A DNA stretch of 42,465 nt from the NCBI RefSeq assembly GCF_016841685.1, contig NZ_JAENYR010000026.1, forward strand, positions 1 through 42,465, read 5' to 3'. Of this stretch, positions 1-42,465 are shown in pieces (position 1 is the first letter of the stretch; each line of letters starts with the position of its first letter). The notes under the pieces were generated by a model. The model had not been told where the DNA came from and made no database searches. It was given only the letters and a program-made list of their open reading frames with translations. The stretch comes from Thiohalomonas denitrificans. GTDB taxonomy: Bacteria; Pseudomonadota; Gammaproteobacteria; Thiohalomonadales; Thiohalomonadaceae. A program made the translations under genes and the position numbers.

Positions 1-28
1 GCCGTTAGTGACAGCCCGGCGCCCGGAT

Positions 29-298
29 TCACGCCCCCTCCCCGGTTGCGCGCGCCTTCAACCGTACACCGCGGCCGCCTCCAGAACTGGCCGCGCCCTC
101 CCCTATCAACTCGATCCCGGCCTTCTCCAGCGCCTCCACTACCTTGACGAGTGATTCGACATTTCCCCGTACCTGGGGACCCACACTGGCCTCCATGCGC
201 TGAATCGTGGGCAGTGACAGACCGGCCGTTTCGGCGAGTCGGCGTTGATCCATACCGAGAAGTGCCCGAGCGGCCCGAATCTGGGTGGCAGTAATCAT
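29..298 (-). CDS. XRE-family helix-turn-helix regulator (small)
   Basis: An 89-residue protein that is almost only a Cro/C1-type DNA-binding domain. Residues about 5-55 hold the helix-turn-helix (QIRAARALLGMDQRRLAETA, then LSLPTIQRME), followed by a helix (VESLVKVVEALEKAGIEL) and a Gly/Arg-rich tail. The layout and the opening MITATQIRAARALL are typical of small stand-alone XRE proteins, which bind DNA as dimers. No effector domain or toxin partner is visible, but the downstream side lies outside the window, so a partner cannot be excluded. The ATG directly abuts a GGAG, with AAAGG about 12 bases upstream. The target is unknown. Confidence 0.8.
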   Translation of the reverse strand: MITATQIRAARALLGMDQRRLAETAGLSLPTIQRMEASVGPQVRGNVESLVKVVEALEKAGIELIGEGAASSGGGRGVRLKARATGEGA

Positions 299-456
299 CT
301 CCAGGACAGCCTTTGTAAGGTCTGGCCCCTATTTTACCATAGCTCAGCCATTAGAATGCAAGTATTAAACATCACCAGAACGTAACCTTCGGTGGCAGGG
401 TGCCGCCCCGGGGGACGCCCAATATCTTCAGGCAAGCAGCTCTGGCGCAGGATCAG

Positions 457-2268
457 CTATTCAGATTCAGCGGCAAGGTATTCCCGAATCAGGGCAAGAA
501 AATCCTCGCCGTAGGCCTCCAGTTTCTTTTCGCCGATCCCCGGGATGTCAAACAGTTCGGCTCGGCTGGTGGGCCGTTCGGTAACCATCGCCACCAAAGT
601 GGCATCATGAAACACCACATAGGGCGGTACGCCCTGCTTTTCCGCCAACTCGTGGCGCCGTTGGCGCAGTGCGGCCCACAGGCGCCGGTCCGATTCGTCG
701 GTGAAGCGGGTGAAGGGCCTTTCGGTTCTCGTGCGCTTTCGGGAGGGTTTGCGCTCCTTGCGCAGCAGGAGATTCTCCTCGCCGCGCAGCACCGGACGAC
801 AGTTTTCGGTCAAGTGCAGGCTGCCGTGGCCCTGCACGTCGACGGCGATGTAGCCCCGGGCGATGAGCTGGCGGAAAAGGCCGCGCCACTCGGTACCGGT
901 CAACTCCGTGCCGATGCCGAAGGTGCTCTGTCGATCGTGGCCGAAGCGGCGAATGCGCTCATCCTCCTTGCCGAGCAGCACATCGATCAGATAGTTGACG
1001 CCGAAACGCTGGTTGGTGCGATGAATGGCCGATAGCGCCTTCTGGGCCGGGACGGTGGCGTCCCAGGTGTCGGGCGGTTCCAGGCAGTTGTCGCAGTTGC
1101 CGCAGGGCTCATCCCGCCGTTCGCCGAAGTAACCGAGCAGCGACTGACGCCGGCAGGCGGTCTGTTCGCAGAAGGCCAGCATCGCCTCGAGTTTGTGACG
1201 CTCGACCCGCTTGTGGGCATCATCCGCCTCGGAGCTCTCCAGCATCTGGCGCAGGGTGATGACATCGTCCAGTCCGTAGACCATCCAGGCATCGGCGGGG
1301 AGTCCGTCACGCCCTGCCCGGCCGGTTTCCTGATAGTAGGCCTCCAGGCTCTTGGGAAGATTAAGGTGCGCCACGAAGCGCACGTCCGGTTTGTCGATGC
1401 CCATGCCGAAGGCGATGGTCGCCACCACTACCACGCCCTCTTCTTTGCGAAAGCGCGCCTGGTTCGTCTGGCGGATCCCGGCCGGCAGGCCGGCGTGATA
1501 GGGAAGCGCCGTGACGCCCTGCCCCGCCAGCCATTCGGCGGTGGCCTCGACCCGTTTTCGGGTCATGCAGTAGACGATGCCGGCCTCACCCGGATGCTCC
1601 TCGCGGATGAAGCGGAGCAACTGTTCGCGGGGACTGCGCCGCTGTGCCAACCGGTAGTGGATATTGGGCCGGTCGAAGCTGCTGATGAAAACGCGTGCAT
1701 TGCCGAGCTGAAGCCGCTCGATGATCTCGCGGCGGGTGATCTCATCGGCGGTAGCGGTCAGGGCGATACGCGGGACGCCGGGAAAGTGCTCGGCCAGTAT
1801 GGCGAGCTGGATGTATTCGGGTCGAAAGTCGTGCCCCCACTGGGAGACGCAATGTGCCTCATCGATGGCGAACAGCGCTATGCTGGCCCTCTCCAGCAGG
1901 GATAGAAAGCGAGCGGTCATCAACCGTTCGGGGGCCACGTAGAGCAGGTCCAGATCGCCCCGCAGGAGCTGCTCCTCGACGTGGTCCGCCTCGGCCCGGT
2001 CGAGAGTGGAATTGAGGAACGCCGCCTTGACGCCCGCCTGGCGCAAAGCGGTCACCTGGTCTTCCATCAGAGCTATCAGCGGCGAGATCACCACCCCGAC
2101 GCCACGGCGGGCGATGGCGGGGATCTGATAGCAAAGTGATTTGCCACCCCCTGTCGGCATCAGGACGAGGACATCCTGTCCCTGGACCACGGAGGCCATC
2201 ACCTCATCCTGGGGTGGCCGGAAGGTCTCATAACCGAATACGGAGTGAAGGATTTTGCGCAGGTCCAT
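457..2268 (-). CDS. recQ: ATP-dependent DNA helicase RecQ
   Basis: A 603-residue superfamily 2 3'-5' DNA helicase of recombination and repair. Visible motifs are Walker A ([13 protein letters not shown], residues about 38-50), the DEAH box with the RecQ-specific aromatic loop ([17 protein letters not shown], about 136-152), motif VI ([12 protein letters not shown]), the zinc-binding RQC cysteines ([12 protein letters not shown] and CGNCDNC) and a C-terminal HRDC domain (about 525-600, ending in the helix-hairpin-helix-like [13 protein letters not shown]). Length matches E. coli RecQ (about 610). It appears monocistronic; the upstream hydrolase runs the same way with a small hairpin between them. 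In bacteria RecQ acts with RecJ and SSB in RecF-pathway resection; that role is known of the family, not shown here. Confidence 0.97.
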
Positions 2269-2334
2269 TGCGTCCGCATTCTGCCGGTCTGGCGTGCCCG
2301 AGGCAAGGAATAGGGTCCTCTAGTGTTAGTCAGG

Positions 2335-2353
2335 CCGCACAGGCATTGTGCGG
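2335..2353. terminator. Short hairpin between hydrolase and recQ
   Basis: CCGCAC and GTGCGG pair perfectly around a 7-base loop, 13 bases past the hydrolase stop codon on the minus strand. No T-run follows, so it is only a weak terminator candidate; it could be a processing or stabilising hairpin. Confidence 0.3.
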
Positions 2354-2365
2354 TATCCCGGGTGG

Positions 2366-3253
2366 TCAACCACTGCTGCCCCCCTTCGGGGCGGTGCTCC
2401 GAAGGAAATCCACCAGTACGCCACGGTGGGCCAGCATCCGATCGATGGAGAAGTGGTTCGCACCCGAAACCACCAGCAGTTGAACGTGTGTACCACCGCG
2501 GGCATGCAGCTCATGCACGTCGCCAACCGGCACCGTACGGTCCCTGTCCCCATGAACCAGCAGTACGGGACACCTCACCCGGGTAATCGTGTTGCGCGGG
2601 GCAATGGCTGCAAAGCCTGCCCCGATCGCCTTTTCGACGTAGCGCAGAACCCAGCGGCCAACCGGCCAATACGGGATGTGTTTGGCGGCCATCATCTGCC
2701 GCATCACTTCCGCCGGATCCGCAAAGGCGGCCACACTGATCACCGCGGCGATATCGTCGCGACGGGAGGCCAGCAGCAGGCTGGCAGCCGCCCCGACCGA
2801 ATGACCCAGCAGGCCGATACCAGCGCTATCGACCTCCGGACGGGTCTTCAGCCACTCGACCGCGTTCTCCAGATCTTCGGCGAAACGCGGCATCGAGGCA
2901 AAATCGTCATCATCACTGTTGCCATGGCAGCGTGCATCGAACAGCAGGAGACCCCAGCCCGCCTCATGGAGCGCGGGCGCCAGCGGCAGCATGAACTCGG
3001 CATTGCCGCCCCAGCCGTGCACCACCGCCATGGCGGGCTGCGGCCCCCCGTCACGTGGCGGGATAAACCACCCGAAGAGACGCTTGCCCCGTTCGGTGAG
3101 GAATTCGACGGTTTCGAAGGAGAGATCCCGATCGGCAGGCGTTCCGCGCTCCCGATGGCGGGGAACCCGGAAGGCCCGCCGCACCGCTCGCGGTGCCGCC
3201 CAGATCGAGGCACCCATCAAGAGTGCAATGAGGATATAGGGCCAGAACAGCAT
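2366..3253 (-). CDS. Alpha/beta hydrolase with N-terminal membrane anchor
   Basis: A 295-residue serine hydrolase. Residues 1-20 form one hydrophobic segment (WPYILIALLMGASIW), probably an uncleaved anchor. The fold follows: oxyanion-hole HGWGGN (79-84), nucleophile elbow GHSVGA (Ser152), acid in HGDRDRTVP (Asp236 or Asp238) and catalytic His267 in GANHF. This arrangement matches membrane-anchored esterase/peptidase-like hydrolases of the BAAT/AXE1/peptidase S9-like type. The substrate cannot be deduced. It stands alone between ASRT and recQ on the minus strand and shows no sign of decay. Confidence 0.85.
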   Translation of the reverse strand: MLFWPYILIALLMGASIWAAPRAVRRAFRVPRHRERGTPADRDLSFETVEFLTERGKRLFGWFIPPRDGGPQPAMAVVHGWGGNAEFMLPLAPALHEAGWGLLLFDARCHGNSDDDDFASMPRFAEDLENAVEWLKTRPEVDSAGIGLLGHSVGAAASLLLASRRDDIAAVISVAAFADPAEVMRQMMAAKHIPYWPVGRWVLRYVEKAIGAGFAAIAPRNTITRVRCPVLLVHGDRDRTVPVGDVHELHARGGTHVQLLVVSGANHFSIDRMLAHRGVLVDFLRSTAPKGGSSG

Positions 3254-3334
3254 GGTTCAGTTTGACATACCGGTGGAACCTCAGGAGGAGAATCTCACCG
3301 CGGGGCAGTTTTCGCAAACAGTGCGGGCACCGGC

Positions 3335-3709
3335 TCAGTCACTGCCGTAGGCCATCGTCGAGAGCAGTGCCAGCTCCGCCTGTCGGGAGTCGAGTCGGGT
3401 GTGTTGAACGACGATGGGCACGTCCGACTCGATCACACTGGCGTAGTCGGCGTCGGTGGGAATCGGCTCCGGATCGTCGAGATTGTTGAAACGAATATGC
3501 CGGGTACACCGGGGCGGCACGGCAAACCGATAGGGACCGGCGGGGGCTCGGTCGCTGAAAAAGATGGTTATCACGACATTCGCCTCATCGTCACCTGCGT
3601 TGAGGATGCATGCGGTCTCGTGGGAAGTCATCGCCGGTGCCGGACCGTTGCTGCTACCGGGTATATAACCTTCGGCGATGGCCCAGCGCCGTTTTCCAAT
3701 CGGTTTCAT
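3335..3709 (-). CDS. Sensory rhodopsin transducer-like protein (ASRT family, PF07100)
   Basis: A 124-residue cytosolic protein closely resembling Anabaena sensory rhodopsin transducer over its whole length: the shared landmarks are WAIAEGYIP, SHETACILNAGD, GPYRFAVP, VRFNNLDDPEPIP and the end block VPIVVQHTRLDSRQAE with LLSTMAYG. ASRT is a small tetrameric beta-sandwich that in Anabaena associates with a sensory rhodopsin; many homologues occur in bacteria without rhodopsin, and a carbohydrate-related role has been proposed for the fold. No rhodopsin gene is present here. A strong ribosome site (GGGAGGA, 7 bases before the ATG) supports the start. Directly upstream lie decayed pieces of two metabolic enzymes, so this gene may be the surviving member of a former sugar-metabolism operon (inference). 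Confidence 0.93.
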   Translation of the reverse strand: MKPIGKRRWAIAEGYIPGSSNGPAPAMTSHETACILNAGDDEANVVITIFFSDRAPAGPYRFAVPPRCTRHIRFNNLDDPEPIPTDADYASVIESDVPIVVQHTRLDSRQAELALLSTMAYGSD

Positions 3710-3719
3710 TACGGATCCT

Positions 3720-4011
3720 CCCTGGTTTACTTGGATGGCTCCGGGGTCGGTATAGGTGTAACCGATGCCGACCCGGCCGCCAGCCCCGCCTCAACCAACA
3801 CCAGTGTGGTCTTGTCCCAGTCCCAGGCCAGCGTGCCATCGGATTCGTCGACGACGCACTCGCCATGAACGCCGCCATCTCTTCGTGGCGAACCTGGATG
3901 AACTCCATCTTCTTTACCCGTTCCAGCGCGCCAACGATTCCATTAATGCCGACGGCGAACACCCCGGTCATGCAGCCGTTCAAGTAGAAAATCACTGACT
4001 TGATCTGCCAT
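3720..4011 (-). pseudogene. Chimeric remnant: ThDP-enzyme start joined to enolase-superfamily start
   Basis: The piece opens with a good ribosome site (AAGGAAGGGG) and ATG, and reads MADQVSDFLLERLHDRGVRR in frame one before a stop. The next frame continues the same protein family: GINGIVGALERV, then MEFIQVRHEEMAAFMA, which is the N-terminal ThDP-binding region of pyruvate oxidase/acetolactate-synthase-like enzymes, with the usual residues between GVRR and GINGI missing. Near position 3860 the sequence switches to ESDGTLAWDWDKTTLVLVEA and, after one more frame change, GGRVGIGYTYTDPGAIQV, which resembles the N-terminal capping domain of mandelate racemase/enolase-superfamily enzymes. At least three lesions (two deletions or frameshifts and one fusion) are needed, so nothing functional is made. 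The remnant ends at the ribosome site of the ASRT gene. Family identities are from memory of conserved motifs. Confidence 0.75.
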
Positions 4012-4173
4012 GAAGCCCCCTTCCTTGGGAATTCCTGAATGCTCCCTGTGCATCAAAAGTTAGCGGTTACCCAGGCATTTGCCAGGGCGATGGCGGAGGG
4101 GAAATCGATTAGCTATAACGGGATAAAGCTGCAGGCGAAGTGCTCAATCCAGCCGAGAGCGAAGGGGGAAGCA

Positions 4174-4605
4174 ATGCCTTTATACAGAACGATTCTGGCC
4201 ACAACCGATTTCTCCAACGTATCCGATTCAGCCGTGTACCGCGGTGCCGAACTGGCCACTTTACTCGGGGCACAGCTGCACCTGCTACACGTGATTGAGC
4301 ACTTTCCTGAGGATCGCCCCAGTGGTGAACCTTTTCCTGAAAACGAGGATCCCGTAGATTTCTATCGACGCCGGGCGCGGGAGCGAATGATCGAACAGAT
4401 CCAGCGCCTAAACATCACTGAGCCCGAGATGCACATCTTGCTCAGCCGTTACTCGGCAGCGCGCAGCATCATCGAATTCATCAATTCCCATAACACGGAA
4501 CTGGTAGTATTGGGGAATGAGCCGAAATTCTTCAGTTTGGGATCGACGGCCACCAGCGTCGCTCACCGTGCGGAGTGTGACGTCCTCGTGGTCCGGAACA
4601 GCTGA
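4174..4605 (+). CDS. Universal stress protein, UspA type
   Basis: A 143-residue single Usp domain: start YRTILATTDFSNVSDSAVYR, middle LLHVIEH, end with LVVLGNEPKFFSLGSTATSV and CDVLVVRNS. The canonical ATP loop G-x2-G-x9-GS is degenerate (GNEP replaces GSHG and the loop is shorter), so it probably belongs to the class that does not bind ATP. The start at 4174 is chosen over an upstream in-frame ATG (4039) because GAAGGGGG sits just before it and the homologous domain starts there. It converges with the Hsp20 gene across a stem-loop; both are stress genes, but no shared control is visible. Confidence 0.9.
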   Translation: MPLYRTILATTDFSNVSDSAVYRGAELATLLGAQLHLLHVIEHFPEDRPSGEPFPENEDPVDFYRRRARERMIEQIQRLNITEPEMHILLSRYSAARSIIEFINSHNTELVVLGNEPKFFSLGSTATSVAHRAECDVLVVRNS

Positions 4606-4648
4606 TCGCGGTGAAAGTGTGGGCCTTACCGTTGAAGTGAAAGGATTA

Positions 4649-4674
4649 GGCACCGGGGCGCTAGGCCCGGTGCC
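4649..4674. terminator. Stem-loop between convergent usp and hsp20
   Basis: GGCACCGGG and CCCGGTGCC form a perfect 9 bp stem around an 8-base loop, 45 bases after the usp stop and 10 before the hsp20 stop. It may serve both converging transcripts, although no long T-run follows on either strand. Confidence 0.6.
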
Positions 4675-4683
4675 CGAACAGAG

Positions 4684-5175
4684 CTATTCCACCTTGATGG
4701 AATGCCGCTTGGAGCGCTCGACCTTCGGCATGGTCAGCTCCAGGACGCCCTCCTTGAAGGTGGCCTTGGTCTTATCGCCGTCCACGTCGGCAGGAAGGGA
4801 AATCGTGCGAGAAAAAGCACCGCGACTAATCTCGCTACGGTAATAATTTTCCTCTGATTCCTTTTCTTCATGGTGACTGGAGCCGCGAATGGTAACGCTG
4901 TTGTCGCTCAGAGAAACATCGATGGAATCCTTATCAACCCCCGGGATCTCGGCTCGCAGAACGATTTCCTCCTCTCGATCGATGATGTCAACCGGGGGGA
5001 TCTTGGCGACTGGTGCCAGTTCTCCCCACAAGGGGGCCGTTCGCATCGGGCGCAGCCAACCGGTCGGGAAGAAATTCTCGAACATCCGCTCCATCTCCTC
5101 GAATGGGGCCAGCATACGCTGTGGCATTTGGCTCTCACGCCGGGTAGTGATTTCCTGTTTATTTTCCTCGGCCAT
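4684..5175 (-). CDS. Small heat-shock protein, Hsp20/alpha-crystallin family
   Basis: A 163-residue ATP-independent holdase. The N-terminal arm (MLAPFEEMERMFENFFPTGW) is followed by the alpha-crystallin domain (residues about 50-145: PPVDIIDREEEIVLRAEIPG, FSRTISLPADVD, then FKEGVLELTMPK) and a short tail with an I-x-V-type motif (SIKVE), which in this family links subunits into oligomers. The start at 5175 has AGGAGG 8 bases upstream; an ATG seven codons further up lacks such a site. The gene follows the DegP protease by about 50 bases in the same direction, so both may be one protein-quality-control transcript. Confidence 0.94.
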   Translation of the reverse strand: MAEENKQEITTRRESQMPQRMLAPFEEMERMFENFFPTGWLRPMRTAPLWGELAPVAKIPPVDIIDREEEIVLRAEIPGVDKDSIDVSLSDNSVTIRGSSHHEEKESEENYYRSEISRGAFSRTISLPADVDGDKTKATFKEGVLELTMPKVERSKRHSIKVE

Positions 5176-5228
5176 GTTTACTTCCTCCTGTTCCACTGTT
5201 GATATCCCACACCGGTGATTCCGGCACG

Positions 5229-6641
5229 TTACTCGCTTGGCGGCAGTTCCAGCGCCACAAACAGCGGCTGTTCACCGCGTCGAACCAAAACTGCTACTGT
5301 GTTCCCACCAGGAAGCTCTTCCAGCAATTGCTGAAACTGTTTGGGGTTGCGAACCTCCTCTCCGGCAAACCGCTGAATGATGTCGCCGGGTTGAATGCCG
5401 GCCAGGGCAGCCGGTCCCGGGGAGACATTCTCGACCAATACGCCCGTCTCCCCCACATCCGGCGGCAATTCGCTTACGGTAATCCCCAGACGTCCCTCCT
5501 CTGGGGCCGAACGCTCCTGGCGATCCCGCGTCCCCCCTACGATCTCCTCCGGCAACTCACCGATCCTGAGCCGTATCTCCTGTTCACGCCCGTCACGAAT
5601 CAGAAGGATCGGGACGGTTTTTCCCGGTTCGGTTCCGGCCACGATGGTCGGCAACTCATCAGCATTGGATATACGCTGTCCGTCAAACGACAGAATGACA
5701 TCGCCTGTCTGGAGACCGGCGGATGCGGCGGGGCTATCCTCCATCACGGCACCTACCAGGGCTCCACGGGGCTCGTCGAGCCCGAAGGACTCAGCCAATT
5801 CGGGGGTGACTTCCTGGATCATTACCCCGAGCCAGCCGCGACTCACCTTGCCCTTGGTACGCAACTGTTCCGCCACATCCATGGCGACATTAATCGGAAT
5901 AGCGAACGAGACGCCCATGTAGCCACCGGTGCCACTGTAAATCATGGAGTTAACCCCGATCACCTGACCGTCCAGACTAAACAGCGGGCCTCCCGAATTG
6001 CCCGGATTCACTGCGGCATCCGTTTGAATGAACGGAATGTAAGCGTCACCGGGAAGGCTTCGTCCCAGCGCCGAAATGATGCCTTGAGTCGCCGTATGCT
6101 GAAGCCCGAAAGGTGCCCCGATGGCCATTACCCATTGACCCACCTTTAGTTCATCTGAATCACCGATGGGGGCTGCGGGAAGATCGGTGGCGTCGATTTT
6201 CAAAAGCGCAATGTCACTGGGCAGATCCTCGCCGACAATCCTGGCCGTGACTTGACGCCGGTCAGAAAGCGTTACGCGGAGTTTTTGTCCCTGAACCACA
6301 TGGGCATTGGTAAGCACATAACCATCTTCGGAAATAATGAAACCCGAACCCATCGATTGCTGCAGTTGTGCTGGCGGACCTTGACCGTCATGGGGTGCCT
6401 GATCGAAAAAGCGCTTGAAGTATTCGTACAGCGGACTGTCCTCGGGTATCGGCAACTGCTCCAATATCCCGCCCTCCCCTCCGGTAAATTCCTCGGAGGT
6501 AATACTGACGACCGAATCCCTGTATTGCTCGACCAGAGGCACAAAGTTGGGCTGCGCCTGCGCCAACTGGACTCCGCAAAGAAATATCGCCGCAACCAAC
6601 AGCAACCCGGCCTGACGGACCGGAGAAATCGCATTGTCCAT
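5229..6641 (-). CDS. Periplasmic serine endoprotease DegP/HtrA (MucD-like)
   Basis: A 470-residue HtrA protease/chaperone that degrades misfolded envelope proteins. Residues 1-29 are a Sec signal peptide (hydrophobic LLLVAAIFLCGV, cleavage after AQA). The trypsin-like domain shows the catalytic triad His114 (TNAHVV), Asp143 (SDIALLK) and Ser216 (GNSGGPL). Two PDZ domains follow (about 265-350, with SRGWLGVMIQ; and about 385-465, with GRLGITVSEL). Length and two PDZ domains fit DegP/DegQ/MucD. It is divergent from pncA, and the space between holds a long interrupted inverted repeat that could be regulatory. No sigma-E-type promoter could be assigned with confidence. Confidence 0.95.
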   Translation of the reverse strand: MDNAISPVRQAGLLLVAAIFLCGVQLAQAQPNFVPLVEQYRDSVVSITSEEFTGGEGGILEQLPIPEDSPLYEYFKRFFDQAPHDGQGPPAQLQQSMGSGFIISEDGYVLTNAHVVQGQKLRVTLSDRRQVTARIVGEDLPSDIALLKIDATDLPAAPIGDSDELKVGQWVMAIGAPFGLQHTATQGIISALGRSLPGDAYIPFIQTDAAVNPGNSGGPLFSLDGQVIGVNSMIYSGTGGYMGVSFAIPINVAMDVAEQLRTKGKVSRGWLGVMIQEVTPELAESFGLDEPRGALVGAVMEDSPAASAGLQTGDVILSFDGQRISNADELPTIVAGTEPGKTVPILLIRDGREQEIRLRIGELPEEIVGGTRDRQERSAPEEGRLGITVSELPPDVGETGVLVENVSPGPAALAGIQPGDIIQRFAGEEVRNPKQFQQLLEELPGGNTVAVLVRRGEQPLFVALELPPSE

Positions 6642-6664
6642 AGAATCACCATGCCAATCCTGTT

Positions 6665-6734
6665 CCTGTAAAGCCTATACGCGGTCGCTCCTTTCCGCCA
6701 CTGAGAGGCAATGCCGCGACCAGAGATTTACAGG
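6665..6734. promoter_or_regulatory. Interrupted inverted repeat between degP and pncA
   Basis: In the divergent intergenic space CCTGTAAA (6665-6672) pairs with TTTACAGG (6727-6734), and inside it GGTCGC (6683-6688) pairs with GCGACC (6716-6721). It could be a two-part operator for the divergent promoters or a decayed small mobile element. The role is not established. Confidence 0.4.
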
Positions 6735-6788
6735 CCGGGGGTTGCTAGTATTCAAGCAAGGTGCCGAAAACCAATGCGGGGGTTGGCC

Positions 6789-7433
6789 ATGCCCGAACCA
6801 AATGCACGCAGCGTGTTGCTCATCGTTGACATACAACCAGACTTTCTTCCGGGAGGTGCACTCGGGGTTCGAGGCGCCGATCAGATTATCGCGCCTTTGG
6901 CCGACGTAATGCGTTCGGAGCTTTTCACTCTCCGCGTAGCAAGCCAGGACTGGCATCCGTCCGACCACATATCCTTCGCAAGCCATCATGGGAAAGAACC
7001 AATGAGCCAAATCGAGCTCTACGGCCACGTTCAGGAGCTTTGGCCCGACCACTGTGTACAAAACCGTCCCGGCGCAGAACTCGCCAAAGGCCTGCCCTGG
7101 GAGCGGGTCAGTGCGATCATCCGCAAAGGCGACGATCCGCTGGTGGACTCCTACAGCGTGTTTCGCAATAACTGGGATCCGCAGGGTCATAGACCCGCCA
7201 CGGGACTCGCCGGCTATTTACGCGACCGTGGCATCGAGGACGTCTATATAGCCGGACTGACGCGAGACTTTTGTGTCCGCTGGAGCGCCCGGGATGCGAT
7301 GGCCGCGGGCTTCAACACGTATGTGATTTGGGACCTTACGCGTCCCGTGGATCCGTGTGACGATACGGCCGTGCAGCAGGATTTGGAAAACTGCGGGGTT
7401 AAGATTATCGGGCAGGCGGACTTGACGGCCTGA
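6789..7433 (+). CDS. pncA: Nicotinamidase (cysteine hydrolase family)
   Basis: A 214-residue isochorismatase-fold amidase converting nicotinamide to nicotinate and ammonia in NAD salvage. The triad is visible: Asp14 (LLIVDIQPDFLPGG), Lys113 (IIRKGDD) and Cys162 (GLTRDFCV). The metal-site motif DWHPSDHISFA gives Asp54, His56 and His60, as in PncA enzymes; this separates it from plain isochorismatases. The start at 6789 fits the family; in-frame starts upstream (6774, 6711) would add a non-homologous stretch. It is followed 14 bases later by an SDR gene, probably co-transcribed. Confidence 0.93.
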   Translation: MPEPNARSVLLIVDIQPDFLPGGALGVRGADQIIAPLADVMRSELFTLRVASQDWHPSDHISFASHHGKEPMSQIELYGHVQELWPDHCVQNRPGAELAKGLPWERVSAIIRKGDDPLVDSYSVFRNNWDPQGHRPATGLAGYLRDRGIEDVYIAGLTRDFCVRWSARDAMAAGFNTYVIWDLTRPVDPCDDTAVQQDLENCGVKIIGQADLTA

Positions 7434-7447
7434 AAAGGCAAGCGGGA

Positions 7448-8140
7448 ATGCCGAACGCACTCGTCACGGGTAGTAACCGCGGTCTGGGTCTGGCCTGGGT
7501 TCGTCACCTCGCGGGTGAGGATTGGCGGGTCTTTGCCAGCTGCCGGCATCCGGGCGACGCCGTGGAGTTAACCACGCTGGCTGGGCGGAGCGACGGAATT
7601 AGCGTACACCGCTGCGACGTTACCGTGCCTGACGATATTCGAGGCCTCTACTGGGACCTGGAAGACCAGCCCATCGACCTCCTCGTTGCCAACGCAGGTG
7701 TCTATCTGGAGAAAGGTGCGACAGTACTGGGAAGCCTGCGCTTCGATGACTGGATGAGAACTATGGAAGTCAACCTTTTCGGTCAGGTCCGCATGATTGA
7801 GGCGTTTCACAACAATCTCGAAACGGCCCGAAACCCACTGGTGGCCTCCATCAGCAGCCATATGGGAAGCGTCTCTGATATCACCGTTGCGGGCAGCTAT
7901 TACTACCGATCCAGTAAGGCTGCGCTAAACGCCGCCATGCGGGGACTTGCGGCCGAGTTCATGGAACGTGGAATCGGACTGATGCTTCTTCATCCCGGGG
8001 GTGTGATGACCCGCATGGGACCTCCCCACGGCCTGTCACCCGAAGAGAGCGTCGCCGGCATGTATCAGCTGGTTAAAAGGTTCGACCGCAAAATGCACGG
8101 CCGCTTTTACCGCTACGATGGTAGCGAGCTGCCCTGGTAA
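7448..8140 (+). CDS. Short-chain dehydrogenase/reductase (C-factor/sniffer-like)
   Basis: A 230-residue classical SDR. It shows the cofactor loop TGSNRGLG (residues 7-14), a conserved Asp in CDVT (57), NAGV (82-85), catalytic Ser in ISSHMGS and the Tyr153-x3-Lys157 pair in YRSSK. The Arg after the first Asn and the SCRHP at the end of beta-2 suggest NADP(H). The closest type by eye is the csgA/C-factor/sniffer carbonyl-reductase group. The substrate is unknown. It lies just after pncA and ends at a strong hairpin shared with the converging fccB gene. Confidence 0.88.
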   Translation: MPNALVTGSNRGLGLAWVRHLAGEDWRVFASCRHPGDAVELTTLAGRSDGISVHRCDVTVPDDIRGLYWDLEDQPIDLLVANAGVYLEKGATVLGSLRFDDWMRTMEVNLFGQVRMIEAFHNNLETARNPLVASISSHMGSVSDITVAGSYYYRSSKAALNAAMRGLAAEFMERGIGLMLLHPGGVMTRMGPPHGLSPEESVAGMYQLVKRFDRKMHGRFYRYDGSELPW

Positions 8141-8165
8141 AAAAACGGGGCCCGAAGGCCCCGTT
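8139..8165 (-). terminator. Rho-independent terminator of the fcc operon
   Basis: AACGGGGCC and GGCCCCGTT form a perfect 9 bp stem around a 4-base loop (8144-8165). On the minus strand it is followed by seven T residues, so it is a strong terminator for fccB transcription; the plus-strand SDR transcript also ends here, but without a T-run. Confidence 0.88.
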
Positions 8166-8188
8166 CCGAGATCACGCTGCAGCGTTGA

Positions 8189-9490
8189 TCAACCGAACAC
8201 GTCGTGCGTGATGTTGTTGAACCAGGAGTGGGCAAAAGCCACCTCCCGCTTGCGCATCTCCATCGTCGTGTCATCGTACCCCGGGGTCAGACCACCGGAT
8301 CCCGCCACCTTGTTGATCTTTCCATCGGCGTAGCCGTACACCATTGCCACGGAAATGCCATCTTCCGGCGTGATGATGCTGTAGCAGGTGTTAACCAGCG
8401 AAGGCTGCGGAGCCGAATCGCCGTTCAGCAGCGCTACCACAGCGGCGGCACACACCTTGGCCTGGGAATTGGCCGAATACCCCGACTTCGGCATCGGACT
8501 CATAATGGCGGCGTCACCAATGACGTGGATGTTGCTGTGCTGTTTGGACTCGAAGGTCTTCAGGTTCACCGGGCACCAGCCACTATCGTCAGTCAGGCCG
8601 GCGTCAAATGCGATTTTTCCCGCCTTTTGCGCCGGAATCACGTTCAGCACATCGGCCTTGAAAGACTCGACCGCCGCCTGCAGGGTCTTGGATTTGGCAT
8701 CGACGGACTCTGCTTTGCCACCGTCAGCACCCGATACCCATTCGATCAAGGCGTTGTCGGAGCCGTAACCGTAGTGCTTCTTCCAACCAGCGGTGAACAG
8801 GCCGAACTTGGAGAACTTATCCTTCGGATCCACGATAAGGACCTTGGACTTGGGTTTGTGGTTTTTCAGGTACCAGGCAATCTGCGAGGCGCGTTCGTAG
8901 GGTCCTGGTGGGCAACGGAACGGATTGGGTGGCGGCGCGATAACGACGGTACCACCATCATCCATGGCTTCGAGTTGCTTGCGCAGGGTCACCGTCTGAG
9001 GGCCCGCCTTCCAGGCATGAGGAATCTGCTCTGCCACGTTCTTGTCATAACCGCCGATGGTGTCCCAACGGAAGTCCACGCCGGGAGAGACAACACAGCG
9101 ATCGTATTGGAACGATTGTCCTCCGCGAGTCTTGACGACCTTTTTTTCGGCATCGATACCGGTCACGTAATCCTGTACGACATTGACACCATGGCCCTTG
9201 AGACCGCCGTAGTCGAAACGGATGGAACCGATATCCCGTTCACCCGACAACACCTCATTGCTCATGAAGCAGGTGTGATAGTGCTCGTTGGGTTCGATGA
9301 CCGTCACTTCGATGGAGGGATCGGCCATACGCATGTATCTGGCCGTGGTTGCACCGCCGATGCCACCACCGACGATCACGACCTTGCCTTTGGGCGCAGC
9401 ACTCGCCCTTCCGGCCGCGAGTGTCAGGGAGCTGGCTGCAGCGGCGGTACCCGTAACCTTGAGAAAATCTCTGCGTGTAAAGTTTGCCAT
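8189..9490 (-). CDS. fccB: Flavocytochrome c sulfide dehydrogenase, flavoprotein subunit
   Basis: A 433-residue periplasmic FAD enzyme that oxidises sulfide to polysulfide/sulfur and passes electrons to the cytochrome subunit FccA. The N-terminus is a Tat signal (TRRDFLKVTG, with a cut near ASA-A at about 31), which suits export of a folded flavoprotein. The FAD-binding GGGIGGATTARY follows. Landmark cysteines match the Allochromatium enzyme with a constant offset of 32: Cys74 (YHTCFMSNEV, covalent FAD), and Cys193 (FRCPPGPYER) with Cys369 (NTCYSI), the redox-active disulfide. The end AHSWFNNITHDVFG is also typical. It starts 18 bases after fccA and is the last gene of the operon. Confidence 0.97.
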   Translation of the reverse strand: MANFTRRDFLKVTGTAAAASSLTLAAGRASAAPKGKVVIVGGGIGGATTARYMRMADPSIEVTVIEPNEHYHTCFMSNEVLSGERDIGSIRFDYGGLKGHGVNVVQDYVTGIDAEKKVVKTRGGQSFQYDRCVVSPGVDFRWDTIGGYDKNVAEQIPHAWKAGPQTVTLRKQLEAMDDGGTVVIAPPPNPFRCPPGPYERASQIAWYLKNHKPKSKVLIVDPKDKFSKFGLFTAGWKKHYGYGSDNALIEWVSGADGGKAESVDAKSKTLQAAVESFKADVLNVIPAQKAGKIAFDAGLTDDSGWCPVNLKTFESKQHSNIHVIGDAAIMSPMPKSGYSANSQAKVCAAAVVALLNGDSAPQPSLVNTCYSIITPEDGISVAMVYGYADGKINKVAGSGGLTPGYDDTTMEMRKREVAFAHSWFNNITHDVFG

Positions 9491-9508
9491 TGTTTCTATC
9501 TACCCCCT

Positions 9509-10102
9509 TTATTTGCCCTGGCTGGCGTAGTATTCCACCAGTGCGTTTAAGCCGTCGTCGCCTTTTGCTTTATGGACTTCGTCCATACGGCGCTTCATCT
9601 TTTTGGGCATCTCACGTACGCCTTCCCGGAAATCGGCCAGGCTCCATTTGAGGTAAGGCTTGGGCTGACCGGCGAGAATTGCGCTGTCCTCGGCAAATTT
9701 GCCGCCATCCTCGTGGCATTTTTCACAGGAGCGGTCGTGCAGCATATCGCCAAGGCGCACAACGCTGGCATCGAATTCCTGCGTCAGCGGTATGTACTTC
9801 TGTTCGGAGAAATAGCCCGCCATCAACTCGATTTCTTCATCCGAGTACCCTTTGGCGATGCGATTCATGATGGTACCCGGCCGTTCATCGGCCTTGTAAT
9901 CCAGCATGACATCGACGAAATACTCAGCACTGATCCCCGCAATACCTGGTGTTGCCGGTCCCTGGGTATTGCCGTTGGGCCCATGACAACCTGCACAGCT
10001 ATTGCCAAGCATGGACGCACTCGGCGTCGCTGCCAATGCACTGGCACCGAAAGCGAAGCCAGTCAGTACAAGCGCACCCTGCATGACCTTTTTATATTTC
10101 AT
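9509..10102 (-). CDS. fccA: Flavocytochrome c sulfide dehydrogenase, dihaem cytochrome subunit
   Basis: A 197-residue periplasmic dihaem cytochrome c. Residues 1-25 are a Sec signal (ALVLTGFAFGASALAA). Haem sites CAGCH (36-40) and CEKCH (126-130) lie in two similar cytochrome c domains, as expected for FccA/cytochrome c4-like proteins; candidate Met ligands lie near IMNRIAKGY and in REMPKKMKRRMDEV. Immediate linkage to fccB (18 bases) makes the assignment firm. FccB is Tat-exported and FccA Sec-exported, so the complex must assemble in the periplasm. A purine-rich ribosome site (AAGGGGGGAT) precedes the ATG. Confidence 0.94.
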   Translation of the reverse strand: MKYKKVMQGALVLTGFAFGASALAATPSASMLGNSCAGCHGPNGNTQGPATPGIAGISAEYFVDVMLDYKADERPGTIMNRIAKGYSDEEIELMAGYFSEQKYIPLTQEFDASVVRLGDMLHDRSCEKCHEDGGKFAEDSAILAGQPKPYLKWSLADFREGVREMPKKMKRRMDEVHKAKGDDGLNALVEYYASQGK

Positions 10103-10164
10103 TGATCCCCCCTTGTGGGTCGAATGTTATGATGTTTTCGAAAAGCAACTTCGCGTTTCCGAAT

Positions 10165-11106
10165 CTAATCGATGAGTAACAACTCTTCAAGGACCCGCGT
10201 TGTTTTTTTGTGATGATTGATACGGGCATAGTCAAGGGCGGTTCTCCTTCCCCGACTTTTTAAAGCCGGATCGGCGCCATTTTTAATAAGGAGTCTAATA
10301 ATCTCGTTATTGCCCAACGCGGCCGCTTTCATTAATGGCGTAAGCCCGTTGGCATCCGGTTGGTTGGAATCGGCACCATGCTCCAGGAGGTACGCGACCA
10401 TGCCTTCGTGTTCACCTTCGATGGCCCAAAACAGTGCAGTTGCTCCACTACCGTCAATAGCATTGATATTATCCCCCCAGTCCAGCAGCAACTTCAGCAT
10501 TTCCACCTGACCGTTGCCCGCAGCGAGCATGAGGGCACTCGCACCTTGACCATTGCGAATGTGCAGTTCGGCACCCGCCTCAAGCAGTCGTTTCGCCGTC
10601 TGCAGATGCCCTTTCTCAACGGCGGCCATCAGGGCCGTAGTACCATCTTTGTCGGAGGTGTTGACATAGGCGCCGGCATCCAGCAGTTGCTCTACGATAT
10701 CCTCATACCCGTAGCGCGCGGCCAGCATCAACGCATCCCAGCCGATTCGCGTTTTCGGATCCGTTTTCGCCCCTTCGGCGAGAAGCAGGTCCGCAATCTC
10801 CATATGGCCACTTTCGGCAGCAAACGTCAACGCCGTACAGCCAGCATCGCTCCGTGCATTCACGTCGGCACCGGCTTCCAATAGCCGCCTGGCCACCTCG
10901 ATATTTCCCTCTTCAACGGCGAACATAAGTGCCGATTTGCCGTAGTTTCCCGCTGCATTGGCGTCGGCACCTTTCTCGAGCAACTCTGCAACGCCCTCGG
11001 CATCCCCAATGATGGCGGCTTCCCTGATTTGCAGATTCAGGTCCGCGGCCTGAAGCGACAGCGGTAGGGCCAGGGCCAGCACGGCGACCCAGCTTCGTCT
11101 TTGCAT
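10165..11106 (-). CDS. Exported ankyrin-repeat protein in the fcc operon
   Basis: A 313-residue protein: a signal peptide (MQRRSWVAVLALALPLSLQA, cut after QAA) and then about eight to nine ankyrin repeats of 33 residues (recurring G-x-x-ALMFAVEEGNIEVARRLLEAG-type units such as KSALMFAVEEGN, CTALTFAAESGH, WDALMLAARYGY, TTALMAAVEKGH, ASALMLAAGNGQ, ATALFWAIEGEH, LTPLMKAAALGN). Ankyrin solenoids bind proteins; no enzymatic domain is visible. The start at 11106 is preceded by GGGGGAAG and gives a proper signal peptide; an open frame continues upstream but overlaps the cytochrome gene. It lies 34 bases after the tetrahaem cytochrome and about 60 before fccA, so it is probably a periplasmic scaffold or maturation partner of this redox system (inference). 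Confidence 0.9.
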   Translation of the reverse strand: MQRRSWVAVLALALPLSLQAADLNLQIREAAIIGDAEGVAELLEKGADANAAGNYGKSALMFAVEEGNIEVARRLLEAGADVNARSDAGCTALTFAAESGHMEIADLLLAEGAKTDPKTRIGWDALMLAARYGYEDIVEQLLDAGAYVNTSDKDGTTALMAAVEKGHLQTAKRLLEAGAELHIRNGQGASALMLAAGNGQVEMLKLLLDWGDNINAIDGSGATALFWAIEGEHEGMVAYLLEHGADSNQPDANGLTPLMKAAALGNNEIIRLLIKNGADPALKSRGRRTALDYARINHHKKTTRVLEELLLID

Positions 11107-11140
11107 TGACTTCCCCCGTTGCGAATACGACTTCACCCCG

Positions 11141-11719
11141 CTAGCCCTCCTCTTCCGGCGGAACCCAGTCATCCGGCGGGAAAGGCTCGAAATGTGCGAT
11201 TCCGCGATGACATTCGATACAGGTTTTACCCTCCATCTCCGCCCGACCGTGCTTACGACGAGCCATACGGCTCTGCGCTGAAAGATCCATCTGTTCAAAA
11301 TCGTGACAACTGCGGCACTCCCGGGAGTCAGTCGCCTCCATCTTCTCCCAAACGCGCATTGCCATGTCCCAACGATGCGCCTCGAATTTTTCCTTGGTAT
11401 CCACTGTTCCGATAATTTCGTGATAGACGTCCTTGGCGGCAATGATCTTCGCCTTGATCTTTGGTAAGAACTCCTTGGGCACATGGCAATCCGAACAGGT
11501 CGCACGAACCCCGGATGCACTCTTGTAATGTACGGTCTCTTTGTACTCCTCGAAGTTGTTCTTCATCGAGTGACACGAGGTGCAGAACTCCATCTCATTG
11601 GTAGAGACAAAGAACGTATTCACACCTCCATAGCTGGCGAAACCAGCGACGAAAACAACCAGGCCGATAACCATCGGTTTTCGACCAAGCCTGGGCTTTT
11701 GTTTCCCGAAACCTAACAT
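11141..11719 (-). CDS. NapC/NirT-family tetrahaem cytochrome c
   Basis: A 192-residue membrane-anchored cytochrome. One N-terminal helix (KPMVIGLVVFVAGFASYGGV, residues 14-33) holds a periplasmic domain with exactly four haem motifs: CTSCH (46-50), CSDCH (75-79), CRSCH (135-139) and CIECH (167-171). Spacing and the Met-Lys after the first motif (CHSMK) are typical of NapC/NirT/CymA quinol dehydrogenases, which move electrons between the quinone pool and periplasmic redox proteins. No nap or nir genes are near; instead it leads the fccAB operon. It may link sulfide oxidation to the quinone pool, but the direction of electron flow is inference. Confidence 0.93.
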   Translation of the reverse strand: MLGFGKQKPRLGRKPMVIGLVVFVAGFASYGGVNTFFVSTNEMEFCTSCHSMKNNFEEYKETVHYKSASGVRATCSDCHVPKEFLPKIKAKIIAAKDVYHEIIGTVDTKEKFEAHRWDMAMRVWEKMEATDSRECRSCHDFEQMDLSAQSRMARRKHGRAEMEGKTCIECHRGIAHFEPFPPDDWVPPEEEG

Positions 11720-11762
11720 CCTATCCTCTCTGAAACCTCAAAATTAAATGGGCGGAGTTACT

Positions 11763-11831
11763 CATCGGTTTACTTTATTAGTATTTAATTATTATTTAAT
11801 TAATATATAATTAGTTTCTAAATAACCGATG
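11763..11831. promoter_or_regulatory. AT-rich island framed by an 8 bp inverted repeat upstream of the fcc operon
   Basis: CATCGGTT (11763-11770) and AACCGATG (11824-11831) are perfect inverted copies. The 53 bases between contain only four G/C and carry near-repeats of ATTTAATTA. It sits 44-112 bases upstream of the cytochrome ATG, where a promoter is expected. The base composition contrasts sharply with both flanks. It may be a promoter with UP-like AT tracts bound by a dimeric regulator, or a nucleoid-protein site. No single -10/-35 pair stands out because many TATAAT-like words are present. Confidence 0.55.
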
Positions 11832-11993
11832 TTTTAAGACATTGTGGGTATGGGAGATTCTTACATGTGCTCTGAAGGGGGTCAATCAGACCAACAAGGA
11901 ATAGGGAATATACCAATGTGATTTACTCGGTTGTTTGTTTCGCACCTTTGCCAACATCGCCGCGATCAGCGGTTGGAAGGGAATCCCCTAAGC

Positions 11994-12028
11994 TAGTGGG
12001 CCATGCGGAAAATAGGGTAACTCTCAGC
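11994..12028 (+). repeat. Family A repeat end (single copy of the inverted terminus)
   Basis: TAGTGGGCCATGCGGAAAAT and the following AGGGTAACTCTCAG match the ends of the two complete family A elements at 21349-21448 and 42035-42172. I could not find the matching opposite end downstream, so this is a solo or decayed copy. The whole gap 11832-12415 contains no convincing gene; besides this repeat it shows only a small inverted pair (GCAGGATGC near 12090, GCATCCTGC near 12138). Confidence 0.6.
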
Positions 12029-12415
12029 CGTTCCACAAAGCCCATAGCCCAGGCGCATGAGGCGGGACCAGCGGGCCTAACTGATGTGCAGGATGCACGA
12101 ATGCCGCCCGAGAATAGACGGACCTACTCGGCTCTGGCATCCTGCTTCGCTCTAACTCCTCCCTCCATGGAGTCGTGTGGCCAGGCCTGATTGGCCGGAT
12201 TTCCCGCTCATTTTCGTCGTTAAATAGCACCACTATTCGCCTCGAAAGATCGAAAAATCTGTCTCAAACCGGCTTTCCCTCGCTACGATCGGTCAAGTCC
12301 GACAGGCTCCTGGTCACGACAAACGATTTTCCCCGTTTTGCCCCCGGAAAAACAGGGGTGACTATACTTGGCTACAGCAAGCCCGTGGACGGTAAAGGAG
12401 GGATGCCGGATTGCC

Positions 12416-13105
12416 ATGCAAGCCAGTGAAAACTCGCCACAGGAAACCCACGGCCATTTTGCGGTCAAGGACTGTGCTTTAATCGCTATTGCCACGGGAA
12501 AACGCGCCCATTCCTTGAAGGAGCTGCGTGATCACCTCGTGACTATCAACGAGGACAGTATCTATTATCATTTCTGGGGCGGACTCATTCAACCGCGTTT
12601 TGAAGAGCGGGAATTCAATAATGATTTCGCCTCCTGGACCCGTCATGGACTGCATGACGGTACCCTGGCGGAGAAACTGGCGGTTGTGGACCCCACTGAG
12701 TTCACCGACCCCAATACCCTGCGCAACGAGCTTATCGAGCTGGTAGAGGAGCGTCTTGAAGAGCGGGAGTTCCTGCGCTGGATGCCCGCAGCCAAACCCT
12801 TCGAGTTCATCCGTTCGCAAATCGTGGTATTCGATACCCATAGCCGGGCCGCGAATCCCAGAGAGCTCTGCGCTTTGCTGCCGCATGTCTCGACTACCAG
12901 CATCTTCTATCATTTCATTGATGCCCGGCAGCGTTTTCCGGAGGGCGTGGACGACTTCCGCTTCTGGCTGAGCGGGTTCGGCCATGAATTCGATGATCTG
13001 GCGCTACGGCTGGCGGAGGTGGACCCTTACTTTGCGCCGATGACCGAACTGCGTCGCAATCTAATCAACGTATTTCAGGAATACTTCGAGGAGAGTGCTT
13101 CATGA
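12416..13105 (+). CDS. DUF5752 family protein, partner of TreT-like glycosyltransferase
   Basis: A 229-residue protein with two related halves: HFAVKDCALIAIATGKRAHS ... SIYYHFWGG and PFEFIRSQIVVFDT ... SIFYHFIDAR, each followed by an acidic, Arg/Phe-rich stretch (FNNDFASW; FRFWLSGFGHEFDDLAL). This repeated hydrophobic/aromatic pattern is characteristic of DUF5752 proteins, which have no known activity and often sit beside GT4 trehalose-synthase genes. Here its stop overlaps the next start (ATGA), indicating translational coupling. An AGGAGG lies 13 bases before the chosen ATG; an ATT two codons upstream would be better spaced, so the start is slightly uncertain. Confidence 0.8.
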   Translation: MQASENSPQETHGHFAVKDCALIAIATGKRAHSLKELRDHLVTINEDSIYYHFWGGLIQPRFEEREFNNDFASWTRHGLHDGTLAEKLAVVDPTEFTDPNTLRNELIELVEERLEEREFLRWMPAAKPFEFIRSQIVVFDTHSRAANPRELCALLPHVSTTSIFYHFIDARQRFPEGVDDFRFWLSGFGHEFDDLALRLAEVDPYFAPMTELRRNLINVFQEYFEESAS

Positions 13106-14343
13106 GCGGCATGCTCGAAGCCTACGCCAAAGTGTCCGGTGAAGAGGTTATCGATCACCTTCGCCAATTGAGCGAGCCACTGGCCGGCATGACTATCGTG
13201 CATGTCAATTCCACCCGGGTGGGTGGCGGTGTCGCGGAGATCCTGGACAAACTGGTGCCCCTCAGTAACGAACTGGGGATCGACACGCGGTGGGAGGTAA
13301 TCACCGGCAACATGGAGTTTTACCAGTGTACCAAGAGCATGCACAACGCCCTTCAGGGAAACCCCTTGCGAATACCCGATCACCTCTACAAGGCCTATGA
13401 AGAGACCAATGTCGCCAATGCAGAAAGACTGCGGGGGGTGCTGGAAGAAGCCGATGTGGTATTCATTCACGACCCCCAGCCGGCTCCCCTGCTGGGTTTA
13501 TGCCCAAACCGCAAGGGCAAGTGGGTGTGGCGCTGCCACATCGATGTCAGCCATCCGGACCGCCTCGTCTGGAAATACCTGCGCCAATATCTTATTGCCT
13601 ATGATGCCAGTGTATTTTCACTACCGGCTTTCGCCCAGCCGCTACCCAATCTGGAATACATCATTCCACCGAGCATCGACCCGCTTTCGGTGAAAAACAT
13701 TGCTCTCGATGCTGACGAGCTTCACGAAGTCGCCGAACGCTTTAACCTGGACACCAGCCGACCGATCGTGGCACAGATCTCCCGCTATGACCGCTTCAAG
13801 GATCCGGTAGGAGTGATCCGCGCCTATCGATTGGCCAAGAAATTCATGCCTCAACTGCAATTGGTACTGGCCGGCGGCGGCGCCAGCGACGACCCCGAAG
13901 GCGAAATGGTTCTTGAAGAGGTGCACTCGGCTGCGGAGGAAGATGACGACATTCACGTCCTCCTGCTCCCTGCAGACGCCCACCGGACCATCAACGCACT
14001 ACAGCGAATCGCCGACATCATCATACAAAAGTCCACCCGGGAGGGCTTCGGGCTAACGGTAACCGAGGGCATGTGGAAAGGAAAACCGGTGATCGGCGGA
14101 GATACTGGAGGTATTCGTCTGCAAGTAATCGATCACCACACGGGCTTTCTGGTGAATACGCCGGAGGGTGCGGCCTTGCGGATGCGCTATCTTTTCCGGC
14201 AACCGGAAAAAATGCACGAAATGGGCGCCAAGGCTCGTGAGTTTGTGACCGACAATTTCCTGTTGACTCGCCAGCTACGGGAATACCTGACCCTGAGCGT
14301 AGGCCTGCTTCACGGCGCCGCAAACCGGATTGTTATCGGTTAA
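13102..14343 (+). CDS. GT4 glycosyltransferase, trehalose synthase TreT-like
   Basis: A 413-residue glycosyltransferase. The N-terminal Rossmann fold opens with [19 protein letters not shown], the hallmark of TreT/trehalose-phosphorylase-type GT4 enzymes, and continues with [12 protein letters not shown] and [10 protein letters not shown]. The C-terminal fold has [30 protein letters not shown] and the donor-binding [20 protein letters not shown] with the E-x7-E pattern. TreT enzymes make trehalose from a nucleotide-glucose and glucose. Regio-specificity cannot be proven by reading. It is coupled to the DUF5752 gene and precedes GlgX-TreZ-TreY, so the operon could hold two routes to trehalose. 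Confidence 0.87.
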
Positions 14344-14456
14344 TTCCGCTTCCATATCCAAAGTTCTGGAAACCAACCGGAACTAAATACCAACGCAAAG
14401 CGAGGGGCCACCAGGCTCAGCAGACGGGCTTCGACAGTAACTCGTCAAGGAACGAT

Positions 14457-16604
14457 ATGAAAAGAAACGGACTGGCCGTTTGGCGCGGACACCCCTATCC
14501 CCTGGGGGCGACCTGGGATGGTGAGGGTGTCAATTTCGCCCTGTTCAGCGAACATGCGGAAAAAGTACAGTTATGCCTGTTCGACCCCAAGGGACGGCGC
14601 GAAATCCAGCGAGTGGATCTTCCGTGGCAGACGGACCAGGTGTGGCACTGCTACCTGCCCGAGGTCCGCCCGGGGCAACTCTATGGTTATCGCGTGCATG
14701 GTCCCTATGACCCGGCATCAGGGCACCGTTTCAATCCCCACAAACTGCTTATCGACCCCTATGTAAAAGATCTGGTTGGCTCGTTACGTTGGAGCGACGC
14801 CCTCTTCGGCTACCGTATTGGCCATCCCGAAGAGGACCTGACCCCCGACAGCCGGGACAGCTCGGCCGGTATGCTGAAGTGCCGGGTCATCGATACGGCG
14901 TTCACCTGGAGCAATGACCGCGCCCCGAACATTCCCTGGGACGACACCATCATCTACGAACTACACGTCAAGGGCTACACAGCTCAACACCCGGAGATCC
15001 CCGCCCCACTCCGTGGTACCTATGCGGGACTCGCTACGGCACCGGTGACAGAGCATCTGAAACGCCTTGGCGTTACAGCGGTGGAACTCATGCCCGTGCA
15101 CACTTTCGTCGACGATCGCCATCTCGTCGAGAAACGCCTGAGGAACTACTGGGGCTACAACTCCATCGGATTCTTTGCGCCGGACATGCGCTATTCCGCA
15201 AGCGGCCAGGTGAACGAATTCAAGACGATGGTCAAGACATTCCATTCGGCCGGCATCGAGGTGATTCTCGATGTGGTCTACAACCATACGGCCGAGGGCA
15301 GCCACCTGGGCCCCACCCTCGCCTTCCGTGGAATCGACAATGCGGCCTACTACCGTTTGGTGCAGGACGATGAACGCTATTACATGGATTACACCGGCTG
15401 CGGCAACACCCTGAACATGATGCATCCGCGCGTGTTGCAGCTGATCATGGATTCGCTGCGCTACTGGGTTCAGGAAATGCACGTGGACGGATTTCGTTTC
15501 GATCTCGCCTCGGCACTGGCTCGGGAGCTGCATGAAGTCAACCGCCTGGGGGCTTTTTTCGACATCATTCATCAGGACCCGATCCTCTCCCAGGTAAAAC
15601 TGATTGCCGAACCCTGGGATCTCGGCGAGGGCGGCTACCAGGTCGGAAACTTTCCCGTCGGATGGACTGAATGGAACGGCAAGTACCGCGATACCGTGCG
15701 CTCCTACTGGAAAGGGGATGGCGGCATCATCGGTGAACTCGGCTCCCGACTCACCGGTTCTTCCGATCTGTACGAGCAGAGTGGTCGCCGCCCCTATGCT
15801 TCGGTCAATTTCATCACCGCCCATGATGGTTTCACACTACAGGATCTGGTCAGCTACGACCGCAAGCACAATGAGGCAAACGGCGAAGACAACCGCGACG
15901 GCGAGGATCACAACCGCAGCTGGAACTGCGGCCATGAAGGACCTACCGTCAACAAACACATCCGGGCACTTCGAGCGCAGCAGAAACGCAATTTCCTCGC
16001 CACGCTGTTTCTCTCCCAGGGGATTCCGATGCTGGTCGGCGGGGACGAAATGGGACGGACACAGTACGGTAATAACAATGCCTACTGCCAGGATAACGAA
16101 ATCAGCTGGGTCGATTGGGAGCTCTCTGCGGAAGACCGGGAGCTTATCCGTTTTACGGAGTCCATGATCCGCCTTCGAAAGCACCATCCCACCTTCCACC
16201 GCAACTATTTCTTCCAGGGCCGCCGCATCAAGGGAGCGGGCGTCAAGGACATCACGTGGCTGCGACCGGACGGCGGGGAAATGACGGACGAGGAGTGGCA
16301 GCAGTCATTCGCCCGCTGTCTGGGAATCTTTTTTGCCGGCGCCATTGAAGAAACCGATGCCAAGGGGCAGCCGGTAAAGGATGACAACATGCTGCTCCTG
16401 CTCAATGCCCATCACAAGGAGATCCCCTTCAAGATCCCGTCCTTCCCCCCGAAAGCACGCTGGGGTGTTGTTATCGACACCAGTTATGAAGAGGGTAAAC
16501 GTGACGATGGACGCTACTTTTATTCAGGAGGCGAGTATCCCCTGCGAAACCGCTCGATGGTGCTGTTGGTCCAGTGGACTGGTCAACAGTGGAGAGCAGC
16601 CTAG
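14457..16604 (+). CDS. glgX: Glycogen debranching enzyme GlgX/TreX (isoamylase-type GH13)
   Basis: A 715-residue GH13 enzyme hydrolysing alpha-1,6 branches of glycogen. It has an N-terminal CBM48 domain ([20 protein letters not shown]), a beta-barrel with VVYNHTAEG, nucleophile Asp near 347 ([10 protein letters not shown]), acid Glu near 384 (LIAEPWDLG) and Asp near 457 (TAHDGFTL), and a C-terminal beta domain. Length fits GlgX/TreX (about 700). In an operon with treZ and treY the debranched malto-oligosaccharides would feed trehalose formation, the arrangement known as treXYZ. The ribosome site is AAGGAA, 4 bases before the ATG. Confidence 0.94.
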
Positions 16605-16612
16605 GAGAATTC

Positions 16613-18469
16613 ATGCGGCGTAAGCACACAATGCCCTTTGGCGCGGAGATCACTCCATCCGGTGGTGTCCGGTTTCGGCTCTGGGCGCCGGACACCCACG
16701 AGGTGGAGCTACACCTGAAAGGAGCCCAGGGACCAGAGTTACTGGCCATGACGGCCCTGAATGATGGCTGGTTCGCCCTCGAAACCGACCGCGCCGCTGC
16801 GGGCACACACTACCGGTTCCGCATCGGCGGCCGGGAAGCCCTGGTTCCGGACCCGGCCTCCCGATATCAGCCACTGGACGTCCACGGCCCCAGTCAGGTA
16901 ATCGATTCACAGGCTTTCGAGTGGCGGGACGAGACGTGGACCGGACGTCCCTGGGTGGAGGCCGTTTTTTATGAGCTGCACGTGGGCAGCTTCACCGCTT
17001 CAGGCACATTCGCCGGTGTGGAAGCGCGTCTCGATCACCTCGTCGAACTGGGTATCACGGCTCTGGAACTGATGCCGGTGGCCGATTTCCCCGGCCGCCG
17101 TAATTGGGGATATGACGGCGTTCTGCTCTTTGCTCCGGACGCTCGCTACGGAACACCGGAAGATCTCAAGCGACTGGTCCAGGCGGCACATGAACGGGGG
17201 CTGATGATCTTCCTCGATGTGGTCTACAACCACTTCGGTCCGGAAGGCAACTATCTCCACCTGTATGCCCCCCAGTTTTTCAACGAGCGGCATCATACGC
17301 CCTGGGGGGCCGCGATCAATTTCGACGGTGAGCAGAATCACTGGGTGCGCCGTTACTTCATCGATAACGCACTGTACTGGCTGAACGAGTATCACTTCGA
17401 TGGCCTCCGGCTGGATGCCGTTCACGCCATCTGCGACGACTCCCGGCCGGACATCCTCGAGGATCTCGCACAGGCAGTTGCGGACGGCCCCGGTCGCGAG
17501 AGGCAGGTGCACCTGGTACTAGAGAATGAAAACAACATTGCTCATTACCTGGAACGCAAGGGTACCGAACCCCGCTGGTATCAGGCACAGTGGAATGACG
17601 ATCTCCATCATGCAATCCACGTTTTGATTACCGGTGAGGCCTCCGGTTACTACCAGGATTATGCTCAGGGGCCAATAGCACATCTGGGACGCTGTCTGGC
17701 GGAAGGGTTTGCCTATCAGGGCGAACCCTCACGGCATCGCGGAGGTGCACCTCGGGGGCAACCGAGCGCACACCTACCCCCGGCGGCTTTCGTCTCCTTT
17801 TTGCAGAACCACGATCAGGTCGGCAACCGCGCCTTCGGAGAACGGCCGACGCTGCTTGCGTCCGAAGAGGCCATCGGAGCCGCATTAACGATCCTGCTCC
17901 TGGCGCCGAGCCCTCCCCTCCTCTTCATGGGCCAGGAATGGGGCAGTCGGCAGCCCTTCCCGTTCTTTTGCGATTTTGGCGATGACCTGCGCGAGGCGGT
18001 CACCGAGGGACGGCGCCGCGAGTTCGAACGCTTTCCCGAATTTTCCGATCCCGAGGTCCGAAAACAGATACCCGACCCCATGGCCGAGCAAACCTTCGCC
18101 AGCGCCATACTCCGCTGGGAGGAGCAGGAGCATCCTGTAGGACAACGCTGGTTTCAATTGCATCAGGAACTACTTCGAATCCGGAATCGAACTCTGGCTC
18201 CCCACCTGAGTGGAAATGGTTGGCAGTCGGGTTATGAAAGTATCGGCAAGCGGGCACTGCGTGTCTGGTGGCGATGCCCCGATGGCGTGTTTCTGAAACT
18301 GTACACCAATTTCGGTGACGCTTACCTTCCCGGTGCGGTTTCTGGACCGGGTGAACTCCTATTTGGCTGGCCGACCCCCCCGGAAGGTGTCGGCCCGGCC
18401 GGGCTCCCACCCTGGTCCGCTGTCTGGTACTTCGATAACTCCGCCTTGAGCAAATGGGGAGCGGTATGA
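16613..18469 (+). CDS. treZ: Malto-oligosyltrehalose trehalohydrolase
   Basis: A 618-residue GH13 enzyme that releases free trehalose from maltooligosyl-trehalose. Motifs: N-terminal domain (FGAEITPSGGVRFRLWAPDT), VVYNHFGPEGNYL, nucleophile Asp near 266 (DGLRLDAVHAI), acid Glu near 304 (VLENENN, the TreZ-type site) and Asp near 401 (FLQNHDQVGNRA), followed by MGQEWGSRQPFPFF. The start at 16613 has AGGAG 5-6 bases upstream and lies 8 bases after the glgX stop; an upstream ATG at 16574 would overlap glgX and add unrelated residues. The stop codon overlaps the treY start (ATGA). Confidence 0.95.
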   Translation: MRRKHTMPFGAEITPSGGVRFRLWAPDTHEVELHLKGAQGPELLAMTALNDGWFALETDRAAAGTHYRFRIGGREALVPDPASRYQPLDVHGPSQVIDSQAFEWRDETWTGRPWVEAVFYELHVGSFTASGTFAGVEARLDHLVELGITALELMPVADFPGRRNWGYDGVLLFAPDARYGTPEDLKRLVQAAHERGLMIFLDVVYNHFGPEGNYLHLYAPQFFNERHHTPWGAAINFDGEQNHWVRRYFIDNALYWLNEYHFDGLRLDAVHAICDDSRPDILEDLAQAVADGPGRERQVHLVLENENNIAHYLERKGTEPRWYQAQWNDDLHHAIHVLITGEASGYYQDYAQGPIAHLGRCLAEGFAYQGEPSRHRGGAPRGQPSAHLPPAAFVSFLQNHDQVGNRAFGERPTLLASEEAIGAALTILLLAPSPPLLFMGQEWGSRQPFPFFCDFGDDLREAVTEGRRREFERFPEFSDPEVRKQIPDPMAEQTFASAILRWEEQEHPVGQRWFQLHQELLRIRNRTLAPHLSGNGWQSGYESIGKRALRVWWRCPDGVFLKLYTNFGDAYLPGAVSGPGELLFGWPTPPEGVGPAGLPPWSAVWYFDNSALSKWGAV

Positions 18470-21369
18470 CTGAAAAACAACGTATACCGCTCAGCACGTA
18501 TCGGCTGCAGTTCAATCGTGAGTTCACCTTTGCAGATGGTGCCAACCTGGTCTCCTACCTTGACCATCTCGGCATCAGTCATGCCTATGCATCCCCCTAT
18601 TTGAAGGCGCGGGCCGGCAGCAGTCACGGCTACGATATCGTTGACCACAGTGAGCTCAACCCGGAAATTGGTGATATTGAAAGCTTTCGCCATTTCGTCA
18701 CCACTCTTCACGACCATGACATGGGACAGATCCTCGACCTGGTGCCCAATCACATGGCCGTATTCGGGAATGACAACGCGTGGTGGCTGGATGTACTGGA
18801 AAACGGACCGACCTCCGCATACGCCATTTTTTTTGATATCGACTGGCGGCCGATCAAGGAGGTACTGCGCGGCAAGGTGCTGGTCCCCGTACTCGGGGAC
18901 CACTACGGACAGGCTCTTGAGGATGGGCAACTCACACTGGAATTCGAGCCGACACAGGGTGAATTCAGCGTCTGGTACTGGGAGCATCGGTTTCCTATCG
19001 ACCCTGTCACCTATCCCATTATTCTCGAATCCGGAATGGCAGACCTATCGGATACGCGGAGCGACCAAAACCCGGCGTTGCAGGATCTGCAGGCCCTTAT
19101 CACCTCCTTCGGTCACTTGCCGGCGCGATGGGATCAATCCGAGGATAGACTTACCGAGCGTCGCCGCGATAAGGAGATCCATAAGCGTCACCTGGCTGAA
19201 CTCTGTGATCGTGCACCCGAGATCGCTGAATATGTTCAAGCCTGCGTCGCCCGCTTCAACGGCACTGCGGGTGAAGGATCATCTTTCGATGCCCTGCACC
19301 GGCTGCTGGAGCAGCAGGCCTATCGACTTGCATACTGGCAAGTGGCCTCTGATGACATCAATTACCGCCGCTTTTTCGATATCAATGAGCTGGCGGGACT
19401 GCGCCAGGAAGAGCCGGAGGTCTTCGATGAGACCCATCGCCTCGTCCTGCAACTGATGCACGATGGGAGTTTGGATGGGGTACGAATCGATCACCCTGAC
19501 GGCCTGTACGATCCGGCTGACTACTACCGCCAGTTGCAAAAGGCGGGTTCCCGGGCACTCTCCAAACCCGCCGCTCCCGAGCCCACTCGAGAGCCCCTCT
19601 TTTACCTGGTGGTGGAAAAAATCCTCGGTAGCCATGAACATTTGCCCGGCGACTGGCCGGTTCACGGCACGACCGGCTACGATTTCGCAAATCTTTTAAG
19701 CGGGCTGTTGGTTTTTCCCGATTCCGAGAGCGAGCTGACACGACTCTATAATCGCTTTACCGGTAATCGCCACGAGTTCGACGACCTCCTCTTCGAGAAG
19801 AAAAAGCTGGTGATCAAGACCCAGCTGTCCAGTGAGCTGGCGGTGCTGGCCAACATGCTCGACCAGATTGCACAGCACAACCGCTACACACGTGATTTCA
19901 CACTCAATGGCCTGCGCAACGCCCTGATGGTCATCGTTGCCAGCTTTCCCGTCTACCGGACCTACGTCAGTGGCAGTACTCCCCTTCAGGAGGAGGACCG
20001 CAGATATATCGAGTGGGCAGTGGCATGGGCAAAGAGACGCAGTCCGGCCACCGATATCAGCATCTTTGACTTCGCTAAAGACGTACTCCTCGGCGAAGAG
20101 ACGACACTTCAGAATGAAGAGCTTCAACGGCAGGCCCTCGCCTTCACCATGAAATTCCAGCAGTACACCTCTCCGGTCATGGCGAAGGGGATGGAGGATA
20201 CGGCTTTTTATGTCTACAACCGCCTTATTTCCCTAAATGAAGTGGGCGGCGATCCGCGTCGTTTTGCCTTGTCGGTGTCCGCGTTTCATCACACCAATGC
20301 CGAACGGCTTCAGCGTTGGCCCGCGACGATGTTGTCAACATCGACACACGATACGAAACGCAGCGAAGATGTTCGCGCACGGATTAACGTGATTTCAGAA
20401 CTGCCGAACGAGTGGCAGCGCCATGTAGCACGCTGGAGCCGTCTCAATCGCGCAAAGAAAATGACAGTCGATGGTGAACCCGCGCCGTCACGGAACGACG
20501 AATATTTTCTCTATCAGACTCTCGTGGGCGCATGGCCGCTGAAGCTTCAGGGCGACCACGGCTTAGAGGCGTTTCGGAAGCGAATTCGGGATTACATGTT
20601 GAAGGCGGTCAAGGAAGCCAAGGTACATACCTCATGGATCAATCCGAACGAGGACTATGAAAACGCCGTTGCATTTTTTGTCGAAAATTTGCTCTCCGAC
20701 ACTCACAGCCGCTTTCTCGGCGACTTTCAGCCGTTCGTGCGGCGCGTCTCCCGCTTTGGACTCTTCAATTCCCTCTCCCAAGTCACACTCAAGCTCACTT
20801 CTCCGGGCGTGCCCGATATCTATCAGGGTAACGAGTTATGGGAGTTTACTTTGGTGGACCCGGACAACCGCCACCCGGTCGACTACGGGTTGCGAAAGCG
20901 GCTGCTCGACGACCTGGCCGGTCGGCGAACCAATCCCGGCCTTGCCCGTGATCTGATGGACCACATCGATGACGGCCGTATCAAGCTTTTCATCACCTGG
21001 CGTCTTCTGAAACTGCGCCGCCGGTATCCCCGGCTCTTTCTGGAAGGGCGATACACCCCTTTGGAGGCTGAAGGCGACCTGTCGGAGCATCTGTGCGCCT
21101 TCGCTCGGGAATACCGGGGACAATGGCTGATTGTGGTGGTACCAAGATGGTTCACCCGGCTAATGACCGATGCCAATGATCCTACCGGAGAGCCTGTCTG
21201 GGCCGATACCGAGGTGGAGTGGCCACAAAAAGGATGCTTTCGAAACTGGTTTACCAATGAAATCTTCGAGTCCGAAACAGACCGGATCGCGGCGGCTGAC
21301 CTAATTCACGACTTTCCGGTTGCGGTTTTCGTCTCGAACGAAACTCCCAGTGGTCCATGCGGGAAATAG
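18466..21369 (+). CDS. treY: Malto-oligosyltrehalose synthase
   Basis: A 967-residue GH13 isomerase turning the reducing-end alpha-1,4 bond of malto-oligosaccharides into alpha,alpha-1,1. Typical motifs: PLSTYRLQFNREFTF at the start, SHGYDIVDHSELNPEIG, LVPNHMAV, nucleophile Asp near 340 (GVRIDHPDGLYDP), Glu near 383 (VVEKILG), Asp near 628 (TSTHDTKRSEDVRARI) and the long TreY insertions. Translation is coupled to treZ by an ATGA overlap, with GGGGAG as ribosome site. The last codons (PSGPCGK) and the TAG stop lie inside the left end of a family A repeat, so the native C-terminus was replaced by insertion of that element. Confidence 0.95.
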   Translation: MTEKQRIPLSTYRLQFNREFTFADGANLVSYLDHLGISHAYASPYLKARAGSSHGYDIVDHSELNPEIGDIESFRHFVTTLHDHDMGQILDLVPNHMAVFGNDNAWWLDVLENGPTSAYAIFFDIDWRPIKEVLRGKVLVPVLGDHYGQALEDGQLTLEFEPTQGEFSVWYWEHRFPIDPVTYPIILESGMADLSDTRSDQNPALQDLQALITSFGHLPARWDQSEDRLTERRRDKEIHKRHLAELCDRAPEIAEYVQACVARFNGTAGEGSSFDALHRLLEQQAYRLAYWQVASDDINYRRFFDINELAGLRQEEPEVFDETHRLVLQLMHDGSLDGVRIDHPDGLYDPADYYRQLQKAGSRALSKPAAPEPTREPLFYLVVEKILGSHEHLPGDWPVHGTTGYDFANLLSGLLVFPDSESELTRLYNRFTGNRHEFDDLLFEKKKLVIKTQLSSELAVLANMLDQIAQHNRYTRDFTLNGLRNALMVIVASFPVYRTYVSGSTPLQEEDRRYIEWAVAWAKRRSPATDISIFDFAKDVLLGEETTLQNEELQRQALAFTMKFQQYTSPVMAKGMEDTAFYVYNRLISLNEVGGDPRRFALSVSAFHHTNAERLQRWPATMLSTSTHDTKRSEDVRARINVISELPNEWQRHVARWSRLNRAKKMTVDGEPAPSRNDEYFLYQTLVGAWPLKLQGDHGLEAFRKRIRDYMLKAVKEAKVHTSWINPNEDYENAVAFFVENLLSDTHSRFLGDFQPFVRRVSRFGLFNSLSQVTLKLTSPGVPDIYQGNELWEFTLVDPDNRHPVDYGLRKRLLDDLAGRRTNPGLARDLMDHIDDGRIKLFITWRLLKLRRRYPRLFLEGRYTPLEAEGDLSEHLCAFAREYRGQWLIVVVPRWFTRLMTDANDPTGEPVWADTEVEWPQKGCFRNWFTNEIFESETDRIAAADLIHDFPVAVFVSNETPSGPCGK

Positions 21370-21448
21370 CGTGGCAGTCCTCCTGCGCCTTGCCGATGGT
21401 GCTTGTGAGACCGGACTGAGTGTTACACTAGTTCCCGCATGGACCACT
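21349..21448. mobile_element. Family A miniature inverted-repeat element (100 bp)
   Basis: AGTGGTCCATGCGGGAA (21349-21365) and its exact reverse complement (21432-21448) bound the element, and similarity extends inwards (AATAGCGTGGCAGTC against ACTAGTGTAACACTCAGTC). There is no coding capacity. The same ends occur at 42035-42172 and, as a single end, at 11994. It overlaps the last six codons and stop of treY. It looks like a non-autonomous MITE; no transposase with such ends lies in the window, and no target duplication is evident. Confidence 0.8.
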
Positions 21449-21465
21449 CGGCCCGATGCTTTCGT

Positions 21466-22437
21466 TTACCCACCGGTTTGCGCCATATAGCGCACAACTC
21501 GCGTATCTCCACCAAAATCGTGGCGGGCCGGCTTGCGGGCCAATGCCCCCTGAATGGTTTCGATCAGCCCATCCCGCTCTCCCTCTTGAAGCCAGGGACG
21601 CAGTGCAACGGCGTGTTCACTACCGAGGCAGGTATAGAGCACCCCGTCGGACCCCACACGGACTCGATTGCAGGTATCACAGAAATGCTGGGACAAAGGG
21701 GTGATAAAGCCGATGCGTGTATCCGTCCCCGCTATTCGGACATAGCGTGCCGGCCCACCCCCGGGAAAGACATCGGGAATCAGATCGTACGTGGCCTCCA
21801 GCCGATCACGCACCTCACGCAGATCAATGAAGCGATCAGCGGCATCCCGTCCGGTCTGCCCCATCGGCATGGTTTCGATAAAGCGAAGCGTGATGCCGTG
21901 TGCATCGCAATAAGACACCATTGCCTCGACTTCGTCGTCATTGATGCCTTTCATCACCACCGCGTTGATCTTCATCGGTACCAGGCCGGCTTCAATGGCC
22001 GCTGATACGCCGTCAAGCACCGACTGCAGGTCACCGCCGCCGGTGATCTCGGCGAATCGTTCGGCACGCAACGAGTCGAGGCTGACATTGAGTCGATCGA
22101 CCCCGGCCGTCTTGAGCGCCCCTGCCAATTTCCCGAGTCGTACCCCGTTGGTGGAAAGCGACAGATCCTCAATACCGGAAATGCTGGCTACCGCCTCACA
22201 CACCTCCACGATATCGGTGCGCACCAGCGGTTCGCCGCCAGTCAGACGGACCCGGGAGACGCCCAGCTCGGCGAATGCCGCGACCAATCTCCCGATTTCT
22301 TCAGGTGAGAGTCGCTCTTCGTGTCCACAAAAACCTTTGAAGCCCTTGGGCAGACAATAGAAACAGCGCAAATCGCAGCGGTCAGTCACCGAAACCCGCA
22401 AATAATCCACCTGCCGCCCGTGCCCGTCTTTTAACAT
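21466..22437 (-). CDS. moaA: GTP 3',8-cyclase MoaA (molybdenum cofactor synthesis)
   Basis: A 323-residue radical SAM enzyme for the first step of molybdopterin synthesis, GTP to 3',8-cyclo-7,8-dihydro-GTP, with MoaC. The N-terminal 4Fe-4S/SAM site is C21-x3-C25-x2-C28 (DRCDLRCFYC), the GGEP motif is RLTGGEPLVR, the second cluster site is FCDTCNRVR plus a Cys 13 residues later (YTCLG), and the protein ends in the functional Gly-Gly tail (MAQTGG). The start at 22437 is preceded by GGGGAG at 6 bases; an in-frame ATG 14 codons upstream runs into a repeat and is less likely. NarG needs the molybdenum cofactor, which explains its place at the end of the nar region. Confidence 0.95.
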   Translation of the reverse strand: MLKDGHGRQVDYLRVSVTDRCDLRCFYCLPKGFKGFCGHEERLSPEEIGRLVAAFAELGVSRVRLTGGEPLVRTDIVEVCEAVASISGIEDLSLSTNGVRLGKLAGALKTAGVDRLNVSLDSLRAERFAEITGGGDLQSVLDGVSAAIEAGLVPMKINAVVMKGINDDEVEAMVSYCDAHGITLRFIETMPMGQTGRDAADRFIDLREVRDRLEATYDLIPDVFPGGGPARYVRIAGTDTRIGFITPLSQHFCDTCNRVRVGSDGVLYTCLGSEHAVALRPWLQEGERDGLIETIQGALARKPARHDFGGDTRVVRYMAQTGG

Positions 22438-22460
22438 TTTCTGCTCCCCTGGAAGGCAGT

Positions 22461-22565
22461 GCAGAGTTCGCCAGGGCACCGGGGTCGCGACGCTAAACGC
22501 CTCTCTCTCCGGAGTGCCATTAACACGAGACTTTGTGATCCCGGTGCCTTTGCGCTCTCTGCGCT
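22461..22565. repeat. Family C palindromic intergenic repeat, copy 1
   Basis: GGCACCGGGGTC (22475-22486) and GATCCCGGTGCC (22537-22548) are inverted with one mismatch; outside them GCAGAG and CTCTGCGC pair too. The reverse complement contains AGCGCAGAGAGCGCAAAGG, CACCGGGAT and GCGAACTCTGC, which recur in the same order at 32913-32977. It sits between the DsrC-like stop and moaA. A REP- or MITE-like sequence without coding content. Confidence 0.5.
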
Positions 22566-22576
22566 ATGCACTGCGC

Positions 22577-22942
22577 TCAGTGCTCGCCCTTGGTCTTGCG
22601 AATGCCCGCCAGTCGGTTGCCCTGCTTTTGCGGACCGCCCATCGGAAAGATATCGTGCAGGTAGCGGTTGTTGCCCTTTTCCGACCCCCACTTCGCCTTG
22701 AAGTGTTTAATCATGGTCCTTACCTGGGCCTGGACATTATGCTCGTCGTAGTAGTTGCGGATGTAGTAAATGACATCCCAGTGTTCATCGGTCAGTTCAA
22801 GCCCTTCATGCGCCGCGAGCGCCACGGCGAAGTCTTCCGACCAGTCGCCCATGTTCTGGATATAGCCTTCCGAATCGGTCATCACGGGTTGGCCATTGAC
22901 CATGATGGTATTCGTTTTGTGCGCCCACGGATTGGTATTCAT
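22577..22942 (-). CDS. DsrC/TusE-family protein lacking both redox cysteines
   Basis: A 121-residue DsrC-fold protein: VNGQPVMTDSEGYIQNMGDW, HEGLELTDEHWDVIYYIRNYY, FPMGGPQKQGNRLAG. DsrC and TusE carry sulfur on a C-terminal arm with a penultimate Cys (both) and a second Cys ten residues earlier (DsrC only). Here the arm reads QKQGNRLAGIRKTKGEH and the protein has no cysteine at all, so it cannot be a sulfur carrier. Cys-less members of this family have been described as a separate, possibly regulatory group. It lies in the nar region between moaA and a cytochrome gene, and a NarL-type 7-2-7 palindrome is found 83-98 bases upstream, pointing to a nitrate-linked role (inference). Confidence 0.9.
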   Translation of the reverse strand: MNTNPWAHKTNTIMVNGQPVMTDSEGYIQNMGDWSEDFAVALAAHEGLELTDEHWDVIYYIRNYYDEHNVQAQVRTMIKHFKAKWGSEKGNNRYLHDIFPMGGPQKQGNRLAGIRKTKGEH

Positions 22943-23024
22943 CCGTTCGCCTCCGTTATCGTCAGTCGATCTATTGCCGTCATCATTTCGCAGCCACCAA
23001 ATCGGGTAAATATAGAAGAGGCGC

Positions 23025-23040
23025 TACCCCTTTAGCGGTA
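23025..23040. promoter_or_regulatory. NarL-type 7-2-7 site upstream of the DsrC-like gene
   Basis: TACCCCT-TT-AGCGGTA: two NarL heptamers (consensus TACYYMT) as an inverted pair separated by 2 bases. The first is a perfect match, the second (TACCGCT when reversed) differs at one position. NarL and NarP of enterobacteria use this geometry. The rest of the 22943-23374 gap holds no gene or repeat that I can recognise. Confidence 0.6.
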
Positions 23041-23374
23041 GGTACTGATTACGGTGGAGGAACCTCATACTGCAATCGGCATAGTCACCGCGCCTCGTTT
23101 TCCGCACTTCCGGAGTGGGGATTGGCATTGCTCCTTCCGCTTATCCTACACGTGGAAAACGAAAAACCAAAAAGAAGGGCCAGTTCAGGAAGGCAGTATG
23201 TCGAGGCCGTTCAGGCACCCTCAGCCGGGGCTGATTGGTCGGGACGATCCGGGTTTCTCGGCATGGATCACCAGACATCTGACATCATTACCGGTCTTCG
23301 AAACGATGTGTCCCTACGCCGGTATCCCGGGGAAAATCTGGCAGCGACAAACCGGGCTTGAGCCAAACCAAGGT

Positions 23375-23878
23375 TCAATTCAGTAATTCGATGTAAATAC
23401 CCAGATTCTGGACTTCTTCGTCGGACAGTTCTTTGGCCCACGGTGCCATCAGCTCTGTCATCGGACCGACCTTATGGCCGTCTCGATAAAGATTGAGCAT
23501 GGTTTCGACTCCGATGGCTGTTTTTCCGGCCAGGCTGGGAGTGAAACGGCCACCATGCCCGTCACGGTGATGGCAGAGCCGGCAGATTTCATCGTAGCGG
23601 TGCATCCCCGCTCTGGCCTTGCGCGCTCGTTCAGGATTGGTGGTCTCCAACTCAAGGATCTTGGGCACTGCCGGAGACTCCCCGGAATGTGCCGAATCAC
23701 CCTTGGTGATGAACTGGATCGTAAAGTGCACTCCCAGACCGACCGCTACTACGAGCAACAGCCAACTGAGTGCCTGGAGACGGCGTCGCATATTGCCAGG
23801 CGTCTTCATCTTTTCACAACCAGCGGTGCCGCTCATGTCCATGATCGTGGAGAGTTCTCGGAGAAAAGCAGGATGCAT
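23375..23878 (-). CDS. Membrane-anchored monohaem cytochrome c of the nar cluster
   Basis: A protein of about 167 residues with one N-terminal transmembrane helix (ALSWLLLVVAVGLGVHFTI) after a basic segment (MRRRLQ), an extracytoplasmic linker and a cytochrome c domain with a single haem site (CRLCHHRDGHGG) and a likely Met ligand in VGPMTELM; the end SDEEVQNLGIYIELL is the usual C-terminal helix. It follows narI by about 50 bases across a strong hairpin. A cytochrome c is not part of E. coli NarGHI, so it may exchange electrons between the nitrate reductase or quinol pool and periplasmic carriers (inference). The start is uncertain: 23878, 23842 and 23809 are all in frame, and 23809 would place the basic stretch right at the N-terminus. 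Confidence 0.82.
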   Translation of the reverse strand: MHPAFLRELSTIMDMSGTAGCEKMKTPGNMRRRLQALSWLLLVVAVGLGVHFTIQFITKGDSAHSGESPAVPKILELETTNPERARKARAGMHRYDEICRLCHHRDGHGGRFTPSLAGKTAIGVETMLNLYRDGHKVGPMTELMAPWAKELSDEEVQNLGIYIELLN

Positions 23879-23879
23879 C

Positions 23880-23907
23880 TGCCACCATCCCAAAAGGGAT
23901 GGTGGCA
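23880..23907. other. Perfect 12 bp stem-loop between narI and the cytochrome gene
   Basis: TGCCACCATCCC and GGGATGGTGGCA pair perfectly around AAAA, starting 23 bases after the narI stop. No T-run follows on the minus strand, and the first possible ATG of the cytochrome begins 2 bases after it. It is more likely an RNA processing or translation-control element than a terminator. Confidence 0.7.
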
Positions 23908-23930
23908 GGATACACGGCAGGGGTTAGCTA

Positions 23931-24629
23931 CTAATGGGCGGTGGCACGGTTGGTACGAACAATCTGATAGGCACGCCCCAAATAGCCGATAGGTGCGCTC
24001 CAGATGTGCACCAGACGGGTGAACGGAAAGAGCAGAAAAACCGTCATGCCAAAGATCAAGTGCAGGCGAAAGATCAACTCCGTTTCCGCAACCAACTCAG
24101 GCTTGGGACCGAACAATACGATACTCTTGGCCCACTGAGCCATGGCCATCATGGTATCGGCACTGCCATGCGCCGCGTGCTGTGCAGTCGCAAAAGTGGT
24201 ACCGAGTCCGAGCATCAACGTAATAAGGAGCCAGCTCAGGATAAACAAATCCGAGCCACGACCTGCTGCGCGAATACGTGGGTTGGTTACACGCCGCCAC
24301 CACAGCATACCGCCGCCGATCAGGCAAAGTATGCCAAGGAACCCGCCGCCATACATGGCGATATTCTGTTTGCCAAGACTGGACAGCGAGATGGTCTGCC
24401 AGAGGGCATACGGTGACAACAGGCCGAACAAGTGGCCGAAGAAAATACCGATAATGCCTATATGGAACAGATTGCTGGACAGGCGCAGACCCGACGAGGA
24501 GAGCAGCTGACTGGACGAACTGGTCCAGCCGTATTGCTCACGATCGAAGCGTATCCAACTGCCTATAAGAAACACCGACCCCGCCAGATAGGGATAGACG
24601 CCAAAAGCTAAGAAATTAAAGTAATCCAC
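23931..24629 (-). CDS. narI: Respiratory nitrate reductase, gamma subunit (cytochrome b)
   Basis: A 232-residue membrane protein with five predicted helices that oxidises quinol and passes electrons through two b haems to NarH. Typical segments are the start FNFLAFGVYPYLAGSVFLIGS, FDREQYGWTSSSSQLLSS, NLFHIGIIGIFFGHLFGL (haem His pair) and FRLHLIFGMTVFLLFPFTRLVHIWSAP (second His pair), with motifs split here for length: FRLHLIFGMT and FTRLVHIWSAP. Length fits the family (about 225). It lies 71 bases after narJ at the end of the narGHJI unit. Confidence 0.97.
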   Translation of the reverse strand: MDYFNFLAFGVYPYLAGSVFLIGSWIRFDREQYGWTSSSSQLLSSSGLRLSSNLFHIGIIGIFFGHLFGLLSPYALWQTISLSSLGKQNIAMYGGGFLGILCLIGGGMLWWRRVTNPRIRAAGRGSDLFILSWLLITLMLGLGTTFATAQHAAHGSADTMMAMAQWAKSIVLFGPKPELVAETELIFRLHLIFGMTVFLLFPFTRLVHIWSAPIGYLGRAYQIVRTNRATAH

Positions 24630-24700
24630 ATTACTCTCCTCTGGCCGCGCCAGATGCGGCCATCAATAAGGTTGTTGTGTTCACAGCTCAACCACCGATC

Positions 24701-25225
24701 TTAAGCAGCCAAACGGGTCAGTGAAGCGCGGTTTTTGACGATAGAAAGCAGCGCTGCATAAGGGCTGTCGGCCTTGTTCAGATTATCGGTTAGCACTGCC
24801 AATACTTTGTGAGCATCAGACAGGAATGTCGTCGCCTCGCTGTCTTCCAGCATTGCGGCGAATTCCAGGATCACCGGCAAAAAGTCGGGTAACTCTTTAG
24901 CCGCCACCTTAATGCCGTAGTCCTTATACAGTTCGCCCAGATCGATCAATGCCGGACCACGAGCCCTGTCGTTATCATCACCGAACAGATGGTGGGTCAA
25001 ATGCAAACTGTGCTCTGGCGTCATATCGAAGGTTTTTACGTACTCTGTCTGTTGTTCAGTCAGCGGCGTACTGGTCAGGTGGTCAAGGAACTTCAATAAA
25101 GTTTCCTTTTCCTCCACGTCGATACGCTGACTCCCCTCGATTTCAGTGCGTATTTCCGGCAGATGGTCAAGCAACTCCTGATCCGGGTAATCCAGCAGCG
25201 CCGAAACTATCTTATAGATGGGCAT
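24701..25225 (-). CDS. narJ: Nitrate reductase molybdenum cofactor assembly chaperone
   Basis: A 174-residue all-helical cytosolic chaperone of the NarJ/TorD group that helps insert the molybdenum cofactor and a cluster into NarG before membrane docking. Family features are YKIVSALLDYPDQELLDHLP at the start, YVKTFDMTPEHSLHLTHHLF (the conserved D-x-x-PE-HSL-x-LTYHLFGD region) and FLPVILEFAAML. An ideal AGGAGG lies 8 bases before the ATG and overlaps the narH stop, so narH and narJ are tightly linked. Confidence 0.96.
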   Translation of the reverse strand: MPIYKIVSALLDYPDQELLDHLPEIRTEIEGSQRIDVEEKETLLKFLDHLTSTPLTEQQTEYVKTFDMTPEHSLHLTHHLFGDDNDRARGPALIDLGELYKDYGIKVAAKELPDFLPVILEFAAMLEDSEATTFLSDAHKVLAVLTDNLNKADSPYAALLSIVKNRASLTRLAA

Positions 25226-25236
25226 GGCATTTCCTC

Positions 25237-26787
25237 CTAGCTCTTCTTGTCTGCAGGCGGAGCCAGTTCAGCTGATTCTGGTGTTTCCTTACGCCGCCGC
25301 GGAAACAGGGAGACCTTGTTGATCCCTGACGAAGAATTATTACCAAAGGTAAACCCGTTTTGACCCTGGAACCCGTAGGCGTCGTCCATCCGCTCCTCTG
25401 CGTGACCGGTGGGAATAACGAAACGGTCCTCGTAATTGGCAATCGCCAGGTAACGGTACATCTCCTTGGCCTGCTCTTCCGTCATGCCCGCAGCTTCGAG
25501 AGGCCGTGTATCTGCAACACCCTCGACATGCACCGAGCGCTGATAGCTGCGCATGGCGATGAGGCGATTCATTGCGCTGAGAACGGGCTCTTCCTTACCT
25601 GCGGTGAACAGGTTGGCGAGATACTTCATCGGCGTACGCAGGGTTCCGGCCTCCGGAATCGCACCGTCAGGACCAACCGGCAGGTTACCCTGGTCGATCT
25701 GGGACTGAACAGGCGAAAGCGGTGGTACATACCAGACCATCGGCAGGGTGCGGAATTCAGGATGCAGCGGGAAGGCGATTTTCCAGTCGATCGCCATTTT
25801 GTAGATCGGCGATTTCTGCGCCGCCTGGATCCAGTCATCATTGATGCCTTCGGCCCTGGCTGCTGCAATCACTTCCGGATCATTGGGATCGAGGAAGATG
25901 TTGCACTGTGCTTCGTACAGATCCTCGTCGTTTTTCGTGCTGGCAAGTTCCTCGATGCGATCGGCGTCATAAAGCATGATGCCGTTGTAGCGAATGCGGC
26001 CGACGCAGGATTCCGAACATACCGTCGGCATGCCGGATTCGACACGCGGATAGCAGCCGATACACTTTTCGGCCTTGCCGGATTCCCAGTTGTAGAACAC
26101 CTTTTTGTAAGGGCATGCGCTCATGCAGAAGCGCCAGCCACGGCACTTGTCCTGATCGGCCAGCACGATGCCATCCTCTTCGCGCTTGTAGAGCGAGCCG
26201 GACGGACAGGCCGCCACACAGGCCGGGTTCAGGCAGTGATTGCAGATACGCGGCAAATAGAGGTTAAAGGTATTTTCGAACTGGCCATACATCTCCTTCT
26301 GGATGTTGTCCATGTTCTTGTCCTGGCCACGCTTGGAATATTCACCCGCCAGATCATCTTCCCAGTTCGGACCCCAGGTGATCTTCTCCATGGGATCGCC
26401 CGAAATCATCGAAAGCGGACGTGCAGTCGGAGCTGCCTCGGACAAGGGGGCGTTCTGCAAATGCGCGTAGTTATAGGTGAACGGCTCGTAGTAATCATCA
26501 ATCTCCGGCATATCCGGGTTAGCGAAGATATTCAACATCTTCGATATGCGCCCACCGGATTTCAGCTCCAGCTTGCCGTTGGTCAGTGTCCAGCCGCCTT
26601 TCCATTTCTCCTGGTTTTCCCACTGTTTCGGATAGCCGATGCCGGGCTTGGACTCAACATTATTGAACCATACGTATTCCACACCCTTACGGTTGGTCCA
26701 GGTGTTCTTGCATGTAACCGAGCAGGTATGGCAGCCGATGCATTTGTCGAGGTTAAAGACAAATGCGAATTGTGCACGTACTTTCAT
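25237..26787 (-). CDS. narH: Respiratory nitrate reductase, beta subunit (Fe-S)
   Basis: A 516-residue cytosolic electron-transfer subunit with four clusters. Cysteine motifs are CIGCHTCSVTCKNTW, CNHCLNPACVAACPSG, CRGWRFCMSACPYKK (Trp in place of one Cys, giving the 3Fe-4S centre as in E. coli) and CIGCYPRVESGMPTVC with CVGR. It carries electrons from NarI haems to the FS0 cluster of NarG. The length is normal; the C-terminal tail (RRRKETPESAELAPPADKKS) is variable in the family. Spacing to narG is 50 bases. Confidence 0.98.
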   Translation of the reverse strand: MKVRAQFAFVFNLDKCIGCHTCSVTCKNTWTNRKGVEYVWFNNVESKPGIGYPKQWENQEKWKGGWTLTNGKLELKSGGRISKMLNIFANPDMPEIDDYYEPFTYNYAHLQNAPLSEAAPTARPLSMISGDPMEKITWGPNWEDDLAGEYSKRGQDKNMDNIQKEMYGQFENTFNLYLPRICNHCLNPACVAACPSGSLYKREEDGIVLADQDKCRGWRFCMSACPYKKVFYNWESGKAEKCIGCYPRVESGMPTVCSESCVGRIRYNGIMLYDADRIEELASTKNDEDLYEAQCNIFLDPNDPEVIAAARAEGINDDWIQAAQKSPIYKMAIDWKIAFPLHPEFRTLPMVWYVPPLSPVQSQIDQGNLPVGPDGAIPEAGTLRTPMKYLANLFTAGKEEPVLSAMNRLIAMRSYQRSVHVEGVADTRPLEAAGMTEEQAKEMYRYLAIANYEDRFVIPTGHAEERMDDAYGFQGQNGFTFGNNSSSGINKVSLFPRRRKETPESAELAPPADKKS

Positions 26788-26837
26788 AGGTTTCTCCTAA
26801 TTTATCCGGTTCACGGTTTACCCAGTTCACACGGCGA

Positions 26838-29800
26838 TCAACGACTGCCGATTCCGGGCGGGTTGAGTTGGGCTTCCCGTTCTGGAGTTAGTGAACCTTC
26901 CAGCCAATCGATATCCTTGTCGGCAACTTTTCGCATAATCACCTCGGTATCGCGGTTGCAACCCACCGTGCCGTAATAGTTGAAGCTGTAGGCCAGCTGC
27001 ACGTAGCCACCAATCATGTTGGTTGGCTTGATTACGACTCGTGTTACGGAATTGAGAATGCCGCCACGTTTGCCCGTAGTATTGGAGCCCGGCACGTTTA
27101 CAATCTTCTCCTGGGCGTGATACATCATCGCCACGCCGCGCGATACGCGTTGCGAAACTACCGCGCGAGCAACCGTTGAACCGTTAGCGTTAACCGCTTC
27201 AACCCAATCGTTGTCTTCGATACCGGCTGCCTTGGCATCAACTTCGGAAATCCATACATAGGGACCGCCACGGAACAGCGTCAACATGCGATGGTTATCC
27301 TGATAGGTTGAATGGATGCCCCACTTCGAGTGCGGTGTGATCCATTTCAGTTTGATGTCCTTGTCTTGCGCGATGTCGGCCGAAAGATTGCCAAACGATT
27401 TCATGTCCTGTGGTGGCTTATGCACACAGAAACCTTCACCAAAATCGAGCATCCACTCGTGGTCCTGATAGAAGTGTGCACGACCCGTCAGGGTGCGGAA
27501 CGGGATATGTTCATGGATATTGGTGTAACCCGAAGTGTAAGAGACGGTTTCGGACTCGATTCCCGACCAGGTTGGCGCGGTGATGATCTTGCGCGGCTGT
27601 ACCTGGATATCATGGAAGGTGATCTTGTCCTCCTGCCGTGCAGCATACAGATGGTGATGGTCGATACCGGTCTTCTTGGACAGCGCGGACCAGGACTTGT
27701 GAGCGACCTCACCGCAGGTTTCCGGCGCCATGCGCATTACCGAATCACAGACGAAGATGTCTTCTTCGAGTGAGGGCATGCCAAAGGAAACGCCCGGCTC
27801 TTTGACTCCGCCGTTCATCACCTTGAGCTGTTCGTACTCTTCTTCGGTATTCCAGTCGAGGCCTTTGACGCCGTTGCCCAGCTTGACCATCAGGGGGCCG
27901 ATGGCGATGTACTTCTTATAGGTGTCGGCAAAATTGCGCTCGACCACCTTGAGCAGCGGCATGGTCTTGCCGGGAACCGGGTCACATTCGCCCTTACTCC
28001 AGTCCTTGACTTCACCGAATGGTTGAGCCATCTCGAAGGCCGAGTCATGCTGCATCGGCAGGGCAACCAGATCCTTGCGTGTACCGAGGTGCTTTTCCGC
28101 CAGCTCCGAGAAGGTCTTGGCGATATTCTTGAAGATCTGCCAATCGGACTTGGACTCCCAGGCCGGGGATACGGCTTCCGACAGCGGATGCATGAAGGGA
28201 TGCATGTCGGTGGTGTTGAGGTCGTTCTTCTCATACCAGGTGGCAGTCGGCAGAACGATATCCGAGTAGGCGCCAGTGGAGTTCAGGCGGAAATTGATAT
28301 CCACCATCAGGTCCAGTTTTCCGATTGGCGCTTCTTCGTGCCATTTGACCAGCTTGTTTTCACGCCCATCGCCGGATTCCTGCAGCACGCCATTCTGTGC
28401 ACCGAGCAAGTGCTTGAGGAAATACTCGTGCCCCTTGGCGGATGTGCCGATCAGATTGGCGCGCCAGACGAAAAGGTTGCGCGGCCAGTTGACCGGGTTG
28501 TCCGGGTCGGCAAACGCAACGTCCAGCGATCCATCCTTGAGCTTACCGACCACATGCTTGGCAATTCCCGCCTCGTCGGTAGCACCGGCCTTTTCGGCCT
28601 CCGCAACCAGGTCAAGCGGGTTGGTGTTCCAGTGAGGCGCGGACGGCAGCCAGCCCATGCGAACGGCAGCAACATTGTAATCGGCCAGTGAGTAACCCTT
28701 GTTCTTGCCTTTACCGGCAGGCGAGGTGAGATCGTCGGGACGAAGGGTCTCGTAGCGCCACTGATCGGTGTGGAAATACCAGTAGGAGGTGGAGTTCATG
28801 TGGCGTGGAGGACGCTGCCAGTCGAGTGCGAAGGCAATCGGTGCCCAGCCTGCCTGTGGCCGCAGCTTCTCCTGCCCCACGTAGTGTGCCCAACCACCGC
28901 CTGATTGACCCACACAGCCGCAGATGTGCAGCAGGTTCATCACACCACGGTACATCATATCGTTGTGATACCAGTGGTTGATCGCCGCACCCATGATGAC
29001 CATGGATTTGCCATGGGTCTTGGAGGCGTTGTAGGCAAACTCACGCCCCGTGCGCTCGATGTCGGCAGCCTTGACTCCGGTGACCTTTTCCGCCCAGGCA
29101 GGGGTATAGGCCACACTGGCGTCGCTGTAGTCATTGGTTACGTTTTCACCGCCCAGACCACGGTCGATACCATATTGCGAAATTTGCATATCGAAAACAG
29201 AAGCAACCAGGGCTTCTTCGCCGCTGGCCAGCTTTACCTTGCGTACAGGTACATTGCGGTACAGCAAATCACCTTCACCTGGCTCGAAGTGCGGGAAGCC
29301 GACGGACACCACATCATCCCTGTTATCGATACAGGAGAGTTCAGCTACGATTTCCTCTTGAGTGGCGGAGTTCTTGGGCAGCAGATTCCACTTACCCTCT
29401 TCACCCCAACGGAAGCCGATTGAGCCGTTTGGCGCCACAAAAGTTTTGGATTTCTCATCATAAACGATGGTTTTCCACTCTGGATTGTTGGTCTCACCCA
29501 GAGCGCCATCCAGATCGGAAGCGCGCAGGCAGCGGTCGGACACGTAACCTTCGCCCTGTTTGCGCAGCATCACCTGAATGGGCAGATCGGTGTACTTACG
29601 TGCATACTCCGAAAAATAGGGATCCTGCTTGTCGATATAGAACTCTTTCAGCGCTACATGGCCCATCGCCTGGAAGGCCGCCGTATCGGTACCCGGATTG
29701 ACCGGCATCCACAGGTCGGACGCCTTACAGTACTCAGCGTAATCGGGTGCCATGGAGATGACCTTCGCACCCTTGTAACGCACTTCGGAAACAAAATGTG

Positions 29801-30593
29801 CATCCGGCGTACGTGTGGTTGGCAGGCTCGATCCACACACGATAAGGTAAGTAGAGTTGAACCAGTCAGCCGATTCCGGCACGTCGGTTTGCTCGCCCCA
29901 TGTTTGCGGGGATGCTGCAGGCAGATCGCAATACCAGTCATAAAATGAACCGCAGGCGCCACCGATCAGCGACAGATAGCGTGCGCCGGAAGCGTAGGAG
30001 ATCTGCGACATTGCCGGAATGGGCGAAAAACCGAAAATACGGTCAGGGCCATATTTCTTGGTGGTATAGACGTTGGCTGCAGCAACGATTTCTTTCACTT
30101 CTTCCCAGTCGGCGCGCACGAAGCCACCCAGGCCACGCACAGCGGTGTATTTCCTGCGCTTGTTTTCGTCAGCCTGAATCGTGGACCATGCCTCCACAGG
30201 GTCCTTTCCTGATTTGCGTTCAGTGCGGTACAGATCCAGCAAGCGGCCGCGAATCAGCGGGTACTTGATGCGTTGCGGGCTATACAGATACCAGGAATAA
30301 GAAGCACCACGCTGACAGCCTCGCGGCTCATGGTCCGGCAAGTCTCCGCGAGTACGTGGATAGTCGGTCTGTTGCATTTCGTATGCCACCAGACCGTTTT
30401 TGACAAAGATCTTCCAGGAACAACCACCGGTACAGTTCACGCCATGGGTGGAGCGTACCATTTTGTCATGTGCCCAGCGGCCGCGGTAGGCATCTTCCCA
30501 TTGCCGATCTTCATTGGTTAGAATCCCGTGGTCGCCGGAAAAGGTATCTTTTATTTTTTCAAAGAATTTCAGTCTGTCGAGGAAATGGCTCAT
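26838..30593 (-). CDS. narG: Respiratory nitrate reductase, alpha subunit (Mo-bisMGD)
   Basis: The 1251-residue catalytic subunit reducing nitrate to nitrite on the cytoplasmic face. FS0 is held by His and three Cys in HGVNCTGGCSW (about residues 50-60) with a later Cys. The region YDWYCDLPAASPQTWGEQTD with VPESADWFNSTY contains the Asp that ligates molybdenum in NarG. No Tat or Sec signal is present; the N-terminus (MSHFLDRLKFF) is the NarG type retained in the cytoplasm. Length matches E. coli NarG (1247). Upstream are several NarL-like heptamers and a long hairpin that separates it from narK2. Confidence 0.98.
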   Translation of the reverse strand: MSHFLDRLKFFEKIKDTFSGDHGILTNEDRQWEDAYRGRWAHDKMVRSTHGVNCTGGCSWKIFVKNGLVAYEMQQTDYPRTRGDLPDHEPRGCQRGASYSWYLYSPQRIKYPLIRGRLLDLYRTERKSGKDPVEAWSTIQADENKRRKYTAVRGLGGFVRADWEEVKEIVAAANVYTTKKYGPDRIFGFSPIPAMSQISYASGARYLSLIGGACGSFYDWYCDLPAASPQTWGEQTDVPESADWFNSTYLIVCGSSLPTTRTPDAHFVSEVRYKGAKVISMAPDYAEYCKASDLWMPVNPGTDTAAFQAMGHVALKEFYIDKQDPYFSEYARKYTDLPIQVMLRKQGEGYVSDRCLRASDLDGALGETNNPEWKTIVYDEKSKTFVAPNGSIGFRWGEEGKWNLLPKNSATQEEIVAELSCIDNRDDVVSVGFPHFEPGEGDLLYRNVPVRKVKLASGEEALVASVFDMQISQYGIDRGLGGENVTNDYSDASVAYTPAWAEKVTGVKAADIERTGREFAYNASKTHGKSMVIMGAAINHWYHNDMMYRGVMNLLHICGCVGQSGGGWAHYVGQEKLRPQAGWAPIAFALDWQRPPRHMNSTSYWYFHTDQWRYETLRPDDLTSPAGKGKNKGYSLADYNVAAVRMGWLPSAPHWNTNPLDLVAEAEKAGATDEAGIAKHVVGKLKDGSLDVAFADPDNPVNWPRNLFVWRANLIGTSAKGHEYFLKHLLGAQNGVLQESGDGRENKLVKWHEEAPIGKLDLMVDINFRLNSTGAYSDIVLPTATWYEKNDLNTTDMHPFMHPLSEAVSPAWESKSDWQIFKNIAKTFSELAEKHLGTRKDLVALPMQHDSAFEMAQPFGEVKDWSKGECDPVPGKTMPLLKVVERNFADTYKKYIAIGPLMVKLGNGVKGLDWNTEEEYEQLKVMNGGVKEPGVSFGMPSLEEDIFVCDSVMRMAPETCGEVAHKSWSALSKKTGIDHHHLYAARQEDKITFHDIQVQPRKIITAPTWSGIESETVSYTSGYTNIHEHIPFRTLTGRAHFYQDHEWMLDFGEGFCVHKPPQDMKSFGNLSADIAQDKDIKLKWITPHSKWGIHSTYQDNHRMLTLFRGGPYVWISEVDAKAAGIEDNDWVEAVNANGSTVARAVVSQRVSRGVAMMYHAQEKIVNVPGSNTTGKRGGILNSVTRVVIKPTNMIGGYVQLAYSFNYYGTVGCNRDTEVIMRKVADKDIDWLEGSLTPEREAQLNPPGIGSR

Positions 30594-30671
30594 CGCTCTT
30601 GTCTCCTGCCTTAAGCACTTGTGATCTCGACCACGAAAGCAAAGATTCCGTGGTGGGGTTATTGTTGAGAA

Positions 30672-30730
30672 GGTGGTACAACCCTTATGGGTCTAAAGTG
30701 GACCCATGGTCGAGGAGGTGACTCATGGGT
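30672..30730. promoter_or_regulatory. Cluster of NarL-like heptamers upstream of narG
   Basis: Four words resembling NarL heptamers lie 79-137 bases before the narG ATG: GGTGGTA at 30672 (reverse TACCACC, as in the narK2 site), ATGGGTC at 30687 and GACCCAT at 30701 (an inverted pair, each 6 of 7 matches to TACYYMT), and CATGGGT at 30724. They suggest that narG has its own nitrate-responsive promoter besides read-through from narK2. No perfect FNR box is seen in this gap (30594-30865). Confidence 0.4.
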
Positions 30731-30755
30731 TATTCCTGTCCGCGTTTAAAGAACG

Positions 30756-30825
30756 GGAGCAGCTCCATCCAGGGAACTCATCAGACTCTGTGAGAACCGA
30801 CAGTGCTGATGGACGTAGCTGCTCC
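30756..30825. other. Long imperfect hairpin between narK2 and narG
   Basis: GGAGCAGCT (30756) pairs with AGCTGCTCC (30817), and the next CCATC with GATGG after a 4-base bulge. It begins about 40 bases past the narK2 stop on the minus strand and lacks a clear T-run. It may lower read-through or be an RNA processing point. Confidence 0.45.
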
Positions 30826-30865
30826 GGCATTTGGATCCATCGCTCCTTTGAACGACGGTTACCTA

Positions 30866-32479
30866 TTAAGGATTCTTTATCTCGGCTTTCGGACCGAGGT
30901 AGAACCACCAGTTCAGAAGCAGACAAATCAAGTAGAAGACAGCGAACCCGTAGAGGGCATTTTCCGGGGTCGTTGCCTTGATCTGCTCGCCAAACACCTG
31001 AGGAATGATGAAGGCGCCGTAAGCCGCAACAGCCGAGGTCCATCCCAGGGCCGGACCGGCCTGCTCTTTCGGGAATACCATGGCAATGGTGCGGAAGGTC
31101 GAGCCGTTGCCGATGCCTGTAGCCCCGAACAGCACCAGGAAGAGGATAAAGAAGGGTATGAAGTGCTCTTCCGGAGTAGCCGACGCGTAGGCCGCCTGCA
31201 TATAGTAGGCAACACCCAGGGCCGCAGCGATCATGATGATGGCGACGATCTGGGTCACCTTGGCACCACCGACCTTGTCGGCGATCCAGCCGCCCACCGG
31301 GCGAATCAACGCGCCGATGAAGGGGCCCATCCAGGCGTACATCAGGGCAGAGGGGCCGTTCGGGTTCGCGATGTCGTGGGTCATCACGCCGTCTACCTCG
31401 ACATGCTGGAACCCGAACACCACCTTGATGGCCAGGGCGAAGCCGGCGGAGTAGCCGATGAAGCTACCGAAGGTCATGGTGTAGATGACGCTCATGATCC
31501 ACGTATGCTTATTGCCGAAGATTTTGAACTGACGCTGCAGGTTCGGCTTGATGTCGCCCGGGATCATCTTCATCAGCATGACGGTGGCGAACAGGATACC
31601 CACGATGACCGGCCACTTGGCCCAACCCGGGGCACCAAGACCCACGGGTTCCGGGAGTATGATGTAGAGACCCAAGGCCGCCGTGATGAAGCCGATGATC
31701 AGCAGGCCCATGATCTTACCGAAGGCACTGAATGGAGAGCCGATGTGCGGCGAGACCTCTTCGGTGCGGATGTTGTTCATACCGAACCAACCCGCGAAGG
31801 CCAGCGGGACCAGGAAAAGCAGCCAGACGAAGCCGGCGTTCTGGATATAGGTCGTGGTACCCGCCGGGATCTTGCCGATCAGTGTTCCGGAAGTGCTCTG
31901 CAGTTCCATGCCTGCACCGCCAAAGGCACCGAACAGCGGAACGGTCATCACCAGCGGCACCAGGATCTGCATGGTGGTCACGCCCGCATTGCCCAAACCT
32001 GCATTGAGGCCCAGCGCCAGCCCCTGTGACCGTTTCGGGAAAAAGAAGCTGATGTTGGACATCGACGAGGCAAAGTTGCCGCCACCGAAACCGGACAGGA
32101 ACGCCAGCATCTGGAATACCCACAGCGGTGTGTCTTTATCCTGCAGCGCCAGCCCAGTTCCCAGGGCCGGAATCATCAATAGCGCGGTCGTGAAGAAAAT
32201 GGTATTGCGACCGCCGGCGATGCGAACAAAGAAACTGCTGGGAATGCGCAGTGTTGCGCCGGTAAGGCCGGCAATCGCCGACAGCGTGAATAGCTCGGCC
32301 GCCTCGAACGGATAACCGAGATTAAGCATCTGTACAGTAATGATGCCCCAGTAGAGCCATACCGCAAACCCGCAAAGAAGACTGGGAATCGATATCCACA
32401 GGTTCCGATTCGCGATTCGTTTCCCGGTCTTCTCCCAGAACGTTGGATCTTCAACGTTCCACTCTTTTAGATCAGCCAT
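30866..32479 (-). CDS. narK: Nitrate/nitrite antiporter, NarK2 type (MFS)
   Basis: A 537-residue MFS transporter with about 12 helices. It shows the nitrate signature motifs GFGGGNFASSMSNISFFFPK and FKADQ-like later helices: GMELQSTSG (between), TFGSFIGYSAGFAL and GNGSTFRTIAMVFP (second nitrate signature). The long N-terminal lead (EWNVEDPTFWEKTGKRIA) is typical of NarK2/E. coli NarK, which exchange nitrate for nitrite. It is upstream of narG in the same direction, and a NarL-type palindrome lies about 160 bases before its ATG. The second transporter gene downstream on the map is of the other type (NarK1). Confidence 0.93.
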   Translation of the reverse strand: MADLKEWNVEDPTFWEKTGKRIANRNLWISIPSLLCGFAVWLYWGIITVQMLNLGYPFEAAELFTLSAIAGLTGATLRIPSSFFVRIAGGRNTIFFTTALLMIPALGTGLALQDKDTPLWVFQMLAFLSGFGGGNFASSMSNISFFFPKRSQGLALGLNAGLGNAGVTTMQILVPLVMTVPLFGAFGGAGMELQSTSGTLIGKIPAGTTTYIQNAGFVWLLFLVPLAFAGWFGMNNIRTEEVSPHIGSPFSAFGKIMGLLIIGFITAALGLYIILPEPVGLGAPGWAKWPVIVGILFATVMLMKMIPGDIKPNLQRQFKIFGNKHTWIMSVIYTMTFGSFIGYSAGFALAIKVVFGFQHVEVDGVMTHDIANPNGPSALMYAWMGPFIGALIRPVGGWIADKVGGAKVTQIVAIIMIAAALGVAYYMQAAYASATPEEHFIPFFILFLVLFGATGIGNGSTFRTIAMVFPKEQAGPALGWTSAVAAYGAFIIPQVFGEQIKATTPENALYGFAVFYLICLLLNWWFYLGPKAEIKNP

Positions 32480-32635
32480 GGCGTTTTACCTCTGTGTATT
32501 TCTGCAGGCGATCGAACCCGACACATAAGTGCCTTTTATCAAGCCGTCAATTTTCTACGACTGCTTTATGCCTGCCGAGTTTAAGGATGTGGAGAACCCT
32601 GACAAGAGGGCAAAAAAAGGATCCTGGACAGGTTC

Positions 32636-32651
32636 TACCACCTGAGTGGTA
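32636..32651. promoter_or_regulatory. NarL-type 7-2-7 palindrome upstream of narK2
   Basis: TACCACC-TG-AGTGGTA has the NarL/NarP inverted 7-2-7 geometry, centred about 165 bases before the ATG. One half-site fits TACYNMT, the other has a final C. A half FNR site (TTGAT on the minus strand, 32535-32545) lies closer to the gene, with a poor second half. The gap 32480-33019 contains no convincing gene. Confidence 0.5.
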
Positions 32652-32722
32652 GCGGGATATGTTAAATTTTGCAAGTAAATTCAAGAATTTACGAATAACA
32701 CAAGTCGTTCGGATAAAGCCCC

Positions 32723-32747
32723 ACCACCAAAACGGCTTTTTGGTGGT
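32723..32747. other. Hairpin between narK1 and narK2
   Basis: ACCACCAAAA and TTTTGGTGGT pair perfectly around a 5-base loop; an alternative pairing AAAGCC/GGCTTT overlaps it. It contains the same GGTGGTA word as the NarL-like sites. It lies 270 bases after the narK1 stop and 240 before narK2, and could be a terminator for narK1 or part of the narK2 control region. Confidence 0.4.
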
Positions 32748-32912
32748 ATCTCATCGTGCCGCCCGTCCTGTCCCGGCTCAGATCCCCGCGCAGGGTCGCG
32801 CTTGAACTGTCGCCCGGAAGGCCAGCCTGGATTGGTGAAGGGAGGGATCCGCAGTGGTTTTCGTCAGGGCAGGACAATGAGGCGATTCAGGACGATGTCG
32901 CGGCTGGCGCCG

Positions 32913-32977
32913 AGAGCGCAGAGGCCAAAAGTCACCGGATATTGGTGCTTTCGCGCCCGGCCTCTGCGAACTCCGCG
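32913..32977. repeat. Family C palindromic intergenic repeat, copy 2
   Basis: GCAGAGGCC (32918) pairs with GGCCTCTGC (32959), with an inner pair CACC/GGTG. The words AGAGCGCAGAG, CACCGGAT and GCGAACTCCGC occur in the same order as in the copy at 22461-22565 (reverse strand). It lies 40 bases after the narK1 stop. Confidence 0.5.
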
Positions 32978-33019
32978 TTATTTGCGCGTGTCCTTTACGA
33001 GTAACGATTGGGAGAGGAG

Positions 33020-34282
33020 TTACCGTATCCCTTCTGCTTCTGCCTCGGCCCTGAGCCGTCGATCCGTCGCCCGTTCGTCTGTGTAATGCATCCACATCAG
33101 CGACACCAGGGTGATGCCGAACAGCAGCCACCAGACGACTGTGTTGAACTGGAACACATCGACCAGTATGCCGAACAGAATGGGCAGCAGGAATCCGCCG
33201 AGTCCGCCGACCAGCCCGACAATGCCGGAGATAACACCGATGTTATCCGGGTATTCGTCGGAGATGTACTTGAAGACCGAGGCCTTGCCCAATCCCCAGG
33301 CGATGCCGACGACAAACAGCAGCGCGGTGAATACCCACATGTTGACGCCCAGATTCATCACGATCGGGTCACCGGACAGGGTAGTGATAGTGACCGTAGT
33401 ATCCGGGAAGGCGATGACAAAGAGACAGGCGAGGCTCGTCCACATCACCCACCAGGTGACCGTATGGGCGCCGAACCGATCGGACAACCAGCCTCCGGCG
33501 GCCCGAATCACGCCGGAAGGCAGAACAAAGATGGCGGCCATCAACGCGGCCACCTGAATACCGAGCCCGTACTCGCTCACATAGTATTTGGTCATCCACA
33601 GAGTTACACCGACAAACCCCCCGAAGACCAGCGAATAGTACTGGCAGTATTTCCACACCGTCGGATCCTTGAGTGCGGCCAACTGTTCCTTGATGGTGAT
33701 GCTTTTGCCCGCGGTGTGGTGCGCCGGTTCCTTATAGGTGAGGAACCAGTAGGAAATGGCCATGATGGTCATGGCAGCAGCATAGACCTGCGGCACGGAG
33801 GTCCAGCCGTAGACCACCACCAGGGTGGGCGCCACGAACTTGGTCACCGCGGCTCCGGCATTGCCCGCCCCGAAGATACCCATGGCAAAGCCCTGATTCT
33901 CCTTGTCGAACCAGCGCGCCGTGGCGGCAATACCCACCGAAAAGGAGCCGCCGGTGAGCCCCACGAACAGACCACATAACAGTAGCGCCCAATAGCTGGT
34001 CAATACCGAAATCAGCCAGATGGGAAAGATGGTAAAAACCATCAGCAAAAAGTACACGATACGCCCGCCGAATTTGTCGGTAAGCATGCCAAGTGGAAGC
34101 CGCACCAGAGAGCCGGTAAGGATGGGCGTGGCGACGAGGATACCGAACTCGGTATCACTCAGCCCCAGGTTTTCCTTGATGGGAATGCCTATGACGGAAA
34201 ACATCGTCCACACCGCGAAACATACGGTGAACGCCGTCGTATTCATGGTGACCGTCATTATCTGTTCACGTGATAATGCCAT
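33020..34282 (-). CDS. narK: Nitrate transporter, NarK1 type (MFS)
   Basis: A 420-residue MFS protein with about 12 helices. It has the NNP-family signatures GLTGGSFSVGIAATARWF (first) and FGAGNAGAAVTKFVAP (second region), the sugar-phosphate-like loop LGMLTDKFGGR and an N-terminus starting directly at helix 1. The short N-terminus and length match NarK1, thought to be a nitrate/proton symporter that starts nitrate uptake, while NarK2 exchanges nitrate for nitrite. The upstream region holds an inserted 158 bp element and, beyond it, a perfect FNR box. Confidence 0.92.
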   Translation of the reverse strand: MALSREQIMTVTMNTTAFTVCFAVWTMFSVIGIPIKENLGLSDTEFGILVATPILTGSLVRLPLGMLTDKFGGRIVYFLLMVFTIFPIWLISVLTSYWALLLCGLFVGLTGGSFSVGIAATARWFDKENQGFAMGIFGAGNAGAAVTKFVAPTLVVVYGWTSVPQVYAAAMTIMAISYWFLTYKEPAHHTAGKSITIKEQLAALKDPTVWKYCQYYSLVFGGFVGVTLWMTKYYVSEYGLGIQVAALMAAIFVLPSGVIRAAGGWLSDRFGAHTVTWWVMWTSLACLFVIAFPDTTVTITTLSGDPIVMNLGVNMWVFTALLFVVGIAWGLGKASVFKYISDEYPDNIGVISGIVGLVGGLGGFLLPILFGILVDVFQFNTVVWWLLFGITLVSLMWMHYTDERATDRRLRAEAEAEGIR

Positions 34283-34323
34283 GGCTTATTCCCCTGCAGT
34301 GATGTTGTTGGAAATGCCGACCC

Positions 34324-34481
34324 GGGAGCCTGTCCGAGAATAGCGACCGTCACGAGGGCAAGACGGATTGAATCAGATTTTTCGGTCATTTGAGGCAATA
34401 GTGGTTCTAACGAAAATGAGCGAAAAATCTGGCCAATCAGGCTTGGCCGCAGTAGGTCAGTCTATTCTTGGACAGGCTCCC
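34324..34481. mobile_element. Family B miniature inverted-repeat element (158 bp)
   Basis: Ends GGGAGCCTGTCCGAGAATAG (34324-34343) and CTATTCTTGGACAGGCTCCC (34462-34481) are inverted with one mismatch in 20. A second inverted pair lies inside (CAGATTTTTCG ... CGAAAAATCTG). There is no open frame of note. It is a typical non-autonomous element mobilised by an IS transposase elsewhere. It starts 42 bases before the narK1 ATG and separates that gene from the FNR box at 34598. Confidence 0.85.
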
Positions 34482-34597
34482 AAGGCACTTCCGAGCGACA
34501 CTACAATGGTAGGCGAACGGATCGCAAGGTGGACAAAGTGGGCGCTAGACACCCTGCAATACCCACAAAGAAGTAAGGGGTTACACGAGCTGCACCA

Positions 34598-34611
34598 TTG
34601 ATGCATATCAA
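34598..34611. promoter_or_regulatory. Perfect FNR/Anr box between narK1 and narX
   Basis: TTGATGCATATCAA matches the FNR consensus TTGAT-N4-ATCAA exactly. It lies 316 bases before narK1 (158 without the inserted element) and 212 before narX. It suggests oxygen-responsive activation of one or both divergent units. No clear -10 box at the usual class II distance is seen on either side, so the start sites remain open. Confidence 0.75.
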
Positions 34612-34638
34612 GCCTAAAACGGCCGGTAAATGTGACCG

Positions 34639-34652
34639 GTTATCGGGATAAC
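34639..34652. promoter_or_regulatory. GTTATC-GG-GATAAC palindrome upstream of narX
   Basis: A perfect 6-2-6 palindrome about 34 bases on the narX side of the FNR box. The binding protein is unknown; the position suits a second operator in the narK1-narX regulatory region. Confidence 0.35.
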
Positions 34653-34686
34653 GGGACTCTGTCAATTGGGTGGCATCAGTCCCATA

Positions 34687-34705
34687 TTGATGAAATACCC
34701 ATCAA
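34687..34705. promoter_or_regulatory. NarL heptamer inside a TTGATG/CATCAA inverted repeat, upstream of narX
   Basis: TTGATG (34687) and CATCAA (34700) frame a perfect NarL heptamer TACCCAT (34696-34702). The spacing is too long for an FNR box. It may allow NarL to act on narXL transcription. Confidence 0.35.
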
Positions 34706-34822
34706 CTTCAGAGGCCTTTCACCGGCAATTGCAACCTTTCGAGGTACTCCTTAATTGTCCGCGCTTCAATTCGAATCCACATAGGATTATCATGGCTTAT
34801 TCCATAATCCGCGAAGGACCCG

Positions 34823-36748
34823 ATGAGCCATTTCCTGAAGCGCTCACTGCTTCTGCGCCTGGGCCTGGCGCTGTCGACGATCACCACCCTTGCCTTTCTG
34901 GGTATGCTAAGTTCAGTCTTCATCGCAGAGACCGGCAAAGGGGACGCCAGTGCCATCAACCAGGCCGGTTCGCTACGTATGCAGTCCTACCGGGTGGCCA
35001 CCGCCGTCCTTTATTATCAAAACGGTGCCTATGGGACCTACCCTCAGGTCCAGTCCGCCACTGACGAATTCGTCAGCCGCCTGAAAGACAACCGGCTGGT
35101 CCGTGCCCTCCCCAAGTCCAGTGACGATCCGTTACGTGCTACATATGATTCCGTCGAGTCCAAGTGGCACAGCCGCATAGAACCATTTGTTTCAGAGGCG
35201 AAACAGCTGGTTGATCGGTATCGGCTCGGCGAAATTGGAGAGGAACGCATCGCCACCTTCCAAGCGTTTTACCTGGCAAACCTGGCGGATTTTTTCAACG
35301 AGGTCGATTATCTGGTCAAATTGATCGAAAACGCTGCGGAAGCCAAGATTGAGCGACTGCGTATTATCCAGGTAGTGACTCTGTTTCTAACGCTTGCGGT
35401 TGTCTTTATCACCATGCACCTCATGCACACGGATGTTCTTATTCCGCTCAGGGACTTGCTGGCGGCAGCGGAAAAAGCGCGCCATGGAGATTTTTCGGGA
35501 CGCGTTTCCCACACCAGTAATGATGAGCTGGGCCGCCTTGGCAATGCCTTTAACGTCATGTCCGCGGACCTCTCCCGCAAATACGCGGATCTGGAAGCCC
35601 GCGTACGGGAGAAGACGATCGACCTGGAGCAGAGCAATCGATCCCTGGAGCTGCTTTATAACACCTCGGTGCTCCTCAATGCCGGTCCGTTGACAGAGTC
35701 AACCTACCGTCTGCTCCTGGAAGATATCCGCAAGTTGGTCGGCACCGGCCCGGGTACCATCTGTTTGACCAAGCACAACGATATACGAGCACTCAAGCTG
35801 GCCTCGACCCGAACCCCGGAACAGGGCCGACGCGATCTCTGCAACCCGCCTGAATGCATCAATTGCTTTGGAGCCGGAACAACACACCTGATCGATGTCC
35901 CTCGAGGCCGTAACAATCTCAGGGTGATATCCATCCCCATACGCGACCAGAATCATTACCATGGCGTGCTGCTCATCGAAATCCCCCCGGGGAAGCGACT
36001 TGCCGACTGGCAAACCCGACTCATCGAAACCGTGGCCCAGAATATCGCCAACGCGATCACCATTGCCGAACGCGATACGGAGTCACGACGCCTGGCTCTA
36101 CTGGAGGAGCGAAGCGTCATCGCCCGTGAGCTTCACGATTCGCTGGCTCAGTCCCTCTCCTACCTGAAGATCCAGGTGAGCCGTATCCATGCCGCCCTCA
36201 AAAAACCGGACGGCAAGGAGTCGGCACAGGCCGTAGTGGAAGAATTGCGCGAAGGACTTAACAGTGCCTACCGGCAACTGCGGGAACTACTGACCACGTT
36301 CCGGCTCAAAATGGACGGTCATGGTCTTTCCAAGGCACTGGAGGAGACGGTCCGTGAGTTCGCCATTCGCAGTAACGTCACCGTCGAACTGCATGACCGA
36401 CTCTACAGTGCACAACTCACCGCCAACGAAGAGATCCACACCTTGCAACTGGTGCGGGAGGCCATCGGGAACGTGATCAAGCACGCCGAGGCCACGCACG
36501 CTGCCATTACGCTCGACTCGAATGACGAAGGCTACGTCACTGTAGTCGTTGAGGATGACGGTCAGGGTATCCCTCCCTCCCCTCAGCGTCGCCAGCACTA
36601 CGGGCTCGCGATCATGGAAGAACGGGCTCAGATCCTCGGGGGTAATGTTACGATCAGTACCAAATCCGAGGGCGGCACCCGAGTCGAGCTGAATTTCCTG
36701 CCATCGACCCGAAGGCCTGTTACCAAAACCGAAACCGAGACTGGATAA
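34823..36748 (+). CDS. narX: Nitrate/nitrite sensor histidine kinase NarX
   Basis: A 641-residue sensor. Helix 1 (LLRLGLALSTITTLAFLGML) leads to a periplasmic domain with the P-box that senses nitrate (AINQAGSLRMQSYR). Helix 2 (VVTLFLTLAVVFITMHLM) is followed by HAMP, a central signalling domain with a Cys cluster (CNPPECINCFG), a HisKA_3 dimerisation domain with phospho-acceptor His near 437 (ARELHDSLAQSLSYLK) and a HATPase domain (VREAIGNVIKHAEA, VEDDGQGIP). All features match NarX/NarQ-type kinases. The start has GAAGGA 5 bases upstream, just after a stem-loop (34784-34810). narL follows 2 bases later. Confidence 0.96.
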   Translation: MSHFLKRSLLLRLGLALSTITTLAFLGMLSSVFIAETGKGDASAINQAGSLRMQSYRVATAVLYYQNGAYGTYPQVQSATDEFVSRLKDNRLVRALPKSSDDPLRATYDSVESKWHSRIEPFVSEAKQLVDRYRLGEIGEERIATFQAFYLANLADFFNEVDYLVKLIENAAEAKIERLRIIQVVTLFLTLAVVFITMHLMHTDVLIPLRDLLAAAEKARHGDFSGRVSHTSNDELGRLGNAFNVMSADLSRKYADLEARVREKTIDLEQSNRSLELLYNTSVLLNAGPLTESTYRLLLEDIRKLVGTGPGTICLTKHNDIRALKLASTRTPEQGRRDLCNPPECINCFGAGTTHLIDVPRGRNNLRVISIPIRDQNHYHGVLLIEIPPGKRLADWQTRLIETVAQNIANAITIAERDTESRRLALLEERSVIARELHDSLAQSLSYLKIQVSRIHAALKKPDGKESAQAVVEELREGLNSAYRQLRELLTTFRLKMDGHGLSKALEETVREFAIRSNVTVELHDRLYSAQLTANEEIHTLQLVREAIGNVIKHAEATHAAITLDSNDEGYVTVVVEDDGQGIPPSPQRRQHYGLAIMEERAQILGGNVTISTKSEGGTRVELNFLPSTRRPVTKTETETG

Positions 36749-36750
36749 CA

Positions 36751-37407
36751 ATGCGTGACAAGACCGAGAATACGATTCTGGTCATTGATGATCATCCCCT
36801 GTTCCGCAAAGGGGTAGAAGACCTGATTGCGATGGATGAGAACCTGGAGTGTATCGGCCAGGCCTCGTCCGGTGAAGAGGGCATCCGAAAGGCGAAGGAA
36901 CTCGGACCGGACATCATCCTTCTAGACCTGAACATGAAAGGCATGGACGGCATTGAAACCCTCAAGGCATTGAAAGCCGAGGAATCCGTGGATGGAAGGG
37001 TGATCATGCTTACTGTCTCCGATCACGAGGAAGATGTCATCACTGCCCTGCGCTCCGGTGCCGACGGCTACCTTCTCAAGGACATGGACCCGGAGCATAT
37101 CCTGGAAAACATCCAGACTGCCGCACAGGGACGGCTCGTCATCAGTGACCGGCTCACGGAACTTCTTGCCAAGGCATTGCGTGAAGACAACCGGCCGCGC
37201 AATCCATCCGAAGCCGGACTGACTGATCGGGAAAGGGAAATTCTCGGTCTGATCGCCCGGGGAATGAGCAATAAACTCATCGCCCGTGAACTCGACATTA
37301 CCGTGGGTACGGTCAAGGTGCACATCAAGCACCTACTGAAAAAACTCAACCTCCGCTCCCGTGTCGAAGCGGCCGTACTGGCGGTCAGCAAGGGCGTACC
37401 GCACTAA
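36751..37407 (+). CDS. narL: Response regulator NarL
   Basis: A 218-residue two-component regulator. The receiver has the acidic pair in VIDDHPLFRKGVED, the phospho-acceptor Asp59 (ILLDLNMKGMDG), conserved Thr/Ser in MLTVSD and Lys in YLLKDMDPE. The LuxR-type DNA-binding domain (about 150-210) reads LTDREREILGLIARGMSNK, then TVGTVKVHIKHLLKKL. It binds TACYYMT heptamers in the NarL family; candidate sites occur before narK2, narG and the DsrC-like gene in this window. It is coupled to narX and ends at a strong terminator. Confidence 0.96.
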   Translation: MRDKTENTILVIDDHPLFRKGVEDLIAMDENLECIGQASSGEEGIRKAKELGPDIILLDLNMKGMDGIETLKALKAEESVDGRVIMLTVSDHEEDVITALRSGADGYLLKDMDPEHILENIQTAAQGRLVISDRLTELLAKALREDNRPRNPSEAGLTDREREILGLIARGMSNKLIARELDITVGTVKVHIKHLLKKLNLRSRVEAAVLAVSKGVPH

Positions 37408-37494
37408 CATTCACCACTGCGAACACAGAGGACTATTCGGTTGTCTATTTCGGAGTGCAGGTGGCCGGACTGGTTCCATTGGGGTTAACCCAAT

Positions 37495-37530
37495 AAAAAA
37501 GCCGGGCCGCTATAGCGACCCGGCTTTTTT
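37495..37530. terminator. Bidirectional terminator between narL and ectC
   Basis: AAAAAAGCCGGG and CCCGGCTTTTTT form a perfect stem, with an inner palindrome CGCTATAGCG in the loop. Six T residues follow on each strand, so it can end both the narXL transcript (plus) and the ectABC transcript (minus, 20 bases past the ectC stop). Confidence 0.95.
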
Positions 37531-37550
37531 ACCGCTGGTATGCCGACAAC

Positions 37551-37952
37551 CTACTCGTCGTCGGTCATCACCGGATAGACACCGTGCTCATCGTGCACTT
37601 CACGTCCTGTGAGCGGTGGGACGAAGACACACATGAGACGCATATCTTCGGTACCCCCACGCAGCAGGTGCTCGTCATGCTCGTTCAGGGCATACATGGT
37701 GCCGTCCTTGATCGGGTAGATCTTGCCGGTTTTCAGATCCTCGATCTCGCCGTTACCGGCGACGCAGTACACAGACTCGAGATGGTTTTGATACCAGATA
37801 TGCGTCTCCGTACCGGCGCGGATGATAGTCTCATTGAACGAAAACCCCATCCCATCTTTGCGCAACAGAAAACGGCGACTCACCCAGTTGCCGTTTTCTG
37901 CCTCGACCTCCCGATCCGTGCCCCGGATGTCATCAAGAGTTCGGACAATCAT
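37551..37952 (-). CDS. ectC: L-ectoine synthase
   Basis: A 133-residue cupin enzyme that closes N-gamma-acetyl-diaminobutyrate to ectoine, the last step of the pathway. Recognisable blocks are [68 protein letters not shown] and [18 protein letters not shown], including the metal and substrate residues of the cupin core (Glu in HLESVYC, His in NEHDEH). Length is standard. The start overlaps the ectB stop by 4 bases (ATGA type). Confidence 0.98.
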
Positions 37953-39229
37953 TGCTGAGTATCCCCTGTACGCATATCCTGTTTCTTTTGCAGAAGGTCA
38001 CCGATAGCCTTATCGATGATTCCCAAGCCTTCGCGAAGCGTATCCTCCTCGATAGTCAGCGCAGGCAGGAACTTGACTACCTGATCTTCACTACCCGCCA
38101 ACTCTATGATCAAGTCGTTTTCGAAGCACTCTTTCGCGATCTCGCCGGCAAAGCCGGAGCGCGGGATATCAAGACCCCAAACCATGCCCAGGCCGCGAAC
38201 GCTGGCCTCCAGCTGTGGGTATTTATCGGCGATGGCCTTGAGTTCCTGCTCCATGATCTGGCCCTTGTACCTCACCGACTCGGACAGATCGCTGTTTTCC
38301 CAGTAGGAGAGTGCTTTGGTGGCGGCGACGAATGCCAGATTGTTGCCGCGGAAGGTGCCGGTATGTTCACCCGGCTTCCATTGGTCCAGTTCGGGCCGCA
38401 TCAGCAGCATCGCCAGCGGCATACCGCCGCCGATAGATTTGGATACGGTCACCATGTCTGGTTTGATTCCCGCACGCTCGAAGCTGAAAAAGCTGCCGGT
38501 ACGGCCATTGCCCACCTGAATATCATCGACAATGAGCAGGATATCGTACTCACGGCACAATTCGGCGAGCTGCTGCAGCCATTCGATCGAAGCCACATTG
38601 ATCCCACCCTCACCCTGAACCGTCTCGAGGATTACTGCAGCCGGGAGATCGATGCCGGAGGAGTTATCTGCGAGGAACTTCCGAAGATAATCGACGGTGT
38701 TCACATCCGGTCCGAAGTAGCCGTCGAAGGGCATGTGATCGGCGTTAAGCCGCATGCCATAAAACTCGTCCCGGTAAAAGGTATTACCGGTCACCGCCAA
38801 CGAGCCCAGCGTCAGGCCGTGGTAGCCATTGGTAAAGGCGATGATATTGGAGCGGCGCTTGACCATGCGCGCAAGTTTCAGGGCCGTTTCCACGGCATTG
38901 GTGCCGGTCGGCCCGGTAAACTGGACTTTGTATTCCAGATTACGCGGCGCGAGGATGTTGTCATAGAACGTCTGCAGAAACTCTTTCTTGGCCACGGTCG
39001 CCTTATCCAGGCCGTGAACAATCCCGTCGCTTTGCAGGTGCTCGATCATCGCCTGGGAGATGATTGGGTTGTTGTGGCCGTAGTTCAGCGTACCCGCTCC
39101 GGCAAAGAAATCGATGTACTTGGTTCCATCCTCGTTCCAAAGGAACGAACCTTTGGCGGTCTTGAAAATAGTGGGGAACGAACGAACGTAGCCGCGCACT
39201 TCCGATTCAAGTTGCTCGAAAATTCTCAT
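37949..39229 (-). CDS. ectB: L-2,4-diaminobutyrate-2-oxoglutarate transaminase
   Basis: A 426-residue class III PLP aminotransferase that forms 2,4-diaminobutyrate from aspartate semialdehyde with glutamate as donor. Landmarks: start [67 protein letters not shown] (PLP Asp) and the Schiff-base lysine in [15 protein letters not shown]. Length and order are typical. It is the middle gene of ectABC, 14 bases after ectA, and overlaps ectC. Confidence 0.98.
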
Positions 39230-39243
39230 GGCGGTTTCCCTGG

Positions 39244-39750
39244 TTATGGTTTTAATAAAGGTCCGATGCGGAACAACACTTCGGATTCATGGCTTTCGCC
39301 GCCGAATTGCTCCTCCGTCAAGAAGGTTTCTTCGTGCCAGCCGAGCTGCCGCTTTTCAGCATAGCGCTCAAAAAACCGGCGGGAAGGGATATTGGATGGC
39401 GACACGGTAGTCTCGACATAACGCACGCCGCGACACGCCGGTCGCACCAATACCTCTTCCAACATACGACCGGCCATCCCATGCCCTCTCAGAGCGCCAT
39501 CAACGGCCACCTGCCACACAAACAGGGTTTCAGGCGACTTGGGAAGACGGTAAGCAGAGAGGAAGGCCAGGATACTGCTGTCCTGTTCCCCGACCACGCA
39601 GGTCTCGGAAAAGTGGCTGCAGAGAAGGAAATAGTTGTACGTGGAGTTCAAGTCGAGAGGCGGGCAATTGCCGATCAGGTCGTGGACAGCCTTTCCATCG
39701 TCCAGAACCGGTTTTCTCAACTGCAACCCCTCCGCTACTTTTGATTCCAT
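39244..39750 (-). CDS. ectA: L-2,4-diaminobutyric acid N-acetyltransferase
   Basis: A 168-residue GNAT acetyltransferase, first dedicated step after EctB: acetyl-CoA plus diaminobutyrate gives the gamma-N-acetyl compound. Seen are LRKPVLDDGKAVHDLIGNCP, LDLNSTYNYFLLCSHF (EctA signature), FVWQVAVDGALRGHGMAGRM (acetyl-CoA loop R-G-x-G-x-A/G) and VETTVSPSNIPSRRFFERYA. The ATG at 39750 is chosen; a TTG 14 codons upstream (39792) is also in frame, and neither has a strong ribosome site. The operon does not contain an aspartokinase gene. Confidence 0.93.
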   Translation of the reverse strand: MESKVAEGLQLRKPVLDDGKAVHDLIGNCPPLDLNSTYNYFLLCSHFSETCVVGEQDSSILAFLSAYRLPKSPETLFVWQVAVDGALRGHGMAGRMLEEVLVRPACRGVRYVETTVSPSNIPSRRFFERYAEKRQLGWHEETFLTEEQFGGESHESEVLFRIGPLLKP

Positions 39751-39797
39751 GATTTCAGGTTCCCGGAGTTGCGGATTTCGCTTTGTTTCCAAACGAT

Positions 39798-39826
39798 TTA
39801 AGCACTGCAGTCCGCCCGGTGCTTAA
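39798..39826. promoter_or_regulatory. Inverted repeat just downstream of the ectA promoter
   Basis: TTAAGCAC (39798-39805) and GTGCTTAA (39819-39826) are perfect inverted copies 13 bases apart. They lie about 4-33 bases after the predicted start of ectABC transcription, so they may be an operator or an mRNA 5' hairpin. The half-sites differ from the palindrome at the ectR promoter. Confidence 0.45.
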
Positions 39827-39836
39827 GTGTTTGCGT

Positions 39837-39866
39837 ATTATACGTTCTGGGGCTTGCGGTTTTCAA
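39837..39866 (-). promoter_or_regulatory. Sigma-70-type promoter of ectABC
   Basis: On the minus strand TTGAAA (39866-39861) and TATAAT (39842-39837) are separated by 18 bases. The -35 box sits inside a small inverted repeat (CGGTT/AACCG). The predicted start near 39830 gives a leader of about 80 bases to the ectA ATG. Confidence 0.65.
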
Positions 39867-40098
39867 CCGGGTACCCGAGGGCTTTGTGGTAAAACGCATA
39901 CGAAGGGGTTTTCGTGCTGCTGCTAGCGTAACCACCTGAAAACACTACAATGTGAAAAGCCAGTGTACACTCTACATCCACGCTCCTGTGGTGGACGACT
40001 CGGCTTCCAAGAAGAGCCCCGCTTGCCTCAAAATCGCCCAATGCCCCACTTTATCGTCCTTTTCCTTCGGTGGACAGGTCATATGCTTTGAACAGAAA

Positions 40099-40131
40099 TA
40101 TTTTGAACTCAAAATACTTCTTTCCTATAAT
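40099..40131 (+). promoter_or_regulatory. ectR promoter with overlapping 8-2-8 operator
   Basis: TTGAAC (40103-40108) and TATAAT (40126-40131) are spaced by exactly 17 bases. A perfect palindrome TATTTTGA-AC-TCAAAATA (40099-40116) covers the -35 box. EctR of methylotrophs binds a similar 8-2-8 AT-rich pseudopalindrome, so this is the probable EctR operator (autoregulation). The transcript should start near 40138, at or one base before the ATG at 40139. Confidence 0.75.
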
Positions 40132-40138
40132 CGCGCCC

Positions 40139-40621
40139 ATGGAAAGACATGAGGAAGTTCTGGTTGCCCTGCGGCGAATCATCCGCGCGATCGATCTGCA
40201 ATCAAGGCAGCTGCTGCAGCGCTCAGGGCTTACCGGACCCCAATTGTTGACACTCCAGGCCATTTTGCGCCATGGCCCACTGGGCGTAGGTGGGCTGGCA
40301 CGTCTGATCAACCTCAGTCAGGGGACCGTCACCACCATTCTCGACCGTCTGGAACGCAAGAATCTCGTAGCACGAAGCCGCAGTACTACCGATAAACGCC
40401 GGGTAGTCGTCACTCTCTCTGCGGATGGCGAGCAGGCACTCGCCAGCGCCCCCACCCTCCTTCAGGAGCACTTCATTCGCGCCTTCAGCGAACTCTCCGA
40501 CTGGGAACAGAACCTAATCCTTTCATCGCTACAGCGCGTCGCCGGCATGATGGACGCCTACAAGCTGGATGCCGCTCCCGTTCTCGAAACTGACGAACTC
40601 AACGGCCCATTTTCCATCTAA
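40139..40621 (+). CDS. ectR: MarR-family regulator EctR of ectoine genes
   Basis: A 160-residue MarR-type repressor with a winged helix (residues about 35-110: LTGPQLLTLQAILRHGPLGV, LARLINLSQGTVTTILDRLE, KNLVARSRSTTDKRRVVVTL, ending in the wing Asp-Lys-Arg-Arg) and dimerisation helices at both ends. EctR represses ectoine operons in halophilic and methylotrophic gammaproteobacteria; the divergent position next to ectABC fits. The start at 40139 is chosen because the TATAAT box lies only 8 bases upstream, so the longer open frame (from 40070) would begin before the promoter. No Shine-Dalgarno sequence is visible, consistent with a leaderless mRNA. Confidence 0.92.
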   Translation: MERHEEVLVALRRIIRAIDLQSRQLLQRSGLTGPQLLTLQAILRHGPLGVGGLARLINLSQGTVTTILDRLERKNLVARSRSTTDKRRVVVTLSADGEQALASAPTLLQEHFIRAFSELSDWEQNLILSSLQRVAGMMDAYKLDAAPVLETDELNGPFSI

Positions 40622-40749
40622 CCTTTTGATGGGGATGGATGTCCCCTGAAGGTGAAGTGTCAGCCGCAGGCAAAGAATCGTTATTACAAGTAATTAATAG
40701 CAGATCGAGGCTAGATTACCTGTTAATTCCCTGTGGAACCCTGTCGCTT

Positions 40750-40787
40750 TTGAATTGCCCCACTTTAGGGACTATAAGAAGGGGCAA
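40750..40787 (+). promoter_or_regulatory. Promoter and inverted repeat before the AP2-domain gene
   Basis: TTGAAT (40750-40755) and TATAAG (40773-40778) are 17 bases apart. TTGCCCC (40755-40761) and GGGGCAA (40781-40787) are perfect inverted copies framing the -10 box. This suits an operator, perhaps for the AP2 protein itself (inference). Start is expected near 40785, about 20 bases before the ATG. The rest of 40622-40749 shows nothing I can name. Confidence 0.5.
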
Positions 40788-40803
40788 AGGATGGAAAACC
40801 AAC

Positions 40804-41292
40804 ATGATGCATGGTGCGATGAAACTGAGCAGAAAGAACCCCGCAAACCGGAACATCACACGGATGGAGCACGAGAAGGTTCGTGGCTATTGGGTTCGGG
40901 TAGTCAAGGATGGCAAGCTGCACCAAAAGCTGTTTTCCGATGGTCAATACGGCGGTAAACGCAAAGCAATCACCGCTGCCCGCGCCTACCGGGACGAACT
41001 CCGCCGCCGACTGTTCGGAGAACATGCCGACGCCGGCCGGAGAATATGCACTTCGTTCAAGAGCAATTCATCCGGTGTGGTGGGTGTCCATTACGTGGAA
41101 AAGCAGCGAGGCAATTCGGTCAGCCAAGCTTACGTTGCCTCCTGGTGCCCTACCAAGGGCGGCCCGCAACGCCACAAATATTTCTCGGTCAAAAAACTGG
41201 GTAAGCGCGAAGCCTTCCGCCAGGCGGTGGACTTTCGGCAAGCCCGAGTAGAGGAGATCCTGAAAGAGAGTACGCCGAGACGGCCCCAGTAA
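40804..41292 (+). CDS. AP2-domain DNA-binding protein (stand-alone)
   Basis: A 162-residue basic protein with two AP2-like units. The first (about 23-63: GYWVRVVKDGKLHQKLFSD, YGGKRKAITAARAYRDEL) and the second (about 85-150: SGVVGVHYVEKQRGN, AYVASWCPTKGG, KYFSVKKLGKREAFRQAV) have the three-strand-plus-helix pattern of AP2/ERF domains. In bacteria these domains usually accompany HNH homing endonucleases; here no nuclease motif is seen, so this is a probable free-standing DNA-binding protein. The target is unknown. The start is uncertain: 40804 lies after AAGGA at some distance, and 40819 is an alternative. Confidence 0.78.
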   Translation: MMHGAMKLSRKNPANRNITRMEHEKVRGYWVRVVKDGKLHQKLFSDGQYGGKRKAITAARAYRDELRRRLFGEHADAGRRICTSFKSNSSGVVGVHYVEKQRGNSVSQAYVASWCPTKGGPQRHKYFSVKKLGKREAFRQAVDFRQARVEEILKESTPRRPQ

Positions 41293-41301
41293 TGGGGCCG
41301 T
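41280..41301 (+). terminator. Hairpin overlapping the stop of the AP2 gene
   Basis: ACGGCCCC and GGGGCCGT form an 8 bp stem around AGTAAT, which contains part of the TAA stop codon. TAGGCCTTTT follows. A probable, not ideal, terminator. Confidence 0.55.
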
Positions 41302-41487
41302 TAGGCCTTTTCGGCGGTCGAGCCCTCACCAGGGCATGGCCAGCAGTTCCCGGGGGACGACTTTGGGGAGGACAAGCAGGAGCATGCTGCCGAGCAGGGT
41401 TTTCATAATCCGGAAGGGCTTCAGGCCGGGATATCGCAAATCCCGATCTGCGTGCGGTTTGGATATCTGTATCCCGGCAGTGAATTC

Positions 41488-41976
41488 ATGAGTCGCATCG
41501 TTTCTTTCCTCAAGAGCCTCACACTTTCCGAATTGCTTACTGGTCTTTCTGTGACCGGCCGGCGATTCGTGGACCGCAAGGTAACGATTCAATACCCGGA
41601 GGAGCGGACCCCTCAATCACACCGCTTTCGCGGACTGCACGCACTTCGTCGTTACCCTAACGGCGAGGAACGCTGTATCGCGTGCAAATTGTGTGAAGTC
41701 ATTTGTCCCTCCCTCGCCATTACCATCGAATCGGCCGAACGGCAGGATGGCACCCGCCGGACAACCCTCTATGATATCGACCTGTTCAAATGCATTTACT
41801 GCGGGATGTGTGAAGAGGCATGCCCGGTCGATGCCGTCGTTTTGACGCGGGTCTATGAATTTTATTTCGATCGCCGGGGCGATGAAATTATCGGCAAGGA
41901 GTCGTTACTGGAGATGGGGCGGCGCCATGAGGACCAGATTGCTGCCGATCGTGCAAAGGATGCGCCATATCGGTGA
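41488..41976 (+). CDS. nuoI: NuoI-like 2[4Fe-4S] ferredoxin subunit, orphan
   Basis: A 162-residue homologue of NADH-quinone oxidoreductase subunit I. Two cluster motifs are intact: C63-x2-C66-x2-C69-x3-C73 ([12 protein letters not shown]) and C102-x2-C105-x2-C108-x3-C112 ([12 protein letters not shown]). The flanks [18 protein letters not shown] and the end LTRVYEFYF ... GKESLLEMG are NuoI-typical, not generic ferredoxin. The length is standard (about 162). In complex I NuoI carries clusters N6a and N6b. No other nuo gene is nearby, so it is either a relocated or a second copy. The start at 41488 matches NuoI; the ribosome site is weak. 41302-41487 upstream shows no gene. Confidence 0.92.
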
Positions 41977-42034
41977 AGGACGGGCTGGTCCATGTTCTCT
42001 GGAAAACCGGCTACCGCGCCCCATCCTTCAGGTT

Positions 42035-42172
42035 TAGTGACCATGCCGAAAATAATGTAACGCTCAGCCGGTCTCGCAAGCCTGCCCAGCGCAGCCATCT
42101 CTGCGCAGCCCGCCTGGCCTTGGCTCGTTAGCGGGGCTCTGAGTACCACACTATTTTCCGCGTGGACCACTA
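42035..42172. mobile_element. Family A miniature inverted-repeat element (138 bp)
   Basis: The right end, read in reverse, is TAGTGGTCCACGCGGAAAAT then AGTGTGGTACTCAG; the left end is TAGTGACCATGCCGAAAATA then ATGTAACGCTCAG. They match each other with one gap and several changes, and match the copies at 21349 and 11994. No coding content. It lies 58 bases after nuoI. Confidence 0.7.
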
Positions 42173-42230
42173 GCTACCAGTCACTAGCATGCCACTCGCC
42201 AACCAATAGAAAACTACCCACCGAAATCCC

Positions 42231-42259
42231 AAAAAAAAGCCCTGCGGGGGAACAGGGCT
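42231..42259 (-). terminator. Rho-independent terminator, minus strand
   Basis: AGCCCTG (42238-42244) and CAGGGCT (42253-42259) form the stem; on the minus strand eight T residues follow (42238-42231). It would stop a minus-strand transcript entering from the right of the window. No gene is seen in 42260-42465, so its gene lies outside. Confidence 0.75.
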
Positions 42260-42426
42260 ACAGGTTTGCGCTATCGCGCAGGGGAGGAAACACGGCAACA
42301 AACCACTTGGGAAGTCCTGGACTGGCTCAGCGCACAGTTCCAGGCGATTCACTGGAAGTATAGACGCCGATTTTGAAAAAAATAGGTAACTGCTCGCCCG
42401 GTTGATCATACGCGGCATAGGAGATT

Positions 42427-42465
42427 CGTCATCCCCGCGCAGGCGAACCGTCATCCCCGCGCAGG
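42427..42465. repeat. Direct repeat at the window edge (22-base period)
   Basis: CGTCATCCCCGCGCAGG occurs at 42427-42443 and again at 42449-42465, with CGAAC between. It is cut by the window end. The core TCATCCCCGCGCAGG resembles widespread REP-like intergenic sequences. The 5-base gap is too short for CRISPR spacers. Confidence 0.6.

Follow-up and report, generated by a model that had tools for sequence, protein, structure and literature searches.

DsrC acts through its C-terminal cysteines, by which it binds and transfers sulfur, and TusE needs its single C-terminal Cys. What, then, is the role of a member of this family that has no cysteine at all and is encoded among genes of nitrate respiration? 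The question was raised by a contig of Thiohalomonas denitrificans (NZ_JAENYR010000026.1) of 42,465 nucleotides, which was analysed at its full length and is called the window below. A first-pass annotation had described a Cys-free protein of the DsrC/TusE fold between moaA and a nar-linked cytochrome gene, preceded by a NarL-type palindrome, and had suggested that it could connect nitrate respiration with sulfur metabolism.

The protein and its place in the window

It was found that the translated open reading frame held no Cys in its 121 residues. The protein matched the Pfam DsrC family (PF04358) with 119.8 bits (cut-off 24.9) and NCBIfam TIGR03342 with 110 bits (cut-off 53.5); the TusE equivalog cut-off of 191 was not reached (103.7 bits). 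The AlphaFold2 model had a pLDDT of 92.1, and its best solved match by Foldseek was DsrC of A. vinosum (1yx3; TM 0.79/0.85, 44% identity, E of 4e-10). All 7 structures at E ≤ 0.001 belonged to the DsrC family, and among the matches listed the helix-turn-helix protein LexA first appeared at E of 5. By profile and predicted fold, the protein is a clear member of the DsrC/TusE/DsvC superfamily, which confirmed the annotated Cys-free protein of this fold. The gene and its surroundings were as follows.

22577..22942, minus strand: Cys-free DsrC-like protein (GEH type), 121 aa (open reading frame, profiles, AlphaFold2 model)
22580..22648, minus strand: C-terminal arm, residues 99-121, FPMGGPQKQGNRLAGIRKTKGEH (alignment)
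22616-22618, minus strand: N109 at the CysA column (alignment)
22583-22585, minus strand: E120 at the CysB column, followed by H121, the chain end (alignment)
21466..22479, minus strand: moaA, molybdenum cofactor synthesis, downstream of the DsrC-like gene (TIGR02666, 366 bits)
23375..23893, minus strand: cytochrome c, upstream, with a hydrophobic N-terminal stretch by eye (PF13442)
23931..24629, minus strand: narI (TIGR00351, 256 bits)
24701..25225, minus strand: narJ-like gene (by its position, conserved between narH and narI in nar loci)
25237..26787, minus strand: narH (TIGR01660, 858 bits)
26838..30593, minus strand: narG (TIGR01580, 1894 bits)
30866..32479, minus strand: narK-type nitrate/nitrite transporter 2 (TIGR00886, 282 bits, cut-off of 311.7 not reached)
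33020..34282, minus strand: narK-type nitrate/nitrite transporter 1 (TIGR00886, 203 bits, cut-off of 311.7 not reached)
34823..36748, plus strand: narX/narQ-type sensor kinase (NarQ 425 and NarX 395 bits, both below cut-off)
36751..37407, plus strand: narL response regulator (NF007935 NarL, 315 bits against a cut-off of 250)

The genes were thus ordered narK1, narK2, narG, narH, narJ, narI, cytochrome c, DsrC-like gene and moaA, with narX and narL nearby, and the family matches of the neighbours bore out the annotated location. The narJ-like gene had no NCBIfam match at the 1e-40 limit. A similar cytochrome gene was observed in 6 of the 10 other relatives' loci. A second narG of the same genome (G000:C54:50355-54086, 2226 bits) was located on a contig without a DsrC-family match, and two dsrA genes were detected (G000:C108:4960-6174 and G000:C160:45572-46774, with 553 and 549 bits).

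The window genome encoded six members of PF04358. A canonical DsrC with the arm KQACKIAGLPKPTGCI was found on contig C108, 2.4 kb from dsrA, and a Cys-less paralogue ending RRKGGY lay 2.6 kb from dsrA on its other side; further paralogues had CysA only (two, on C109 and C45) or CysB only (one, on C100). The separate canonical dsrC that the first-pass annotation had wished to see checked is therefore present in the same genome, and a two-Cys DsrC was found in all 11 carriers of the GEH protein in the 56-genome set described below.

A separate clade with a conserved arm

The GEH protein shares with A. vinosum DsrC (1yx3) the fold and the arm scaffold FP..GP.KQ....AG, but it lacks CysA and CysB, at which N109 and E120 were found, has a one-residue insertion (GGP for GP), and ends in GEH where DsrC ends in GC[IV]. 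With TusE it shares family and fold but not the C-terminal Cys, the position of CysB being taken by E120; the CysB-only class here reads KSANKIAGLPRPKGCS. Reportedly, RspA is the name given by Venceslau and co-workers in 2014 to Cys-less relatives of DsrC. The lack of a conserved Cys that characterises RspA was observed in the window protein as well.

In 56 genomes (that of the window and those of relatives), orthologues were found in 10 other genomes at 66–94% identity, and beyond them the identity of homologues dropped to 49% or less. The set yielded 133 homologue matches. Of these, 96 were classified (11 GEH proteins, 80 others and 5 own paralogues), and the 37 unclassified ones were G028:C75 and G030:C178, both with internal stops, G019:C30, and 34 weaker or partial matches. 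In a tree made without the arm, the GEH rows (46) lay on one side of a branch with an SH-aLRT support of 99, and the Cys-less KGGY class lay on one side of another branch with a support of 94.

The wider distribution was obtained by a pattern scan of 84,980 species' genomes, which returned 384 stretches (360 relatives) in named genomes; the best 80 were read. These came from Gamma- and Betaproteobacteria, among them Sedimenticola, Candidatus Thiodiazotropha, Thiobacillus, Gallionellaceae and Hydrogenophaga, with one MAG labelled Rhodospirillales. All of these 80 loci encoded a C-terminal GEH, a count biased by the arm pattern GGPQKQGN, which was one of the two scan patterns. Because the scan included the arm, the members from whole-protein searches are a better check of the ending, and it was found there in the 11 members of the relatives' set and in 2 further members of a phylum sample.

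The arm of the clade was almost invariant (GGPQKQGNRxAGxxxTxGEH), with Asn for CysA, Glu for CysB and His as the last residue. Its mean column entropy was 0.29 bits, compared with 0.96 bits in residues 20–98 (91 rows). Five genes were double in these 91 rows, and such doubles are also among the 90 upstream regions used below, loci L057, L064, L071, L084 and L087 being the genes of G012, G018, G017, G008 and G014, respectively. Canonical DsrC exhibited the same contrast, with 0.15 bits in the arm and 0.61 bits in the body (26 rows), which is expected if the GEH arm is used as that of DsrC is. The dN/dS value of the window gene against that of the congener was 0.065, and narI and narJ both gave 0.12. 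The conserved arm and the low dN/dS imply that the protein has been maintained and that it uses its arm. The missing catalytic residues of the parent family might have suggested a decaying dsrC duplicate carried along with the nar operon; but selection on the gene was stronger than on narI and narJ, the arm is nearly invariant and the clade is spread over Gamma- and Betaproteobacteria, so that this reading is already contradicted by the selection data and is extremely improbable. Strong constraint acts on the GEH gene, which belongs to a DsrC-family clade of its own and is no degenerate copy.

It was also considered that sulfur might be carried by a Cys outside the arm or by another residue. 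Among the best 80 of the 360 relatives, a single Cys was present in 17 (at position 10 in 12 cases), which would suit such a carrier; but the other 63 were Cys-free, as were 10 of the 11 GEH proteins from the relatives' set, and the Cys of the 17 was never in the arm. We regard this possibility as highly improbable.

The main rival to the role proposed below is a regulator, in which a DNA-binding, Cys-less relative of DsrC, similar to RspA, would adjust dsr or nar transcription during nitrate respiration. The Cys-less state and the linkage to the pathway fit this reading, and a study of the Riftia symbiont, with a citation of Venceslau et al. 2014, mentions regulation of transcription as a putative function of DsrC. 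Against it, the most constrained part of the protein was the C-terminal arm, and the Foldseek matches up to E of 0.001 were DsrC proteins throughout, with LexA far behind among the matches listed; DNA binding would still be compatible with both observations. A regulator is rather unlikely on this evidence.

As for phages, PMC8190135 describes dsrC/tusE-like genes on phages, some of them without one or both of the arm cysteines (without either in 5). They share the loss of arm Cys with the GEH protein. No GEH relative was encoded by the 36 stretches of a viral contig collection that matched the patterns, and a phage-borne origin of the GEH gene was rejected on this ground. Plasmid records gave 15 matches, all below 60% identity and labelled tusE where annotated.

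Gene neighbourhoods and genome profile

Across the 96 classified matches, arm type and gene neighbourhood went together. Nine of the 11 GEH genes were located within 5 kb of narG and none within 10 kb of dsrA/B; the gene of G012 abuts narHJI on a 4 kb contig, and the 20 kb surrounding that of G033 showed no similarity to the nar genes of the window. In contrast, 25 of the 27 two-Cys DsrC genes were within 10 kb of dsrA/B and none within 5 kb of narG. The KGGY class, also Cys-less, was within 10 kb of dsrA/B in 16 of 24 cases and near narG in 0 of 24. Neither narG nor dsrA/B was found near CysB-only genes (0/15), CysA-only genes (0/16 at the same 5 and 10 kb distances) or other Cys-less arms (0/3). 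Thus, none of the 85 non-GEH family members, 27 of them with a Cys-less arm, lay within 5 kb of narG, and by position neither did any of the 37 unclassified matches. Since the 27 other Cys-less arms had no nar proximity, nar linkage is a property of the GEH clade and not of Cys-less members generally. The enrichment of Cys-less homologues near nar genes that had been anticipated held for the GEH clade but failed for the others, above all the KGGY class, and a general rule that Cys-less DsrC proteins lie near nar was rejected as true, in this set, of the GEH clade only.

The KGGY class, for example G000:C108:2070-2384 (L004) with relatives among L176–L224, made up 24 of the 96 classified matches. 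It may be an RspA-type protein, and its position beside dsrA makes it another candidate for the RspA description besides the GEH clade. In the CysA-only class (G000:C109:4285-4590, which is L003, and L198, L203, L217, L220, L225 and others), 12 of 16 members end in WSTG.

Among the best 80 of the 360 relatives, at least one of narG, narH, narJ and narI was present on the same locus in 52, a count from which 6 loci with only distant molybdoenzyme matches were excluded. In 51 of the 80 loci, narI or a cytochrome gene lay upstream on the same strand, with gaps of 2–726 bp (49 within 336 bp), and in L125 the GEH gene was situated just before narG. Stem-loops were predicted in the gaps between narI or cytochrome and GEH gene, with z < -2 against single-base shuffles in 25 of 47 regions; strong examples were L106, L108, L114 and L099, and they might perhaps serve differential expression of the last gene.

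The 28 non-nar loci were labelled from ORF calling, clustering and family searches of chosen neighbours, and include short contigs such as L076, L098, L127 and L130. In four betaproteobacterial loci, L090 (one MAG), L118 (Curvibacter), L128 and L131 (both Hydrogenophaga), the GEH gene followed genes read as dsrL, dsrP and dsrN and was followed by an SoeA-like molybdoenzyme gene, the names being taken from clustering at L090, L118 and L128 and from family matches at L131; narG was found elsewhere in these genomes. A tetrapyrrole methylase gene and a NarXL-like two-component pair were also seen near these four GEH genes (by family matches on L131). Three loci were beside NasA/formate-dehydrogenase-like genes, two of them also with DMSO-reductase-like genes, the NasA-like proteins staying below curated cut-offs. 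Two others had narK and a phosphatase/kinase protein. An HPP membrane protein was encoded at seven loci, identified by Pfam at L072 and L105 and at the other five by clustering with that of L105. Two more adjoined U32-peptidase genes, assigned by Pfam at L094, where DUF2249 was also seen, and by clustering at L111. No clear partner gene was recognized in 10 of the 28. In the tree of the GEH clade, nar-linked rows were scattered throughout, and the four dsr-linked rows formed one branch (97).

These data bear on the possibility that the GEH protein is a NarJ-like maturation or structural factor of nitrate reductase itself. The gene follows narI in most loci, moaA was located 3' of it in the window, in the congener and in G010, and genes of other molybdenum enzymes adjoin some loci. 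A Nar assembly factor would be expected with Nar irrespective of Dsr, but the GEH gene was not found in any nar+ dsr- genome (63 in the phylum sample, 3 in the set of relatives), and in L090, L118, L128 and L131 it stood behind dsr genes with narG elsewhere. A Nar factor is therefore very unlikely.

The 56 genomes were scored for narG, dsrA and napA, with G012 and G016 counted on a dsrB-type match only. The GEH gene was found in 11 of the 15 genomes with nar and dsr, in 0 of 12 with dsr only, in 0 of 3 with nar only and in 0 of 26 with neither. Within the dsr+ genomes the association with Nar gave a Fisher P of 1.8e-4, with kinship ignored; in all these profile counts the genomes are not phylogenetically independent. 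The dsr+ nar+ genomes lacking the gene (G003, G013, G020 and G052) were 72–91% complete. None of the 6 dsr+ nar- nap+ genomes carried it, and a general role in nitrate respiration is disfavoured by its absence from Nap-only and nar-only genomes.

In a phylum sample of 398 genomes, clear GEH members (each at least 181 bits) were observed in 3 genomes. Two of these, that of the window and G322, were nar+ dsr+; the third, G298, was dsr+ nar- and had the gene at a distance of 10.6 kb from dsrA, with both on one strand. Of 17 weaker matches (≤121 bits), 16 were readable and none of these ended in GEH; L139 had internal stops. The gene was absent from 47 of the 48 dsr-only genomes, and also from 3 of the 5 nar+ dsr+ genomes (G243, G271 and G284), which indicates that it is not obligatory.

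By record title, 66 genomes were further carriers, and 50 of these were scored for dsrA and narG. All 50 had dsrA, 49 over the cut-off and one with a match cut near a contig end; narG was found in 43. Of the 7 without a narG match, L052 and L103 have nar genes adjoining the GEH gene on short contigs, and in the other five its neighbours are NasA/formate-dehydrogenase-like genes or narK, or include no nitrate gene. In these data, Dsr is the stricter requirement of the GEH protein, and Nar the looser one. The suggested link between nitrate reduction and sulfur metabolism is supported by the nar neighbourhood together with the finding that the carriers scored here were all dsr-bearing.

The NarG proteins linked to GEH genes fell in a narrow band of ∼1885–1940 bits to TIGR01580, and most others were above 2050. 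They are possibly one NarG lineage typical of sulfur oxidisers, and shared operon transfer among sulfur oxidisers could then inflate the nar linkage. G271 and G033 had a NarG of this type without a linked GEH gene, and in six carriers with NarG of 2130–2255 bits the GEH gene was not located near nar (L086, L090, L118, L128, L130 and L131).

The palindrome TACCCCT-TT-AGCGGTA that had been annotated upstream of the gene was present, and further sites were found by scanning.

23025..23040: NarL-type 7-2-7 palindrome, 83–98 bp upstream of the ATG
34560..34575: second NarL-type 7-2-7 site, narK1-narX gap (pattern scan)
32636..32651: third NarL-type 7-2-7 site, narK1-narK2 gap (pattern scan), its sequence also upstream of the congener's narK2 (L041 19855)
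34598..34611: perfect FNR-type box TTGATGCATATCAA, narK1-narX gap, near the second NarL-type site

With the NarL heptamer consensus, which we take to be TACYYMTNNAKRRGTA, 2 sites with at most one mismatch were found in the window against 0.10 expected from shuffles, the palindrome at 23025–23040 being one mismatch from this strict form; with at most two mismatches there were 3 sites for 1.32 expected, an unremarkable number that 13 of 100 shuffles reached. For the relaxed form TACYNMTNNAKNRGTA, no site of the 3.79 Mb genome other than the palindrome matched with 0 mismatches. At most one mismatch gave 38 sites in the genome and 3 in the window against 0.43 expected (Poisson P of 0.009, for a window chosen after the fact), all 3 in intergenic gaps of the nar cluster. 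Genome-wide the motif was not enriched, the backwards pattern giving 114 sites against 38. The FNR-type box follows what is presumably the consensus, and ∼1 such site with at most one mismatch is expected per window by chance.

The two further sites between nar genes fit a NarL-controlled cluster beside narX and narL. Among 90 upstream regions, the palindrome was seen in 2, those of the window species and the congener, the latter with one mismatch and one half degraded; the backwards pattern was also found in 2 of 90, and shuffles gave a mean of 0.4. The palindrome itself thus stood, but as both sites belong to one genus and the control was equal, the proposed control by NarL is graded weak. 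In this genus the palindrome may supply an additional promoter within the 432 bp gap that precedes the gene. The 51 of 80 relatives' loci with narI or the cytochrome gene upstream on the same strand would owe nitrate control to the operon itself. The palindrome is not part of what defines the GEH protein.

Proposed role

The genome profile argues for the GEH protein being an accessory of Dsr sulfur oxidation that is deployed with cytoplasm-facing nitrate reduction. As the arm scaffold is kept without a thiol, the protein cannot be a persulfide carrier of the DsrC kind. The conserved arm implies a binding partner, the close company with dsrAB suggests that this is a partner of DsrC, and the linkage to cytoplasm-facing nitrate reduction suggests when the protein is made. 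We propose, with the balance about even, a non-catalytic mimic of DsrC that docks on a DsrC partner, with a tuning or protective effect on the Dsr pathway under nitrate. It would be made together with the cytoplasm-facing nitrate reductase; its arm would dock, without carrying sulfur, most likely on DsrAB and possibly on DsrEFH or DsrK; and the docked protein might act on the Dsr pathway during cytoplasmic nitrate reduction by inhibition, protection or the matching of electron flow.

A more specific possibility is a guard against nitrite or NO. When nitrate is reduced cytoplasmically, the thiol-free arm would enter the DsrAB channel where the arm of DsrC normally goes, and with Glu120-His121 near the sirohaem it would block poisoning or draining of the enzyme. 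Sulfite reductase is sensitive to nitrite, and HPP is linked to nitrite transport. Such a guard would explain why the GEH gene occurs with DsrAB and why it accompanies Nar but is missing where Nap stands alone, and it would also account for the copies beside NasA/formate-dehydrogenase-like, NarK or HPP genes. We consider it quite unlikely.

Cys-less relatives of DsrC are known as a kind, and the GEH clade with its nar linkage appears to be new as far as the open literature shows: no account was found there of a nar-linked Cys-less DsrC, of the GEH clade or of the combined Nar and Dsr profile, and an earlier mention may exist elsewhere. A transcriptome study of T. denitrificans by Beller in 2006 may be relevant. 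The clade provides a handle on Cys-less DsrC proteins by its arm signature, its operon and its genome profile, and the profile predicts that the GEH protein is needed when Dsr sulfur oxidation meets cytoplasm-facing nitrate reduction. Should DsrAB, DsrEFH or DsrMK prove to be its docking partner, the GEH protein would be, to our knowledge, the first dedicated protein coupling nitrate respiration with the Dsr pathway. Such coupling is important where sulfide drives denitrification, as in sediments, in aquifers and in animal symbioses.
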